Below, in pieces: positions 1-48,256 of a DNA stretch of 48,256 bases (within the stretch, counting starts at the first letter, position 1; each line of letters opens with the position of its first letter). The stretch is from Slackia sp. Its GTDB lineage: Bacteria; Actinomycetota; Coriobacteriia; Coriobacteriales; Eggerthellaceae. Location: the NCBI GenBank assembly GCA_030525985.1, contig JAUNDR010000010.1, positions 1 through 48,256 of the forward strand, given 5' to 3'. Below the pieces are notes generated by a model. It was not told the DNA's origin and searched no databases. It worked only from the letters and a program-made list of their open reading frames with translations. The translations under genes were made by a program, and so were the position numbers.

Positions 1-1253
1 TGGGCAAAGATACGCGCAAAAGCGGCGATATGCTGGAGGCGGCCGTGGTGGCGGGCATTACGAGCGCCGGGGGCGATGCGCTTCTGGCGGGGGTCATTCC
101 CACGCCGGCGATCGCGCTTCTGACGCGCGAGCTGCATGCCGACGGCGGCATCGTTATTTCCGCATCGCATAATCCGCCCGAGTACAACGGCATCAAATTC
201 TTCGACGGCCAGGGCTTCAAGCTGCCCGACACGGTGGAAGACGAAATCGAGGCGTTCATCGCGGGCGGCGGCCTTGAGGGCGTCGCGGCCCGTGCGCGCG
301 AAGCGGGCGAGGAGGCGTCCATGCCCGTCGGTCCCATGGTGGGCGTGGCCGTGGAGGTGGGAGACGCGTGCGAGATGTATATCGACCACGTGGTGAAATC
401 CATTCAGGCGCAGGGTATCGATTTCTCGGGCCTGCATGTGGCGCTCGACACCGGCCACGGCGCTTCGTCGCTGACGAGCGCGGAGGCATTGCGTCGCCTG
501 GGCGCTGAAGTCACCGTGATCAACGACGATTTCGACGGCAACGACATCAATGTGGAATGCGGCTCCACCCATCTGGCCCCGCTCGCCGAGCTTCTGGCCG
601 AAAGCGGCGCCGATGTGGGCATTGCGCATGACGGCGACGCCGACCGCGTGATGATGCTTGCTGCCGACGGTTCCGAAATCGACGGCGACGTGATGGAGGC
701 TGTCATGGCGGTCGATCTGAAAGAGCGCGGCTGCTTGCCCGGCAACGTGGCCGTGTCCACGGTCATGACCAATCTGGGCTTCGTGCATGCGATGCGCGAT
801 GCGGGTATCGAAGTGTTGCAGACCAAGGTGGGCGACCGCTACGTGCTCGAAGCCATGCGCGAAGGCGGCTATGCCCTGGGCGGCGAGCAGTCGGGCCACA
901 TGATTCTGCTCGATTACAACTCCACGGGCGACGGCCTGATGACGGCATGCCAGTTCTTGGCGGCGGTGCGCCGCAGCGGCAAGCCGGTGGAAGAGGCCAT
1001 CAAGGTGATGACGCGCTTCCCGCAGACGCTGATCAACGTGCGCGTGAAAGACAAGCATGCGCTCGACGGTAACGAAGCCATCTGGGGTGCGGTGCGTGCG
1101 GCCGAAGAGGCCATGGGTGATTCCGGCCGCGTGCTCGTGCGCACGAGCGGCACCGAGCCGTTGGTTCGCGTGATGGTGGAGGCCGAAACGCAGGATGTGG
1201 CCGACGGCCATGCCCGCGCCATCGCCGACGTGGTGGAAGCCGAGCTGGCGTAA
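1..1253 (+). CDS. glmM: Phosphoglucosamine mutase GlmM (5' truncated by window edge)
   Basis: Interconverts glucosamine-6-phosphate and glucosamine-1-phosphate in the cytoplasm, the step before GlmU on the way to UDP-GlcNAc and peptidoglycan. The reading frame is open from base 3 (G-K-D-T-R-K-S-G-D), matching the family's G-R-D-T-R-x-S-G, so the gene begins before the window; the ATG at 30 is internal. Visible motifs are the active-site loop ISASHNPPEYNGIKFF with the phosphoserine, the metal-binding loop HDGDADR, the sugar-binding loop GEQSGH and the C-terminal phosphate-binding loop RTSGTEP. About 417 residues are present, so only some 30 are missing. It ends in a strong terminator. glmU lies about 15 kb downstream. 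Identification is very secure. Confidence 0.96.
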   Translation, partial: GKDTRKSGDMLEAAVVAGITSAGGDALLAGVIPTPAIALLTRELHADGGIVISASHNPPEYNGIKFFDGQGFKLPDTVEDEIEAFIAGGGLEGVAARAREAGEEASMPVGPMVGVAVEVGDACEMYIDHVVKSIQAQGIDFSGLHVALDTGHGASSLTSAEALRRLGAEVTVINDDFDGNDINVECGSTHLAPLAELLAESGADVGIAHDGDADRVMMLAADGSEIDGDVMEAVMAVDLKERGCLPGNVAVSTVMTNLGFVHAMRDAGIEVLQTKVGDRYVLEAMREGGYALGGEQSGHMILLDYNSTGDGLMTACQFLAAVRRSGKPVEEAIKVMTRFPQTLINVRVKDKHALDGNEAIWGAVRAAEEAMGDSGRVLVRTSGTEPLVRVMVEAETQDVADGHARAIADVVEAELA

Positions 1254-1291
1254 GCTCGCGCACGAAGCGCGTGAAATATTCAAGAGCCGAA

Positions 1292-1320
1292 AAAGAAGGG
1301 CCCGCGGGCCCTTCTTTCGT
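1292..1320 (+). terminator. Rho-independent terminator after glmM
   Basis: A perfect 26-nt palindrome at 1292-1317 (arm AAAGAAGGGCCC, 2-nt centre GC) sits 38 nt after the glmM stop and ends in a short T run. The A-run on the left arm means it could also work on the minus strand. Confidence 0.85.
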
Positions 1321-1507
1321 GCATGGGTTCGAATTTCGCTCCGACCCGGTTGTGCTCATCGTTGTGAAGCGGGCGCCTTGGAGCGATTGACCGACTGACG
1401 GTTCCGGCCCTGCTGCTCAATGCTCTAATGCGCTTTAGACGGCAGCGCCCGCCGGTTCTAACGTCTCTGCAAGGTCGGTTAGGTGCGGGTGATGCGTGTC
1501 GGGTTTT

Positions 1508-1534
1508 GAAAGCCGGGTTGCCGCCCGGCTTTTC
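1508..1534. terminator. Bidirectional terminator between glmM and the nitrilase gene
   Basis: AGCCGGG (1511-1517) pairs with CCCGGCT (1524-1530) over a 6-nt loop, flanked by AAA on the left and TTT on the right. It lies 12 nt beyond the stop of the minus-strand amidase gene and probably serves that gene first. Confidence 0.75.
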
Positions 1535-1545
1535 TATTCCTCGTC

Positions 1546-2364
1546 TTACCAGCGCGTCACGCCGTCGTAGGTGTCGGCGCGGCGGTCGCGCAGGTAGGGG
1601 CTTTTCACGCGGTAGGTATCGATGTCGGATGCATCGAGGTCCACGTACAGGATACCCGCCGCCTCGTCTTCGAGCTGGGCGAGCTTCTTGCCGCGCGGGT
1701 TGCATGCCATGGTTTTGCCCGGCATGTACAGATTGCCGCCCTCGTGCCCGAAGCGATTGACCGCCGCCAAGAACACGGTGTTTTCCAAAGCACGCGCCGG
1801 CGCGTTGATTTCCCACACGTCCATATCCTCGACGCACCAGGCGCTCGGGCATACGATCAGATCGGCGCCCTGCAACGCGAGCGTGCGCGCCACCTCGGGA
1901 AAGCCCATGTCGTAACAGATCATGATGCCCAAGCGTCCGAAATCGGTATCGAACACCGGATAGCTTGCGCCCGCGCGGAAATAGAAGCGCTCGAGCGCCC
2001 ACAGATGCACCTTGTCGTAGCTGCCCGCCACGTTTCCTTCGCGGTCGATGAGCACAGCGCTGTTGAACGGCACGCCGCCGACTTCGCGCACGATGGCGAT
2101 CGGTGCCACCACATAGCAGCCCGCCTCGCGCGCCGCCTGCTGCATGGCGCGCACGGTGGGTCCGTCGATCGGCTCGGCAAGCTCGACGATGCGCGGGCCG
2201 ATGGTGTTCAGGTGATAGCCCGTGCTGAACAATTCAGGGAACACCACCAGGTCGGCGCCGTGTTCGGCGGATTCTTTCACGATATCGCACGCGCGTGCCA
2301 CGTTGGCTTCCACGTTGCCGAGTTCTCCCTCGAATTGTACGAGCGCGATCTTCGCATTCTTCAT
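1546..2364 (-). CDS. Carbon-nitrogen hydrolase (nitrilase superfamily amidase)
   Basis: Cytoplasmic amidase that hydrolyses a C-N bond of a small amide or carbamoyl compound. The catalytic triad is visible: Glu44 in FPELFSTGY, Lys118 in YDKVHL and Cys150 in ICYDMGFPEV, with the second conserved Glu at 125. At 272 residues it has the usual length of the N-carbamoylputrescine amidase/Nit branch, but the substrate cannot be read from sequence. The start is supported by AAAGGA about 8 nt upstream, read on the minus strand. It is divergent from the DUF1177-DUF917-HyuA set. Since hydantoin-type ring opening yields carbamoyl or amide products, a shared pathway is plausible but is inference. Confidence 0.9.
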   Translation of the reverse strand: MKNAKIALVQFEGELGNVEANVARACDIVKESAEHGADLVVFPELFSTGYHLNTIGPRIVELAEPIDGPTVRAMQQAAREAGCYVVAPIAIVREVGGVPFNSAVLIDREGNVAGSYDKVHLWALERFYFRAGASYPVFDTDFGRLGIMICYDMGFPEVARTLALQGADLIVCPSAWCVEDMDVWEINAPARALENTVFLAAVNRFGHEGGNLYMPGKTMACNPRGKKLAQLEDEAAGILYVDLDASDIDTYRVKSPYLRDRRADTYDGVTRW

Positions 2365-2391
2365 GAGGCGTCCTTTCTTTTCGTTTCGTCC

Positions 2392-2397
2392 ATTGTA
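2392..2397 (-). promoter_or_regulatory. -10 element for the nitrilase gene
   Basis: On the minus strand this reads TACAAT, about 28 nt upstream of the ATG at 2364. No convincing -35 is visible. It mirrors a second TACAAT on the plus strand at 2479. Confidence 0.4.
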
Positions 2398-2478
2398 GCG
2401 GGGTTTCTGTGCGAACTCCCGTTTTCGTGGCGCTCTGCTTTAGCGCGCTGCTCTGGTGCAGAAGCGGCGGCGGAGCAT

Positions 2479-2484
2479 TACAAT
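2479..2484 (+). promoter_or_regulatory. -10 element for the DUF1177 gene
   Basis: TACAAT lies about 150 nt before the ATG at 2634, implying a 5' leader of roughly 140 nt. With the minus-strand -10 at 2392 it makes a divergent promoter region. Confidence 0.35.
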
Positions 2485-2633
2485 GGGTGCTGATTTCATC
2501 TCTACGGCGCAGCGCGTTCGCATACGACGCACGACGGTTCTTTCGGCGACGGTTTTGCCCGTGTCGGCGGCATATCGTCGTTCGACGGCCGTATTCGACG
2601 TGCATGATGCGGCGCAAAACGAAAGGACCGCCT

Positions 2634-3593
2634 ATGTTGTTGCGATATTTGATGGAGCTCTACGACGTCTTGGACTCTCCGCAGGCAAGCGGAGAGGCGG
2701 CTGCGGCGTATCTGCGCGGCATCGATCCTGATTGCGACGTGGAAACGTATGCGCTGGAAGGCCCCAAAGGCACTACCGACATGGTGCGCGTCCGCATTCC
2801 CGGTTCGCGCGGCAAAGCGCACGGCGGCGATGCGCCGACGATCGGTCTTTTGGGCCGTCTGGGCGGTTTGGGCGCGCGCCCCGAGCGCATCGGCTTCGTG
2901 TCCGACGGCGACGGCGCGCTCACGGCGCTTGCCTGCGCGGCGAAGCTCATCGACATGCATCGCAAGGGAGACGTGCTGCCGGGCGATGTGTTCGTGTCCA
3001 CGCACGTGTGCCCGCATGCGCCCACATTCCCGCACGACCCCGTGCCGTTCATGGGTTCGCCCACGTCGACGGCGGCCATCAACAAAGAAGAGGTGACCGA
3101 CGAACTCGACGCTATTCTGGTGTGCGACACCACGAAGGGCAACCGCATCATCAACGCGCGCGGGTTCGCGATCAGCCCCACGGTCAAGCGCGGCGTCATC
3201 CTGCGCGTGAGCGAGGATCTGCTCGATCTGGCGCAGACGGCGACGGGCCGTCTGCCGCACGTATTCGCCCTCTCGATGGCCGACATCACGCCTTACGGCA
3301 ACGGCTTATATCATCTCAACAGCATCTTGCAGCCGTGCACCTGCACCGATGCGCCCGTGGTGGGCGTGGCCATCACCACCGAGACGGCTGTGGCGGGCTG
3401 TGCGACGGGCGCCACGCGCTTGGGCGATCTTGACGAGGCGGGCACATTCATGATCGAAGCCGCCAAGGCGTTCGGTGCGGGCGCATGCGCGTTTTACGAC
3501 GAGGCCGACTATCGCGCGTTCGTCGAACGCTACGGCGATATGGCGGCCCTGCAGGGCTTCGGCGCCCTGCCTGCCGTCGACGAGCTGGCGTAA
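2634..3593 (+). CDS. DUF1177 family protein
   Basis: 319 residues; a member of DUF1177, a family of unknown biochemical role. Recognisable family stretches are GRLGGLGARPERIGFVSDGDGA, VFVSTHVCPHAP, PVPFMGSP, DTTKGNRIIN-RGFAISPTVK and ADITPYGNGLYHLNSILQP. The start at 2634 (MLLRYLMELYDVLDS) has AAAGGA 6 nt upstream and matches the family N-terminus; the open frame reaches further upstream but that part looks non-coding. No signal peptide or membrane span is seen. It is first in a same-strand set with DUF917, a HyuA-like protein and a second DUF917. DUF1177 and DUF917 genes are, as I recall, often neighbours in other bacteria, which supports a shared but undefined pathway. Confidence 0.85.
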   Translation: MLLRYLMELYDVLDSPQASGEAAAAYLRGIDPDCDVETYALEGPKGTTDMVRVRIPGSRGKAHGGDAPTIGLLGRLGGLGARPERIGFVSDGDGALTALACAAKLIDMHRKGDVLPGDVFVSTHVCPHAPTFPHDPVPFMGSPTSTAAINKEEVTDELDAILVCDTTKGNRIINARGFAISPTVKRGVILRVSEDLLDLAQTATGRLPHVFALSMADITPYGNGLYHLNSILQPCTCTDAPVVGVAITTETAVAGCATGATRLGDLDEAGTFMIEAAKAFGAGACAFYDEADYRAFVERYGDMAALQGFGALPAVDELA

Positions 3594-3815
3594 AAGATTC
3601 TTCTCGATGACTGCCGTCCCGCGATTTCCCGCCGTTCGCATGCATGCGTTCAGGGCGGGAGTTGCGGATTTTGCGCGGCTTCGCTTTCGTCGTCTCGCTC
3701 GAGAGGCGAGGGATGCCCGCTGCAGGCAAAGGAGGAAAGCTTCGACATCGGCATGCGTCGGGCTGCGGATCGCGTTCGATTGCATGGATGCGACAAGAAA
3801 ACGAAGGAGGCTGCC

Positions 3816-4889
3816 GTGCGGATTATCGGCAAACGCGAAGTGGAGGATATGGCCGTCGGTGCGGCCGTGCTCGCTTCGGGCGGCGGGGGAGACCCCTATA
3901 TAGGCAAGCTCATGGCGCTGCAGGCCATCGAGGAATACGGGCCGTTTCAGATGGTGACGCTCGACGAGTTGGATGACGATGCGTGGGTATGCGCGTCGCA
4001 TATGCTGGGCGCGCCCACCGTGTTGGTGGAAAAGGTTCCCAACGGTCGCGAAGGCGTGGGAGCGGTGGATGCGCTCGAAGCGCGCCTGGGCAGGAAATTC
4101 GATGCCATCATGCCGCTTGAGGCGGGCGGTCTGAATTCGCTTCTGCCTTTCCAGGTGGCGGCGGCCAAGGGAGTTCCGATTGTGGATGCGGACGGCATGG
4201 GGCGCGCGTTTCCCGAGTTGCGCCACGTGACCTGGACGCTCTTCGACGTGCCGGCGTGTCCTGCTGCGGTGTGCGACGAAAAGGGAGACACCGTGGTGAT
4301 CGAGGCGATCGACAACGCCTGGGCCGAGCGTTTGGCGCGCAACGTGGCCATCACCACGGGCGGCAGCGTGTTCATGGCCGACTACGCCATGACGGGCGCG
4401 CAGGCCAAAAAGACGAGCATCCCCGGCACCTCGACGTATTGCGAGGTGGTGGGCCGCACCATCCGCGAGGCGCATGAGGCGGGCGGCGATCCCATCCCTG
4501 TGATCCTCGAGCTGCTCAAGGGCAAAGAGCTTTTCCGCGGCAAGCTCGACGATGTGTCGCGCCGCACGGTGGGCGGCTTCGTGCGCGGCTATGCGCATTT
4601 CGAGGGCATCGACGCCTGCCATGGCCGCACGTGCGAAATCGAATTCCAAAACGAGCATCTCATCGCGCGCTCGGACGGCGAGGTGCTGTGCAGCGCGCCC
4701 GACCTGATTGCGGTGCTCGACGCCGAAACCGCGCTGCCGATCACCACCGAGGGCTTGAAATACGGCGCGCGCGGCGTGGTCGTGGGCATTCCCGTGCATG
4801 AGCATTGGCGCAGCCCGCGCGGTCTGGAAATCGCCGGTCCGCGCTACTTCGGCTACGACATCGATTACGTGCCGGTGGAGCAACGATAA
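3816..4889 (+). CDS. DUF917 family protein, first copy (hydantoin-utilisation associated)
   Basis: 357 residues, DUF917 (Pfam later named it, as I recall, S-methyl thiohydantoin desulfurase domain). Seen in sequence: VLASGGGGDPYIG near the N-terminus, LGAPTVLVEKVP, DADGMGRAFPEL, MTGAQAKKTSIPGT, RRTVGGFVRG and the C-terminal VPVEQR. The start is GTG at 3816 with GAAGGAGG 5 nt upstream; the longer frame from 3753 has no such site, and the N-terminus aligns residue for residue with the paralogue at 7010. The family often accompanies HyuA/oxoprolinase-like genes, as here. Substrate is unknown; action on a five-membered cyclic amide ring is an inference from association. Confidence 0.87.
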   Translation: MRIIGKREVEDMAVGAAVLASGGGGDPYIGKLMALQAIEEYGPFQMVTLDELDDDAWVCASHMLGAPTVLVEKVPNGREGVGAVDALEARLGRKFDAIMPLEAGGLNSLLPFQVAAAKGVPIVDADGMGRAFPELRHVTWTLFDVPACPAAVCDEKGDTVVIEAIDNAWAERLARNVAITTGGSVFMADYAMTGAQAKKTSIPGTSTYCEVVGRTIREAHEAGGDPIPVILELLKGKELFRGKLDDVSRRTVGGFVRGYAHFEGIDACHGRTCEIEFQNEHLIARSDGEVLCSAPDLIAVLDAETALPITTEGLKYGARGVVVGIPVHEHWRSPRGLEIAGPRYFGYDIDYVPVEQR

Positions 4890-5049
4890 GGCGCAAGCGC
4901 GTTGCGAATCGAGAAATGCGAGGGTGTTTCCGGCGGTCGGATGCGTTCGAAGGCTTTGCTTCGGCGATGGGGCGATCGTGCGGTCGCAGGCGAATCGCAA
5001 GGCTTCGGATGGAGAAACGGCCGTCGGAAGCGTTCGTCAGGAGGAATAG

Positions 5050-6615
5050 ATGAAGGATTGGCGCATAGGCATCGACGTCGGCGGAACCAACACCGACGCG
5101 GTGGTGCTTGATAACGAATTGAATCTGGTGGCGGCCGTGAAATGCCCGACCACCGAAGATGTGATGGGCGGCATCCGCGCCGCGATGGCGGCGGCGCTTT
5201 CCCAGGTGGAAGGCGCGCGCGAGCATATCGGGTACGCGATGCTCGGCACCACGCACTGCACGAATGCGATCGTGGAGCGCAAGAGGCTCGACCGCGTGGC
5301 GGTCATTCGCCTGGGCGCCCCTGCCACCGCGGCAATCAAGCCGATGGTGGATTGGCCTGCGGAATTGCGCGAGGCCATCAGCGATCGCTGGTATTTGGTG
5401 GGCGGCGGCCATGAGTTCGACGGCCGCGAAATCGCCCCGCTCGATACCGACGAGCTCGAGCGCATCGCCGTCGAAATCGACGGCGCGTGCGACAGCGTGG
5501 CCATCACAAGCGTGTTTTCCCCGGTGGATGCGTCGCACGAGAAGCGCGCCGCCGAGATCGTGCGCGCCCGCCTGGGCGCGGATTTTCCCGTGTCCATTTC
5601 CAGCGAGATCGGCAGCGTGAGCCTGCTCGAGCGCGAGAACGCCACCATTTTGAACGCGGCGCTGGTCACGGTGGCGAAAACCACGTCGGAAAGTTTCGTC
5701 GCGGCGCTTGCCGCCGAGGGCATCGAGGATGCCGAGGTGTATCTGTGCCAAAACGACGGCACGCTGATGAGCGCGGCGTATGCCATGCGCTATCCCATTC
5801 TCACCATCGCCTGCGGCCCCACGAATTCCATCCGCGGCGCATCGTTTTTGACGGGTCTGAAAGATGCCGTGGTGGTGGACGTGGGCGGTACCACGGCCGA
5901 CTTGGGCGCGCTCACGCATGGCTTTCCGCGCGAGAGCCTGCTCGCGGTGGAGATCGGCGGCGTGCGCACCAACTTCCGTATGCCCGATATCATCTCGATC
6001 GGCTTGGGCGGCGGTTCGATCGTGCGCAAGCACGACGACGGCCATGTGACGGTGGGTCCCGATTCGGTGGGCTATCAGGTGCTCACGCGCGCGCTGTGTT
6101 TCGGCGGCGATGTGCTGACAGCCACCGACATCGCGGTGGCGAGCGGTGCCGCCGAAGGCGTGGGCGACCCGGGCAAGGTGGCCGACCTCGACCCCGGTCT
6201 GGTGGCGGCCGCATCGGCGGAGATGGCGCGCATGGTGGAAGAGTGCGTGGACAAGATGAAGACGAGCGCGGGCGATATCGACGTCATCCTGGTGGGCGGC
6301 GGTTCGATCCTCATCCCCGATACGCTCAAGGGCGTGCGCAAGGTGCACAAGCCCGAGAACTTCGGCGTGGCCAATGCCATCGGCAGCGCCATCTCGCAGG
6401 TGTCGGGCCAGATCGAGCGGATTTTCTCGCTCGACGAGATGGGCCGCGCCGAAGCGCTCGCCAAAGCGAAGGAGCTCGCCACCGAAGAGGCCGTGAAAGC
6501 CGGCGCCGACCCTGCGACCATCGAGATCATCGATGTGGAAGACGTGCCGCTGGCATATCTTCCCGGCAATGCCACGCGCGTGCGTGTGAAGGCCGTCGGC
6601 AGCCTGCGGCTCTAG
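5050..6615 (+). CDS. Short hydantoinase/oxoprolinase (HyuA-like) N-terminal domain protein
   Basis: 521 residues with the actin/acetokinase-like ATPase fold of HyuA and 5-oxoprolinase A subunits: phosphate-1 motif IDVGGTNTDA at residues 8-17, phosphate-2 motif DVGGTTADLG near 278 and glycine-rich GLGGGSIV further on. Full HyuA proteins run to about 680-700 residues, so this is the shorter class that travels with DUF917 rather than with a HyuB partner; none is present. AGGAGGAAT precedes the ATG. Expected role is ATP-dependent activation or opening of a cyclic amide, in the cytoplasm. It lies between the two DUF917 paralogues and its stop abuts the structured repeat at 6616. Confidence 0.85.
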   Translation: MKDWRIGIDVGGTNTDAVVLDNELNLVAAVKCPTTEDVMGGIRAAMAAALSQVEGAREHIGYAMLGTTHCTNAIVERKRLDRVAVIRLGAPATAAIKPMVDWPAELREAISDRWYLVGGGHEFDGREIAPLDTDELERIAVEIDGACDSVAITSVFSPVDASHEKRAAEIVRARLGADFPVSISSEIGSVSLLERENATILNAALVTVAKTTSESFVAALAAEGIEDAEVYLCQNDGTLMSAAYAMRYPILTIACGPTNSIRGASFLTGLKDAVVVDVGGTTADLGALTHGFPRESLLAVEIGGVRTNFRMPDIISIGLGGGSIVRKHDDGHVTVGPDSVGYQVLTRALCFGGDVLTATDIAVASGAAEGVGDPGKVADLDPGLVAAASAEMARMVEECVDKMKTSAGDIDVILVGGGSILIPDTLKGVRKVHKPENFGVANAIGSAISQVSGQIERIFSLDEMGRAEALAKAKELATEEAVKAGADPATIEIIDVEDVPLAYLPGNATRVRVKAVGSLRL

Positions 6616-6823
6616 GTTGCGTCGGCCTTTCGGCCGACGCAACCGGGTCGTCCGGCTGCGGACGGGCGGGGCGGCGCATCCGACGCTCCAGGCGGGACTC
6701 ACGTACCGAAGTACGCTACGCCCCGCCTTCATGCCGGCTGCATCCGTCGCGCTCGCCCTCGCCTTCGTTGCGGCGACCTGGGGCGGGGCGATTTCGACCT
6801 GCTGCAACGCCGTTGTTGCTCGG
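6616..6823 (+). repeat. Structured intergenic repeat, copy A
   Basis: A roughly 208-nt element that starts on the base after the hyuA-like stop and is closely similar to copy B at 10332. It holds a 12-bp perfect hairpin (6616-6627 with 6632-6643, loop TTTC), a hairpin CGTCCG-GCTG-CGGACG (6649-6664), a 9-bp stem GGCGGGGCG/CGCCCCGCC (6665-6673 with 6719-6727), and an inner hairpin CGTAC-CGAA-GTACG (6702-6715). The first hairpin may stop or slow transcription or stabilise the upstream message. The rest of the gap to 7009 has no gene but carries a second copy of the short motif TTACGGCGACCTGG near 6920. Confidence 0.8.
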
Positions 6824-7009
6824 GCACCCCGCCTCGACCCTCCGTGCTCCGGTCGCGCACCGCAGTGCGCTCCCTGCGCCAGTCGGGCCGATTCGGGGCA
6901 CCGGGCGGCTTTTCTCTTCGTTACGGCGACCTGGATGTTTTCGGCTAGCGACGACCTGGGATTCGGCTGCGGCAATAGACGTGTATTAACGAGAACGATT
7001 GGACAGGAT

Positions 7010-8092
7010 ATGCGGAAATTGGGAGTTCAGGCGGTCGAGGATATCGCGCGCGGCGCGGCGGTCATGGCGTCGGGCGGCGGGGGAGACCCGTATCTCGGCA
7101 TGGTGGTGGCGCGGCAGACGGTGGAGGAATTCGGCCCCATCACGCTGCTCGAACTTGACGAAATCCCCGATGAAGCGCGCGTCGTCGTGTCGATGGGTCT
7201 GGGCGCCCCCACCGTATTGGTGGAGAAGGTGCCGCGCGGCACCGAGCCCGAGTTCGCGCTGCAGGCGCTCGAATCGGCGTGCGGCTGCGCCTTCGATGCG
7301 CTCCTTCCCTCCGAGGCGGGCGGCTGGAATTCGCTGCATCCCATGCTTCCCGCCGCACGGCGCGGGCTTCCTTTGCTCGATGCCGACGGCATGGGCCGTG
7401 CGTTTCCCGAACTGCAGATGGTCACCTGGTCGGTGTTCGGCCAGAAGTCTTCGCCGATCGGCGTGGCTGACGAGCGCGGCAACGTGATGGTGGTGGAGAC
7501 CGACGACAACAAGCGCGCCGAAGATCTCTGCCGCGGCGCCACGGTGATGATGGGCGGCAACATCTCTCTGGCATGCTACGGCATGACGGGAGCGCAGGCG
7601 AAGGCGAACAGCGTCGCCGGTACGTATACGCTGTGCGAAGAAGTGGGCGCCATCCTTCGCTCGGCGCGTGCGAACAGGGTGGATGCCTACGACCGTTTGA
7701 TGGAGCGTCTCGGCGCGGTGGAGTTGTTCCGCGGCAAGGTGCAAGATGTCGAGCGCCGCACGACCGGCGGGTTCGCGCGCGGAATCGCCACGCTCGAAGG
7801 CATGGATGCGTATCGCGGCGGCATCTTCGAAATGGAGTTCCAAAACGAATTCCTCATGGCTCGCCGCGATGGCGTGCCGGTGTGCACTGCCCCCGACCTG
7901 ATCGCCGCCTTCGATGTGGAAACGCTGACTCCCATCACGGGCGAAGCGCTCAAATACGGTTGTCGCGCCCTTGTGCTGGGCATTCCGTGCGCGCCGCAGT
8001 GGCGCACGCCCGAAGGTCTTGCCGTGGTGGGGCCCGCCGCATTCGGCTACGAAGGCGTGCCGTACGTTCCGGTGGAGCAGCGGGCGTATTGA
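7010..8092 (+). CDS. DUF917 family protein, second copy
   Basis: 360 residues, paralogue of the protein at 3816. Same landmarks: VMASGGGGDPYLG, LGAPTVLVEKVP, EAGGWNSLHPM, DADGMGRAFPELQMVTW, MTGAQAKANSVAGTYT, RRTTGGFARG and the C-terminal YVPVEQR. The ATG at 7010 aligns exactly with the start of the first copy; the ribosome site is weak (GGA at 7001-7003), so translation may be modest. The open frame continues upstream through the structured repeat but that part is not protein-like. Two diverged copies flanking one HyuA-like gene suggest a hetero-oligomer or two substrate specificities. Transcription must pass the copy A hairpin or start in the 394-nt gap. Confidence 0.86.
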   Translation: MRKLGVQAVEDIARGAAVMASGGGGDPYLGMVVARQTVEEFGPITLLELDEIPDEARVVVSMGLGAPTVLVEKVPRGTEPEFALQALESACGCAFDALLPSEAGGWNSLHPMLPAARRGLPLLDADGMGRAFPELQMVTWSVFGQKSSPIGVADERGNVMVVETDDNKRAEDLCRGATVMMGGNISLACYGMTGAQAKANSVAGTYTLCEEVGAILRSARANRVDAYDRLMERLGAVELFRGKVQDVERRTTGGFARGIATLEGMDAYRGGIFEMEFQNEFLMARRDGVPVCTAPDLIAAFDVETLTPITGEALKYGCRALVLGIPCAPQWRTPEGLAVVGPAAFGYEGVPYVPVEQRAY

Positions 8093-8293
8093 TCGATCGG
8101 CGCGTGCCGTTTTTCGCGTCCGAAAGCGGCGATGCGATGCCTTTTCGGTTCCGCATCCTGACGGCTGCTTGCGATTCCCTTGGTTTTGCATGATTTTTTC
8201 GTTTTCCAGTTCTCAGTAGGCTGATTTTCGGCCAGTTTGCGTCGCGAATGCGGATGGAAAAATAAGCGACCTGGGCTTTTGCTTCGCTCCGAA

Positions 8294-8337
8294 CTCCAAT
8301 TGGAGGCCCGTCGAGCAGGAAAACGGAAATTTCCTGC
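8294..8337. other. Palindrome and hairpin in the nik upstream region
   Basis: CTCCAATTGGAG (8294-8305) is a perfect 12-bp palindrome, and GCAGGAAA (8315-8322) pairs with TTTCCTGC (8330-8337) over a 7-nt loop. They lie in the 592-nt gene-free gap 8093-8684, the second about 90 nt before the tandem dyads. They could end the DUF917 transcript or bind a regulator. No T tract follows. Confidence 0.4.
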
Positions 8338-8425
8338 AGCTACTGCTCGTTTCCGCGGTATTGCCGGCGAATGAAGCTCTCGAAGGATGGATGCCGGCGC
8401 CGTTGTTGGTCGGATTCATGCCGTT

Positions 8426-8493
8426 GGTGTTACAAATATTGAATCAGTAACACTAATACCTTACGGTGTTACGAGCTTTGAAAAGGTAACACC
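8426..8493. promoter_or_regulatory. Tandem NikR-type operators upstream of nikA
   Basis: Two dyads of identical design: GTGTTAC (8427-8433) N13 GTAACAC (8447-8453), and GTGTTAC (8466-8472) N13 GTAACAC (8486-8492), the second extended to 8-bp arms. Centres are 39 bp apart. From memory, GTGTTAC-N13/14-GTAACAC is the operator described for NikR of Geobacter and Desulfovibrio, where tandem sites are bound. The dyads are plain in the sequence; assigning them to NikR is inference and no nikR gene lies in this window. Confidence 0.75.
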
Positions 8494-8684
8494 GATAGAG
8501 GGGTGACGGGAGGGGCTTGCGGCCGCATGGCCGTCACGTCGCGATCGGGGATTGCGGCGCTTCGACGGAAGCGCCGCCTTACCTCGTCCAAGGCATCGCC
8601 GATTCGATTCGGGTCGGCATGCTCGCCAGCGTATTTCGCGTTGTCGTCCTTGCGCCCCTCGGTCGCCTCCCGAAAGGAGCAACC

Positions 8685-10331
8685 ATGCGTCAGCCGTCGT
8701 TTTCTCGCCGTCGATTCTCCCAATTGCTCGCCGTGGGCGCTTCGTCCGCCGCGTTCGCGGGCGTGCTCTCGTCGTGTGCGCAATCCGAGTCTTCTGACTC
8801 CGCGCCCGCAGACGAAGCCGCGCAGGAAAAAACCCAGGTCATCGTTTCTATGCCGCCGAACGCCGAGCCCGAGGCCGGTTTCGATCCCTTCGTGGCGTGG
8901 GGTTGCGGCGAACATGTGCACGAGCCGTTGATCCAGTCCACGCTGATTAAAACCGATGCCGATATGGGATTGCACAACGACCTCGCCACGTCGTATGAAT
9001 GCAGCGACGACGGCATGGTGTGGACGTTCAAAATTCGCACCGACGCGAAATTCACGGACGGCGAAGCGCTGACCGCCGAAGACGTCGCCTTCACCATCAA
9101 CGGCATCAAGGAAGCACCTTCTTCGGAAGCGGACTTCTCCATGGTGTCCGAAGCCGTCGCCCTCGATGATGAAACCGTCGAAATCCGCATGGCGCATCCG
9201 TTCAATATTCTTATGTATACCCTGGCAACGGTGGGAATCTGTCCCGCTCATGCCCATGGCGCCGACTACGGCAGCAACCCCATCGGATCGGGCCGTTACA
9301 AGCTTGCGCAGTGGGACCGCGGCCAGCAGATCATCTTCGAGGCGAACCCCGATTATTACGGCGAGCCTCCCGCGATGCAGCGCGTCGTCATCGTGTTCAT
9401 GGACGAAGACGCCTCGCTTGCGGCGGCGCAATCGGGCCAGGTGGATGTGGCGTATACGTCGGCGGCGCTGGCCGATGCCGCGCCCGCGGGCTTCGAGTTG
9501 CTTTCCGTGAAAACAGTGGATTCGCGCGGCATCTCGCTTCCGGTGGTTCCTGCGGGAGCGAAGCGTACGGTCGGAGATGTCGAATACGCTGCCGGCAACG
9601 ATATAACCTGCGATCTTGCGCTGCGACGCGCCATGAATCACGCCGTCGACCGCGAGTTTTTGGTGAAGCGTTCTTTGGGCGGGCATGCGACGCCTGCATT
9701 CAGCCCGTCCGACGGCATGCCGTGGGCGTGCGAAGACATGAAGATCGCCACCGATGTCGAGAAGGCGAAGGCGATTCTCGAGGAAGGCGGCTGGAAGCCG
9801 GGCGACGACGGCGTTTTGGCCAAAGACGGGACGCGCGCGGAGTTTTCGCTGTACTACATGACCAACGACATGATGCGTCAGGCCATGGCGGCCGATTTCG
9901 CCGAACAGATGGCCCCGCTCGGCATCAAGGTGAACGTGGAAGGCAAGGCATGGGAAGACCTCGAGCCGCTTTCGTATTGCGAGGCGCAGCTGTGGGGCTG
10001 GGGTTCGAATTCGCCTATCGAAATCTATAATCTGAACTATTCCGAGGGCACGTCCGATTTCGCCTGCCGCGATAGCGAGACCACCAACGCGTATCTCGAA
10101 CAGGCGGTGTCCACGCCGACGATCGAGGAATCCTACGAGCTGTATCGCAAGGCGCAGTTCGACGGCGAAGAAGGCGTCACGCCCGACACCGATGCGCCGT
10201 GGGTGTGGCTCGCCAATGCCGACCATCTGTACTTCACGCGTGAGGGGTTGAAGGTGGCGGAGCAGAAGCCTCATCCCCACGGACATGGCTGGTCGATCGT
10301 CAACAACGTGGACGAATGGAGCTGGATGTAG
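8685..10331 (+). CDS. nikA: ABC transporter substrate-binding lipoprotein, probable nickel binder (NikA-like)
   Basis: 548-residue family 5 solute-binding protein. The N-terminus has a Tat motif (SRRRF, residues 7-11), a hydrophobic stretch and a lipobox LSSC with Cys31, so it should be exported folded and lipid-anchored outside the membrane. The mature part starts with FDPFVAWGCGEHVHEPLIQSTLI, the form seen in nickel/peptide binders, has GSGRYKL and ANPDYYG, and ends in a His-containing PHPHGHGW. AAAGGAG sits 5 nt before the ATG at 8685. The nickel assignment rests on the upstream tandem NikR-type dyads and the His-rich partner ATPase; a peptide or other metal chelate remains possible. Copy B of the structured repeat begins directly after the stop. 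Confidence 0.82.
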   Translation: MRQPSFSRRRFSQLLAVGASSAAFAGVLSSCAQSESSDSAPADEAAQEKTQVIVSMPPNAEPEAGFDPFVAWGCGEHVHEPLIQSTLIKTDADMGLHNDLATSYECSDDGMVWTFKIRTDAKFTDGEALTAEDVAFTINGIKEAPSSEADFSMVSEAVALDDETVEIRMAHPFNILMYTLATVGICPAHAHGADYGSNPIGSGRYKLAQWDRGQQIIFEANPDYYGEPPAMQRVVIVFMDEDASLAAAQSGQVDVAYTSAALADAAPAGFELLSVKTVDSRGISLPVVPAGAKRTVGDVEYAAGNDITCDLALRRAMNHAVDREFLVKRSLGGHATPAFSPSDGMPWACEDMKIATDVEKAKAILEEGGWKPGDDGVLAKDGTRAEFSLYYMTNDMMRQAMAADFAEQMAPLGIKVNVEGKAWEDLEPLSYCEAQLWGWGSNSPIEIYNLNYSEGTSDFACRDSETTNAYLEQAVSTPTIEESYELYRKAQFDGEEGVTPDTDAPWVWLANADHLYFTREGLKVAEQKPHPHGHGWSIVNNVDEWSWM

Positions 10332-10538
10332 GTTGTGCCGTTCCACCGAACGGCACAACGGGGTCGTCCGGCTGCGGACGGGCGGGGCGGCGCATTCAGC
10401 GCTCCAGACGGGGCTCGCGTACCTTAAGTACGCCACGCTCCGCCTTCACGCCGACTGCATCCGCCGCGCCCGCCCTCGCCTGCGTTGCGGCGACCGGGAA
10501 GCGACGGGCGATTCGACTTGCAGCGACGTTGCTGTCGG
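10332..10538 (+). repeat. Structured intergenic repeat, copy B
   Basis: Second copy of the element at 6616, again starting on the base after a stop codon (nikA). Hairpin 1 (10332-10343 with 10348-10359) is perfect like that of copy A although four base pairs differ, all compensated. The stretch with GGGTCGTCCGGCTGCGGACG is unchanged. The G-rich stem keeps pairing through one G-U (10381-10389 with 10436-10444), and the inner hairpin GCGTAC-CTTAA-GTACGC is at 10417-10433. The element probably acts at the RNA level, for example to raise nikA message relative to the permeases. Confidence 0.8.
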
Positions 10539-10850
10539 ATAGGGCGCTTCGCCTTGCCGCCGCGCCCGCCCTCATCTACGGTTCGGCGACTGGATGACGG
10601 GGCGAATCGTTCGCCCTCGTCTGCGCTTCGGCCGCCGGGCTGCTTTAAGCCGGCGGGGTATCGCCTCCCTCGTCTGCGCCGGGCGATCGGGATGGGGCGA
10701 TTCGACCTGCGGTGCCGCTATCGGCTCAGCCTCGTTTCTCCGTGTCCTGGTCGCGCGATTGCTGCGCGATTCTTGGGCCGGTCATATCGATTGTCGCGGC
10801 GGCAGGCGGCTTTCGCCTGCGTTTCGGCTACCGGAGGAGGTTTCTGATCG
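10539..10850 (+). repeat. Degenerate short-repeat cluster between nikA and nikB
   Basis: The gap up to nikB (10332-10914, 583 nt) carries no gene. After copy B it contains diverged short modules: variants of GCGTTGCGGCGACC (near 10577, 10622 and 10813) and GGCGATTCGACCTGC (near 10503 and 10693), both motifs also found in copy A. This looks like decayed or partial copies of the same element. I see no open frame worth calling, on either strand. Confidence 0.5.
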
Positions 10851-10914
10851 GTCGGCCGAATGCCGTTGCCGACCGAAGCATTCCGCCTTAAGAAGAAAGA
10901 TAGAATACCGATTC

Positions 10915-11901
10915 ATGGTCAAATTCATCGCGCGACATATCGTGAAGTTCATCCTGCTGATGATCGCCGTGAGCGTTGTGGCGTTCGTGCTGGTGGCGCT
11001 TTCCCCGATCGACCCGGTGCAGGCGAACTCCGGCCAGGCCGCCCTTGCATCCATGAGCGCCGAGAAAAAAGCGCAGCTCGCCGCCTATTGGGGAACCGAC
11101 CTTCCGCTGTGGCAGCGTTATGGCGAATGGGCCGCATCGGCGTTGCAGGGCGATATGGGGCAGAGCCTGCGCTATAACGCGCCCGTCGTCGACGTGATCG
11201 CCTGGCGCGCAGGAAATTCCCTTTTGCTGATGGGTTGCGCGTGGGTTTTTTCGGGCGTGCTGGGATTCGTGCTCGGCGTGGCGTCGGGTCTGCATCGCGG
11301 CAGCCTGCTCGACCGCATCGTGCGCGCGTACTGCTATATCCTGGCCTCGACGCCGACGTTTTGGCTCGGGCTGATCGCGCTCGTGGTATTCGGCGTGGCG
11401 TTGGGGTGGTTTCCCATCGGGTTCTCGGTGCCTATCGGCATGGCGGCCGAGGATGTGGGCATCGGCGACATTCTCTATCACATGATCTTGCCTGCTTCGG
11501 TACTGTCGTTTCTCGGCGTTGCGAACATCGCGCTGCATACGCGCGAGAAGACGATCGACGTCATGGGGTCGCAATATATACGCTTCGCCCGTGCTCAGGG
11601 GCAATCGCCGGCAGCCGCGTTTCGCAGGCATGGATTGCGCAACGTCGCCCTGCCCGCCATCACGCTGCAATTCGCTTCCATTTCCGAGATTTTCGGCGGA
11701 TCGGTGCTGGTCGAGCAGGTGTTTTCCTATCCGGGTCTGGGTCAGGCGGCGGTGACGGCGGGCCTCGGGGGCGATGCCCCTCTGCTTGTAGGCATCGCGC
11801 TTGTTTCCGCCGCCATCGTGTTCGGAGGCAATCTGGCGGCGAATATCCTTTACGGCGTCATAGATCCGCGTATCAGAAAGGGGGCCGTCCGTGCGCTCTA
11901 G
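10915..11901 (+). CDS. nikB: ABC transporter permease, first (NikB-like)
   Basis: 328-residue inner-membrane permease of the DppB/NikB type. It opens with an N-terminal membrane span (residues about 8-30, ARHIVKFILLMIAVSVVAFVLV), followed by an external segment, then about five further hydrophobic spans. A coupling-loop region around GSQYIRFARAQGQSPAAAFRRHGLRN carries the EAA-like signature. The C-terminal part SVLVEQVFSYPGLGQ is typical of the family. The start ATG at 10915 has only a weak purine-rich site upstream; the long open frame before it is repeat-derived. It pairs with the next gene as the heterodimeric channel and overlaps it by 11 nt. Nickel specificity is inferred from context. 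Confidence 0.85.
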   Translation: MVKFIARHIVKFILLMIAVSVVAFVLVALSPIDPVQANSGQAALASMSAEKKAQLAAYWGTDLPLWQRYGEWAASALQGDMGQSLRYNAPVVDVIAWRAGNSLLLMGCAWVFSGVLGFVLGVASGLHRGSLLDRIVRAYCYILASTPTFWLGLIALVVFGVALGWFPIGFSVPIGMAAEDVGIGDILYHMILPASVLSFLGVANIALHTREKTIDVMGSQYIRFARAQGQSPAAAFRRHGLRNVALPAITLQFASISEIFGGSVLVEQVFSYPGLGQAAVTAGLGGDAPLLVGIALVSAAIVFGGNLAANILYGVIDPRIRKGAVRAL

Positions 11902-12754
11902 CGTTGTCCAAGCCGCCCCCGCGCGCCGCGTATTGCAGGCGCCCGCGCATCGCCGCACGTCTTCGCGCAGGCGCACGCTTGCCACGACCGTCTTCGCTCT
12001 TGCGGTTCTGACTTGCGTGGTCGTCGCCGGCGTGGCGCTTGCGGGCGCCGCCGTGCAAACCGACATGAATGCGCGTTCGCTCGCTCCCTCTTTCGAGCAT
12101 CCCTTCGGCACCGACCGTTTGGGGCATGACATGCTGGTGCGCACGGTTGCGGGCCTTGCCCAAAGCGTGCTGATCGGTCTTTTGGCCGCAGGCGCGAGCG
12201 CATGCATCGCGCTGGCGTTGGGATGCGCCGCGGCCCTTGGCGGACGCAAGGTCGACGCCGCCATCACCTGGCTGATCGACCTCATGCTGGGCATTCCCCA
12301 TATCGTGCTGCTCATTTTGATCTCGTACGCCATGGGCAAAGGTTTTCTTGGCGTGGTGGTGGGCATCGCGCTCACGCATTGGCCTGGCCTGGCGCGCGTG
12401 GTGCGCGCCGAGGTGCTGCAGGTGAAAAACGCGCCGTACGTCATGCTGGCGCGCAAGCTGGGCGCATCGCGCTTCCAGGTCGCCGTCAGGCATGTTCTGC
12501 CCCATGTTCTGCCCATCCTGCTGTTTCCCCATGCCGTGCTGCACGAGGCGTCCGTGACGTTTCTGGGCTTCGGGCTTTCGCCCGAATCGGCGGCCATCGG
12601 CATCATCCTGTCGGAATCGATGAGCTATCTTTCGGCGGGCATGTGGTGGCTGGCGGCGTTTCCGGGCATCGCGCTGGTGGCGACGGTGATGCTGTTCGAC
12701 GCGGTGGGGCAGGGGCTGCGGCGCCTGACCGATCCGGCGACGGCGCAGGAATAG
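11891..12754 (+). CDS. nikC: ABC transporter permease, second (NikC-like)
   Basis: 287-residue permease of the DppC/NikC type. It starts at GTG 11891 with AAGGGGG about 6 nt upstream, inside the end of nikB, so the two are translationally coupled. After a basic N-terminus and a first span (about residues 33-55) comes the family segment HPFGTDRLGHDMLVRT, then a run of hydrophobic spans and the coupling loop VMLARKLGASRFQVAVRHVLPHVLP. The C-terminal SVTFLGFGLSPESAAIGIILSES is characteristic. It forms the transmembrane channel with the preceding permease. Confidence 0.87.
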   Translation: MRSSVVQAAPARRVLQAPAHRRTSSRRRTLATTVFALAVLTCVVVAGVALAGAAVQTDMNARSLAPSFEHPFGTDRLGHDMLVRTVAGLAQSVLIGLLAAGASACIALALGCAAALGGRKVDAAITWLIDLMLGIPHIVLLILISYAMGKGFLGVVVGIALTHWPGLARVVRAEVLQVKNAPYVMLARKLGASRFQVAVRHVLPHVLPILLFPHAVLHEASVTFLGFGLSPESAAIGIILSESMSYLSAGMWWLAAFPGIALVATVMLFDAVGQGLRRLTDPATAQE

Positions 12755-12762
12755 GAGGCGCG

Positions 12763-13860
12763 ATGTCTGCATTGCGAAAAGACGACGAGCTGCGCGCCGA
12801 TTGCGCCGCCGCATCCGCGTGCGATGCCTCTCGCGTGTCCGAGAACGCCGAGCTTTCGGGTATGACGCAAGCGTCCGAGACGAGCCGTTCGCTCGATGGC
12901 GTCCATGCGACAGACGCGTGCGCTGCGTCCGAGCCGCACCACGAGATCCATCGCGATGGGCATGCGCACCATCGCCATACGCACGCGTGCGATTCCCACC
13001 ATGCGGGCGGTCATCATTTGCTGCAGGTCGAAGATCTGAGCGTGTCGTTTTCGATGTACGACGATGCTCCCGGATCGGGGTTTCTCTCATGGATTTCGGC
13101 GCCGCAGCATACGGTGGAGGTCATCCATGGACTGAACATCGGCGTGCACGCGGGCGAAATCGTGGCGATCGTGGGCGCGTCCGGTTCAGGCAAAACGCTT
13201 CTCGCCGATGCCATTTTGGGAATTTCTCCCGAAAACGCGCTGGTGACGGGACGTATTTGGTTCGACGGTGTCGAGCAGGACGCGCAGGGCCTCGCCAATC
13301 TGAGGGGTAGCGATATCGCGTTCGTGCCGCAAAGCGTGGAATCGCTCGATCCGTTGATGAAAGTGGGCAGGCAGGTCGAGCTGTTCGCGCGTGGGGCATC
13401 GCCCGACCAGGCGCGTGCTCGGCGCAAAGCGGTGTTCGCGCGGTACGGATTAGACGATGCGGCCGCCGAACTGTATCCGTTCGAACTATCGGGCGGGATG
13501 GCGCGCCGCGTGCTTCTGGCATGCGCGCTCGTGAACGAGCCGCGGCTGATCATCGCCGACGAACCGACGCCCGGGCTCGATCTCGAGCTCGCCGTGCGTG
13601 CGATGGGGGATTTTCGCGCCTTCGCCGATGCGGGCGGCGGCGTGCTTCTGATCACGCATGATATCGAGTTGGTGCTGCGCGTGGCCGACCGCATCGCGGT
13701 GTTCGAGGGCGGAACGGTGGTCGAAGAAACCGCCGTGGCGAATTTCGCATCGCCCGAACTGCTGCGCCATCCTTTCAGCCGTGCGTTGTGGGCGGCGCTT
13801 CCCGAGCATGGGTTTGCGGGCGGCGAGGTGTGCGAACAGGAAGGAGCGGGCGATGCTTGA
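12763..13860 (+). CDS. nikD: ABC transporter ATPase with His-rich N-terminal extension (NikD-like)
   Basis: 365 residues. The nucleotide-binding domain starts near residue 87: Walker A GASGSGKT at 138-145, signature LSGGM from 242, Walker B LIIADEPT near 262 and the H-loop in LLITHDIE. Before it is an extension of about 85 residues, with 12 histidines between 59 and 85 (HH, H-x3-H, HAHHRHTH, HH, HH) plus Cys53 and Cys76. Such patches bind nickel, cobalt or zinc in other proteins, for example nickel chaperones. Here it may store or sense metal at the cytoplasmic face; that role is inference. GGAGG lies 6 nt before the ATG. It overlaps the next gene by 8 nt. Confidence 0.87.
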   Translation: MSALRKDDELRADCAAASACDASRVSENAELSGMTQASETSRSLDGVHATDACAASEPHHEIHRDGHAHHRHTHACDSHHAGGHHLLQVEDLSVSFSMYDDAPGSGFLSWISAPQHTVEVIHGLNIGVHAGEIVAIVGASGSGKTLLADAILGISPENALVTGRIWFDGVEQDAQGLANLRGSDIAFVPQSVESLDPLMKVGRQVELFARGASPDQARARRKAVFARYGLDDAAAELYPFELSGGMARRVLLACALVNEPRLIIADEPTPGLDLELAVRAMGDFRAFADAGGGVLLITHDIELVLRVADRIAVFEGGTVVEETAVANFASPELLRHPFSRALWAALPEHGFAGGEVCEQEGAGDA

Positions 13861-14449
13861 AGCGCATGACCTGGAGTTTTCGTACGGCGCTGCGCCGATT
13901 ATCGCGGGGTTCGACATAGGCATCGCCCCAGGAGAGCGCGTGGCCGTATCCGCCCCGTCGGGGCGCGGGAAAACCACGCTGTGCCAATTGCTCGCAGGGT
14001 ATCTGCGGCCGCAGTGCGGCAGCGTGACGCTCGACGGCGCTCCTCTGCCGACGGGCGGGCCCGCGCCCGTGCAAATGATCTGGCAGCATCCCGAACGCAT
14101 GCTCGACCCGCTGCTCACCATGGAGAAAAGCCTTGCCGAATGCCCCTGCGATGCCGAAACGCTTGGCGAGCTGCGCGAGGCGATCGGCGTGCGCGACGCT
14201 TGGTTGACGCGTCGTCCGCGCGAGCTTTCGGGCGGCGAGCTGCAGCGCGTCTGCATCGTGCGCGCCCTTGCGTGCAATCCCCGCTATCTGATCTGCGACG
14301 AGATATCAACTATGCTCGACGCATTGACGCAGGCGGACATCTGGGCGCGCCTTATGGCCTGGTCGGATGAGCGCGGAGCGGGCATGGCGGTAGTGTCGCA
14401 TTCGCCCGCGCTGACCGCGCGCGTCGCCACGAGAACGGTGGAGCTGTAG
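13853..14449 (+). CDS. nikE: ABC transporter ATPase, short (NikE-like)
   Basis: 198 residues, second ATPase of the importer. Walker A APSGRGKTT (34-42), Q-loop in QMIWQHP, signature LSGGELQR (about 125-132), Walker B YLICDEIS (about 145-152) and switch His in VVSHSP are all intact, so it should be active. It stops soon after the H-loop, while NikE and OppF proteins run to about 260-330 residues with a C-terminal extension. The ATG at 13853 overlaps the end of the first ATPase gene and has AAGGAG upstream. It ends the operon. Confidence 0.85.
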   Translation: MLEAHDLEFSYGAAPIIAGFDIGIAPGERVAVSAPSGRGKTTLCQLLAGYLRPQCGSVTLDGAPLPTGGPAPVQMIWQHPERMLDPLLTMEKSLAECPCDAETLGELREAIGVRDAWLTRRPRELSGGELQRVCIVRALACNPRYLICDEISTMLDALTQADIWARLMAWSDERGAGMAVVSHSPALTARVATRTVEL

Positions 14450-14602
14450 CGTTTCGGAAGATGCGCCGCCATCTGTCGTTTCCGGACGATTCCGATTCGG
14501 CGCGGCGTTCGTTTCGTGCATTGCGTCGGCGTCGCTTCATCTCCTTAGGGCCTTTCGGTTCCTGCGGCCGTCGCCGGCTCGTTACCGTTTCGCTCCGCAA
14601 AC

Positions 14603-14619
14603 GAGGCTTCGCCTCTTTT
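14603..14619 (+). terminator. Probable terminator after the nik operon
   Basis: GAGGC-TTC-GCCTC followed by TTTT, about 155 nt beyond the last nik stop. The stem is short but GC-rich. The remaining gap 14450-14781 shows no gene. Confidence 0.55.
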
Positions 14620-14781
14620 CCGTACGGCCTCCCTGGCAGTGCCGCGTGCATGTCGGTTCGCCGCCTTCTCGCGGCATCCGTCATCGTCGTTCTCGCCAAA
14701 AGGATTCAGACGCGCTAGGATGGGCGATTGCCGTTTGTGTCCGTGCGCTCAGCCGCACGTTCGTTCGAAAGGAAAAGCCTC

Positions 14782-15804
14782 ATGCGCACCGCGCGTTCTC
14801 GTATGCCGAAGAATTTCTCGCTCGAAGACCGTTTGGCGGCCTGCGCCGAAGCGGTGGAGTCGAACCCGAGCGTGTGGGCGGGGCAGTGGCGCTCCTGGAT
14901 GCCTTGCATGAAATCCGCTGTCGCGTCGGACGCGGATACGATCGCTGCGGCGATGGGCGGATCGGACGATGCGCTCGAAGCATGTCGAGCGGGCGCTTCC
15001 GCTATCGAGATGACGGGTGGGTCGTCCTCCGAGACCGATTCCGTTTCCGTTTCCCCTGTTCTGCGACTCGAATCGCCGCGCACTCCCTATGCCCGCGTAT
15101 GTCTCGATCTGGGCTGCGGCAAGGGCGAATACACGGTGGCGTGCGCGAAGGCGAACCCCGACACGCTGTTCATCGGGCTCGACATCGAGGGCGTATGCGT
15201 GATGCGCGGCGCCGAACGCGCGCTCGCCGAAGGCGTGGCCAATGCGGTGTTCGTGTTCGAGGAGAATCCCGATTTGGATTTGTCCACGCTGTTCGCGCCA
15301 GGCGAGCTCGATGCCATCCTGCTCAATTTCCCCACGCCGTTTCCGAAAAAGAAAAAGGCGCCGCTGCGCTTGACGTACGTGGACAGGCTCATGGCGTATC
15401 GTCCGTTGCTGGCGGAAAAAGGCGTCGTGCGCCTGCGCACCGACAGTCAGCCGCTGCGCGATTTCTCGCTCACGCAGCTCGAGCTTGCGGGCTATGACGT
15501 GCGCTGGAATACCGATGACGTGCGCTCGAAGTTTCCCGACGAGCCGTGGAGCGGCTATGAGAACAAGCTGGTCGCGCAGGGTGCCACGGTGTACGGGTTC
15601 GAAGCCGTGCCGCAGCGCCCCGGTCCCGATCCGGATGCCATCGTGCAGACCGCTCCTTTGAGCCTGGTGAGCTATTTGCCTGAAGATATCGAAAGCCTGG
15701 ATTACGTTCCCCATGGCATGCAGGGATGCGTGAACAACATGAAGGGTCGCCGCGCGAACCGTCGCGCCAAAGGCCTGCCCGAATGGACGCGTCCGATTAT
15801 TTGA
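14782..15804 (+). CDS. trmB: tRNA (guanine-N7)-methyltransferase TrmB with long N-terminal extension
   Basis: Uses S-adenosylmethionine to methylate N7 of G46 in the tRNA variable loop; cytoplasmic. 340 residues from the ATG at 14782, preceded by GAAAGGAAA. The SAM-binding motif DLGCGKG is at 109-115, FIGLDIEG near 130, and the family motif NFPTPFPKKKK near 184, then RLRTDSQPLRDFSLTQLELAGYD. Most TrmB proteins are about 215-240 residues. The extra length is a roughly 100-residue N-terminus (beginning MRTARSRMPKNFSLEDRLAA, then a Ser/Ala/Glu-rich stretch) and a C-terminal tail. The basic first 20 residues look conserved in type and may touch tRNA. Confidence 0.88.
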   Translation: MRTARSRMPKNFSLEDRLAACAEAVESNPSVWAGQWRSWMPCMKSAVASDADTIAAAMGGSDDALEACRAGASAIEMTGGSSSETDSVSVSPVLRLESPRTPYARVCLDLGCGKGEYTVACAKANPDTLFIGLDIEGVCVMRGAERALAEGVANAVFVFEENPDLDLSTLFAPGELDAILLNFPTPFPKKKKAPLRLTYVDRLMAYRPLLAEKGVVRLRTDSQPLRDFSLTQLELAGYDVRWNTDDVRSKFPDEPWSGYENKLVAQGATVYGFEAVPQRPGPDPDAIVQTAPLSLVSYLPEDIESLDYVPHGMQGCVNNMKGRRANRRAKGLPEWTRPII

Positions 15805-16023
15805 CGACCTGTCCGATGTGCCCGGCGCTGCGATTCCCGAGACTCTTTTCAACGAGGGGCTTTCGGGATTTTCTGCCCGTGCTCGCTCGCATTGCGGTGT
15901 AAGGCATGGCTTCATGGGAGTCGGCGGTTTTTGCGACATGGCGATCGGCACGGACCCCCGCCTTCATTCCTGCCGATTGCATGGGTTCGCATCTGTGGTC
16001 GCGGCGGTCCTTTCGGCCTGCGT

Positions 16024-16029
16024 TATACT
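16024..16029 (+). promoter_or_regulatory. -10 element upstream of glmU
   Basis: TATACT about 39 nt before the glmU start; no clear -35. The rest of the gap 15805-16067 holds nothing I can name. Confidence 0.4.
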
Positions 16030-16067
16030 GCGCGTGTCTTTATTGTCGATGCGAAGAAGGTTCTCGC

Positions 16068-17492
16068 ATGAACGCCAAAGCTTTGATTCTCGCGGCGGGT
16101 GCAGGCACCCGTATGAAATCCGATAAACCTAAGGTCGCCCACGAGGTTTTGGGCAAGCCGCTCGTGCGCTGGGTGGTCGACGCCGCCCACAAGGCGGGCA
16201 TTGCCGATGTCATTTCGGTGCTCGGCCATATGAGCGAACGCGTCGCTCCGCTGGTGGAAGGCGACACGCGAATCGTCATCCAGACGCAGCAGCTGGGTAC
16301 GGGCGATGCCGTGAATGCCGCCCGCGATGCTATGACCGGCGATGACGGCTCGGTCGCCGAAGGCTCGCTTGTGGTGCTTTCGGGCGATTGCCCGCTGATC
16401 ACGCCCGAGACCATCGCGGCGCTTGTCGCCAAGCGCGAAGAGACGAACGCCGCCGTGGTGGTGCTTACCATGCAGATGGAAAACCCCTTCGGCTACGGCC
16501 GCATCGTGCGCGAGGGCGACGCCGTGGCGCGTATCGTGGAACAGAAAGACGCCACGCCCGAAGAGGCCGCCATCACCGAATGCAACGCGGGCTTCTACTG
16601 CTTCGACGCGCCGGCTCTTTTCGACGCGCTTTCCCGCGTGTCCAACGACAACGCCCAGGGCGAGTATTACCTCACCGACGTGCTCGAAATCTGCCGCAAC
16701 GACGGCCGCGAGGTGCTGGCGCTCACCACGTCCGATGCCGAGGAGGCCATGGGCGTGAACTCGCGCATCCAGTTGGCCCAGGCCGCGAAGGCCATGCAGC
16801 GCCGCATCAATGAGCGCCACATGGCGGCGGGCGTCACCATGTGGGATCCCGACACCGTGTGGATCGGTCCCGACGTGGAAATCGAGGCCGACGTGGAGCT
16901 TTTGCCGATCACCTTCCTTCTGGGCAAGACCTCCGTGGGCAAAGACAGCGTGATCGGTCCGAACACGCGCCTGACCGACACGCGGGTCGGCCGCGGTTGC
17001 CGCGTGGATGAAACCGTCGCCGAGAACGCGCGCATCGATGATGCCGCTACCGCCGGCCCGCGTGCATATCTGCGTACCGGCACGCATCTGTGCGAAGGGG
17101 CGAAGGCGGGCACGCACGTGGAAATCAAGAAGTCCACGATCGGCGCGGGCAGCAAGGTGCCGCATCTGTCCTATATCGGCGATACCTCTATGGGAACGGG
17201 CGTGAATATCGGCGCCGGCTCTATCACCTGCAATTACGACGGCGTGAATAAGAACGCCACGGTGATCGAGGATAACGTGTTCGTGGGCAGCGATTCCATG
17301 ATCGTGGCGCCCGTGAAGCTCGGGGCCGGGTCGATCATCGGCGCCGCATCGTGCATCACGCGCGACGTGGAGCCGGGCGCGCTCGCTCTCGAACGCGCCG
17401 AACAGCGCGAGATTCCCGGCTGGGCGGAAAAGCACATGGCGAAACTGCGCGCCCGCAAGGCCGAGGCGTCGGCGCAGAAGAAAAGCGAATAA
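16068..17492 (+). CDS. glmU: Bifunctional UDP-GlcNAc pyrophosphorylase / glucosamine-1-P acetyltransferase GlmU
   Basis: 474 residues. The N-terminal uridylyltransferase domain (about 1-230) begins MNAKALILAAGAGTRMKSD with the nucleotide loop, and has QLGTGDA and GDCPLI. The C-terminal left-handed beta-helix acetyltransferase domain (about 255-450) has hexapeptide repeats and KKSTIGAGSKVPHLSYIGD, then NYDGVNK. It acetylates GlcN-1-P and converts it to UDP-GlcNAc, directly downstream of GlmM chemistry. The ATG at 16068 has GAAGAAGG 8 nt upstream; the longer open frame from 15906 has no family similarity. The next gene is prs, the common bacterial order glmU-prs-pth, here with one extra gene inserted before pth. 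Confidence 0.96.
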   Translation: MNAKALILAAGAGTRMKSDKPKVAHEVLGKPLVRWVVDAAHKAGIADVISVLGHMSERVAPLVEGDTRIVIQTQQLGTGDAVNAARDAMTGDDGSVAEGSLVVLSGDCPLITPETIAALVAKREETNAAVVVLTMQMENPFGYGRIVREGDAVARIVEQKDATPEEAAITECNAGFYCFDAPALFDALSRVSNDNAQGEYYLTDVLEICRNDGREVLALTTSDAEEAMGVNSRIQLAQAAKAMQRRINERHMAAGVTMWDPDTVWIGPDVEIEADVELLPITFLLGKTSVGKDSVIGPNTRLTDTRVGRGCRVDETVAENARIDDAATAGPRAYLRTGTHLCEGAKAGTHVEIKKSTIGAGSKVPHLSYIGDTSMGTGVNIGAGSITCNYDGVNKNATVIEDNVFVGSDSMIVAPVKLGAGSIIGAASCITRDVEPGALALERAEQREIPGWAEKHMAKLRARKAEASAQKKSE

Positions 17493-17581
17493 CCCGCAAC
17501 GATTTTTCGCCGCATCCGCCTTTCGACCGAAACGCGTCGTTGTGTCCCAGCGCATGCGACTGCGCGCTTTTTAGATTTTTC

Positions 17582-17615
17582 AAGCGCCCGTCCGATTCGT
17601 TCGGCGGGCGCTTTT
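17582..17615 (+). terminator. Terminator after glmU
   Basis: AAGCGCCCG (17582-17590) pairs with CGGGCGCTT (17605-17613), followed by TT. It separates glmU from prs, which has its own -10. Confidence 0.75.
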
Positions 17616-17692
17616 CGGTGCGTTCCGTTTCCCGCCCCTTCTGCCGTCCCGGTGTTTTCGCGAGGTGGAGGGCATTTTCTCCAAGAAGAGGG

Positions 17693-17698
17693 TAATAT
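17693..17698 (+). promoter_or_regulatory. -10 element upstream of prs
   Basis: TAATAT, 45 nt before the prs ATG and downstream of the glmU terminator; no strong -35. Confidence 0.4.
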
Positions 17699-17742
17699 GG
17701 TAAACGGCTGTTTTCATGGGAGTAGAGAAGGAGCGAATACCC

Positions 17743-18699
17743 ATGACCGATATGAAGAAAAGCATGGCCGTTTTCAGCGGTTCGGTGAACCCCGAGCTTG
17801 CCGACCAGATCGCCAATGAGCTGGGCGTGTCTTTGGGCAATGTGAAGCTCGAGAAGTTCGCGAACGGCGAAATCTATGCGCGTTACCTCGAAAGCGTGCG
17901 CGGCGCCGACGTGTTCTTGATCCAGTCTGTCGCGGGTGCCCACATCAACGATGCTCTCATGGAGCTGCTGATCATGATCGACGCTGCGAAGCGCGCTTCC
18001 GCCCGCACCATTTCCGCCGTCATCACGCACTTCGGCTATGCGCGCCAGGACCGCAAGGCCGCCCCGCGCGAGCCCATCACGGCGAAGCTCGTCGCCGATC
18101 TGCTCGAGACCGCCGGCGTGAACAACGTGATCACCATTGACCTGCATCAGGACGCCATCCAGGGCTTCTTCGATCGTCCGGTGAACCACATGACCGCCAT
18201 GCCCATCTTCGCCGACTACTTCAAGAAGAAGGGCTTCGATCCCGAGAAGCTGTGCGTGGTTTCTCCCGACGTGGGTCGCGCGAAGGCCGCGAAGAAGTTC
18301 CAGACCATGCTGGGCAGCGATATCGCTATCATGCACAAGGATCGTCCGCGCCACAACCAGGCCGAAATCACCGCGCTGATCGGCGATGTCACCGATAAGA
18401 TCTGCATCCTGAACGACGACATGATCGACACGGCGGGCTCTTTGGTCGCCGCCGCCGAAACCCTGAAGGCGAAAGGCGCCGCTCAGGTGTTCGCCTGCGC
18501 CACGCACGGCATCTTCAGCGGCCCTGCCTATGAGCGTATCGCGAATTCCTGCATCGAAGAGGTCGTGGTGACCAATGTCATCCCCGTGCCTCTCGAGCGC
18601 CAGACCGGTAAGATCAAGGTGCTCTCCGTGGCGCCCTTGTTCGCCAAGACCATTCGCAACGTCTACGAGAACGGTTCGGTCGCTTCTTTGTTCGAATAG
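17743..18699 (+). CDS. prs: Ribose-phosphate pyrophosphokinase (PRPP synthetase)
   Basis: Makes PRPP from ribose-5-phosphate and ATP for purine, pyrimidine, His, Trp and NAD synthesis. 318 residues, standard length. Visible: the flexible catalytic loop YARQDRKAAPREPI, the metal site ITIDLHQDAIQGFFD, VVSPDVGRAKAAKKF, and the PRPP-binding loop LNDDMIDTAGSL near 222-233. The ATG at 17743 has GAAGGAG 9 nt upstream; an in-frame ATG at 17716 precedes that site and is unlikely. Cytoplasmic hexamer in the family. It ends at a strong terminator. Confidence 0.96.
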   Translation: MTDMKKSMAVFSGSVNPELADQIANELGVSLGNVKLEKFANGEIYARYLESVRGADVFLIQSVAGAHINDALMELLIMIDAAKRASARTISAVITHFGYARQDRKAAPREPITAKLVADLLETAGVNNVITIDLHQDAIQGFFDRPVNHMTAMPIFADYFKKKGFDPEKLCVVSPDVGRAKAAKKFQTMLGSDIAIMHKDRPRHNQAEITALIGDVTDKICILNDDMIDTAGSLVAAAETLKAKGAAQVFACATHGIFSGPAYERIANSCIEEVVVTNVIPVPLERQTGKIKVLSVAPLFAKTIRNVYENGSVASLFE

Positions 18700-18755
18700 G
18701 TTCGGTCGGTATCGACTGCTTTCGCCATCGACCCAAGCGGTGTTACGTCATTGTT

Positions 18756-18786
18756 AGAACCCGTCGTCTTGTGCGACGGGTTCTTT
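18756..18786 (+). terminator. Terminator after prs
   Basis: AGAACCCGTCG (18756-18766) pairs perfectly with CGACGGGTTCT (18774-18784) over TCTTGTG, followed by TT. Confidence 0.85.
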
Positions 18787-18956
18787 GCGTGACGGGGGCG
18801 CATCGCGCCGTCTTCGGCAGTTGCGTCGTTGCGTCTTGATTCGCGCGCCCCACGAGAAGGGTCCTTGTTTCTGCGGTTTACGTGTTCGCGAACGCAAAAG
18901 CCGTCTTTTCGAACGATAAAGCGCGTCCTTGAACAAAAGGCTGCCGCTTCGGTCGA

Positions 18957-19085
18957 TTTTTGGCGGTTGTGCCACGGATTCTTTCGGTTTGTCTCGATTG
19001 TTCATTTTGCGACCTGGGCAAACGGCGGTTTGCCCGCTGCCGGGACCGCCTTTTGTTTCGATTGTTGTGGTACAACCGCCAAAAA
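18957..19085. repeat. 129-nt element bounded by 19-bp inverted repeats
   Basis: Left arm TTTTTGGCGGTTGTGCCAC (18957-18975) and right arm GTGGTACAACCGCCAAAAA (19067-19085) are inverted with one mismatch. The 91-nt interior holds a perfect 8-bp hairpin GGGCAAAC-GGCG-GTTTGCCC (19016-19035). It lies in the 379-nt gap between the prs terminator and the next gene and is more AT-rich than its surroundings. It could be a folded leader, a MITE-like remnant or an invertible segment; no target duplication is evident. Confidence 0.6.
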
Positions 19086-19165
19086 ATGGACTCGGAATCT
19101 TCGTTTTTGTAAAAATCGTCTCCATCGGCGATGCGATGCCGCCGTTCGAGGAAAGAGGATATGCG

Positions 19166-20326
19166 ATGCGTACGATCATGGATTATCTGGCGACCGAGTT
19201 CGCGACATTCGAAGAGGCTCCGTTTTGCGCTGTCGATGCATTGGTGCTTTCCGAGTTCTGCATGGTGCGCATGGAGCATGTACTGCCGCCGATGCGCGAC
19301 GAGGACACGATCGGAGGGAAGGCGGTGGCGCGCCTTCGGTCGCTTTTGCCGCGTCGCGGGGTGCATTTCAGAGACGCCTTGCTCGCCGAGCATTACGACG
19401 ATATGTTCGTGGGGCTGATGCCCGATAAGGTGAAAGAGCTCATGCTCGCGCTGGCGGCGAGTCCGCGGTTTCGGGATATGGAGATGAGCGAGTGCGCCAG
19501 CGTGTTCGACGAAGAGGAGAACACCCAGTTCGCCGCGCTGTCGTTCACGTACAAAAACGAATTCGCCTTCGTAGGGTTTCGCGGTACGGACTGCTCGTTT
19601 ACCGGATGGCGCGAAGATTTCGATATGGCGTACATGAATCGCGTTCCTGCGCAGGAAAGCTCGCTGCGCTATCTGGAAGCCGTGATGAGGCGTTTGCCGA
19701 AAAAGGTTTACGTCGGAGGCCATTCCAAAGGCGGCAACCTTGCGCTGTATGCGGCTGCGATGTGCGGCGATAAAACCGCCCGCCGCATTTCCAAGGTGTT
19801 CTCTTTCGATGCGCCGGGATTTCGCCCCGGCGTGTTGGGCAAGGCGCAGCGCGACCGGCTTTCGGGGATGGTCGAGCGCTATGTGCCGCACGAATCGCTT
19901 ATCGGTATGTTGATGGATTGTCCGGTGCCGTATGCCGCGGTGCGTTCGAGTGCGGCGGGCGCATGGCAGCACGATCCGTTTTCGTGGGGAGTCGACGGCT
20001 TCGATTTCGAAAGATGCAGCGGCTTGGCGTCCTCGGCGCAGTTCGCGCATGACGTTATCGGTCGATGGCTTGCGCGCTACGACGAAGATGAGGCGCGCGA
20101 AATCGTCGACGCTCTTTTCGACGCCATGCGGGCGAGCGGCGCGCACGATTTTTCCGACGTGTTGAAATTCGGCCCGAAAACGTTTTCCCTCCTGCGCGAT
20201 GCGGCGAAAAACACCGACGATGCCACGAGGGTCACATTGACGGCCGCCATCGGCGACCTTGCGGAAGCGGTCGCGCATCGGGCATGGTTCGGCCAGGAGG
20301 GCGAGGCGCGCGAGCGTCGCGAGTAG
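19166..20326 (+). CDS. Mbeg1-like (DUF2974) alpha/beta-hydrolase
   Basis: 386 residues. The family shows in TIMDYLATEFATFEEAPFCAVDALVLSEF at the N-terminus and in the nucleophile elbow GGHSKGGNLALYAA with Ser187. It continues with FGFRGTD-type AFVGFRGTDCSFTGWREDFDMAY and VFSFDAPGFRPGV. These are alpha/beta-hydrolase features of the Mbeg1/DUF2974 group, whose substrates are unknown; lipase-like activity is possible. No signal peptide is seen. The ATG at 19166 has AGAGGA 6 nt upstream; ATG 19136 in frame is an alternative. The gene sits between prs and pth and follows the inverted-repeat element at 18957, which may affect its expression. Confidence 0.8.
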   Translation: MRTIMDYLATEFATFEEAPFCAVDALVLSEFCMVRMEHVLPPMRDEDTIGGKAVARLRSLLPRRGVHFRDALLAEHYDDMFVGLMPDKVKELMLALAASPRFRDMEMSECASVFDEEENTQFAALSFTYKNEFAFVGFRGTDCSFTGWREDFDMAYMNRVPAQESSLRYLEAVMRRLPKKVYVGGHSKGGNLALYAAAMCGDKTARRISKVFSFDAPGFRPGVLGKAQRDRLSGMVERYVPHESLIGMLMDCPVPYAAVRSSAAGAWQHDPFSWGVDGFDFERCSGLASSAQFAHDVIGRWLARYDEDEAREIVDALFDAMRASGAHDFSDVLKFGPKTFSLLRDAAKNTDDATRVTLTAAIGDLAEAVAHRAWFGQEGEARERRE

Positions 20327-20577
20327 GGCAGGCGCCGCGGTTGCGGGGGGGGGCGGACGCATCGGGTTCGCTCGATTTCCATGCGCTCTATGGGGTGCGA
20401 TGGATGCCCGGCACAGCTCGGAGCCCGTTGCCACGAAGCCGCTTCGGCCGCCGCCGTTCGTTCGCTTCGGCGTGCCTTTCGTGATGCCGGCGCGTTTTTC
20501 CCGGACCGGGCTCGGCTGTTCGCCAGAGCCGTCTCGCGCGTTTTGTGCGTTTCCGCGTATGCGCGGGCGCTGCATGG

Positions 20578-20583
20578 CATAAT
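20578..20583 (+). promoter_or_regulatory. -10 element upstream of pth
   Basis: CATAAT, 29 nt before the pth ATG. The gap 20327-20612 shows nothing else I can name. Confidence 0.35.
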
Positions 20584-20612
20584 CGTCGCCGAAAGAGAAC
20601 AAGGAGGAACGC

Positions 20613-21170
20613 ATGCGTTTGATCGTGGGATTGGGCAATCCGGGCGACGAGTATGCCCATACGCGCCATAACGCCGGCTTCGATGCCATCGACGAATTGG
20701 CGGGCGAGCTGCGGGCGACGTACTGGAAGACCGAGTGCGGGGCGCTGACGGCGAAGGTGAAATACCGCGGCGAGGAGCTGGTGCTCGCCAAGCCGCAAAG
20801 TTATATGAATGTGTCGGGTGGGCCGGTGAAGCAGCTGTGCGCGACGTACAAGGTGGCGCCCGCCGACATCGTGGTCATCCATGACGAGCTGGATATCGAC
20901 CCCGGCACCGTGCGTGTCAAATTCGGCGGCGGCTTGGCGGGGCATAACGGCCTCAAGTCGATCGCCGACAAGTTGCAGACGAAGGATTGGACGCGCGTGC
21001 GCGCCGGCATCGGTCGCCCGCCGGGACGCATGCCCGTGGCCGATTGGGTGCTCAGCCTGCCGAAAAAGGAGGCGCGCGACGATTTCGACCAGGCGGTGCA
21101 TCGCGCCGCCGAGGCCGTGCTGTTCTTCCTGGACAACGGGCTGGAAAAAACGCAGCAGAAGTTCAATTAA
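20613..21170 (+). CDS. pth: Peptidyl-tRNA hydrolase
   Basis: 185 residues. Releases tRNA from prematurely dropped peptidyl-tRNA in the cytoplasm. Catalytic features are visible: VGLGNPG with Asn9, HNAGF with His19, KPQSYMNVSG, and the catalytic Asp in VIHDELDI, then GGGLAGHNGLKSI. Length is standard. AAGGAGGAA lies 6 nt before the ATG. It ends at a hairpin shared with the convergent reductase gene. Confidence 0.95.
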   Translation: MRLIVGLGNPGDEYAHTRHNAGFDAIDELAGELRATYWKTECGALTAKVKYRGEELVLAKPQSYMNVSGGPVKQLCATYKVAPADIVVIHDELDIDPGTVRVKFGGGLAGHNGLKSIADKLQTKDWTRVRAGIGRPPGRMPVADWVLSLPKKEARDDFDQAVHRAAEAVLFFLDNGLEKTQQKFN

Positions 21171-21186
21171 GGGCATGTTCTACTGC

Positions 21187-21226
21187 ATGGGGGGCCGCCG
21201 GCGTCGAAATGTCGGCGGCCCCCCAT
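21187..21226. terminator. Bidirectional terminator between pth and the flavin reductase
   Basis: A 14-bp perfect stem (ATGGGGGGCCGCCG at 21187-21200 with 21213-21226) with a 12-nt loop lies between the convergent genes. The T run after it is weak. Confidence 0.65.
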
Positions 21227-21342
21227 ACGTTTGTGCGAAAAAACGGATTCGGAGCCGGTTTTTCGCAAGGCGATGCTTCGGCAGGGCGGGACGCGCGGAT
21301 GAAAAGGAGGAGGGGCCGCGCGTCCCTTGGCCGGGAATGTCG

Positions 21343-23304
21343 TTACAGGCCTGCTTGCGCCAGGGCGTCCTTCGTGGCGTCGATGATGGCGCGGCTCGAC
21401 ATCGTGGCGCCTGTGATCACGTCCACGTCGGCGGAATTCGCCTCGACGATGGCTCCGGGGATGGCTTCGATCGCCGGCGTGCCGATGCCTGCGGTTTCAT
21501 GATGCTCGACGATTTCCACCGCGATGATGGTCGAGCCGTCCAGGGTGACTTTCACGATGGCCTGACCGCCCATGCCCGAGTCGGAGGAACCCACGTATTG
21601 GTTCGCCTCGGCCTTGATGCTTGCCGGATCGGTCTCCACGGTGCTGCTACCGCTGCCCTGTGTGAACTCGATGTCGGATTCCACGTTGACGGGCAGAGGG
21701 GGCAGCGGGTCTTTCTGCGCTGCCGCGCCCTTGCCTGCGAGGCGGCCGAAGATCAGGCATTCGGCCATGTTGCCGCCGCCGTTGTACTGATACGGCGTGA
21801 TGCCGCCGAACTCGCCCGCGCTGTACAGGTGGGGAATGGGCTCGCCGTCGATGCCGATCACTTCGGCGTTGCCGTTACGGCGCGCGCCGCCCTGCGTGTT
21901 GAGGATGGCCTGGCGCAGCTCGATGGCGTAGTAGGGGCCGGTCTCGGAGAAGGGGCGCATGGATTCGGGCGCACGCCTGAAGTCGGGGTCGAAGCCGTCT
22001 TTAGCGGAGCGGTTGAAGCCGTCGATGGTCGACTGCAGCGCGCCGGCGCGAATGCCGAGCGCCGTTTCCAGCTCGGCGATGGTGTTGGCGGTCACGAGCG
22101 TCTCGTCATAGCCCGCGAGGCCATGCATCTGCTCGATGAGCTCGTTGTGCGCGCTGTCCCATACCCACCACGTGGTGTGCGGGCGCTTGAGCATGACCCA
22201 TTCGCCGTTCGAGGGCATGTGTCCATGACGGGCGACGGCGTCTTCGGTCATGTAGCGCTGGCCGTCGTTGCCGACGACCACGTAGCTGCCGCTGACGAGG
22301 TAGGGGTTGTTCATGACGCTGCGCAGGGAATGCTCGGTCTCCTTGATGGGGAAGGACACGCCGCCGAAGTGGAAGCAGTTGCCTTCGTAGGCCTCCATGT
22401 GCCAGAAATCGGCGCCCACTTCGGAAGCGAGCTTGATGCCGTCGCCCGTGTTGAAGAGCGTTCCGCTGACGGTGAATTTGGAAAGGCCCAGGTAGCCTTC
22501 GACCATCGTCTTGTTGTTCTCGAAGCCGCCGCAGGTCAGAACCACGCCGTTAAGCGCACGCACGTTGACCGGCTCGCCGTCTTTTTCCACGGTTACGCCG
22601 ATGACCGCCTTGCTCACGGGGTCCTGGAACAGATGCGTGGCAGGGGCATTGCACCAAACGTCGATTGAATCGCTCATGCTGTCGATTTTCTTTCGATAGG
22701 TCTTCCACAGATGCGAAAAACCCTGCTCTTCACGATTGACGCTGATGAGGTCGAGCGCCTCGCCGCCTTCGATTTCGGGGTATTCGGGCAGGAAGTGGGC
22801 GATCAGCGGCTGCAGGCTGCAGTCTTCCTTCCAGTGCTGGAAGTTTTCTTCGGGCACGTCGAAATCGTCGATCAGCATCTGCTTGGTCTCGGTGAGGCCC
22901 TGACAATAGGCTTCCAGCACGTCTTCGGGCAGGTCATGTCCCGCTGCAAGGCCGGAGTAATACTTTTTCATGGCCTCTTTGTCTTCGGAATACACGATGA
23001 GCTGGCCGCAGTAGCGGGTATTACCGCCCTCGTTGCCGAGCGGCGCCTTGTCGATGAGCAGCACCTTGGCGCCTTCTTCGGCCGCATAGCGGGCTGCAAC
23101 CGCGCCTGCGCCGCCGAAGCCGACCACGATGACGTCGTATTCGCCGTTCCACTCGATCGTGTCGGCGTAGGTCATGCCGTCGCTTGCGGTTCCGCCTTGT
23201 CCGGGTTGCTTCGGAGCGCAGCCAGCCAAGGCTCCGACGCTTGCCATGGCCGCCAGGCCGAGAGCCGACCCTTTGAGGAAGTTCCTGCGCGAATACTCTC
23301 CCAT
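21343..23304 (-). CDS. Secreted FAD/FMN-dependent reductase (fumarate/urocanate reductase type)
   Basis: 653 residues. Tat signal SRRNFLK (5-11), hydrophobic stretch and lipobox LAGC with Cys29, so a probable lipoprotein on the outer face. The FAD Rossmann motif VVGFGGAG (60-67) opens an FAD_binding_2 domain, with GGFENN and the C-terminal GRLAGKGAA of this family. The last 80 or so residues are an FMN-binding domain ending in DVITGATMS, the ApbE flavinylation motif, with the FMN expected on Thr634. No heme CxxCH is present, so electrons must come through the covalent FMN from a membrane partner not encoded nearby. Members reduce fumarate, urocanate, cinnamates and other enoates as respiratory acceptors; this substrate is unknown. 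GGAGG precedes the start. The divergent membrane LuxR gene is its likely regulator. Confidence 0.9.
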   Translation of the reverse strand: MGEYSRRNFLKGSALGLAAMASVGALAGCAPKQPGQGGTASDGMTYADTIEWNGEYDVIVVGFGGAGAVAARYAAEEGAKVLLIDKAPLGNEGGNTRYCGQLIVYSEDKEAMKKYYSGLAAGHDLPEDVLEAYCQGLTETKQMLIDDFDVPEENFQHWKEDCSLQPLIAHFLPEYPEIEGGEALDLISVNREEQGFSHLWKTYRKKIDSMSDSIDVWCNAPATHLFQDPVSKAVIGVTVEKDGEPVNVRALNGVVLTCGGFENNKTMVEGYLGLSKFTVSGTLFNTGDGIKLASEVGADFWHMEAYEGNCFHFGGVSFPIKETEHSLRSVMNNPYLVSGSYVVVGNDGQRYMTEDAVARHGHMPSNGEWVMLKRPHTTWWVWDSAHNELIEQMHGLAGYDETLVTANTIAELETALGIRAGALQSTIDGFNRSAKDGFDPDFRRAPESMRPFSETGPYYAIELRQAILNTQGGARRNGNAEVIGIDGEPIPHLYSAGEFGGITPYQYNGGGNMAECLIFGRLAGKGAAAQKDPLPPLPVNVESDIEFTQGSGSSTVETDPASIKAEANQYVGSSDSGMGGQAIVKVTLDGSTIIAVEIVEHHETAGIGTPAIEAIPGAIVEANSADVDVITGATMSSRAIIDATKDALAQAGL

Positions 23305-23429
23305 TGTTCCTCCCTGTTTTGAACTTTGTGCTTTCGCTGCGTCGCACGTCTCGGGTCTCGTCACTCGAGCTCGCTCTCTCGACGATTGCCCAGGGCGGTG
23401 CGGCGCTGCTACCATATCGGCTTGAAAGC

Positions 23430-23507
23430 GGGTTATTGATGGGTAACCCCCGCGAAAACGGGTGTGCTTTGTTACGGCTGAACGGTTTAGTGCTTCGGTA
23501 ACCCCCG
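23430..23507. promoter_or_regulatory. Candidate operator repeats between reductase and LuxR genes
   Basis: GGTAACCCCCG occurs twice in direct orientation (23442-23452 and 23497-23507), 55 bp apart, and the first overlaps a dyad GGGTTA-N8-TAACCC (23430-23449). This is in the 263-nt divergent intergenic region, where the regulator would be expected to bind. Spacing near five helical turns suits binding on one DNA face. Confidence 0.5.
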
Positions 23508-23567
23508 TTTCACAAGGGCGTATTCGACGCCGTATCTCCTGGTGGTAGGGCGATTGGGGTGAAACAT

Positions 23568-25010
23568 ATGGCGAAAACCGGAAAAGGGGCGCGCATGCTG
23601 CGCTCCATGGACGAAAAGATACGTGTAGCATCGAAAGACGGCCTTTTGGTTGGCATGGCCTGCAATTTCGCCTTCGTCGTGCAGGTTTTCTTTGCTCCTG
23701 CGATGACCCATGTCACTCCGGTCATGCTGTCGTTCACCGACACATCGTATTGCTGCGGTGCGCTTTGTGCGGCGTTTCTTCTGCTGCGTTCGCGCAAAAC
23801 GCCCCTTGTTCCTTCCATGCCCGTGCTTTGGGGGCTGTCGTGCGCGGTCGCCCTTCTTTTCATCGTGTACGGGTTCTTGGTTCCAAGCGTTGCCGATATC
23901 GTTTCTGTGGATACGGTCACAAACGCGCTGTTCTTGTTCGGAGGGGCGTTGTTCGGCGTGTACCTTGCCTACGTGGTTCCTCTGTGGCTGCGCGTGTGCG
24001 CGGCGTATGACCCGGGCGAAATCGTGTGGACCATTCTGCTGGCGGGCTCGGTCGGGGCAGTGTTGGTGTGGTTTCTTGCCGATATGGGCCCGTCGCGATT
24101 GGCGGCCGCTTCTGTCGGCATGCTCTTGCTGGGAACGTACATGCTGCGAAGGGCGCTAGACGGTGTTGACGAAGGTGTCGTGCGTGTTCGGATGAAGGCC
24201 TCGCGTTCGAACGCAGTGTCGCCGCGCCTGTTTGCTGCGTGTTTTCTGGTGGCGTTCGCGTTCGTTGTGGCCATCTCGTTCGCCGAAAGCAACGGCGCAT
24301 CGTCTTCTTATAAGACAGGGACGTTTTTTGCCCCTGTGCTTCTGGCCTGCGTTTGCCTGCTTATCTTGAGAGGTCTTACGGTTTCTTCGCTTTTGAACAT
24401 AGCCGTGCCGCTTATGACCGCCGTTGTCATGACGGCTTCGTTTTTCGGGATTGACCCCGTGCTTTCGTTCGATCTCGCGGTGGCGGGCGTGTTCTTGTTC
24501 CTGGTGTATGCGGTTACGGTCGTTCTGTTCTTGACGTATGCGGACGGCGTCGCCGCCTACCGGTCGTTTCTTGCGCTGGCCTTGGCGTTTGCGGGAGGAT
24601 GCGTTGTCGGACGCCTTTGTTCGGTCTTCGCCGTGGTGCTCGACCCGTTTCCCTCCGATGCCGCCGTGCTTTTGTCGATCCTTTCCGTCGTGGGCGCGTT
24701 GCTGCTTTGCGTGGGAATGGGGGCGTTTGCGGGTGACCGCGGCGAAGCGGCCGAGCTGAAACCGTCGTTCGCTCCTTCGGCCGCGCTTATCCTCGAGGCG
24801 CGCATCGATCGTGCGGCGGAAAAGAGCAATCTCGGGCGCCGTGAAAAAGAGGCATTGGCGCTCCTTCTTGAAGGCAAAACAGCGGGCGAGATCGCCGAGG
24901 CCATGGTGGTGGCGCCCGGCACGGCCAAGTCGCACGTGTGCCACGTGTATCGCAAGCTCGGGGTGCATAGCCGCGCCGAGCTTTTCGAGATGTTCGGGAT
25001 GAAAGAATGA
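23568..25010 (+). CDS. Membrane-bound LuxR-family transcriptional regulator
   Basis: 480 residues. About residues 25-390 form many hydrophobic segments (roughly ten to twelve spans), followed by a cytoplasmic LuxR-type HTH at the C-terminus: LGRREKEALALLLEGKTAGEIAEAMVVAPGTAKSHVCHVYRKLGVHSRAELFE. This architecture is typical of Eggerthellaceae, where such genes stand beside respiratory-type reductases. I prefer the ATG at 23568 because GGGGTGA is 6 nt upstream; GTG 23559 would add three residues. It is divergent from the Tat-exported reductase and probably switches that gene on when the electron acceptor is sensed; this role is inferred from context. Confidence 0.87.
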   Translation: MAKTGKGARMLRSMDEKIRVASKDGLLVGMACNFAFVVQVFFAPAMTHVTPVMLSFTDTSYCCGALCAAFLLLRSRKTPLVPSMPVLWGLSCAVALLFIVYGFLVPSVADIVSVDTVTNALFLFGGALFGVYLAYVVPLWLRVCAAYDPGEIVWTILLAGSVGAVLVWFLADMGPSRLAAASVGMLLLGTYMLRRALDGVDEGVVRVRMKASRSNAVSPRLFAACFLVAFAFVVAISFAESNGASSSYKTGTFFAPVLLACVCLLILRGLTVSSLLNIAVPLMTAVVMTASFFGIDPVLSFDLAVAGVFLFLVYAVTVVLFLTYADGVAAYRSFLALALAFAGGCVVGRLCSVFAVVLDPFPSDAAVLLSILSVVGALLLCVGMGAFAGDRGEAAELKPSFAPSAALILEARIDRAAEKSNLGRREKEALALLLEGKTAGEIAEAMVVAPGTAKSHVCHVYRKLGVHSRAELFEMFGMKE

Positions 25011-25208
25011 TTTCGCCGGTCGCGGAGGACGCATCGTGCGGGCAATATGCGAAAACTCCCCCGAGCCATCGCTTCGAAGGTTCGCCGCTGTGTCGGCTTT
25101 CTTCTTTTCAACATGGTGTGCAACCTGCGCGGCCGTGCGTCGAAACCTCTTCAAGTGTGCGACAATGGCACGTGAAAGAAGAGGTTATGACCTAAGGCAT
25201 GTGACACT

Positions 25209-28200
25209 ATGGCAGCGCAATTCCATGTGGCGTCGGCCGACCCGGCGCTTGTTTCAACGTTTCAGCAAGAATTCGGCCTTCCGCGCTTCGTCGCGCGCAC
25301 GATGGCGGCCCACGGCATCGCGAGCGTCGACGAGGCGCGTTCGTTTTTGGCGCCCGATCTTGAGCGCGACTGGCGCAACCCGTACGAAATCCCCGATATG
25401 AGCCGCGCGGCCGACCGTCTCGAGGCGGCCATTCGCGAAGGACGTCGCATCCTCGTGTTCGGCGACTTCGACCTCGACGGCATCTCGGCCACCACGGTGC
25501 TGACGCGCGGTCTGCGCGCCCTCGGCGCCGATGCGGTTCCGCTCATCCCGAAGCGCTTCGAAGAGGGCTACGGTCTGACGGCCGCCTCGATCGCCCGCGC
25601 GAAAACCCACGATCCGTCGCTGATCGTCACGGTGGACTGCGGCATCTCGTGCAAAGACGAGGTGGACGCGGTGCTCGCCGACGGCATCGACGTGGTGGTC
25701 ACCGACCATCACGAACCGGGCGCGTCGGTGCCCGAGGGCGTCCCCGTGGCCGACCCCAAGCGCGACCCTTCCTGCGAAAGCTCCGTTCTTGCAGGCGTGG
25801 GCGTGGCGCTCAAGATGGTGCAGGCGCTCGGCGGCCGTTTGGGCATGCCGCACCTTTGGCGCGAATACACCGATTTCGCAACGCTCGGCACGGTGGCGGA
25901 CCTCATGCCCCTGCGCGGCGAGAACCGCGCACTTGTCGCGGACGGCATCGCCCGCATGAACGAGCATCCGCGTCCGTGCATCGCCGCGCTCATCGGCGTG
26001 TGCAACGCGGCGGGCAAGCCGCTTTCTTCCACCAATCTGTCGTTCTCGCTCATTCCGCGCCTCAACGCCGCGGGCCGCATGGGCAACGCCGATTTGGCGC
26101 TCGAGCTGCTCATGGCAGACGATTTCGAAACGGCGCAGGTCAAAGCGGGCGAACTCGATTTGGTGAACGATGCCCGCCGCGCCATCGAGGCCGATTTGGC
26201 CGAAGAGGCGAAGGCGAAGGCGGACGCGATCTATGCCGGCCAGCGCGCGCTCGTGGTGGCGGGCGAGGGCTGGCATGAAGGCGTGAAGGGCATCGTGGCG
26301 TCGCGCCTGGTGAACGCCTACGGCGTGCCTTCGCTGCTGTTCACGATCGAGGGCGACGAGGCGCGCGGATCGGGACGCAGCGTGGGCAGGGTGAACCTGT
26401 TCAAGGCGGTCGAATCCGTTTCCGATATCCTCACGCGCTTCGGCGGGCATGAAGCCGCCGTGGGCGTGACGCTTCCCGCCGACAAGCTCCCCGAATTCTC
26501 CGAGCGCCTGTGCGCGTATATGGACGCGCTTCCCGAAGACAGCTTCCATCCGCTGGTCGAGGTGGACTCCCTGGTCGATCTGGGGGAGCTGACGTTGGAC
26601 GCCGTCGATGCGCTTTCCGCTTTGGCGCCGTTCGGTCAGGAGAATCTCACGCCGCGCTATCTCGCGCGCAATATCCGTCTGTCGAATTGCCGCGCGGTGG
26701 GCGCGGGCAAGAATCACCTCGCCTGCACGCTGACCGACGGCGCCTCGTCGGTGGACGCCATCATGTTCCATTGCGACGGCATCGATGAATTCATGGCATG
26801 CGGCAGCGTGGTGGACGCGGCGTTCCAGGTGCAGGTGGACGAATGGCGCGGCCGCCGTACGGTGAAGTGCATGCTCGACGTGGTCGAGCCCGCCAGCGCC
26901 TGCCCGGCGCTGAGGGCTTGCCTGCCGAGCGAAGATATGGAGTTCGTCGACGACCTGTGCGACGAGGATCGGGAGGCGTGCCCCGATGCGCCGTGCTGCT
27001 GCGAACAGCGTCGCGACGAATGCCGCGCGCATTGGCGCGATGTCGCGCTCGGCGATCCTGCGGGTTTGACCGACGAATTGGTGCGCGCCGCCATCGGGCA
27101 AGGGACGCTGCATGACGCCCAACGCCGCGCGCTCGATTCGCTCGCGCGGGGGAGGAACACCCTCGCCATCATGGGAACGGGCCGCGGGAAATCGCTCGTC
27201 TTCCACGTGCATGCCGCACGGTGCGCCCTGTGCGCCGGCCTGGCGAGCGTGTTCGTGTATCCGCTTCGCGCGCTCATTTCCGACCAGGTATTCCATATCA
27301 CGGAGCTTTTCTCGCGCTTCGGGCTTTCCGCCGTCGCGCTGACGGGCGAGACGTCGTTCGACGAACGCGTGCGCGTGTATGCGGGCTTGGCGGACGGCTC
27401 GGTCGATGTGCTGCTCACGACGCCCGAATATCTTGCTTGGCACGCTTCCGACGTGGCGGCATGCGGGCGCATCGGGTTTCTCGTGGTCGACGAGGCTCAC
27501 CATATGGCGCAGGCGGGTTCTTCCAAACGCGCGGCGTATGCCAAGCTGAAAGACATCGCGCTCATGATGGGAAATCCCGCGGTGCTCGCCGTCACGGCGA
27601 CGGCGACCGATGAGGCGGCATCGTGCATATCCGACGTGCTCGGCATCGAGGACATCGTCTACGACGCCGCCGACAGGCCGAATCTGCAGATAGACGACCG
27701 CCGCAGTCTGCGCGACAAGGACAGCTACCTTGCATCGCTTATCGCATCGGGCGAGAAAACCATCATCTACGTGAATTCCCGCATGGGTTCGGTCGACCTT
27801 ACCCGCAGTTTGCGCCGTATGGTGCCGCAGGTCGCCATGCAGATCGGCTTCTACAACGCGGGCCTTTCGCGCGACGAGCGCGCCCGCATCGAACGGCTGT
27901 TCAGGGAAGACGTGCTGCGCGTGCTGGTATGCACGTCGGCATTCGGCGAAGGCGTGAATATTCCCGACGTGCGCCACGTGGTGCTCTACGGCATGCCGTT
28001 TTCCGAGGTGGAATTCAACCAAATGAGCGGCCGCGCCGGGCGCAACGGGCAGAATGCCTGCATCCACCTGCTGTTCGGCAGCCGCGATGCCGCTGCCAAT
28101 CAGGACATTCTGCGCCAGGCGGCGCCTGAACACGATGCGCTGGGCCAGGTGTATCGCGAGCTGCGCTGTCTTCAGCGCGACGCCGAATCGCGCGCCGCCA

Positions 28201-28610
28201 AGCTCCCTACGCCGACGGATGCCGCCGCTTTCGTGCAAGACGAAGACGTATTCTTTACAATGACCGACGAAGAGCTGGCGGGCGTATGCAATGCGCGCAC
28301 GCCGCGGTTCGCCGTGACCGCCGACGTGTGCGCCTGCGGGATGGCCGTGTTCGAGGAATTGGGCCTGGTCCGCACGCGCGAGCGGACGGTCGACGGCGTG
28401 CTGCAACGCGATGTGCACGTGTGCGCGTTCGACGGCAAGGTGGAGTTGACCGACAGCGTGCGCTATCGCGAGGGGCTCGACGAGTCAGAGGCGTTCGCGC
28501 GTTTCACCGAGTGGGTGATGCGCACGCCTGCGTCTTCGCTGCGCGAGCGGCTGATCAGGCCGATCGCCCCCGAAGGCGTGCAAGGGGAAGGGGGATGCCA
28601 TGTCCGATGA
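25209..28610 (+). CDS. recJ: RecJ exonuclease fused to a RecQ-like helicase
   Basis: 1133 residues. Residues 1-560 are RecJ: DHH motif I GDFDLDG (85-91), TVDCGI (141-146), TDHHEP (165-170), ADLMPL, the DHHA1 signature RGSGRS and GGHEAAVG (412-419), then an OB-like region. Residues about 615-960 are an SF2 helicase of RecQ type: Walker A MGTGRGK (655-661), DEAH (761-764), TATAT and motif VI QMSGRAGRNG (938-947). Between them, 565-605, are eight cysteines. The tail (960-1133) is winged-helix-like and not clearly assigned. RecQ unwinding and RecJ 5'-3' ssDNA digestion cooperate in RecF-pathway repair, so one chain would couple both. AAGG is 10 nt before the ATG. It overlaps the RelA/SpoT gene by 11 nt. 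Confidence 0.92.
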   Translation: MAAQFHVASADPALVSTFQQEFGLPRFVARTMAAHGIASVDEARSFLAPDLERDWRNPYEIPDMSRAADRLEAAIREGRRILVFGDFDLDGISATTVLTRGLRALGADAVPLIPKRFEEGYGLTAASIARAKTHDPSLIVTVDCGISCKDEVDAVLADGIDVVVTDHHEPGASVPEGVPVADPKRDPSCESSVLAGVGVALKMVQALGGRLGMPHLWREYTDFATLGTVADLMPLRGENRALVADGIARMNEHPRPCIAALIGVCNAAGKPLSSTNLSFSLIPRLNAAGRMGNADLALELLMADDFETAQVKAGELDLVNDARRAIEADLAEEAKAKADAIYAGQRALVVAGEGWHEGVKGIVASRLVNAYGVPSLLFTIEGDEARGSGRSVGRVNLFKAVESVSDILTRFGGHEAAVGVTLPADKLPEFSERLCAYMDALPEDSFHPLVEVDSLVDLGELTLDAVDALSALAPFGQENLTPRYLARNIRLSNCRAVGAGKNHLACTLTDGASSVDAIMFHCDGIDEFMACGSVVDAAFQVQVDEWRGRRTVKCMLDVVEPASACPALRACLPSEDMEFVDDLCDEDREACPDAPCCCEQRRDECRAHWRDVALGDPAGLTDELVRAAIGQGTLHDAQRRALDSLARGRNTLAIMGTGRGKSLVFHVHAARCALCAGLASVFVYPLRALISDQVFHITELFSRFGLSAVALTGETSFDERVRVYAGLADGSVDVLLTTPEYLAWHASDVAACGRIGFLVVDEAHHMAQAGSSKRAAYAKLKDIALMMGNPAVLAVTATATDEAASCISDVLGIEDIVYDAADRPNLQIDDRRSLRDKDSYLASLIASGEKTIIYVNSRMGSVDLTRSLRRMVPQVAMQIGFYNAGLSRDERARIERLFREDVLRVLVCTSAFGEGVNIPDVRHVVLYGMPFSEVEFNQMSGRAGRNGQNACIHLLFGSRDAAANQDILRQAAPEHDALGQVYRELRCLQRDAESRAAKLPTPTDAAAFVQDEDVFFTMTDEELAGVCNARTPRFAVTADVCACGMAVFEELGLVRTRERTVDGVLQRDVHVCAFDGKVELTDSVRYREGLDESEAFARFTEWVMRTPASSLRERLIRPIAPEGVQGEGGCHVR

Positions 28611-30966
28611 AGCGAAGGCCGAAGATGCCGGCGCCATGCGCATAGAGCCGATGCTCGCCAACGCCGTCGGCGAGCCGATAGAGGATTTCTTCGACGGGGG
28701 AATCGCTCCTTCCGCCAATCCTTCCGAGGCGAAATCGCCCGAAGTGCGTTTCGCGAAATTGAAGAAGATCGCCTCGACCTATCTTTCCGAAGACGACTGC
28801 GCCTTGATCGAGAAGGCGTATCTGTTCGCGAGCGAAGTCCATGCCGGACAAAAGCGCAAAAGCGGCGAGCCGTTCGTCGCCCATCCGATCGAGGTGGCGC
28901 TCATCCTGACCGATCTGCGCATGGACGCCGATACGCTGTGCGCGGCGCTGCTGCACGATACCGTGGAAGATACCGATACCACGGTCGAACAGGTGACCGA
29001 CCTGTTCAATCCGCAGGTCGCGCAGCTCGTGCAAGGCGTTACGAAAATCACGCGGATTGAGGTGGAAAGCCTGACCGACGAGCAGGCCGCAACCATTCGC
29101 AAGATGTTCGTCGCTATGAGCAAAGACATCCGCGTCATCGTGATCAAGCTTGCCGACCGCCTGCATAATATGCGCACGCTTTCGGCGCTCAAGGAAGACA
29201 GGCGTATTTTCAAAGCGCGCGAAACGCTTGAAATCTATGCGCCCATCGCGCACCGTCTGGGCATCGGCTCGATTAAATGGGAGCTTGAAGACCTTTCGTT
29301 CTATTACCTCGACCCGGTGAAGTTCGGCCAGATCAGCCGCATGGTGGCGGAAAGCCGCAGCGAGCGCGAGCGCTATCTCGCCGATGTGATCGCGCTTCTC
29401 ACGGGCGAACTCGACAAGGTGAATATCAAGGGCCACATCGCAGGTCGCCCCAAGCATCTGTATTCCATCTACCAGAAGATGACCAAGCGCGGCAAAGGAT
29501 TCTCCGAGATTTACGATCTGATCGCCGTGCGCGTCATCGTGAAGACGGTCAAAGACTGCTATTCGGTGCTCGGCGCGGTGCATTCGCTGTGGCATCCGAT
29601 GCCCGGCCGCTTCAAAGACTACATCGCCATGCCGAAGCTCAATATGTATCAGAGCCTTCACACCACGGTGATCGGTCCGTCGGGCCGTCCGCTCGAAGTG
29701 CAGATCCGCACCGAAGAGATGCATCGCATGAGCGAATACGGCGTCGCGGCGCACTGGCGCTATAAAGAGAAGGGCAGCAAGGCCGATGCCGCGTTCGACC
29801 GTCAGATCGAATGGCTCCGCCAGATGGTGGACTGGCAGGAAGAAACCAAGGATTCGCGCGAATTCCTCAGCGAGCTTAAGGTGGACCTGGCGCCCACCGA
29901 GGTATTCGTATTCACGCCGGCGGGCGAGGTCATGAGCCTGCGCAGCGGATCGACGCCGGTCGATTTCGCCTACAACGTGCATTCGGAGGTGGGCAATCAT
30001 TGCGTCGGCGCGAAAGTCAACGGCGCCATCGTCCCGCTTTCCTACGAGCTGCAGATGGGCGATCGCGTGGAGATTCTCACGCAGAAAAGCGCCACGCCGT
30101 CGCGCGACTGGATCAAGATGGTCAAAACGCCGTCGGCGCGCAGCAAGATTCGCAGCTACTTCTCCAAAGTGAGCCGCAGCGACGACCTCATCCTCGGTCG
30201 CGAGAAGCTCGCGCGCGAGATGAAGAAGCACGGCCTAGGGCTGGGCTCAACCGCATCGGTGCGCGCGCAGAAGCAGGTTGCCGAGCAGATGGGCTACAAA
30301 GACGTCGAAGACATGATGGTCGCCATCGGCGCCGGCAAAGAGACCGTGCTGCATGTGGCGAACCGCCTGATCAAGATCTTGCATCCCGAGCCGGTGGACG
30401 ATACTCCCGCCATTCCCATGATGAGCAGCGGCGTCATGCCTCCGATGATCACGTCGGTCAAGCGTCCCTTGCCGCGGCGCGCCCATTCGTCCAACGGCGT
30501 GGTGGTGGCGGGCCTCGACAGCGCCCCCGTGCGCCTTTCCCGCTGCTGCAATCCGGTGCCGGGCGATAAAATCATCGGCTTCGTCACGCGCGGCCGCGGC
30601 GTCTCGGTGCATCGGGCCGATTGTCCCAACGCGAAAGACCTCATGCGCGACCAGGGCCGTCTTATCGGCGTTTCCTGGGGCGATTCGGCGGAGAATACAA
30701 GTTCGTATCAGGTTGAGGTCTTCATCGAAGCGCTCGACCGCATGAACCTTTTGCGTGATATCATCAACACGCTGTCCGATACGGGCGTCAACGTGCTCAC
30801 CTCGAATACGGCAAGCCATTCAGACGGCATCGTGGAAATGAGGTATTTGTTCCAGGTGTCGCAGGTTTCCAATATCGAGAATATCTTGGAATCGTTGCGC
30901 AAGATCGACGGCGTTTTCGATGCGCGCCGCATGCTTCCGGGCGATGCGGTGCATCGAAGGAAATAG
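28600..30966 (+). CDS. Bifunctional (p)ppGpp synthetase/hydrolase (RelA/SpoT homologue)
   Basis: 788 residues; controls the stringent-response alarmone. Domains in order: HD hydrolase (about 75-230) with His95 and LLHDTVEDT (His119-Asp120) and KLADRLHNMRTL; synthetase (about 275-400) with GRPKHLYSIYQKM, YDLIAVRVIV, YQSLHTTV and EVQIRTEEMH; TGS (about 432-495); and a C-terminal ACT domain (about 715-788). The HD motif is intact, so hydrolase activity is expected as in Rel of other Gram-positive bacteria. An approximately 45-residue acidic leader precedes the HD domain. The start overlaps the recJ end, so the two are translationally coupled. GGAAGGGGG precedes the ATG. Confidence 0.95.
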   Translation: MSDEAKAEDAGAMRIEPMLANAVGEPIEDFFDGGIAPSANPSEAKSPEVRFAKLKKIASTYLSEDDCALIEKAYLFASEVHAGQKRKSGEPFVAHPIEVALILTDLRMDADTLCAALLHDTVEDTDTTVEQVTDLFNPQVAQLVQGVTKITRIEVESLTDEQAATIRKMFVAMSKDIRVIVIKLADRLHNMRTLSALKEDRRIFKARETLEIYAPIAHRLGIGSIKWELEDLSFYYLDPVKFGQISRMVAESRSERERYLADVIALLTGELDKVNIKGHIAGRPKHLYSIYQKMTKRGKGFSEIYDLIAVRVIVKTVKDCYSVLGAVHSLWHPMPGRFKDYIAMPKLNMYQSLHTTVIGPSGRPLEVQIRTEEMHRMSEYGVAAHWRYKEKGSKADAAFDRQIEWLRQMVDWQEETKDSREFLSELKVDLAPTEVFVFTPAGEVMSLRSGSTPVDFAYNVHSEVGNHCVGAKVNGAIVPLSYELQMGDRVEILTQKSATPSRDWIKMVKTPSARSKIRSYFSKVSRSDDLILGREKLAREMKKHGLGLGSTASVRAQKQVAEQMGYKDVEDMMVAIGAGKETVLHVANRLIKILHPEPVDDTPAIPMMSSGVMPPMITSVKRPLPRRAHSSNGVVVAGLDSAPVRLSRCCNPVPGDKIIGFVTRGRGVSVHRADCPNAKDLMRDQGRLIGVSWGDSAENTSSYQVEVFIEALDRMNLLRDIINTLSDTGVNVLTSNTASHSDGIVEMRYLFQVSQVSNIENILESLRKIDGVFDARRMLPGDAVHRRK

Positions 30967-30975
30967 CAACTCTGA

Positions 30976-31005
30976 AAGGCTCCGCGACAACGGTCTCGGA
31001 GCCTT
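30976..31005 (+). terminator. Hairpin after the RelA/SpoT gene
   Basis: AAGGCTCCG (30976-30984) pairs with CGGAGCCTT (30997-31005). No T run follows, so it may be leaky and allow read-through into the MBL gene. Confidence 0.5.
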
Positions 31006-31092
31006 CGGCACGAAAGGGCCGCGGCGCATTCCCGGCTTCTTTCGCGAGGAAGCCCGCGGTTTTCCACCTCGGGCCGTTCGAAAGGAACTTTG

Positions 31093-31773
31093 ATGCGTGC
31101 GGATTGCAAACGCGTCGTTACCGATTCCAACGGCTGCGTCCCGACATCCATCCTGACCATCGGCATGATGGATAACAACTGCTACATCGTATCGTGCGGC
31201 CGGGAAGAAGGCGCTCCCGCATTGGTCGTCGACCCCGCGGGCGATGTCGAGGCCATCTTGAAGGCGCTCGGCTGGCTGAAGCTCGAATATATCGTCTGCA
31301 CCCACGATCACAACGACCACCTGGTGGCGCTTCCTGCTCTGCAGAAGGCGACGGGCGCCGAAGTCATCGCCCATGCGGCCGACGCGAAGTTGATCGAATC
31401 GGGCCAGGGCGGTTATTTCGGCGATTGGGACGCCGTCGCCCCCGTGCACGTCGATCGCAAGGTGAAAGACGGCGATACGATCGCGCTCGGTTCGCTGAAA
31501 TTCAAGGTCATCCATACCCCCGGTCACACCAAAGGCGGCATCTGCCTGTATCTTCCCGGCTTCGACGGCAAGCCCGGCATGCTGTTCTCCGGCGACACGC
31601 TGTTCCGCGGCGCCACCGGTCGCGTCGATTTCGAAGGCGGAAGCGCGCGCGAGATGCGCGAGAGCCTGCGTAAGAAGCTCAGTCCTCTGCCCGACGCCAC
31701 GATCGTCTATCCCGGCCATGAAGGCCTGACGACCATCGGCACCGAGCGTCGCCGCGTCATCGAGGCGTTTTAG
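31093..31773 (+). CDS. MBL-fold metallohydrolase (glyoxalase II-like)
   Basis: 226 residues. The dinuclear metal site is visible: THDHNDH at 70-76, the third-site His in HTPGHTKGG, the bridging Asp in FSGDTLF and the last His in YPGHEGLTTIG. This pattern and length fit the hydroxyacylglutathione hydrolase-like MBL group, which hydrolyses thioesters or related bonds; the true substrate is unknown. Cytoplasmic, no signal. AAAGGA precedes the ATG at 31093; a TTG one codon upstream is in frame. In other bacteria such a gene commonly follows the rel gene. Confidence 0.88.
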   Translation: MRADCKRVVTDSNGCVPTSILTIGMMDNNCYIVSCGREEGAPALVVDPAGDVEAILKALGWLKLEYIVCTHDHNDHLVALPALQKATGAEVIAHAADAKLIESGQGGYFGDWDAVAPVHVDRKVKDGDTIALGSLKFKVIHTPGHTKGGICLYLPGFDGKPGMLFSGDTLFRGATGRVDFEGGSAREMRESLRKKLSPLPDATIVYPGHEGLTTIGTERRRVIEAF

Positions 31774-31814
31774 CGAATCAGCGCCGAGGCGCGGAAACGA
31801 TCGGAGGATCTTAA

Positions 31815-32867
31815 GTGACCGTCGAATTCGGAACCTTCATGGCGGGTATCATGTCCGACCCGCTCATGCTTGCCGTCACGTTGTTGAACGTGGCGGTCAT
31901 CGTGGTGAACGGCGCAACCGATGCGCCGAATGCGATCGCCACGGTGGTATCGACCAGGTCGATGAAGCCGCGTCCCGCCATCATCATGGCGGCCCTGTGC
32001 AACTTCTTGGGTCTGCTCGTCGTATCGGTGTTTACGAGCGCCGTTGCGAACACCATCTTCAACATGGTCGATTTCGGCGGCGATAATCAGGCGGCCCTTG
32101 CCGCGCTTGCCGCAGCCATGGTGGCGATCATCGTGTGGGGCGCCGCAGCGTGGTTCTTCGGCATCCCCACCTCTCAGAGCCATTCGCTTATCGCCGGCTT
32201 GACGGGCGCGGCCATCGCGGCCGTCGGAAGTTTCGACGCCATCAACTGGGGCGAATGGATGAAGGTCATCTACGGCATTCTGCTCTCTACGTTTTTGGGC
32301 TTCGGCATGGGCTGGGCGTCGGCGAAGATCATCGCGCGCCTCTGCAGAAACGTGCAGCGCGCCAAGGCCAACCAGGTGTTTCATTGGGGCCAGATCGCCG
32401 CAGGCGCGGGCGTGGCGTTCATGCATGGCGCGCAGGACGGCCAGAAGTTCATGAGCGTTTTCATGCTGGGCATTTCGCTGGCGGCAGGTCTCGGCCAGCC
32501 CGCCGAGCTTGCTTTGCCGGTGTGGCTCATGGTGCTGTGTGCCTTGAATATGGGCTTGGGCACGGCCATCGGCGGCGAGCGCATCATCAAAAACGTCGCT
32601 ATGAACATGGTGAAGCTCGAAGTGTATCAGGGCTTCGCGGCAAGCGCTTCGGCAACGTTGTGCCTGATCGTGGCAACGTTTACCGGCATGCCCGTTTCCA
32701 CCACGCACGTGAAGACCACCGCCATCATGGGCGTTGGCGCTGCAAAGCGCAAAAGCGCCGTGAAGTGGCAGGTCGCCATCGACATGGTGAAAACCTGGGT
32801 GCTTACCTTCCCCGGATGCGGACTGATCGGCTTCTTGATGGCCGAGCTGTTCCTCCAATTCGTATAA
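31815..32867 (+). CDS. pit: Inorganic phosphate transporter, Pit family
   Basis: 350-residue integral membrane protein with about ten hydrophobic spans. The twin PHO4-family signatures are present: N-terminal NGATDAPNAIATVVSTRSM with TSQSHSLIAGLTGA, and C-terminal FTGMPVSTTHVKTTAIMGVGA. It carries out low-affinity metal-phosphate:proton symport in the family. The start is GTG 31815 with GGAGGA 7 nt upstream. The DUF47 gene follows 68 nt later, the standard pairing. Confidence 0.92.
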   Translation: MTVEFGTFMAGIMSDPLMLAVTLLNVAVIVVNGATDAPNAIATVVSTRSMKPRPAIIMAALCNFLGLLVVSVFTSAVANTIFNMVDFGGDNQAALAALAAAMVAIIVWGAAAWFFGIPTSQSHSLIAGLTGAAIAAVGSFDAINWGEWMKVIYGILLSTFLGFGMGWASAKIIARLCRNVQRAKANQVFHWGQIAAGAGVAFMHGAQDGQKFMSVFMLGISLAAGLGQPAELALPVWLMVLCALNMGLGTAIGGERIIKNVAMNMVKLEVYQGFAASASATLCLIVATFTGMPVSTTHVKTTAIMGVGAAKRKSAVKWQVAIDMVKTWVLTFPGCGLIGFLMAELFLQFV

Positions 32868-32935
32868 GTATCGCGCCGCATCGCGCGTCGGCGCGCGGGT
32901 CTGCGCCGTTGTGTGCCACATGAGAAAGGGCAACG

Positions 32936-33604
32936 ATGAGTCTCAAGCAGAAATTCAATTACTTCGATGCGTTTGAAAAGCAGGCCGATTTGGCATGCCA
33001 GGAGGCAAGGCTGCTGATCGAAATCATCGAGCAGTTCCGCACTTCCGAGGCGCTTCTCGACGACATCAAGCGCGCCCATGAAATCGAGCATGCCGCCGAC
33101 ATGGTGTGCCACGATATCTTCGATGCGGTCAGCGCCGATTTCATCACGCCGATCGATCGCGAGGACATCATTTCGCTGACGCAGAGCATGGACGACATCC
33201 TCGACTACATGGAGGGCACCATCCAGCGCTTCTACATGTTCGACGTGCAGAGCATGCATCCGCGTGCGATCGACTTCGCCCAGTTGCTGCTGAAAAGCTG
33301 CGAAGCGCTCAAGGCGGCGGTGCTCGAATTCAAGAATTTCAAAATCGGCAAGAAGCTCAAGCCGTTGATCGTAGAGGTCGGCGACGTGGAAGAAGAAGCG
33401 GACGATTTGTTCTTCACGGTGATGCACGACCTGTATACGAGTGCCCGCAAAGACGCGTCTCCTTCCGCCGATCCCCATGATGTGCGCGAGGAGGCCGTCG
33501 ACGTGTTCATCTGGGACAAGCTGTTCCAGCGCATGGAAAACACCGCCGATACGTGCGAACGCGCATCGGATATCATGCGCTCGATTGTCATGAAGTACGC
33601 GTAA
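32936..33604 (+). CDS. DUF47 family protein (PhoU-like Pit accessory)
   Basis: 222 residues, predicted all-helical like PhoU. Family stretches are EIEHAADMVCHDIFDAVSADFITPIDREDIISLTQSMDDILDYMEG. In other bacteria DUF47 proteins partner Pit transporters and modulate phosphate uptake or polyphosphate. Cytoplasmic. AGAAAGGG precedes the ATG. Co-transcription with pit is likely. Confidence 0.92.
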   Translation: MSLKQKFNYFDAFEKQADLACQEARLLIEIIEQFRTSEALLDDIKRAHEIEHAADMVCHDIFDAVSADFITPIDREDIISLTQSMDDILDYMEGTIQRFYMFDVQSMHPRAIDFAQLLLKSCEALKAAVLEFKNFKIGKKLKPLIVEVGDVEEEADDLFFTVMHDLYTSARKDASPSADPHDVREEAVDVFIWDKLFQRMENTADTCERASDIMRSIVMKYA

Positions 33605-33712
33605 GGGATATTGCGACGGCTTTTCGTCCGTCCGTAGGCCGTTCGCCGCGGACGGACTGCGTCATGCCGGTGTTTCGGGCGGAAGATTGCGTCTCGAAGC
33701 ATGCCGCATGCT

Positions 33713-33859
33713 GTCGAAGGCGTGCCTGCATCCGTCAGCCCGCCTTCGACTATGCCGACGTTTTGATGCGCTTTGCCCGTGCAGCCGCTTGGTGCTGCGA
33801 AGCCATCGGGCATCCGGTTTCGATTCTGCGCGCTCCGGTCGCATACCGGAGCGCGCTTT
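33713..33859. terminator. Two hairpins, one a bidirectional terminator, between DUF47 and the trigger-factor-like gene
   Basis: GCGCGCTCCGGT (33828-33839) pairs perfectly with 33845-33856 over a 5-nt loop and is followed by TTT; it lies 8 nt beyond the stop of the minus-strand gene. Upstream, GTCGAAGGCG (33713-33722) pairs with CGCCTTCGAC (33741-33750). These fill the convergent gap 33605-33867. Confidence 0.7.
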
Positions 33860-33867
33860 CTGTGGCC

Positions 33868-34881
33868 TCAGCGACGGTCGTATATCAGCAGATGCTCGAC
33901 CGCCCAGCGCAATGCCGCGGCTCGACGGGTTTTCTGCCTGAGCATCCAGAGCTTTCCCGTTGCCTCGAGTTCGGCATAGAGCGATTTTTCTCGGCCCGGC
34001 GCCATTTCCGTCAAAACAGCCTGTTCGTCTTCGGATGCAATTGCGAGGTTTTGCGTGAAGAACAACGTGTCGAGCGCGATATCGCGCGAGAGCTCGTCGA
34101 ACGCTTCGTCATACAGGGCGTCCTGCACTTCCTGCGGTTTCACTCCATGTGCGATGCGATACTCGCGATAGGTGATGCCTTTCTCGCCGAGTCGGGCAAG
34201 AAAGGCATCTTTTTTTCGAGCGAGGGCATCTCGCAAAAGCGTCTCGGGAATGACGCCGTTCAGACGTGCGCGCAGCGTTTCGGCGACGAACTCCTCATCC
34301 GAGGCGACGGCGGTTTCCTCTGCGCGGCGCTTTTCGGACGCTTTTCGGGATGCGACGGCTTGGCGCTCGTTTTTTTCGCTTCGGGTTTCAGGGCGGTCCG
34401 TTTCGGCGGCGGGGCGCGCTGCTTCGGTCGAAGTTTTCGCGGTGTCCGAAGCCGTTGCGTCCGAACGTGCGGATTCGTGCTCGGCGGGCGAGCCAGCTTC
34501 TTTTCCGCATCGTCGCGTAATGGGCGTTTCCGTATCGAGCAGCATCGCGGGAATCGGGTGCGCCGTTACGCGAAACGAAAACGGCGCATGTTCCGCACAA
34601 TCGGATTCCGCTTCCGTGCGCGGTGCGCCCACGAATGGTACGTCAAGCGTCGCAAGCGCCTTCTCTCCTGCGCGAGCCACGATGGTTTCTTTAAGAAACG
34701 TTTGTATCTCACGTGCGGTCATCAGCTGCTTCGTATATGCACGAACGTCCGATTCGGACCGCTTGAAGATGTGCGCGAGCCGTGCGTAGGCGCTATGAAT
34801 TAGGGCATCGATTTCCTCGGCGCTCAGCGTTACCTCGGCCGAAAAAGGCACGGCACGTTTGTCGAACGCGGATATTTCCAT
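33868..34881 (-). CDS. Trigger-factor-like protein lacking the PPIase domain
   Basis: 337 residues. Residues about 10-120 resemble a diverged trigger-factor N-domain (AEVTLSAEEIDALIHSAYARL, then APFSFRVTAHPIPAML) but without the ribosome-docking GFRxGK signature. Residues about 121-205 are a charged Ala/Ser/Glu/Arg linker where the FKBP-type PPIase would be. Residues about 205-337 match the trigger-factor C-domain (RLNGVIPETLLRDALARKKDAF, EVQDALYDEAFDELSRDIALDTLF). The start at 34881 has AAAGGA about 7 nt upstream; the longer frame is not protein-like. It may be a ribosome-independent chaperone; that is inference. It could also be a very diverged SurA-like fold. Confidence 0.65.
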   Translation of the reverse strand: MEISAFDKRAVPFSAEVTLSAEEIDALIHSAYARLAHIFKRSESDVRAYTKQLMTAREIQTFLKETIVARAGEKALATLDVPFVGAPRTEAESDCAEHAPFSFRVTAHPIPAMLLDTETPITRRCGKEAGSPAEHESARSDATASDTAKTSTEAARPAAETDRPETRSEKNERQAVASRKASEKRRAEETAVASDEEFVAETLRARLNGVIPETLLRDALARKKDAFLARLGEKGITYREYRIAHGVKPQEVQDALYDEAFDELSRDIALDTLFFTQNLAIASEDEQAVLTEMAPGREKSLYAELEATGKLWMLRQKTRRAAALRWAVEHLLIYDRR

Positions 34882-34998
34882 AGCTGGTCCTTTCGCACAG
34901 GCGCTCATCATCCGCCCATTGTATAGCCGTGTTTCCGCCGGTGCGCCGAGTGTATCCCGCATGTTGAAAATCCCGGGCGGCGAAGCGCTTCGGTCATA

Positions 34999-35349
34999 GT
35001 GTTTTTCTTGATGGCATATGTTTTGTTTATCTCGGGGCGTTTTTCGTTTTCGCAGACCATCGATGACATGACGCCTGCGATAGACGTTGTCGTTGTCGAG
35101 GAAGAAGATGCCGACGGGCAGGATTCTTTTGATGAACGTTGTGCCGTCTTGGCCGATCGGGCGAGATTGACGGAGCACGAGAGGGAGGTGTTCGCGTTGC
35201 TCGCCCGCGGGCGCAATGCGCGGTTCATCCAGGAAAACCTGGTCGTTTCGTACAATACGGTGAAAAGCCATGTCAGCCACATCTACGCGAAACTCGGCGT
35301 CCACACGCATCAAGAACTTATCGATCTTGTGGAGCTTGAGGGAAGGTAG
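34999..35349 (+). CDS. Small LuxR-type HTH protein, possibly a regulator remnant
   Basis: 116 residues. The second half is a complete LuxR HTH: LTEHEREVFALLARGRNARFIQENLVVSYNTVKSHVSHIYAKLGVHTHQELIDLVE, very like the C-termini of the multi-span LuxR regulators of this lineage. The first half has one short hydrophobic patch and an acidic stretch, with no receiver or membrane domain. The start is uncertain (GTG 34999, ATG 35011), and no good ribosome site is seen. It may be a free-standing DNA-binding protein or the leftover tail of a 12-span regulator. It is divergent from the trigger-factor-like gene. Confidence 0.6.
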   Translation: MFFLMAYVLFISGRFSFSQTIDDMTPAIDVVVVEEEDADGQDSFDERCAVLADRARLTEHEREVFALLARGRNARFIQENLVVSYNTVKSHVSHIYAKLGVHTHQELIDLVELEGR

Positions 35350-35401
35350 CGAGCGCGAGCGTGCCGAACGCGGGCGCCGAACGCGCCGCCGCTCAGTGTT
35401 C

Positions 35402-35407
35402 TATAAT
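35402..35407 (+). promoter_or_regulatory. -10 element for the M16C peptidase gene
   Basis: A consensus TATAAT 32 nt before the ATG at 35440. A -35 is not obvious, so an activator may assist. Confidence 0.55.
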
Positions 35408-35439
35408 CCTTCGCTACATATTCGTTCGAAGGAGTCATC

Positions 35440-38400
35440 ATGCTCTCATCTCAAGATTTCCCCGTCGGCGCCAAGCTGCACGGGTTCACGGTAGAATCAT
35501 CCGATCCGCTTTCTGAAATAGACGGCTTCGCCCACGTGATGCGCCACGGAAAAAGCGGCGCCCGCCTGCTCTTTTTGCAAAACGACGACGACAACAAGGC
35601 ATTTTCCATCGCGTTCAAGACGCCGCCTGCCGACGATACGGGCGTGTTCCATATCCTCGAGCATTCGGTGCTGTGCGGCTCGGAGAAATTCCCCGTCAAA
35701 GAGCCGTTCGTCGACCTGCTCAAAACGTCCATGCAGACGTTTCTCAATGCGCTCACGTTTCCCGACAAAACCATGTATCCGGTGGCAAGCACCAACGAGC
35801 AGGACCTGATGAACCTGGTCGATGTCTATATGGATGCGGTGCTCAATCCCGCCATCTATACGAAGCGCGCCATTTTCCAGCAGGAAGGCTGGCATTACGA
35901 ACTCGACGGAGCGAGTACTGAAGATGGTGAAGCGGATGGGGAAGGCAATCGGCCGGCTGCTGAAGGGGCATGCGCTGCGGTCGATGCCGAGCGCCTGCGC
36001 TACAACGGCGTGGTGTTCAACGAAATGAAGGGCGCGCTTTCCGACCCCGACAGCGTGCTGTATCACGCGGTGAACAAGGCGCTGTTTCCCGATACGTGCT
36101 ATGCGTTCGAGTCGGGCGGCCATCCGCGCGCCATTCCGCAGCTGACCTACGAGCAGTTCCTCGACGCGCATGCGCGCCATTACCGCCTGGACAACGCCTA
36201 TATCGTGCTGTACGGCAACCTCGACGCCGACCGCATGCTCGCATTTCTGGACGAGCGCTATCTGTCGGCGAGCGAGCCGCGCACCGATGTGGCACCGAAC
36301 GAGGTGGGCGTGCAGGCGCCGTGCGTGGCGACCGACGTCACGGTGCGCATGGACACGGCTCCCGAGAACGCCTGCGTCGGCTTGGGCTACGTCGTCGGCG
36401 AGGCGCGTGATTTCGAGCGCGTGCTGGCGTGCGACGTGCTGCTCGATGCGTTGATGGGAGGCAACGAATCCCCCATGAAGCGCGCGCTGCTCGACGAGGG
36501 ATTCGGCGGCGATGTCACGGCGTATCTCATGGATTCCCAGGCCCAGCCCGTCGCCATGTTCCAGCTGAAGAATGCGAAGCCGGAGAGGGCGAACGCCTTC
36601 ATGGAGGCCGTCGAACGCGAGGCCGCGCGTCTGGTGCGCGATGGGATTCCGCGCGACGTGCTCGAGGCATCGCTTGCCCAGATGGCGTTCGACCTGCGCG
36701 AACGCGACCGCGGCATGGCCGACGGCGTGCCGTTGGCCATGAATGCGCTGGCGGGCTGGCTTTACGGCGACGACATGGCGACGACCTATCTTCGCTATGA
36801 GGACGCGCTCGCCCATATGCGCGCAGGATTGAGCGGCCGTTATTTCGAAGAGACGCTCGAAGCCTTGGTATGCGCGAGCGATCACAAGGCGCTCGTCGAT
36901 CTGGTGACCGGGACAGACGAGGGCGCATCCGAGGAAGAAGCCGAGTTGGCGTGCGCTCTCGATGCGATGGATGACAAGGCGAAGCAGGACGTGCGCGACG
37001 AAGTGGCGGTTCTGCGCGCCATGCAGGAAGCCCCCGATGCTCCCGAGGCCGTGGCGACGCTTCCGCGTTTGCGCGTGAGCGATATCGGGGCCGCCGTTCC
37101 CGATCCCGCCTATCGCGTGCTTGCCGACACGCCTCTGCCGTGCCTTCACCATGAGCTGCCCACGCGTCATATCGACTATCTGTATCTGTATTTCGACGCC
37201 GACGGGCTCGCGTGGGACGACCTTCCGTATGTGACGCTGCTCGGCATGCTGCTCACGCGTCTCGACACCGAAACGCGCACGGCGGCGGAACTCGACGTGC
37301 ATATGCGCACCCACCTGGGCTCGCTGCGCTTTTTCGCCGACGCTTACGCCGACGATGCCGACCCCTCGAAGGTGTCCGTCAAGATGACGGCGGCATCGAG
37401 CGCCCTTTCCGAGGAGCTGGAATATCTGGCGTCCGTTCCGCGCGAAGTGTGGGCGGAAACGAAGTTCGACGACGCCGGCAAGATTCGCGACATCCTGGTC
37501 CAGCGCCGCATCGCCATGGAGCAGTCGTTCATGGGCGAAGGCCACGTGCGTGCCATGAACCGCCTGTCGTCCTACGTATTCAAGACGGGCGTTTTGAAAG
37601 AGCATATGGGCGGGGTCGATTTCTATCGTTTCCTGTGCGATCTCATCGAGCATTTCGACGAGCGCTTCGATGATCTACGCGCCCGCCTGTCCGACGTGCG
37701 CGATCGCCTTTTCACGAAGCGGGGCGCCCTGGCAAGTTTCACCGGTTCGGCAGACGACCTGGAGAAATTCTGGGAAATCGCCGGCGATTTCGGGCTTTCC
37801 GGCGAGTGCGTGCCTTTCGAGGGCGTTGCGCGTCCGTTCGAGCTGGGCGAGAAAATCCCGCAGCCCGAGCCCAAACGCGAGGCGTTCATCGTGCCGGGCG
37901 ACGTGTGCTACGTGGCGAAGGGCGCAGACGTTCATGAGAGGTCTTGCGTCGACGGGGCGTGGACGGTGCTCGCGAATGCGCTTTCCTTCGATTACCTATG
38001 GAACGAGGTGCGTGTGAAAGGCGGCGCGTATGGCGTGGGCTTCCGCCGCACGGCCGAAGGATTCGCCCGCTTCTATTCGTTCCGCGATCCGGGCGTGGAC
38101 GCCACGATCGAGCGCTACGATGCGGCGGGGGAGTGGCTCGCCCATTTCGCTCCGAGCGAAGAAGAGATGGAGGGCTACATTGTAAGCACGGTGGCGTCGC
38201 ATGACGCGCCCGTGAAGCCCCGTCAGGTGGCGCGTCGGCAGGATGCGGCGTTTTTCTGCGGCAAGCCGATCGATCATCGCGAGCGCTTGCGCGACGAGAA
38301 GCTGGCGGCGACGCCCGAAAAGCTGCGTTCGTATGCCGAAGTGCTCGACTGCATCGCGGCCGACGGCGCGGTCTGCGCATTCGGCGGCGAAGAGGTGCTG

Positions 38401-38442
38401 CGCGCTTCGAAGGCCGATTGGGATTTCATCGAGCTGCTGTAG
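35440..38442 (+). CDS. Insulinase-family (M16C, presequence-protease-like) zinc peptidase
   Basis: 1000 residues. The inverted zinc motif HILEH is at 71-75 (His71, Glu74, His75), followed by SVLCGSEKFPVKEPF, which is diagnostic of the M16C/PreP/SYP branch; the downstream metal Glu is likely in FNEMKGALSDPDSVL. The chain has the usual four-domain length. Between residues about 155 and 190 is an acidic Gly/Glu/Asp-rich insert (around GASTEDGEADGEGNRPAAEG) that looks like a disordered loop. No signal peptide, so probably a cytosolic oligopeptide degrader. GAAGGAG is 6-7 nt before the ATG. It stands alone, with its own -10 and a following hairpin. Confidence 0.92.
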   Translation: MLSSQDFPVGAKLHGFTVESSDPLSEIDGFAHVMRHGKSGARLLFLQNDDDNKAFSIAFKTPPADDTGVFHILEHSVLCGSEKFPVKEPFVDLLKTSMQTFLNALTFPDKTMYPVASTNEQDLMNLVDVYMDAVLNPAIYTKRAIFQQEGWHYELDGASTEDGEADGEGNRPAAEGACAAVDAERLRYNGVVFNEMKGALSDPDSVLYHAVNKALFPDTCYAFESGGHPRAIPQLTYEQFLDAHARHYRLDNAYIVLYGNLDADRMLAFLDERYLSASEPRTDVAPNEVGVQAPCVATDVTVRMDTAPENACVGLGYVVGEARDFERVLACDVLLDALMGGNESPMKRALLDEGFGGDVTAYLMDSQAQPVAMFQLKNAKPERANAFMEAVEREAARLVRDGIPRDVLEASLAQMAFDLRERDRGMADGVPLAMNALAGWLYGDDMATTYLRYEDALAHMRAGLSGRYFEETLEALVCASDHKALVDLVTGTDEGASEEEAELACALDAMDDKAKQDVRDEVAVLRAMQEAPDAPEAVATLPRLRVSDIGAAVPDPAYRVLADTPLPCLHHELPTRHIDYLYLYFDADGLAWDDLPYVTLLGMLLTRLDTETRTAAELDVHMRTHLGSLRFFADAYADDADPSKVSVKMTAASSALSEELEYLASVPREVWAETKFDDAGKIRDILVQRRIAMEQSFMGEGHVRAMNRLSSYVFKTGVLKEHMGGVDFYRFLCDLIEHFDERFDDLRARLSDVRDRLFTKRGALASFTGSADDLEKFWEIAGDFGLSGECVPFEGVARPFELGEKIPQPEPKREAFIVPGDVCYVAKGADVHERSCVDGAWTVLANALSFDYLWNEVRVKGGAYGVGFRRTAEGFARFYSFRDPGVDATIERYDAAGEWLAHFAPSEEEMEGYIVSTVASHDAPVKPRQVARRQDAAFFCGKPIDHRERLRDEKLAATPEKLRSYAEVLDCIAADGAVCAFGGEEVLRASKADWDFIELL

Positions 38443-38565
38443 ACGGCGGTATTGCGCGCTCGCCGGCGCACGGCCTTCGGACGGGCTCGCCGTCGCCTTG
38501 CGCGGTGGGCGCGCTTCGGCTGCGAGGTCCGATTCGATCCGCCGTTCTGTCGTTTGTCCGTTGTG

Positions 38566-38598
38566 CCATGAAGCCCGCCGCGCGTGCGGGCTTCATGG
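38566..38598 (+). terminator. Hairpin after the M16C gene
   Basis: A 13-bp perfect stem, CCATGAAGCCCGC (38566-38578) with GCGGGCTTCATGG (38586-38598), without a T run. It sits just before the hisS -10. Confidence 0.6.
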
Positions 38599-38601
38599 TG
38601 C

Positions 38602-38607
38602 TACAAT
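38602..38607 (+). promoter_or_regulatory. -10 element for hisS-aspS
   Basis: TACAAT, 38 nt before the hisS start. The leader would be about 30 nt, too short for a T-box. Confidence 0.45.
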
Positions 38608-38645
38608 ACCTCGTTACGAATAACGCCACGTCGCAAAGGATGACT

Positions 38646-40040
38646 ATGCCTTACAACGCACCCGAGGGAACCGCCGATATGCTTCCTTCCGTCGCGCGCC
38701 TTTGGCGCTCGACGACTGAAACTGCGGCAAAGCTGTTCTCCACGTATGGCTACGAGCCTATCGACACGCCTTTGTTCGAGCTGACGGAAGTGTTCACGCG
38801 CGGCATCGGCGAAGCCACCGATGTGGTGGGCAAAGAGATGTTCGTCGTTCGCAGCGGCGAAAACTACAAGCGCGCCCTTGCCGCCGGCGACGATGCCGGG
38901 CTCAAGGCGAAGCAGAAGCTCTCGCTGCGTCCCGAGGGCACGGCGGGCGTCGTGCGCGCGGTGGTGCAGCACAACCTGGTCGAGCAGGGAGCGGCTCCCG
39001 CGAAGCTGTTCTATGCGGGTCCCATGTTTCGTGCCGAGCGTCCGCAGAAGGGCCGTCTGCGCCAGTTCCACCAGATCGGCGTGGAATGCCTGGGCGCCAC
39101 CGAGCCGACGGCGGATGCCGAGATGATCATCATGCTCATGCGTTTCTTCGAAACCATGGGCGTGCCGGCGAAAAACATGCGCCTGCTCATCAATTCCATG
39201 GGCGACGAAGCATGCCGCCCGGCTTATCGCGAAAGCGTGCGCGCGTTCATCCTCGCCCATGAAGACGAGATGTGCGAGGAATGCCGCCGCCGCGCCGACA
39301 CCAATCCGCTGCGCGCCTTCGATTGCAAGAACGAAACGTGCGCCCATGTCATGGAGGCCGCGCCGAAGATCACCGACCACTTGTGCGATGATTGTCGCAG
39401 CCACTATGAAAGCGTGAAGGCGCTGCTCGATGCGGCGGGCGTTTCCTATGAGGAGGATCCCACGCTCGTGCGCGGCCTCGACTATTACACGCGCACGGTG
39501 TTCGAGGTGCAGGTGACCGAGGGCATGGGGTCTCAAAGCGCCATCGGCGGCGGCGGTCGTTACGACAAGCTCGCCGAATCGGTGGGCGGACGTCCGACGC
39601 CCGGCCTGGGCTTCGCGCTCGGCTTCGAGCGCATGGTGCTCGCCCTTGAAGCCGCAGGAGCTTTGAGCGAGGGTGCCAAACGCGTCGACGGCTACGTCGC
39701 CTGTGTGGACGCCAGCGTGCGTCCCGCAGCGTTCGACCTGGTCTGCGCCGCGCGCGATGCGGGTCTTTCCATCGAGATGGATCATCAGGGGAAAAGCCTG
39801 AAGAGCCAGTTCAAGATGGCGGACAAGATCGGCGCCCGCGTGGTGGTGGTTCTCGGTCCCGATGAGCTCGCCCAGGGCAAGGCGCGCATCCGCAGCATGC
39901 AGAAGCACACCGAGAAACTGGTCGATATCGATGCGGCCAAGCGCCTGCTCTCGCAATTCGGCGGCCAGCGCGTCGGCGATGTCGCGGCGCCGCTGAACAT
40001 AGATACGGTGTTCTCGTTCGAGAATGACGATAAGGAGTAA
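38646..40040 (+). CDS. hisS: Histidyl-tRNA synthetase
   Basis: 464 residues, class II. Begins MPYNAPEGTADMLPSVARLW. Motif 2 FYAGPMFRAERPQKGRLRQFHQIGVE, the His-specific RGLDYYTRTVFEV, and motif 3 GLGFALGFERMVLAL are clear, followed by a C-terminal anticodon-binding domain. Start at 38646, 5 nt after AAAGGA; the ATG at 38640 overlaps that site. It charges tRNA-His. A cysteine-rich insert (about 215-260, CEEC, CAHV, CDDC) may bind zinc. aspS follows after 9 nt, a common arrangement. Confidence 0.96.
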   Translation: MPYNAPEGTADMLPSVARLWRSTTETAAKLFSTYGYEPIDTPLFELTEVFTRGIGEATDVVGKEMFVVRSGENYKRALAAGDDAGLKAKQKLSLRPEGTAGVVRAVVQHNLVEQGAAPAKLFYAGPMFRAERPQKGRLRQFHQIGVECLGATEPTADAEMIIMLMRFFETMGVPAKNMRLLINSMGDEACRPAYRESVRAFILAHEDEMCEECRRRADTNPLRAFDCKNETCAHVMEAAPKITDHLCDDCRSHYESVKALLDAAGVSYEEDPTLVRGLDYYTRTVFEVQVTEGMGSQSAIGGGGRYDKLAESVGGRPTPGLGFALGFERMVLALEAAGALSEGAKRVDGYVACVDASVRPAAFDLVCAARDAGLSIEMDHQGKSLKSQFKMADKIGARVVVVLGPDELAQGKARIRSMQKHTEKLVDIDAAKRLLSQFGGQRVGDVAAPLNIDTVFSFENDDKE

Positions 40041-40049
40041 GAAAGCACA

Positions 40050-41828
40050 ATGACGGATTTCGTTAACGAGTATTGCATGCACGACCATACGTGCGGCCAG
40101 CTGCGTGCCTCCGATGTCGATTCCCAGGTCACGTTGACCGGTTGGGTATGGCACAACCGCGACCACGGCGGACTGATCTTCATCGACCTGCGCGATCGCG
40201 AAGGCTTCACCCAGGTGGTCATCGACCCCGATTGCGTCAGCGCCGATGATTTCGCGGTGGCGGAGCATCTGGGCCGCGAATACGTGGTGGAAATCGCCGG
40301 CAAGGTGCGCGCTCGCGCCGAGGGCACGGTCAACCCGAACATGGCTACGGGCGAAATCGAAGTGCTCGCCAGCGCCGTCAAGGTGCTCAACACTTCGGTC
40401 ACGCCTCCGTTCTCCATCGAAGACGGCATCGAGACCGATGAGACCACGCGTATGAAGTGGCGCTACATGGACCTTCGCCGCCCCGAGATGTTCAATGCGA
40501 TCAAGCTGCGCCACACCGTGGCCCAGGCTATGCGCTCCGCGCTCAACGAACGCGGCTTCATCGAGGTGGAAACCCCCATTCTGGCGAATTCCACGCCCGA
40601 AGGCGCGCGCGACTACATCGTTCCGTCCCGCCCGAACCCGGGCAAGTTCTATGCGTTGCCGCAAAGCCCGCAGCAGTTCAAGCAGATGTTGATGTGCGGC
40701 GGCATCGAGCGCTACTACCAGATCGCACGCTGCTTCCGCGATGAGGACCTGCGCGCCGACCGCCAGCCCGAATTCACCCAGGTCGACATCGAGATGTCGT
40801 TCGTCCAGGGCGAAGATGTCATGGATATGATGGAAGGCGTCATGAGCGAGGTGCTGGCCGCCGCGGGCGTCGAGCACGAGTTCCCGCTGCAGCGCATGCA
40901 GTACGCCGATGCCATGGAATATTACGGTTGCGACCGCCCGGACGTGCGCTTCGACATGAAGCTCGTCAATCTGACCGAGATCGTGCGCGGTTGCGGCTTC
41001 GGCGTGTTCGCCAAGGCCGTCGAGGCGGGCGGCGTGGTCAAGGCCATCAACGCCAAGGGCGCGGGCGACTGGAGCCGCGGCGATATCGACAAGCTTGCCA
41101 ACATCGCTTCCGCCAATGGCGCGAAGGGCATGGCATGGATCGCCTACACCAGCGAAGGCGCCGAGAAGAGCCCCATCATCAAGTTCTTCGACGACGAGAC
41201 CTATGCCAAGATGAAGGAAGCCCTCAATGTCGAGCCGGGCGACCTGGTGCTGTTCGCCGCCGATACCGCCGATGTGGCGAACGCCGTGCTTTCCGCGCTG
41301 CGTCTGCACATGGCCGAGGCGCTGAACATCCCGCGCGAAGGCCATGCGCTTCTGTGGGTCGTCAATTTCCCCATGTTCCGTTACGACGAGGACGAGAAGA
41401 AGTATGCTGCCGAGCACCATCCGTTCACTATGGTGCCGCCCGAGGAGCAGCATAAGATCGAAGAGGCTCCGCTCGAGTGCGGCAGCTATTCGTACGACCT
41501 GGTCATGGACGGCTTCGAGTGCGGCGGCGGCACCATCCGCATCCATACCGCCGAGCTGCAGCGCCGCGTGTTGCGCCGTTGCGGTTTGACCGATGCCGAC
41601 ATCGACGAGAAATTCGGCCACCTCATCCATGCGCTCGAGCTGGGCGCTCCGCCGCACGGCGGCATCGCGCTGGGCCTCGACCGTCTGGTCATGCTGTTGG
41701 CCGGCAAGCAGTCCATCCGCGACGTCATCGCCTTCCCGAAGACGTCTTCGGCATCCGACCCCATGACGGGCGCCCCCAACGAGGTCACCACTCGTCAGCT
41801 CAAAGAGGTCGCGCTGCGCACGCTGTAG
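40050..41828 (+). CDS. aspS: Aspartyl-tRNA synthetase
   Basis: 592 residues, bacterial-type AspRS: N-terminal OB-fold anticodon domain (LTGWVWHNRDHGGLIFIDLRDREG), class II core with PSRPNPGKFYALPQSPQQFKQ and FRDEDLRADRQPEFTQVDIEMSF, an inserted GAD domain in the middle (about 290-420) and motif 3 GGIALGLDRLVMLLAG followed by IRDVIAFPK. It charges tRNA-Asp; whether it also mischarges tRNA-Asn cannot be read here. It is the second gene of the hisS-aspS pair and ends at a strong terminator. Confidence 0.96.
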   Translation: MTDFVNEYCMHDHTCGQLRASDVDSQVTLTGWVWHNRDHGGLIFIDLRDREGFTQVVIDPDCVSADDFAVAEHLGREYVVEIAGKVRARAEGTVNPNMATGEIEVLASAVKVLNTSVTPPFSIEDGIETDETTRMKWRYMDLRRPEMFNAIKLRHTVAQAMRSALNERGFIEVETPILANSTPEGARDYIVPSRPNPGKFYALPQSPQQFKQMLMCGGIERYYQIARCFRDEDLRADRQPEFTQVDIEMSFVQGEDVMDMMEGVMSEVLAAAGVEHEFPLQRMQYADAMEYYGCDRPDVRFDMKLVNLTEIVRGCGFGVFAKAVEAGGVVKAINAKGAGDWSRGDIDKLANIASANGAKGMAWIAYTSEGAEKSPIIKFFDDETYAKMKEALNVEPGDLVLFAADTADVANAVLSALRLHMAEALNIPREGHALLWVVNFPMFRYDEDEKKYAAEHHPFTMVPPEEQHKIEEAPLECGSYSYDLVMDGFECGGGTIRIHTAELQRRVLRRCGLTDADIDEKFGHLIHALELGAPPHGGIALGLDRLVMLLAGKQSIRDVIAFPKTSSASDPMTGAPNEVTTRQLKEVALRTL

Positions 41829-41867
41829 CGATTCGGCTGTATTTCAGTCCGTTTATCAGTTTGTATG

Positions 41868-41903
41868 AAAACGAAGCCCCGATGTGCCGGGGCTTCGTTT
41901 TTT
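41868..41903 (+). terminator. Terminator after aspS
   Basis: AAAACGAAGCCCCG (41868-41881) pairs with CGGGGCTTCGTTTT (41888-41901), ending in a T run. The stretch from here to 42184 shows no gene or structure I can support. Confidence 0.9.
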
Positions 41904-42184
41904 GTCGGCCCTGTCGCGGTTCGTAGTTGATGCGCATCGCTGCGGGCGAATGGCGCGATTCGCATCGTTTGCCGGCATCGAGGTCGTCTCGGGCAGGGAA
42001 ACCATGCGAGAAATCAATCGGAATGCCGTGACGGAGTTTTGCTTTTCCGCGGATGCCCTGCGCGTTTGAGGAGCCCATTTATCGGGAGTGCTCGGTCGAT
42101 GGGGGACGCGAAGCGAGGCGGATTTTCCGCAGCGTTTCGGATGCTTCATCGTGCTGCGCGAGGGCGTGATTCGCCCGTCGAAAA

Positions 42185-42223
42185 CCATCGAGGGCACCCG
42201 TTTTCGACGGATGCCCTCGATGG
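42185..42223. terminator. Terminator hairpin for the PGPGW-type gene
   Basis: CCATCGAGGGCA (42185-42196) pairs with TGCCCTCGATGG (42212-42223), 24 nt beyond the stop of the minus-strand gene. T residues are few, so termination may be partial. Confidence 0.55.
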
Positions 42224-42246
42224 TGCGAGCTGTATGGGTGCTCGCT

Positions 42247-42585
42247 TTACGGCATGACGAGCATCAATAATCCAAGGCCGATAAGCGCGAGTCCCGGTCC
42301 TGGAAGAATGAGCATCGGCAAGCCGATCAGTATGACGCCGACGCCTAGAAGCCTGCGCCCGAGATGAAGTTTGCGCTGCGGAGCCGCTTCTGTTGCCGCG
42401 AAAAAGGAACCGTATCGCGTACGCCCCGTTGTGCTCGGTGCATAGGCGTAAGCGCGTTGCCCGCCCGGGGCGGTGCCGTATCGCGCCCGCGGCTTTTCGT
42501 CGGCGAAACCGGCGGGAACGGCGGTTTTCGTGCCGTCGTTTTCGATGACGTATGCTTCAAACACGGGGGAATCCGTCGTTTTCAT
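42247..42585 (-). CDS. Small PGPGW-like membrane protein
   Basis: 112 residues. The first 75 are hydrophilic with Gly/Ala/Tyr/Arg; the end is a hairpin of two hydrophobic segments, [18 protein letters not shown] and [14 protein letters not shown]. The central LPGPG followed by a hydrophobic run is the hallmark of the PGPGW transmembrane family, whose function is unknown; here Leu replaces the usual Trp. The start at 42585 has AAAGGA 9 nt upstream; the longer frame to 42681 lacks a site. No partner gene is evident. Confidence 0.65.
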
Positions 42586-42733
42586 CGTTCGTCCTTTCGT
42601 TGATGCATCCACTATGCCACGGCGATCTTTCGAACGCGGCTTCGTGCGGGAAGCGTTGCGGCATCGTGGGGCGTTCGTCAACGAAATGTCAGGTCGAGGC
42701 CTCGTTCGGCACGGGTCGCTTCGTCGGCTGCGG

Positions 42734-42739
42734 TATAAT
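42734..42739 (+). promoter_or_regulatory. -10 element for nfo
   Basis: TATAAT, 58 nt before the nfo start codon; no clear -35. Confidence 0.5.
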
Positions 42740-42796
42740 GCGCCGCAATCAATGATACATAATCGGTGCCATTACAACGCGAAAGGCGGTTGCGTC

Positions 42797-43627
42797 ATGC
42801 TTACCATCGGATGCCATCTGTCGTCATCGAAGGGTTTTCTCTCCATGGGGAGGACGGCCTCGTCGATCGGCGCGGATACGTTCGCCTTCTTCACGCGCAA
42901 TCCGCGCGGCGGCTCTGCGAAGGCGATCGACGCGGACGATGCTGCGGTCCTGAATGCATGGATGAGGGAGCGGGGCTTCGGAAAGTTGGTCGCCCATGCT
43001 CCGTATACGCTCAATTGCTGCTCCGATAAGCCGCATGCGCGCGAATTCGCCCGTCAAGCCATGGCCGACGATCTCGTGCGCATGGAGTTCACGCCGCATA
43101 ATTACTACAACTTCCATCCGGGAAGCCATGTGAAGCAAGGCGCGGAGGCGGGTATCGAGATGATCGCCGCGGTGCTCAACGACGTGCTTGCCCCCGAACA
43201 GACCACCACGGTGCTGCTCGAAACCATGGCGGGCAAGGGCACGGAAGTGGGACGCAGCTTCGAAGAGCTCGCCGCCATCATCGATCGCGTGGAGCTTGCC
43301 GACCATATGGGCGTGTGCTTCGACACGTGCCACGTCCACGATGCGGGGTATGACATCGTGAACGATCTCGACGGCGTGCTGGAGGAATTCGACCGCGTGC
43401 TCGGCATCGATCGTTTGAAGGCGGTGCATATCAACGACAGCAAGAATCCGTGCGGCGCGCACAAAGACCGCCATGAGACGATCGGGGCGGGACATATCGG
43501 CATCGAGGCGTTCGAGCGCATCGTGAACCATCCTGCTTTGCGCGATCTGCCGTTCATTCTGGAAACCCCGAATGAACTGGACGGATATGCGAACGAAATC
43601 GAGGTTTTGCGCAATTTGCAGCGCTGA
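42797..43627 (+). CDS. nfo: Deoxyribonuclease IV (endonuclease IV, AP endonuclease)
   Basis: 276 residues, AP-endonuclease TIM barrel with zinc ligands in [61 protein letters not shown] and the final LETP. It incises DNA at abasic sites in base-excision repair. The ATG at 42797 ([14 protein letters not shown]) has AAAGGCGG 7 nt upstream and matches the family start; the longer open frame is not conserved-looking. Length is normal. It ends at a terminator. Confidence 0.94.
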
Positions 43628-43712
43628 TGGCTTTTGGCCGCGATGCCTGCGGCGGGCGGGCGATTCCGACTCCCGCCTGCCGGCGCGATCGGTTTCGGCT
43701 GCGTATGTCGAT

Positions 43713-43766
43713 GCCGGCGGGTTCGAGCAATGCCGTGCATCTTGCTTTTTGCCCGCCGGCTTTTTT
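43713..43766 (+). terminator. Terminator after nfo
   Basis: GCCGGCGGG (43713-43721) pairs with CCCGCCGGC (43752-43760), followed by six Ts; an inner AGCAA/TTGCT stem (43726-43730 with 43742-43746) lies in the loop. Confidence 0.8.
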
Positions 43767-43871
43767 GATTCGACTTCCCGCACCTCGATTCCGTTTTTCG
43801 GAACTACCTCGGTTTTCGAGCGATTTGACACGGGCTTTACAGAAGGTGCCGCCATCTGAGGCCTGCATGGC

Positions 43872-43917
43872 TATACTGAAAACACTGTGCAACAAGCTCG
43901 CAAAGCGGGCTTTTTCT
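43872..43917 (+). promoter_or_regulatory. -10 element and terminator-like leader hairpin before ppx/gppA
   Basis: TATACT (43872-43877) is followed by AAGCTCGC-AAA-GCGGGCTT (43894-43912, one G-U pair) and a T-rich tract. The start codon is only 24 nt further on. This looks like a short attenuator or start-site-proximal terminator; no leader peptide or ligand pocket is visible. A TTGACA at 43826 is too far away to be its -35. Confidence 0.45.
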
Positions 43918-43940
43918 CTGCAATGAGCGAGGTCATGTTC

Positions 43941-44846
43941 ATGAATTACGGGGTTATCGACGTCGGGTCGAATACGGTGCGCCTGTGCATTTACGACGTG
44001 TCGGCCGATGGCAAGAAGTTCAAAACGATCGTAAATCGCAAAACCATGGCGGGTTTGGCGGCTTATGTGCAAGACGGAGCGATTTCCGACGAAGGCATCC
44101 GGGTGGCGGCGGAAAGCGTACGTAAATGCCTTAAACGTGCGGCGTATCTCAAGCCCGTTCGCGTCGATGTGTTCGCCACGGCCGTTTTGCGCAATATAGC
44201 GAACGGCCCGCAGGCTATCGCCGCGATCGAGCAGGCGGCGGATTGCACGATAACGTTGCTGTCCGAAGAGGACGAGGCGCATTTGGGCTTTGCGGGCGCG
44301 TCGTCGAAAGACGAGCTGGTCAACGGCGTATTGGTGGATATCGGCGGCGGGTCTTCGGAGGTCACGCTTATCGCCGATCGCAAAGACGTCATGCGCGCCA
44401 GTCTGCCGCTCGGGTCGCTTTCGTCGTATAGGAAGCATGTGCGCGACATCATGCCGACGCAAGAAGAGTTCGCGGCCATCCAGGGGGAGGTGCGCGCGCT
44501 CTTGGAGGCGGATGCGCACGGCATGGCGGAGCATCGTGTGCGCCGGCTGTTCGGCGTCGGCGGCAGCGTGCGCGCGCTTGCCGAAGTGAACGCTCACCTT
44601 GCAAAAGGGGCGTCGGACAGGGATATGACGCATGACGACGTGCATCGTTTGGCGGAGGACATGTTCGCACGCCGCCGCGTGTTCCTCGATGCCGTGCTGC
44701 ATGCGGCGCCGGAGCGCATCCATACGATCGCGTGCGGTCTTGCCATTCTCACCGAGCTTTTCGACGATTTCGATGCCGATACGCTGCATATCTGCAGCAA
44801 CGGCGTGCGCGAGGGATATTTGATAGAGCGTATTTTGGGCGCATAA
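43941..44846 (+). CDS. Ppx/GppA-family phosphatase
   Basis: 301 residues, actin-like ATPase fold: phosphate-1 GVIDVGSNTVRLCIYD at the N-terminus, LLSEEDEAHLGFAGA, and phosphate-2 LVDIGGGSSEVTLI. This family hydrolyses polyphosphate or pppGpp. At this length it is the short class with only the two core domains and no C-terminal HD domain. The preferred start is ATG 43941 because GCGAGG is 8 nt upstream; in-frame ATGs at 43923 and 43935 are alternatives. A link to the stringent response through the RelA/SpoT gene in this window is plausible but unproven. Confidence 0.88.
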   Translation: MNYGVIDVGSNTVRLCIYDVSADGKKFKTIVNRKTMAGLAAYVQDGAISDEGIRVAAESVRKCLKRAAYLKPVRVDVFATAVLRNIANGPQAIAAIEQAADCTITLLSEEDEAHLGFAGASSKDELVNGVLVDIGGGSSEVTLIADRKDVMRASLPLGSLSSYRKHVRDIMPTQEEFAAIQGEVRALLEADAHGMAEHRVRRLFGVGGSVRALAEVNAHLAKGASDRDMTHDDVHRLAEDMFARRRVFLDAVLHAAPERIHTIACGLAILTELFDDFDADTLHICSNGVREGYLIERILGA

Positions 44847-44850
44847 CGCA

Positions 44851-44876
44851 GGAAAGGAGCCGATCGGCTCCTTTCC
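44851..44876. terminator. Bidirectional terminator between ppx/gppA and hsp20
   Basis: A 26-nt perfect palindrome (GGAAAGGAGCC, centre GATC, then its complement) lies between the two convergent stop codons. Confidence 0.85.
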
Positions 44877-44907
44877 TTATGGGGTGGAGGGGAATGGGAC
44901 TGCTCGT

Positions 44908-45354
44908 TTAACCCTCGATCGAGATGAGGCGCTTCGCCTCTTCGGGGGCGGGAAGTTCTTTTTTCGGAACGACGATGCGCAGGATGCCGTCTTCGAATTT
45001 CGCGCGGATGTCGTCTTCCGAGATGTCTTCGCCGACATAGAAGCTGCGACGGCAGCTGCCCGTGAAGCGCTCCTTGCGCAGGTACGTGCCGTTATCGGAT
45101 TTCTCCTCGGTGGCCGACTCGGTGCTTGCCTGGATGGTGAGATATCCGTCCTGCAATTCGGCATGGACGTTTTCCTTCTTGAATCCCGGCAGGTCGATGT
45201 CGAATTCGTAAGCCTTGTCGGTCTCTTTGATATCGGTCTTCATCATGGCGGGCATGGCCTGCTGCTTGGCTTGCGGGCGTCCGCCGAACATATCGAAGGG
45301 GTCGCTCAAAAAATCGGCGAAGAAATCGTTCTTGCGTGCGGGAACCAACATCAT
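44908..45354 (-). CDS. Small heat-shock protein Hsp20 (alpha-crystallin domain)
   Basis: 148 residues. A short N-terminal arm (DFFADFLSDPFDMFGG) precedes the alpha-crystallin domain: MMKTDIKETDKAYEFDIDLPGFKKENVHAEL, then YLTIQASTE, and FEDGILRIVVPK with the conserved A-x-x-x-n-G-I-L-type motif. It holds unfolding proteins in the cytoplasm without ATP. I take the second ATG (45354), 5-6 nt from GGAG; the first ATG at 45360 is too close. A perfect CIRCE operator lies upstream, so HrcA control is expected. Confidence 0.93.
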   Translation of the reverse strand: MMLVPARKNDFFADFLSDPFDMFGGRPQAKQQAMPAMMKTDIKETDKAYEFDIDLPGFKKENVHAELQDGYLTIQASTESATEEKSDNGTYLRKERFTGSCRRSFYVGEDISEDDIRAKFEDGILRIVVPKKELPAPEEAKRLISIEG

Positions 45355-45449
45355 GGTCATCTCCTGTCTGTGCGGCGGATGCCATCTCGTAGGGCTCTTC
45401 GGTGCGGGATATGCTCTGCATCCGCTCGTCTTCTTCGTTTACGTTTCGC

Positions 45450-45455
45450 ACTATA
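45450..45455 (-). promoter_or_regulatory. -10 element for hsp20
   Basis: Minus-strand TATAGT, 95 nt upstream of the hsp20 start, directly below the CIRCE dyad, which would cover the -35 region. Confidence 0.5.
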
Positions 45456-45464
45456 GTCCTCGTG

Positions 45465-45491
45465 TTAGCACTCTGCAAGTGAGAGTGCTAA
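45465..45491. promoter_or_regulatory. CIRCE operator (HrcA site) for hsp20
   Basis: TTAGCACTC (45465-45473), 9-nt spacer, GAGTGCTAA (45483-45491): an exact match to the CIRCE consensus, extended by GTG/CAC on the outside to 12-bp arms. It sits 10 bp above the hsp20 -10, where bound HrcA would block RNA polymerase until heat shock. Confidence 0.96.
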
Positions 45492-45799
45492 CACGCAACC
45501 GTCCCGTTACCTTCTTCGCGATCGCACCGGGAGCGTATGTGCGCGTCCGCATCGTGGAATGCGTCGCAGGGGGGTAGGAGGGGCGTCGGTTTTCCTCGAT
45601 GGGATTCGTGCGATTCGTCATCGCGACCGCATCGCCCGGTTTCGTTGGACGACGCCGTCTGCCGACGGAGAAAAAACGCGCCGCCATCGGCACTATCTTG
45701 TGGTAAAGTGACCGCCATACGAAACGTCGGCGTCATGAATGCCGATGCGTTTGCCGATATCGGGCGATGTGCCCGTTCGTCCGTCCGAAAGGAGCTGCA

Positions 45800-45865
45800 A
45801 TGAACCAGATATCCGTGTTCGCGCCGATCGCTTCTTCTCGGGCATGGTGGTGGCGTAGCTTGTAG
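45800..45865 (+). CDS. Trp-rich leader peptide (attenuator)
   Basis: A 21-residue ORF beginning MNQISVFAPIASS and ending Arg-Ala-Trp-Trp-Trp-Arg-Ser-Leu-stop. AAAGGAG lies 7 nt before its ATG, so it should be translated well. Three Trp codons in a row in a 21-codon peptide followed by a terminator is the classic layout of a trp leader. Ribosomes stalling at these codons when charged tRNA-Trp is scarce would expose the antiterminator arm downstream. Here the downstream gene is a transporter. The gap before it (45492-45799) shows no other gene; a weak -10-like TAAAGT near 45704 may start the transcript. Confidence 0.88.
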   Translation: MNQISVFAPIASSRAWWWRSL

Positions 45866-45881
45866 TCGATCGGTCGATCGC

Positions 45882-45945
45882 GAGCTTTCGTCGCGTTTGC
45901 ATATCAAATGAAACGAATGGCTCCGGGCGACCGGAGCCATTTTTC
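45882..45945 (+). promoter_or_regulatory. Attenuator: antiterminator and terminator hairpins
   Basis: Terminator: AATGGCTCCGG (45916-45926) pairs with CCGGAGCCATT (45931-45941) over GCGA, followed by TTT. Competing antiterminator: GAGCTTTCGT (45882-45891) can pair with ACGAATGGCTC (45913-45923), which contains the left arm of the terminator; an inner TTTG/CAAA helps close it. The two cannot form together. The first arm starts 16 nt after the leader stop, as expected for release when the leader is fully translated. Confidence 0.85.
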
Positions 45946-46006
45946 GTAGAGCCCTCATGGGCGGAAAGTGCCTCGGCTGCATCGGGGCGTTATGGAAGGA
46001 AGACGC

Positions 46007-47344
46007 ATGGCAACATCAACCACCTCGCGCGATTCGTTCACTTCGCGCACGGCGTTCATCATCGCCTGCATCGGCTCTGCCGTCGGCATGAGCGCCATCT
46101 GGCTGTTTCCCTATCGCGTGGCGGAATTGGGAGGCGCGGCCTTTCTGATTCCGTATCTCATCTTCGTCGTTTTGCTCGGACTGACGGGTGTCATCGGCGA
46201 GATGGCGTTCGGTCGCGCCATGGGCACCGGTCCCATGGGGGCGTTTTCGAAGGCGCTCGAGATGCGCGGCGTGAAGCATGCGGGCCCGATCGGCAAGATC
46301 GTCGGCGCCATTCCCACGCTCGGGTCCCTTGGCATCGCCATCGGCTATTCGGTGGTGCTCGGCTGGTTTTTGAAGTATCTGCTCGCCGCAGGCACGGGCT
46401 CGCTTCTGCAGGTTCCCGATATGGGCGCTTACTTCGGCGGGCTTGCCAGCGATTTCGGCAGCGTGGGCTTTCATGCCGCGGCGCTTGTCGTCACGTTCGC
46501 CGTCATGTTGCTGGGCATCTCTCGCGGCATCGAGCGTCTGAACAAGATCATGATGCCGCTGTTCTTCGTGCTGTTCGTGATTATGCTCGTGCGCGTGGCC
46601 ATGCTGCCGGGGGCGTTCGAGGGCTACAAATACCTGTTCGTTCCCGATTGGAGCGCGCTTGCCAATCCCCAAACCTGGGTATTCGCTCTTGGCCAGGCGT
46701 TTTTCGGCCTTTCGCTTGCAGGAAGCGGCACGCTGGTGTACGGCAGCTATCTGAAAAAAGACGTGGACGTGGTGTCTTCCGCGAAAAACGTCGTGATTTT
46801 CTCCACGCTCGCGGCCGTGCTTTCGGCGATGATCGTGGTTCCCGCCGTGTTCGCGTTCGGTCTGGACACGCAGTCGGGCCCGCCGCTGATGTTCATCGCG
46901 TTGCCCCAGGTGTTCCAGGAGATGCCCGCGGGCGGAATCTTCTGCTTCGTGTTCTTCTTGGCGGTGGCGTGCGCGGCGATCACCAGCTTGGTGAACCTGT
47001 TCGAAACGCCGATCGAGGCGCTGCAGGAGCAGCTGCATCTCCCGCGCTGGGGCGCGGTGCTTATCGTCGCGGCCGTCGCATTCGGCGTGGGCGTGTTCAT
47101 TGAAAGCGGAGACGCGGTGAGCGCCTGGATGGATGCGGTTTCCATCTACGCCATTCCGCTCGGAGCGCTTTTGGCCGCCATCATGTTTTTCTGGGTATGC
47201 CCGAAGCACTTCGCCAAAGAGCAGGCGCAAACCGGCCGTGAGAAGAAGATCGGCGCATGGTTCGAGCCTATGACGAAGTATCTCTTCGTCGGCATCACTG
47301 CGGTGGTCATCGTGCTGGGCATCTTCTACGGAGGCATCGGATAG
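46007..47344 (+). CDS. NSS-family sodium:amino-acid symporter, probable tryptophan transporter
   Basis: 445 residues with about eleven hydrophobic segments, as in bacterial neurotransmitter:sodium symporters. Span 1 carries the unwound substrate/Na+ motif GSAVGMSAIWLFPYRVAELGGAAFLIPYL; span 6 has FALGQAFFGLSLAGSGTLVYGSYL. It imports a solute with Na+ across the cytoplasmic membrane. Control by a three-Trp attenuator implies tryptophan; TnaT of Symbiobacterium is a known Trp-transporting NSS member. The ATG at 46007 has GGAAGGAAG upstream; the frame from 45968 begins before that site. Substrate is inferred from regulation, not from residues. Confidence 0.88.
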   Translation: MATSTTSRDSFTSRTAFIIACIGSAVGMSAIWLFPYRVAELGGAAFLIPYLIFVVLLGLTGVIGEMAFGRAMGTGPMGAFSKALEMRGVKHAGPIGKIVGAIPTLGSLGIAIGYSVVLGWFLKYLLAAGTGSLLQVPDMGAYFGGLASDFGSVGFHAAALVVTFAVMLLGISRGIERLNKIMMPLFFVLFVIMLVRVAMLPGAFEGYKYLFVPDWSALANPQTWVFALGQAFFGLSLAGSGTLVYGSYLKKDVDVVSSAKNVVIFSTLAAVLSAMIVVPAVFAFGLDTQSGPPLMFIALPQVFQEMPAGGIFCFVFFLAVACAAITSLVNLFETPIEALQEQLHLPRWGAVLIVAAVAFGVGVFIESGDAVSAWMDAVSIYAIPLGALLAAIMFFWVCPKHFAKEQAQTGREKKIGAWFEPMTKYLFVGITAVVIVLGIFYGGIG

Positions 47345-47389
47345 GCGCGCCCGAGGGTTTCGTCGGCGAAAAGGCGATGCGATTTTCTT

Positions 47390-47469
47390 CGAAAGCGACG
47401 GCTTGCGGGCCGTCGCTTTCGCGTAAGAGCGGGCGCCATCGAGCGTTCTTGGCGACGCCCGATGGCGCC
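47390..47469 (+). terminator. Two hairpins after the NSS gene
   Basis: CGAAAGCGACGG (47390-47401) pairs with 47410-47421, and GGCGCCATCG (47432-47441) with CGATGGCGCC (47460-47469). T runs are short. They separate the symporter from the next gene. Confidence 0.6.
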
Positions 47470-47574
47470 GCTGGATTTTTCGTTAGAAATGCCGCCGAAA
47501 AGGCGATATGTGCAGAATGCTTCGGCACAATGGGTCGGATTCGATTCGATGTCGAGAAACGAAGGGGTTTCGAT

Positions 47575-48256
47575 ATGGTGGATGCGTCGCCTTCCGTGGT
47601 CGTCGATGCTCGCCTTTGCACGGGTTGCGGGCGATGCGTGAAAGACTGCTTCCCAGGGGTCATGCATATGGAGAACGGTTCGGCCGTTTGCCGCGTGTCG
47701 TGCATGGAATGCGGCCATTGCGTCGCGGTATGCCCCGAGGGCGCGGTTCGCATCGAAGGCTCCGATATGGATGGCGTCGAGGAATTCGAGGCTTCGACGT
47801 TCGGCGTGGAACCCGATCATTTGCTGCGATCCATGAAATTCCGTCGAAGCATCCGCTCTTTCAAGGACGGGCCGCTTGGCGAAGACATGCTGCATGCGCT
47901 GATCGAAGCGGGTCGCTATGCTCCTACGGCGCGCAATACGCAAGGCACCGAATTCCTGGTCATCCAAAACGAAATGCCGCAGCTTCAAGAGCTGCTGTGG
48001 CGCTGTATGCCCGCAGTCGTCGAAAGCATGGCAGGCGACCTTCCCGATTACGCCCGCATCTTCGGCGGCATGGTCAGACGTCATGAAGCGACGGGCGAAG
48101 ACGGCCTTCTGCTCGGCGCGCCGGCATTCGTGCTGGTGCTGACCGAGAATATGTGGGACGGCGGGTTGGCGGCCGCCAATATGGAGATGATGGCTGCGGC
48201 ATGCGGCGCGGGCGTGCTGCATTCGGGCTTCATGAAGCGCGTGATAGAGCGCAGTC
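47575..48256 (+). CDS. Ferredoxin-nitroreductase fusion (3' truncated by window edge)
   Basis: The frame is open from ATG 47575 to the window end (227 residues seen). Residues 1-60 carry two 4Fe-4S motifs: Cys15-18-21-25 (CTGCGRCVKDC) and Cys43-46-49-53 (CMECGHCVAVCPEG). From about 84 a nitroreductase-type FMN domain starts with MKFRRSIRSFKDGPL and EAGRYAPTARNTQGTEF. Such fusions accept electrons from ferredoxin clusters to reduce nitro, quinone or enoate compounds. GAAGGGG is 7 nt before the ATG. The C-terminal dimerisation part lies outside the window. Confidence 0.9.
   Translation, partial: MVDASPSVVVDARLCTGCGRCVKDCFPGVMHMENGSAVCRVSCMECGHCVAVCPEGAVRIEGSDMDGVEEFEASTFGVEPDHLLRSMKFRRSIRSFKDGPLGEDMLHALIEAGRYAPTARNTQGTEFLVIQNEMPQLQELLWRCMPAVVESMAGDLPDYARIFGGMVRRHEATGEDGLLLGAPAFVLVLTENMWDGGLAAANMEMMAAACGAGVLHSGFMKRVIERS

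Follow-up and report, generated by a model that had tools for sequence, protein, structure and literature searches.

Two unrelated genes of a Slackia genome are each followed by a copy of the same hairpin-forming repeat, and the locus raises the question of what this repeat is and what the compensated differences between its two copies mean. The window, i.e., the whole stretch of 48,256 nt that was analysed, is one contig of a genome of 1.93 Mb in 100 contigs. A first-pass annotation described two copies of about 208 nt and proposed an undescribed intercistronic RNA element, kept by selection on RNA structure and perhaps protecting the message of the upstream gene.

The repeat pair and further copies in the window

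Both copies begin straight after a stop codon, as annotated: position 6616, the start of copy 1, is the base directly 3' of TAG at 6613-6615, and position 10332, the start of copy 2, is the base directly 3' of TAG at 10329-10331. The features recognized are listed below, with scores of the covariance model R1 (see the next section).

6613-6615, + strand: TAG stop codon of a hydantoinase A-like gene (5050-6615; Pfam PF05378 and PF01968)
6616-6643, + strand: hairpin H1 of copy 1, 12-bp stem, loop TTTC (GAAA on the other strand)
6649-6778, + strand: rod hairpin of copy 1 (model R1 over its full length, 108 bits)
6702-6715, + strand: P4 tip of the rod, CGTAC-CGAA-GTACG (C(UUCG)G on the other strand)
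6807-6931, + strand: rod of a different subtype, directly downstream of copy 1 and without H1 (60 bits)
10329-10331, + strand: TAG stop codon of a nikA/SBP_bac_5-like gene (8685-10331; Pfam PF00496)
10332-10359, + strand: hairpin H1 of copy 2, with four compensated pairs relative to copy 1
10365-10495, + strand: rod hairpin of copy 2 (model R1, 95 bits)
10520-10591, + strand: partial copy, a fragment (19 bits, E 0.013; repeat family D2)
10699-10832, + strand: degenerate copy (25 bits, E 6e-4)
33795-33898, + strand: probable, though doubtful, relic of the 6807-6931 subtype in degenerate form (75% identical over 57 nt, with no significant R1 score; repeat family D16)

H1 reads GTTGCGTCGGCC-TTTC-GGCCGACGCAAC in copy 1 and GTTGTGCCGTTC-CACC-GAACGGCACAAC in copy 2. 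The stems differ at four positions, and the annotated compensation was confirmed at all four. After H1, the next 137 nt or so align without large gaps, the rods being about 88% identical, and a 26-mer, GTCGTCCGGCTGCGGACGGGCGGGGC, is the same in both copies (chance expectation 0). Both fold into more stable structures than dinucleotide shuffles, with z of -3.6 for copy 1 and -4.0 for copy 2. H1 is followed by CGGGTCG and GGGGTCG, respectively, and not by the T-run that completes an intrinsic terminator.

Other parts of the annotation needed revision. Conservation stops near 6782 and 10498, and the final 40 nt or so of the supposed 208-nt copies do not align. The second hairpin, annotated as invariant, is so only within the subtype of these two copies, but in the wider family the same bases are the foot of the rod. 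Both annotated copies are real, but the window also has the rod at 6807-6931, the degenerate copy at 10699-10832, the fragment at 10520-10591, and the doubtful remnant at 33795-33898.

Genes for S-Me-THD-like paralogues at 3753-4889 and 7010-8092 (the latter call backed by a Pfam match) flank the hydantoinase A-like gene as direct repeats about 3194 nt apart, which suggests a duplicated hydantoinase-type gene pair.

A structure-conserved family and its siting

BLAST first turned up further copies, both in the source genome and in relatives. A near-gapless seed alignment was obtained with 17 copies of eight genomes despite their widely differing stems; it had double changes in 21 of 28 predicted pairs, and R1 was built from it. 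The model recognized 17 copies in the source genome, several of which had served to train it. In two genomes that contributed nothing to training, it recognized 43 (the complete genome G079) and 39 (G101); the G079 count leaves out two weak rows that are reverse-strand echoes of counted copies. Copies were found in 56 of the 120 genomes of the order searched, while the phylum sample gave a single weak match outside the order among the matches listed. Few matches were seen in 400 kb of G090 and G124, and density was then taken from whole-genome counts. An exact 22-mer from the tip of the element matched three records among named genomes, all Eggerthellaceae and two of them Slackia. BLAST gave no match to a plasmid or phage.

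The element is about 165 bases long: H1, with 12-13 bp, is followed by a rod of some 133 nt that ends in a GTAC-CGAA-GTAC cap. The order from 5' to 3' is host gene, stop codon, H1 (GTT-N-CG...CG-N-AAC), the conserved foot CGACGCTGCG, and the rod, which carries 2x2 internal loops up to its tip GCGTAC-CGAA-GTACGC. Beyond the tip are the return arm, TCGCTGAC, and a tail such as TTACTACGCCAACCTGCG. Some copies are without H1, some are in tandem, and some are deletion remnants.

The search with a covariance model that the first-pass annotation had suggested thus yielded both further copies and covariation in relatives. Among 99 distinct copies, 25 of the 28 pairs show double compensatory changes and 91.4% of cells are paired. 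Kinship among the sequences inflates the covariation figures, but their margin over the controls is large: 629 double-change cells against 192 in shuffles, and a covariation score of 0.572 against 0.156 in the control, with sliding and shuffling controls all far lower.

No Rfam family reached its gathering score in the window, and none was recognizable in 12 other copy-bearing loci, where only sub-threshold look-alikes occurred. A known RNA family was ruled out on these scores: the element has strong covariation as Rfam structured RNAs do, but reaches no family's gathering score. The literature searched holds no description of such repeats in Coriobacteriia, which is weak evidence given a limited library. 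The annotated novelty of the element stands in this respect, and a real, previously uncatalogued, structure-conserved family is supported.

The orientation is sense to the adjacent coding frame in 83 of the 85 copies that could be classified, and the stop codon lies 0-8 nt before H1 in 35 and within or overlapping H1 in 30, counts that are approximate, as gene ends were taken from a simple codon-score gene finder. Between co-directional genes are 37 of the 48 scored copies. The host genes (hyuA, nikA, gyrB, frr, pheS, queA, recQ), mostly named by eye from C-terminal sequence, are unrelated, and riboswitch-like control of downstream genes was dropped because of this. Some sites, after frr and between pheS and pheT, are common to different genera and could be old copies or hotspots.

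In G079, with origin and terminus assignment backed by GC skew, 41 of 43 copies are on the leading strand versus 66% of sampled genes (p 4e-6), in a test without control for expression level and with gene orientation and replication direction partly confounded. A two-arc strand pattern was also seen in G090, G086, and G106; G016 and G114 are too small to decide. One of the two copies breaking the replichore rule in G079 (L155) lies between hisA and hisF and is, by translation by eye, antisense to both neighbours.

The two strands of the element do not fold equally. With RNA energies, the strand opposite the host gene is the more stable in 91 of 96 copies, by a mean of 13.8 kcal/mol, versus no strand difference in control coding segments (-0.8, sd 7.0); DNA energy parameters favour the opposite strand in 93 of 96. 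On the sense strand, isolated A-C mismatches outnumber G-U pairs by 112 to 51 (92 to 48 in model columns only), and these mismatches are wobble pairs on the opposite strand. At the tip the opposite strand presents C(UUCG)G, and its H1 loops are mostly GNNA; it also has purine-rich internal loops, and the conserved CGTC at the foot of the rod is on this better-folding strand. Paired cells are mostly Watson-Crick, with G-U at about 3.5% on the favoured strand. A reading of the structure on the sense strand was dropped after this test. An element acting in mRNA should show a better-folding sense strand, so the asymmetry speaks against a role in mRNA; selection against strong mRNA hairpins could contribute to it in part.

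Host proteins and changes between close relatives

Some copies reach into coding sequence. The host frame of several G079 copies continues into H1 and ends at a stop codon in the loop (..VPKA*, ..VASA*, ..VPFA*), while in four others the loop is TTGCCA without a stop and the frame runs on. A RecQ carries an in-frame insertion of about 60 residues, including VPSACQPTERADAAEASGTESCGSK, between its zinc-binding and RQC domains, and a POR gamma/delta fusion has about 75 residues inserted between two 4Fe-4S motifs. Two proteins, fumarate hydratase-like and PhnJ-like, have C-terminal extensions derived from the element. The RecQ and POR insertions are almost certainly gains because they interrupt regions that are continuous in ordinary family members, judging from domain layout and a RecQ orthologue in G114. 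The POR copy in G079 (L165, element at 1501-1662) has an extra hairpin insert in its tip (GTATCCCCTGAGGGGACTTCC...), and tip inserts of the same kind are present in L162 and L163.

The 26 best G079 sites were located in the congeners G114 and G071 at identities of 77-99%. There, many sites lack the element, some contain a complete copy, and at others just H1 or just the tail is present. Among G101 and four close relatives, host genes match one another mostly at 92-99% identity as far as the stop codon, yet at several sites the rods share just 62-80% identity and H1 is swapped for another variant; other sites have simply kept their copy. H1 and rod so appear to be exchangeable blocks. Selection on RNA structure had been considered the simplest explanation of the compensated H1 changes in the window. 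In view of the swaps in the G101 relatives, these changes most plausibly reflect the exchange of H1 variants as whole blocks, not coevolution base by base at the site, and with rods about 88% identical beside four compensated pairs, block exchange is also the simplest reading. All changes would look compensated because copies exchange H1 and rod blocks by recombination.

Exact insertion boundaries and target-site duplications could not be fixed, the intergenic flanks having diverged, and at most single sites gain and loss cannot be told apart. DDE-type MITEs are defined by terminal inverted repeats together with target-site duplications; judged by eye, the ends of the element, GTTNCG.. and ..CAACCTGCG, do not mirror one another. 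At the 3' end of one gene present in both G079 (L139) and G114 (L204), the left arm of H1 consists of the host's own last codons, and the right arm is an inverted copy of the left that tracks each synonymous difference between the two genomes. The pair is a small experiment of nature that sets arm-to-arm correction against selection.

Probable movement and relation to known repeats

The copies are very probably short, non-autonomous mobile palindromic elements of Coriobacteriia-type actinobacteria, which sit at gene 3' ends in sense and fork direction. This reading is built on their dispersal and common structure, presence/absence and subtype replacement between relatives, sense siting at stops, as well as in-frame insertions and, for the complete genomes examined, a replichore bias. 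Most likely, the form recognized in movement would be a folded single strand (DNA) or a folded transcript, with polarity opposite to the host gene. Entry into DNA exposed by the replication fork or by transcription would lead to the replichore bias, and copies would persist at gene ends because insertion damages little there. H1 would supply a stop codon in its loop (..VPxA-stop), or none (VPSACQPTE) in intragenic copies, and later recombination between copies would exchange H1 and rod blocks. Movement may depend on an enzyme encoded by the host, on one since lost, or on recombination alone; searching the tested genomes for RVT_1 and Y1 genes did not reveal a mobilising gene.

It is possible, though rather unlikely, that much of the covariation was made not by selection but by quasi-palindrome correction of DNA, i.e., template switching between arms. 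The right arm of H1 in L139, matching different synonymous versions in G079 and G114, fits such correction, as does the predominance of Watson-Crick pairs with few wobbles. The twofold wobble bias toward one strand and the conserved loop motifs on that same strand do not.

That the repeat is of REP type, with a Y1/RAYT transposase moving it by way of single-stranded hairpins, is improbable. The copies resemble REPs in being palindromic, replication-oriented, and downstream of genes with some inside them (PMC3733652, PMC6006769), but the complete genome G079 has 43 copies and no Y1 gene, the three Y1 genes examined for flanking repeats have inverted repeats of other kinds on their borders, and the Y1 genes searched have no good copy of the element next to them. 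Moreover, the strand exposed on the lagging template would be the worse-folding one. RAYT was rejected as a general partner, since the Y1 genes searched are not associated with the element. RAYT-sized Y1 genes in G012, G090, and G014 (L239-L241) each have their own flanking inverted repeats, with 33-nt tandem units, TGACAAGGGGACAGG..., and TGGCATAAAAGGGGAC..., and are apparently separate REP-like systems in the same family.

Quite improbable, too, is a SINE-like retroelement, a bacterial SINE whose structured RNA, from the strand opposite the host gene, would be copied into gene ends at forks by a resident or lost reverse transcriptase, with the 3' hairpin as a stop-codon cassette. On the opposite strand, the C(UUCG)G tip, the GNNA loops, the internal loops rich in purines, and the G-U pairs would suit an RNA, and priming of cDNA from the nascent leading strand would agree with the orientation. 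However, the same strand asymmetry appears with DNA energies, and G-U pairs are few on the favoured strand. RVT_1 is absent in three of five genomes tested (G000, G101, and G014), two of which are copy-rich, and a reverse transcriptase as universal partner was thereby rejected. An integron attC-like site, suggested by the GTT..AAC ends of H1, was dropped by reasoning on end order, because H1 is GTT...AAC on both strands and attC is AAC...GTT.

That H1, with or without the rod, is kept as an intrinsic or bidirectional terminator seems very doubtful. A GC-rich hairpin does stand straight after the stop codon in most copies, and SPRITE is a precedent for a mobile terminator-like repeat in a review of MITEs (PMC10969869). 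Against this, neither window copy has a T-run 3' of H1, one copy sits between pheS and pheT, in-frame copies have to be transcribed through, and some copies are without H1. Least probable of all is the proposed message protection, that is, a fixed intercistronic or 3'-UTR RNA element stabilizing the upstream message: it would suit the sense siting beside stop codons, the extensive covariation, and the copies between co-directional genes, but of the two strands that of the mRNA is less stable, close relatives often have the orthologous gene without the element or with another subtype, some copies lie within coding sequence and are translated through in frame, and copies track replication direction more tightly than genes do.

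Rickettsia palindromic elements (RPEs) are palindromic, dispersed repeats of about 150 bp that lie in frame inside unrelated genes (PMC10969869), and for CGTC-type repeats, some RPEs among them, no mobilising gene has been reported (PMC3733652). The present repeat is likewise palindromic and found in frame in the RecQ, POR, fumarate hydratase-like, and PhnJ-like genes, but it belongs to other bacteria, most of its copies are sense at gene 3' ends, and it has a two-hairpin architecture, a stop-codon loop, and replichore orientation. REPs are palindromic, dispersed, and mostly downstream of genes, sometimes inside them; they are 20-40 bp long with an unpaired GTAG or CGTC tag, and stems of the CGTC type are 8-9 bp (PMC3733652). 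REPINs have been described as miniature mobile DNA (PMC3116915). Despite its conserved CGTC at the foot, the element, at about 165 bp and with its rod of about 133 nt, falls outside this definition in length and architecture, and no cognate Y1 gene flanked by its repeats was found among the Y1 loci searched. BOX/RUP and SPRITE of pneumococcus are small interspersed structured repeats (PMC3049150), SPRITE being terminator-like by name (PMC10969869); they were compared by description, and no report was seen of sense-only siting at stops. By analogy, the element would work like RPEs and REPs, its likeness to RPEs lying in the mode of working, and it is best read as a new family of mobile palindromic repeats outside the tested definition of REPs.

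Perfect compensation in a pair of copies does not in itself attest to RNA function, since shuffled palindromic blocks look just the same. The family is a sizeable addition of mobile palindromes to an order of actinobacteria for which the literature searched describes none, and its rules are unusual: copies are sited in sense only at stops and run with replication, a hairpin loop can carry the stop codon, and hairpins are exchanged as blocks at fixed sites. Copies differ between very close relatives, and therefore their movement and the reshaping of protein ends are testable by strain comparison.

Follow-up and report, generated by a model that had tools for sequence, protein, structure and literature searches.

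A probable trp-type leader attenuator before an NSS symporter gene in Slackia, and a likely family of related attenuators on tryptophan importers across the Coriobacteriales

Leader-peptide attenuation is the textbook form of control of amino-acid biosynthesis. In Escherichia coli tnaCAB, in which tnaB encodes a Trp permease, high Trp induces expression through ribosome arrest and Rho, and one Trp codon is critical. The targets recorded in a 2005 survey of actinobacterial attenuators were trp operons, trpS, leuS, ilv, cys, and leuA, with no transporter among them (PMC1262725). A 2013 survey of Rfam attenuators likewise listed mostly biosynthesis enzymes as targets (PMC3766115), and the histidine leaders that have been reported from Firmicutes stand before his operons (PMC9413887). 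NSS genes of the Bacillus cereus group are preceded by Trp T-boxes, which have been used for substrate prediction (PMC2494555). A search of the open-access literature turned up no description of leader-peptide attenuation at a Trp importer gene or within the Coriobacteriales.

The window analyzed here is a 48,256-nucleotide stretch of DNA from Slackia sp., for which the original prediction, made from the sequence alone, had proposed a Trp attenuator in front of an NSS sodium symporter gene. Direct reading placed the 21-codon leader (SD, ATG, three consecutive Trp codons, and stop), the terminator hairpin, and the start of the symporter gene at the positions predicted, and a match to PF00209 confirmed the NSS family (Table 1). 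The symporter ATG lies behind GGAAGGAAG, and its stop codon occupies 47342-44. The string TGGTGGTGG occurs eight times in the window, but only the copy at the leader Trp codons falls within a short ORF with a ribosome-binding site. In 53 aligned leaders this string is nearly invariant, and the peptides are poorly conserved in sequence outside WWW; the ribosome-binding motif is common to all leader-bearing relatives. Farther upstream, TGNTARAGT is present in every Slackia NSS leader, 109-181 nt 5' of the Trp codons, and two TrpP leaders have TGATAAAGT upstream. The copy in the window could be an extended -10 element acting as the promoter of the leader RNA, a weak reading because a simple two-hexamer scan of the region found no sigma-70 consensus promoter. 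An exact CIRCE (HrcA operator) sequence, TTAGCACTC-N9-GAGTGCTAA, is located at 45465-45491, just upstream of a minus-strand Hsp20-like gene (44908-45360), and faces away from the NSS leader; at one related locus (L010), a partial CIRCE-like end precedes the NSS gene. Downstream of the symporter, positions 47575-48256 belong to a gene that runs off the window and whose product joins an N-terminal 4Fe-4S ferredoxin domain to a nitroreductase domain.

Table 1. Features of the leader and symporter gene in the window
Feature	Position	Strand	Basis or detail
Candidate extended -10 promoter element TGGTAAAGT	45701-45709	+	Conservation upstream of leaders
SD/ribosome-binding site GAAAGGAG of leader peptide	45788-45795	+	Read from sequence
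Leader peptide MNQISVFAPIASSRAWWWRSL, 21 codons	45800-45865	+	ATG 45800, stop TAG 45863-65; homologues at eight Slackia loci
Three consecutive Trp codons, presumed stall site	45845-45853 (45845-47/48-50/51-53)	+	Read from sequence
1:2 (protector/pause) hairpin, last Trp codons in its base	45850-45894	+	Folding
Region 2, 5' half of antiterminator	45872-45891	+	Folding; conservation in 53 leaders
Region 3 and loop, 3' half of antiterminator	45913-45932	+	Folding; GGUC:GACC forms in 52/53 leader folds, GAG..:..CUC arm in 49/53
Intrinsic terminator and T tract	45916-45944 (stem 45916-45926 with 45931-45941, 10-11 bp)	+	Read from sequence; pair covariation
NSS-family (SNF) symporter, predicted Trp importer, 445 aa	46007-47344	+	PF00209, NF037979, MhsT 4us3

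The terminator stem is followed directly by UUU, giving five T in all (45940-44). A simple terminator scan of the region left this plus-strand hairpin unflagged because two of the five T sit in the stem. The antiterminator had been predicted to pair 45882-45891 with 45913-45923; these positions do pair, but the true helix is about twice as long and joins the whole of 45872-45891 to 45913-45932 in the form GGUCG..CG.GAGCUUUCGU with ACGAAUGGCUC.CG..CGACC. The earlier list of hairpins, which correctly held the antiterminator and the terminator, lacked the 1:2 hairpin at 45850-45894. The GGTC...GACC fold has a free energy of -28.3 kcal/mol (z -4.25, with 1 of 200 shuffles as good), and the 161-nt whole leader folds with z -2.96. 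Because the antiterminator uses the terminator's 5' arm and loop together with the initial bases of its 3' arm, the two states are mutually exclusive. The element is not a product of chance, the decisive point being its conservation in relatives.

Comparison of sequences shows the leader and its alternative pairings, the conservation of these, a homologous element on trpP, and the lack of Trp biosynthesis genes; together these make it highly probable that the element is a ribosome-mediated transcription attenuator of the trp type, through which auxotrophs increase Trp import on starvation. Transcription would start upstream of 45800. With charged tRNA-Trp plentiful, the ribosome would pass the Trp codons, reach the stop at 45863-65, and cover the 5' end of region 2 (45872); region 3 would then pair with region 4, and the terminator (45916-45941) would halt RNA polymerase before the symporter. 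With Trp scarce, a ribosome stalled at 45845-45853 would leave region 2 free to pair with region 3, breaking the terminator and allowing the symporter to be transcribed. If no ribosome is loaded, the 1:2 hairpin would sequester region 2 and the terminator would form. The leader stop lies a few bases 5' of region 2, so a ribosome positioned there would, given usual footprint sizes, cover the start of region 2, and a stalled one would not. The peptides of S. equolifaciens and of the trpP leaders continue through region 2 and end at a TGA inside it (WWWRCSHAVGRS and MNWWWRGVETIGRS), so that a terminating ribosome would sit on region 2 itself. It is from this architecture that we infer ribosome stalling, as well as termination and its efficiency.

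The WWW leader, region 2, and the terminator are found together at 8/8 of the closest Slackia NSS loci (the window's own, L004, L005, L006, L007, L011, L008, and L009), including those of S. faecicanis and S. equolifaciens. The WWW leader is absent from the NSS orthologues of S. isoflavoniconvertens (L010) and of genome G004, whose gene is 51% identical and which we take to be probably S. heliotrinireducens. None was found upstream of the NSS orthologues examined in other genera, Firmicutes included. The predicted placement of a Trp attenuator before an NSS importer is thus supported by the conserved WWW leader and switch, but among NSS orthologues the leader is confined to Slackia. Both the Trp codons and the alternative hairpins, whose loss in relatives would have spoken against the original prediction, are kept: WWW at all eight Slackia loci, and the terminator and antiterminator across the order.

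Structure was evaluated in an alignment of 53 leaders set in terminator register (A3). In this alignment, which was fitted to the tested structure and is therefore biased in its favor, 87.8% of cells in the model structure are paired, 20 pairs are changed on both sides, and 0/500 shuffles reach any observed measure; the stronger parts are the count of compensatory changes and a control in which sliding the partner by one to three columns lowered pairing from 88% to 33-54%. Covariation had been proposed as a check on both hairpins, and it was borne out for one of them. In the terminator helix, compensatory change is seen in 11/12 aligned pairs, with 96.8% of cells paired across the 53 leaders, but the GGUC:GACC closing pairs of the antiterminator hardly vary and therefore provide conservation without covariation evidence. 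The duplex energy of region 2 with region 3 has a mean z of -2.1 versus shuffles, and 34 of the 53 leaders fall at or under 5%. A coarser criterion, a minimum of 7 bp joining region 2 to region 3, has no discriminating power because 828 of 1060 shuffles pass it. The 1:2 hairpin is clear in Slackia folds and weak over the order (9/53 leaders); its helix over the Trp codons is 96% paired with variation on one side only, and its inner helix has both-side changes in 6/6 pairs.

A covariance model (R1) was built from eleven leaders, which it scored at 79-117 bits in a family-wide search. The same search returned a single additional strong match, where a WWW leader precedes a trpB-like gene in a different genus. 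Across the order, R1 matched 139 of 397 genomes, with many scores of 40-85 bits and a few false borderline matches, and in a phylum-scale search the strong scores were confined to the order, with outside-order matches at 31-34 bits. At the loci that were opened, the leader peptide mostly reads M..NWWWR....GR(S/R/L) followed by the stop, and the next gene is trpP-like. In the non-Slackia cases inspected, the downstream gene is nearly always a TrpP-type ECF importer and sometimes a tryptophan-synthase beta gene; in genomes G354 and G355, the leader precedes trpB and trpP follows it. A tblastn tally of 78 loci, some of which hold two genes and some of which repeat the same Slackia locus, gave 62 trpP-like, 6 trpB-like, and 10 NSS genes. 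The original prediction had presented an importer as an exceptional target. The element does precede an importer, but importers are the usual target in this order, and the NSS case is therefore one branch of a wider pattern. Many of the trpP-like genes fall under the Pfam gathering cut-off (18-24 bits), so the Trp specificity of that family is also a prediction. A related AWWW-type leader stands before a trpB-like (PALP) gene at L178, L247, L248, L249, L254, and L255, with trpP next at L248 and L249. Model matches at 24-32 bits are partly other terminators; those at L237, L250-L253, and L256 come without a Trp leader or trp gene.

Within Slackia, a homologous attenuator precedes trpP in three genomes, in two of them in tandem with NSS. 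In these two (G006 and G010), a second WWW leader lies directly 3' of the NSS gene; it has the GGTC..GATCGTGAGC block and terminator of the first and leads into trpP. The attenuator-NSS-attenuator-trpP order can be seen at L007 and L165. The G010 TrpP protein matches PF17099 ('Tryptophan transporter TrpP') at 31.2 bits (cut-off 27.2), and an ECF-type ATPase gene follows trpP. S. isoflavoniconvertens carries the leader on trpP and none on its NSS gene, and no trpP was found in the genome from which the window comes. The tandem arrangement suggests a duplication in which the trpP leader gave rise to that of NSS. T-boxes occur on trpP of genome G004 (probably S. heliotrinireducens) and on trpB of genome G002 (L167 and L073), with AAUGGGCC (UGG) at the specifier position; they score 66.5 and 80.3 bits (E 1e-12 and 4e-16), short of the gathering score (93). 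In this one genus, two distinct RNA switches for Trp sensing stand in for each other. A model search of the leader locus found no T-box upstream of the NSS gene (a motif scan gave three pattern matches, L104-106), no Rfam leader family matched the window at gathering, and Trp_leader RF00513 had no match at E<=0.5 in the leader-carrying loci.

The distribution of Trp biosynthesis genes was compared with that of the element. trpD (TIGR01245) is absent from 12/12 Slackia genomes and present in 94 of 396 genomes of the order. A trpB gene over the cut-off was found in 1/12 Slackia genomes, namely G002, which is without a close NSS orthologue; the leader-bearing Slackia have neither trpD nor a true trpB. 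Across the order, trpD is present in about 9/137 attenuator genomes versus about 85/259 others (Fisher p 5e-10, uncorrected for relatedness and with the lists compared by hand), and its rarity in the former suggests that the element goes with Trp auxotrophy.

The symporter matches PF00209 at 159.2 bits (cut-off 27) and NF037979 at 89.4 bits. Its nearest named orthologue, from Slackia faecicanis DSM 17537, is 97% identical, and the closest solved structure is MhsT (4us3; E 4e-58). The GMGA of MhsT TM6 is replaced by AGxG in the orthologues, and almost every orthologue examined has Gly at the Met position, a change that would make space for a bulky substrate. In four genomes, those of Clostridium thermopalmarium, Firmicutes FC7, and two MAGs (one Tissierellaceae, one Spirochaetota), a tryptophanase-family gene is followed after 73-122 bp by an NSS orthologue with 59-64% identity. 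The C. thermopalmarium tryptophanase-family gene reaches 745.7 bits against a cut-off of 285, with the stricter tnaA equivalog cut-offs unreached. YheO-like PAS/HTH regulator genes flank tryptophanase-NSS or NSS loci in Clostridia/Tissierellia (L141, L143, L148, L153), and the two scanned (L143 and L153) match PF08348/PF13309. A Trp substrate is supported independently of the leader by the TrpP neighbors and homologous trpP leaders, the tryptophanase genes beside orthologues, and the loss of Trp biosynthesis genes. From these we infer Trp transport; the most likely role of the symporter is L-Trp uptake in a bacterium unable to make this amino acid.

The Na1 side-chain ligands of LeuT and MhsT are presumably Asn in TM1, Thr/Ser in TM6, and Asp/Asn in TM7. 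The aligned positions are substituted in the Slackia/Senegalimassilia branch only (compared in the window symporter, L003-L011, and L033-L035), with N to A/G in TM1, T/S to G in TM6, and D to S in TM7; the remaining NSS orthologues keep the Na1-site residues, L059 being a partial exception. Ion (Na+) coupling may therefore differ in this branch of the family.

A real attenuator could also serve a symporter for tyrosine, phenylalanine, a branched-chain amino acid, or indole, with Trp starvation acting as a general signal. NSS members vary in substrate, as illustrated by B. cereus paralogues with Leu, Trp, or Phe T-boxes (PMC2494555), and the substrate site was compared by sequence only. Such a substrate is nonetheless unlikely given the tandem with trpP under the same leader, the tryptophanase adjoining NSS in four distant genomes, the missing Trp biosynthesis genes, and the TM6 Gly in place of the Met of MhsT GMG, with its predicted space for a bulky side chain. 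The tryptophanase neighbors can also be taken to favor a TnaC-like induction, in which high Trp would arrest the ribosome on the nascent leader peptide and turn the gene on, and a Trp-containing leader before a Trp permease does resemble tnaCAB. The run of three Trp codons with an intrinsic terminator and a competing antiterminator is instead the anatomy of trpL, and the peptide, unlike an arrest peptide, is poorly conserved outside WWW; TnaC-like arrest was rejected on these anatomical grounds as very improbable.

It is scarcely credible that the hairpin is a constitutive terminator or the 3' end of an upstream transcript, accompanied by a fortuitous WWW mini-ORF. The genome is GC-rich and the simple scan gave no sigma-70 consensus promoter, both of which would fit such an origin, but against it stand the opposite strand of the upstream Hsp20-like gene, the joint conservation of WWW, region 2, and terminator over 53 diverse leaders, and a TGNTARAGT element kept upstream of the Slackia NSS leaders. 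The trp-type attenuator is therefore the preferred reading, and the Slackia locus is likely to belong to an undescribed, order-wide family of Trp attenuators in Coriobacteriales. Instead of biosynthesis, this family would usually control Trp import, through ECF TrpP and, in Slackia, through NSS; the family would be tied to loss of the trp pathway, would have moved between unrelated importer families, and would trade places with Trp T-boxes within one genus. Coriobacteriales thus probably sense Trp shortage by a stalled ribosome and respond with import instead of synthesis.

A gut bacterial order that is mostly without the trp pathway appears to control uptake by attenuation, which has a bearing on gut competition for dietary Trp. 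The analysis also assigns a likely substrate to an NSS clade of Eggerthellaceae and many Lachnospiraceae/Clostridia, and its covariance model can serve as a marker for genes of Trp supply. The trpL mechanism itself is known; what counts as new is its apparent deployment in front of importers throughout an order, which is recorded neither in Rfam nor in the open-access literature searched.

Compared with E. coli trpL and the trp attenuators of Corynebacterium and Streptomyces (PMC1262725), the Slackia element has the same consecutive Trp codons, 2:3 and 3:4 hairpins, and intrinsic terminator, with a predicted 1:2 hairpin as well, but it would control an importer rather than biosynthesis and is unmatched by Rfam families. 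In tnaCAB, too, a leader with a Trp codon precedes an operon that includes a Trp permease gene. The symporter shares the NSS fold family of the bacterial Trp transporters MhsT (4us3) and TnaT (cited in PMC2494555), from which it differs by the change of GMG to AGxG in TM6 and by the three altered Na1-site positions of the Slackia/Senegalimassilia branch. TrpP (PF17099), the ECF-type Trp transporter that the homologous attenuator targets elsewhere in the order, belongs to a protein family unrelated to NSS. The Trp T-box of the B. cereus group (PMC2494555) is likewise an RNA switch for Trp starvation before an NSS gene; it binds uncharged tRNA directly and has no leader peptide, whereas the Slackia element would sense the shortage through translation.
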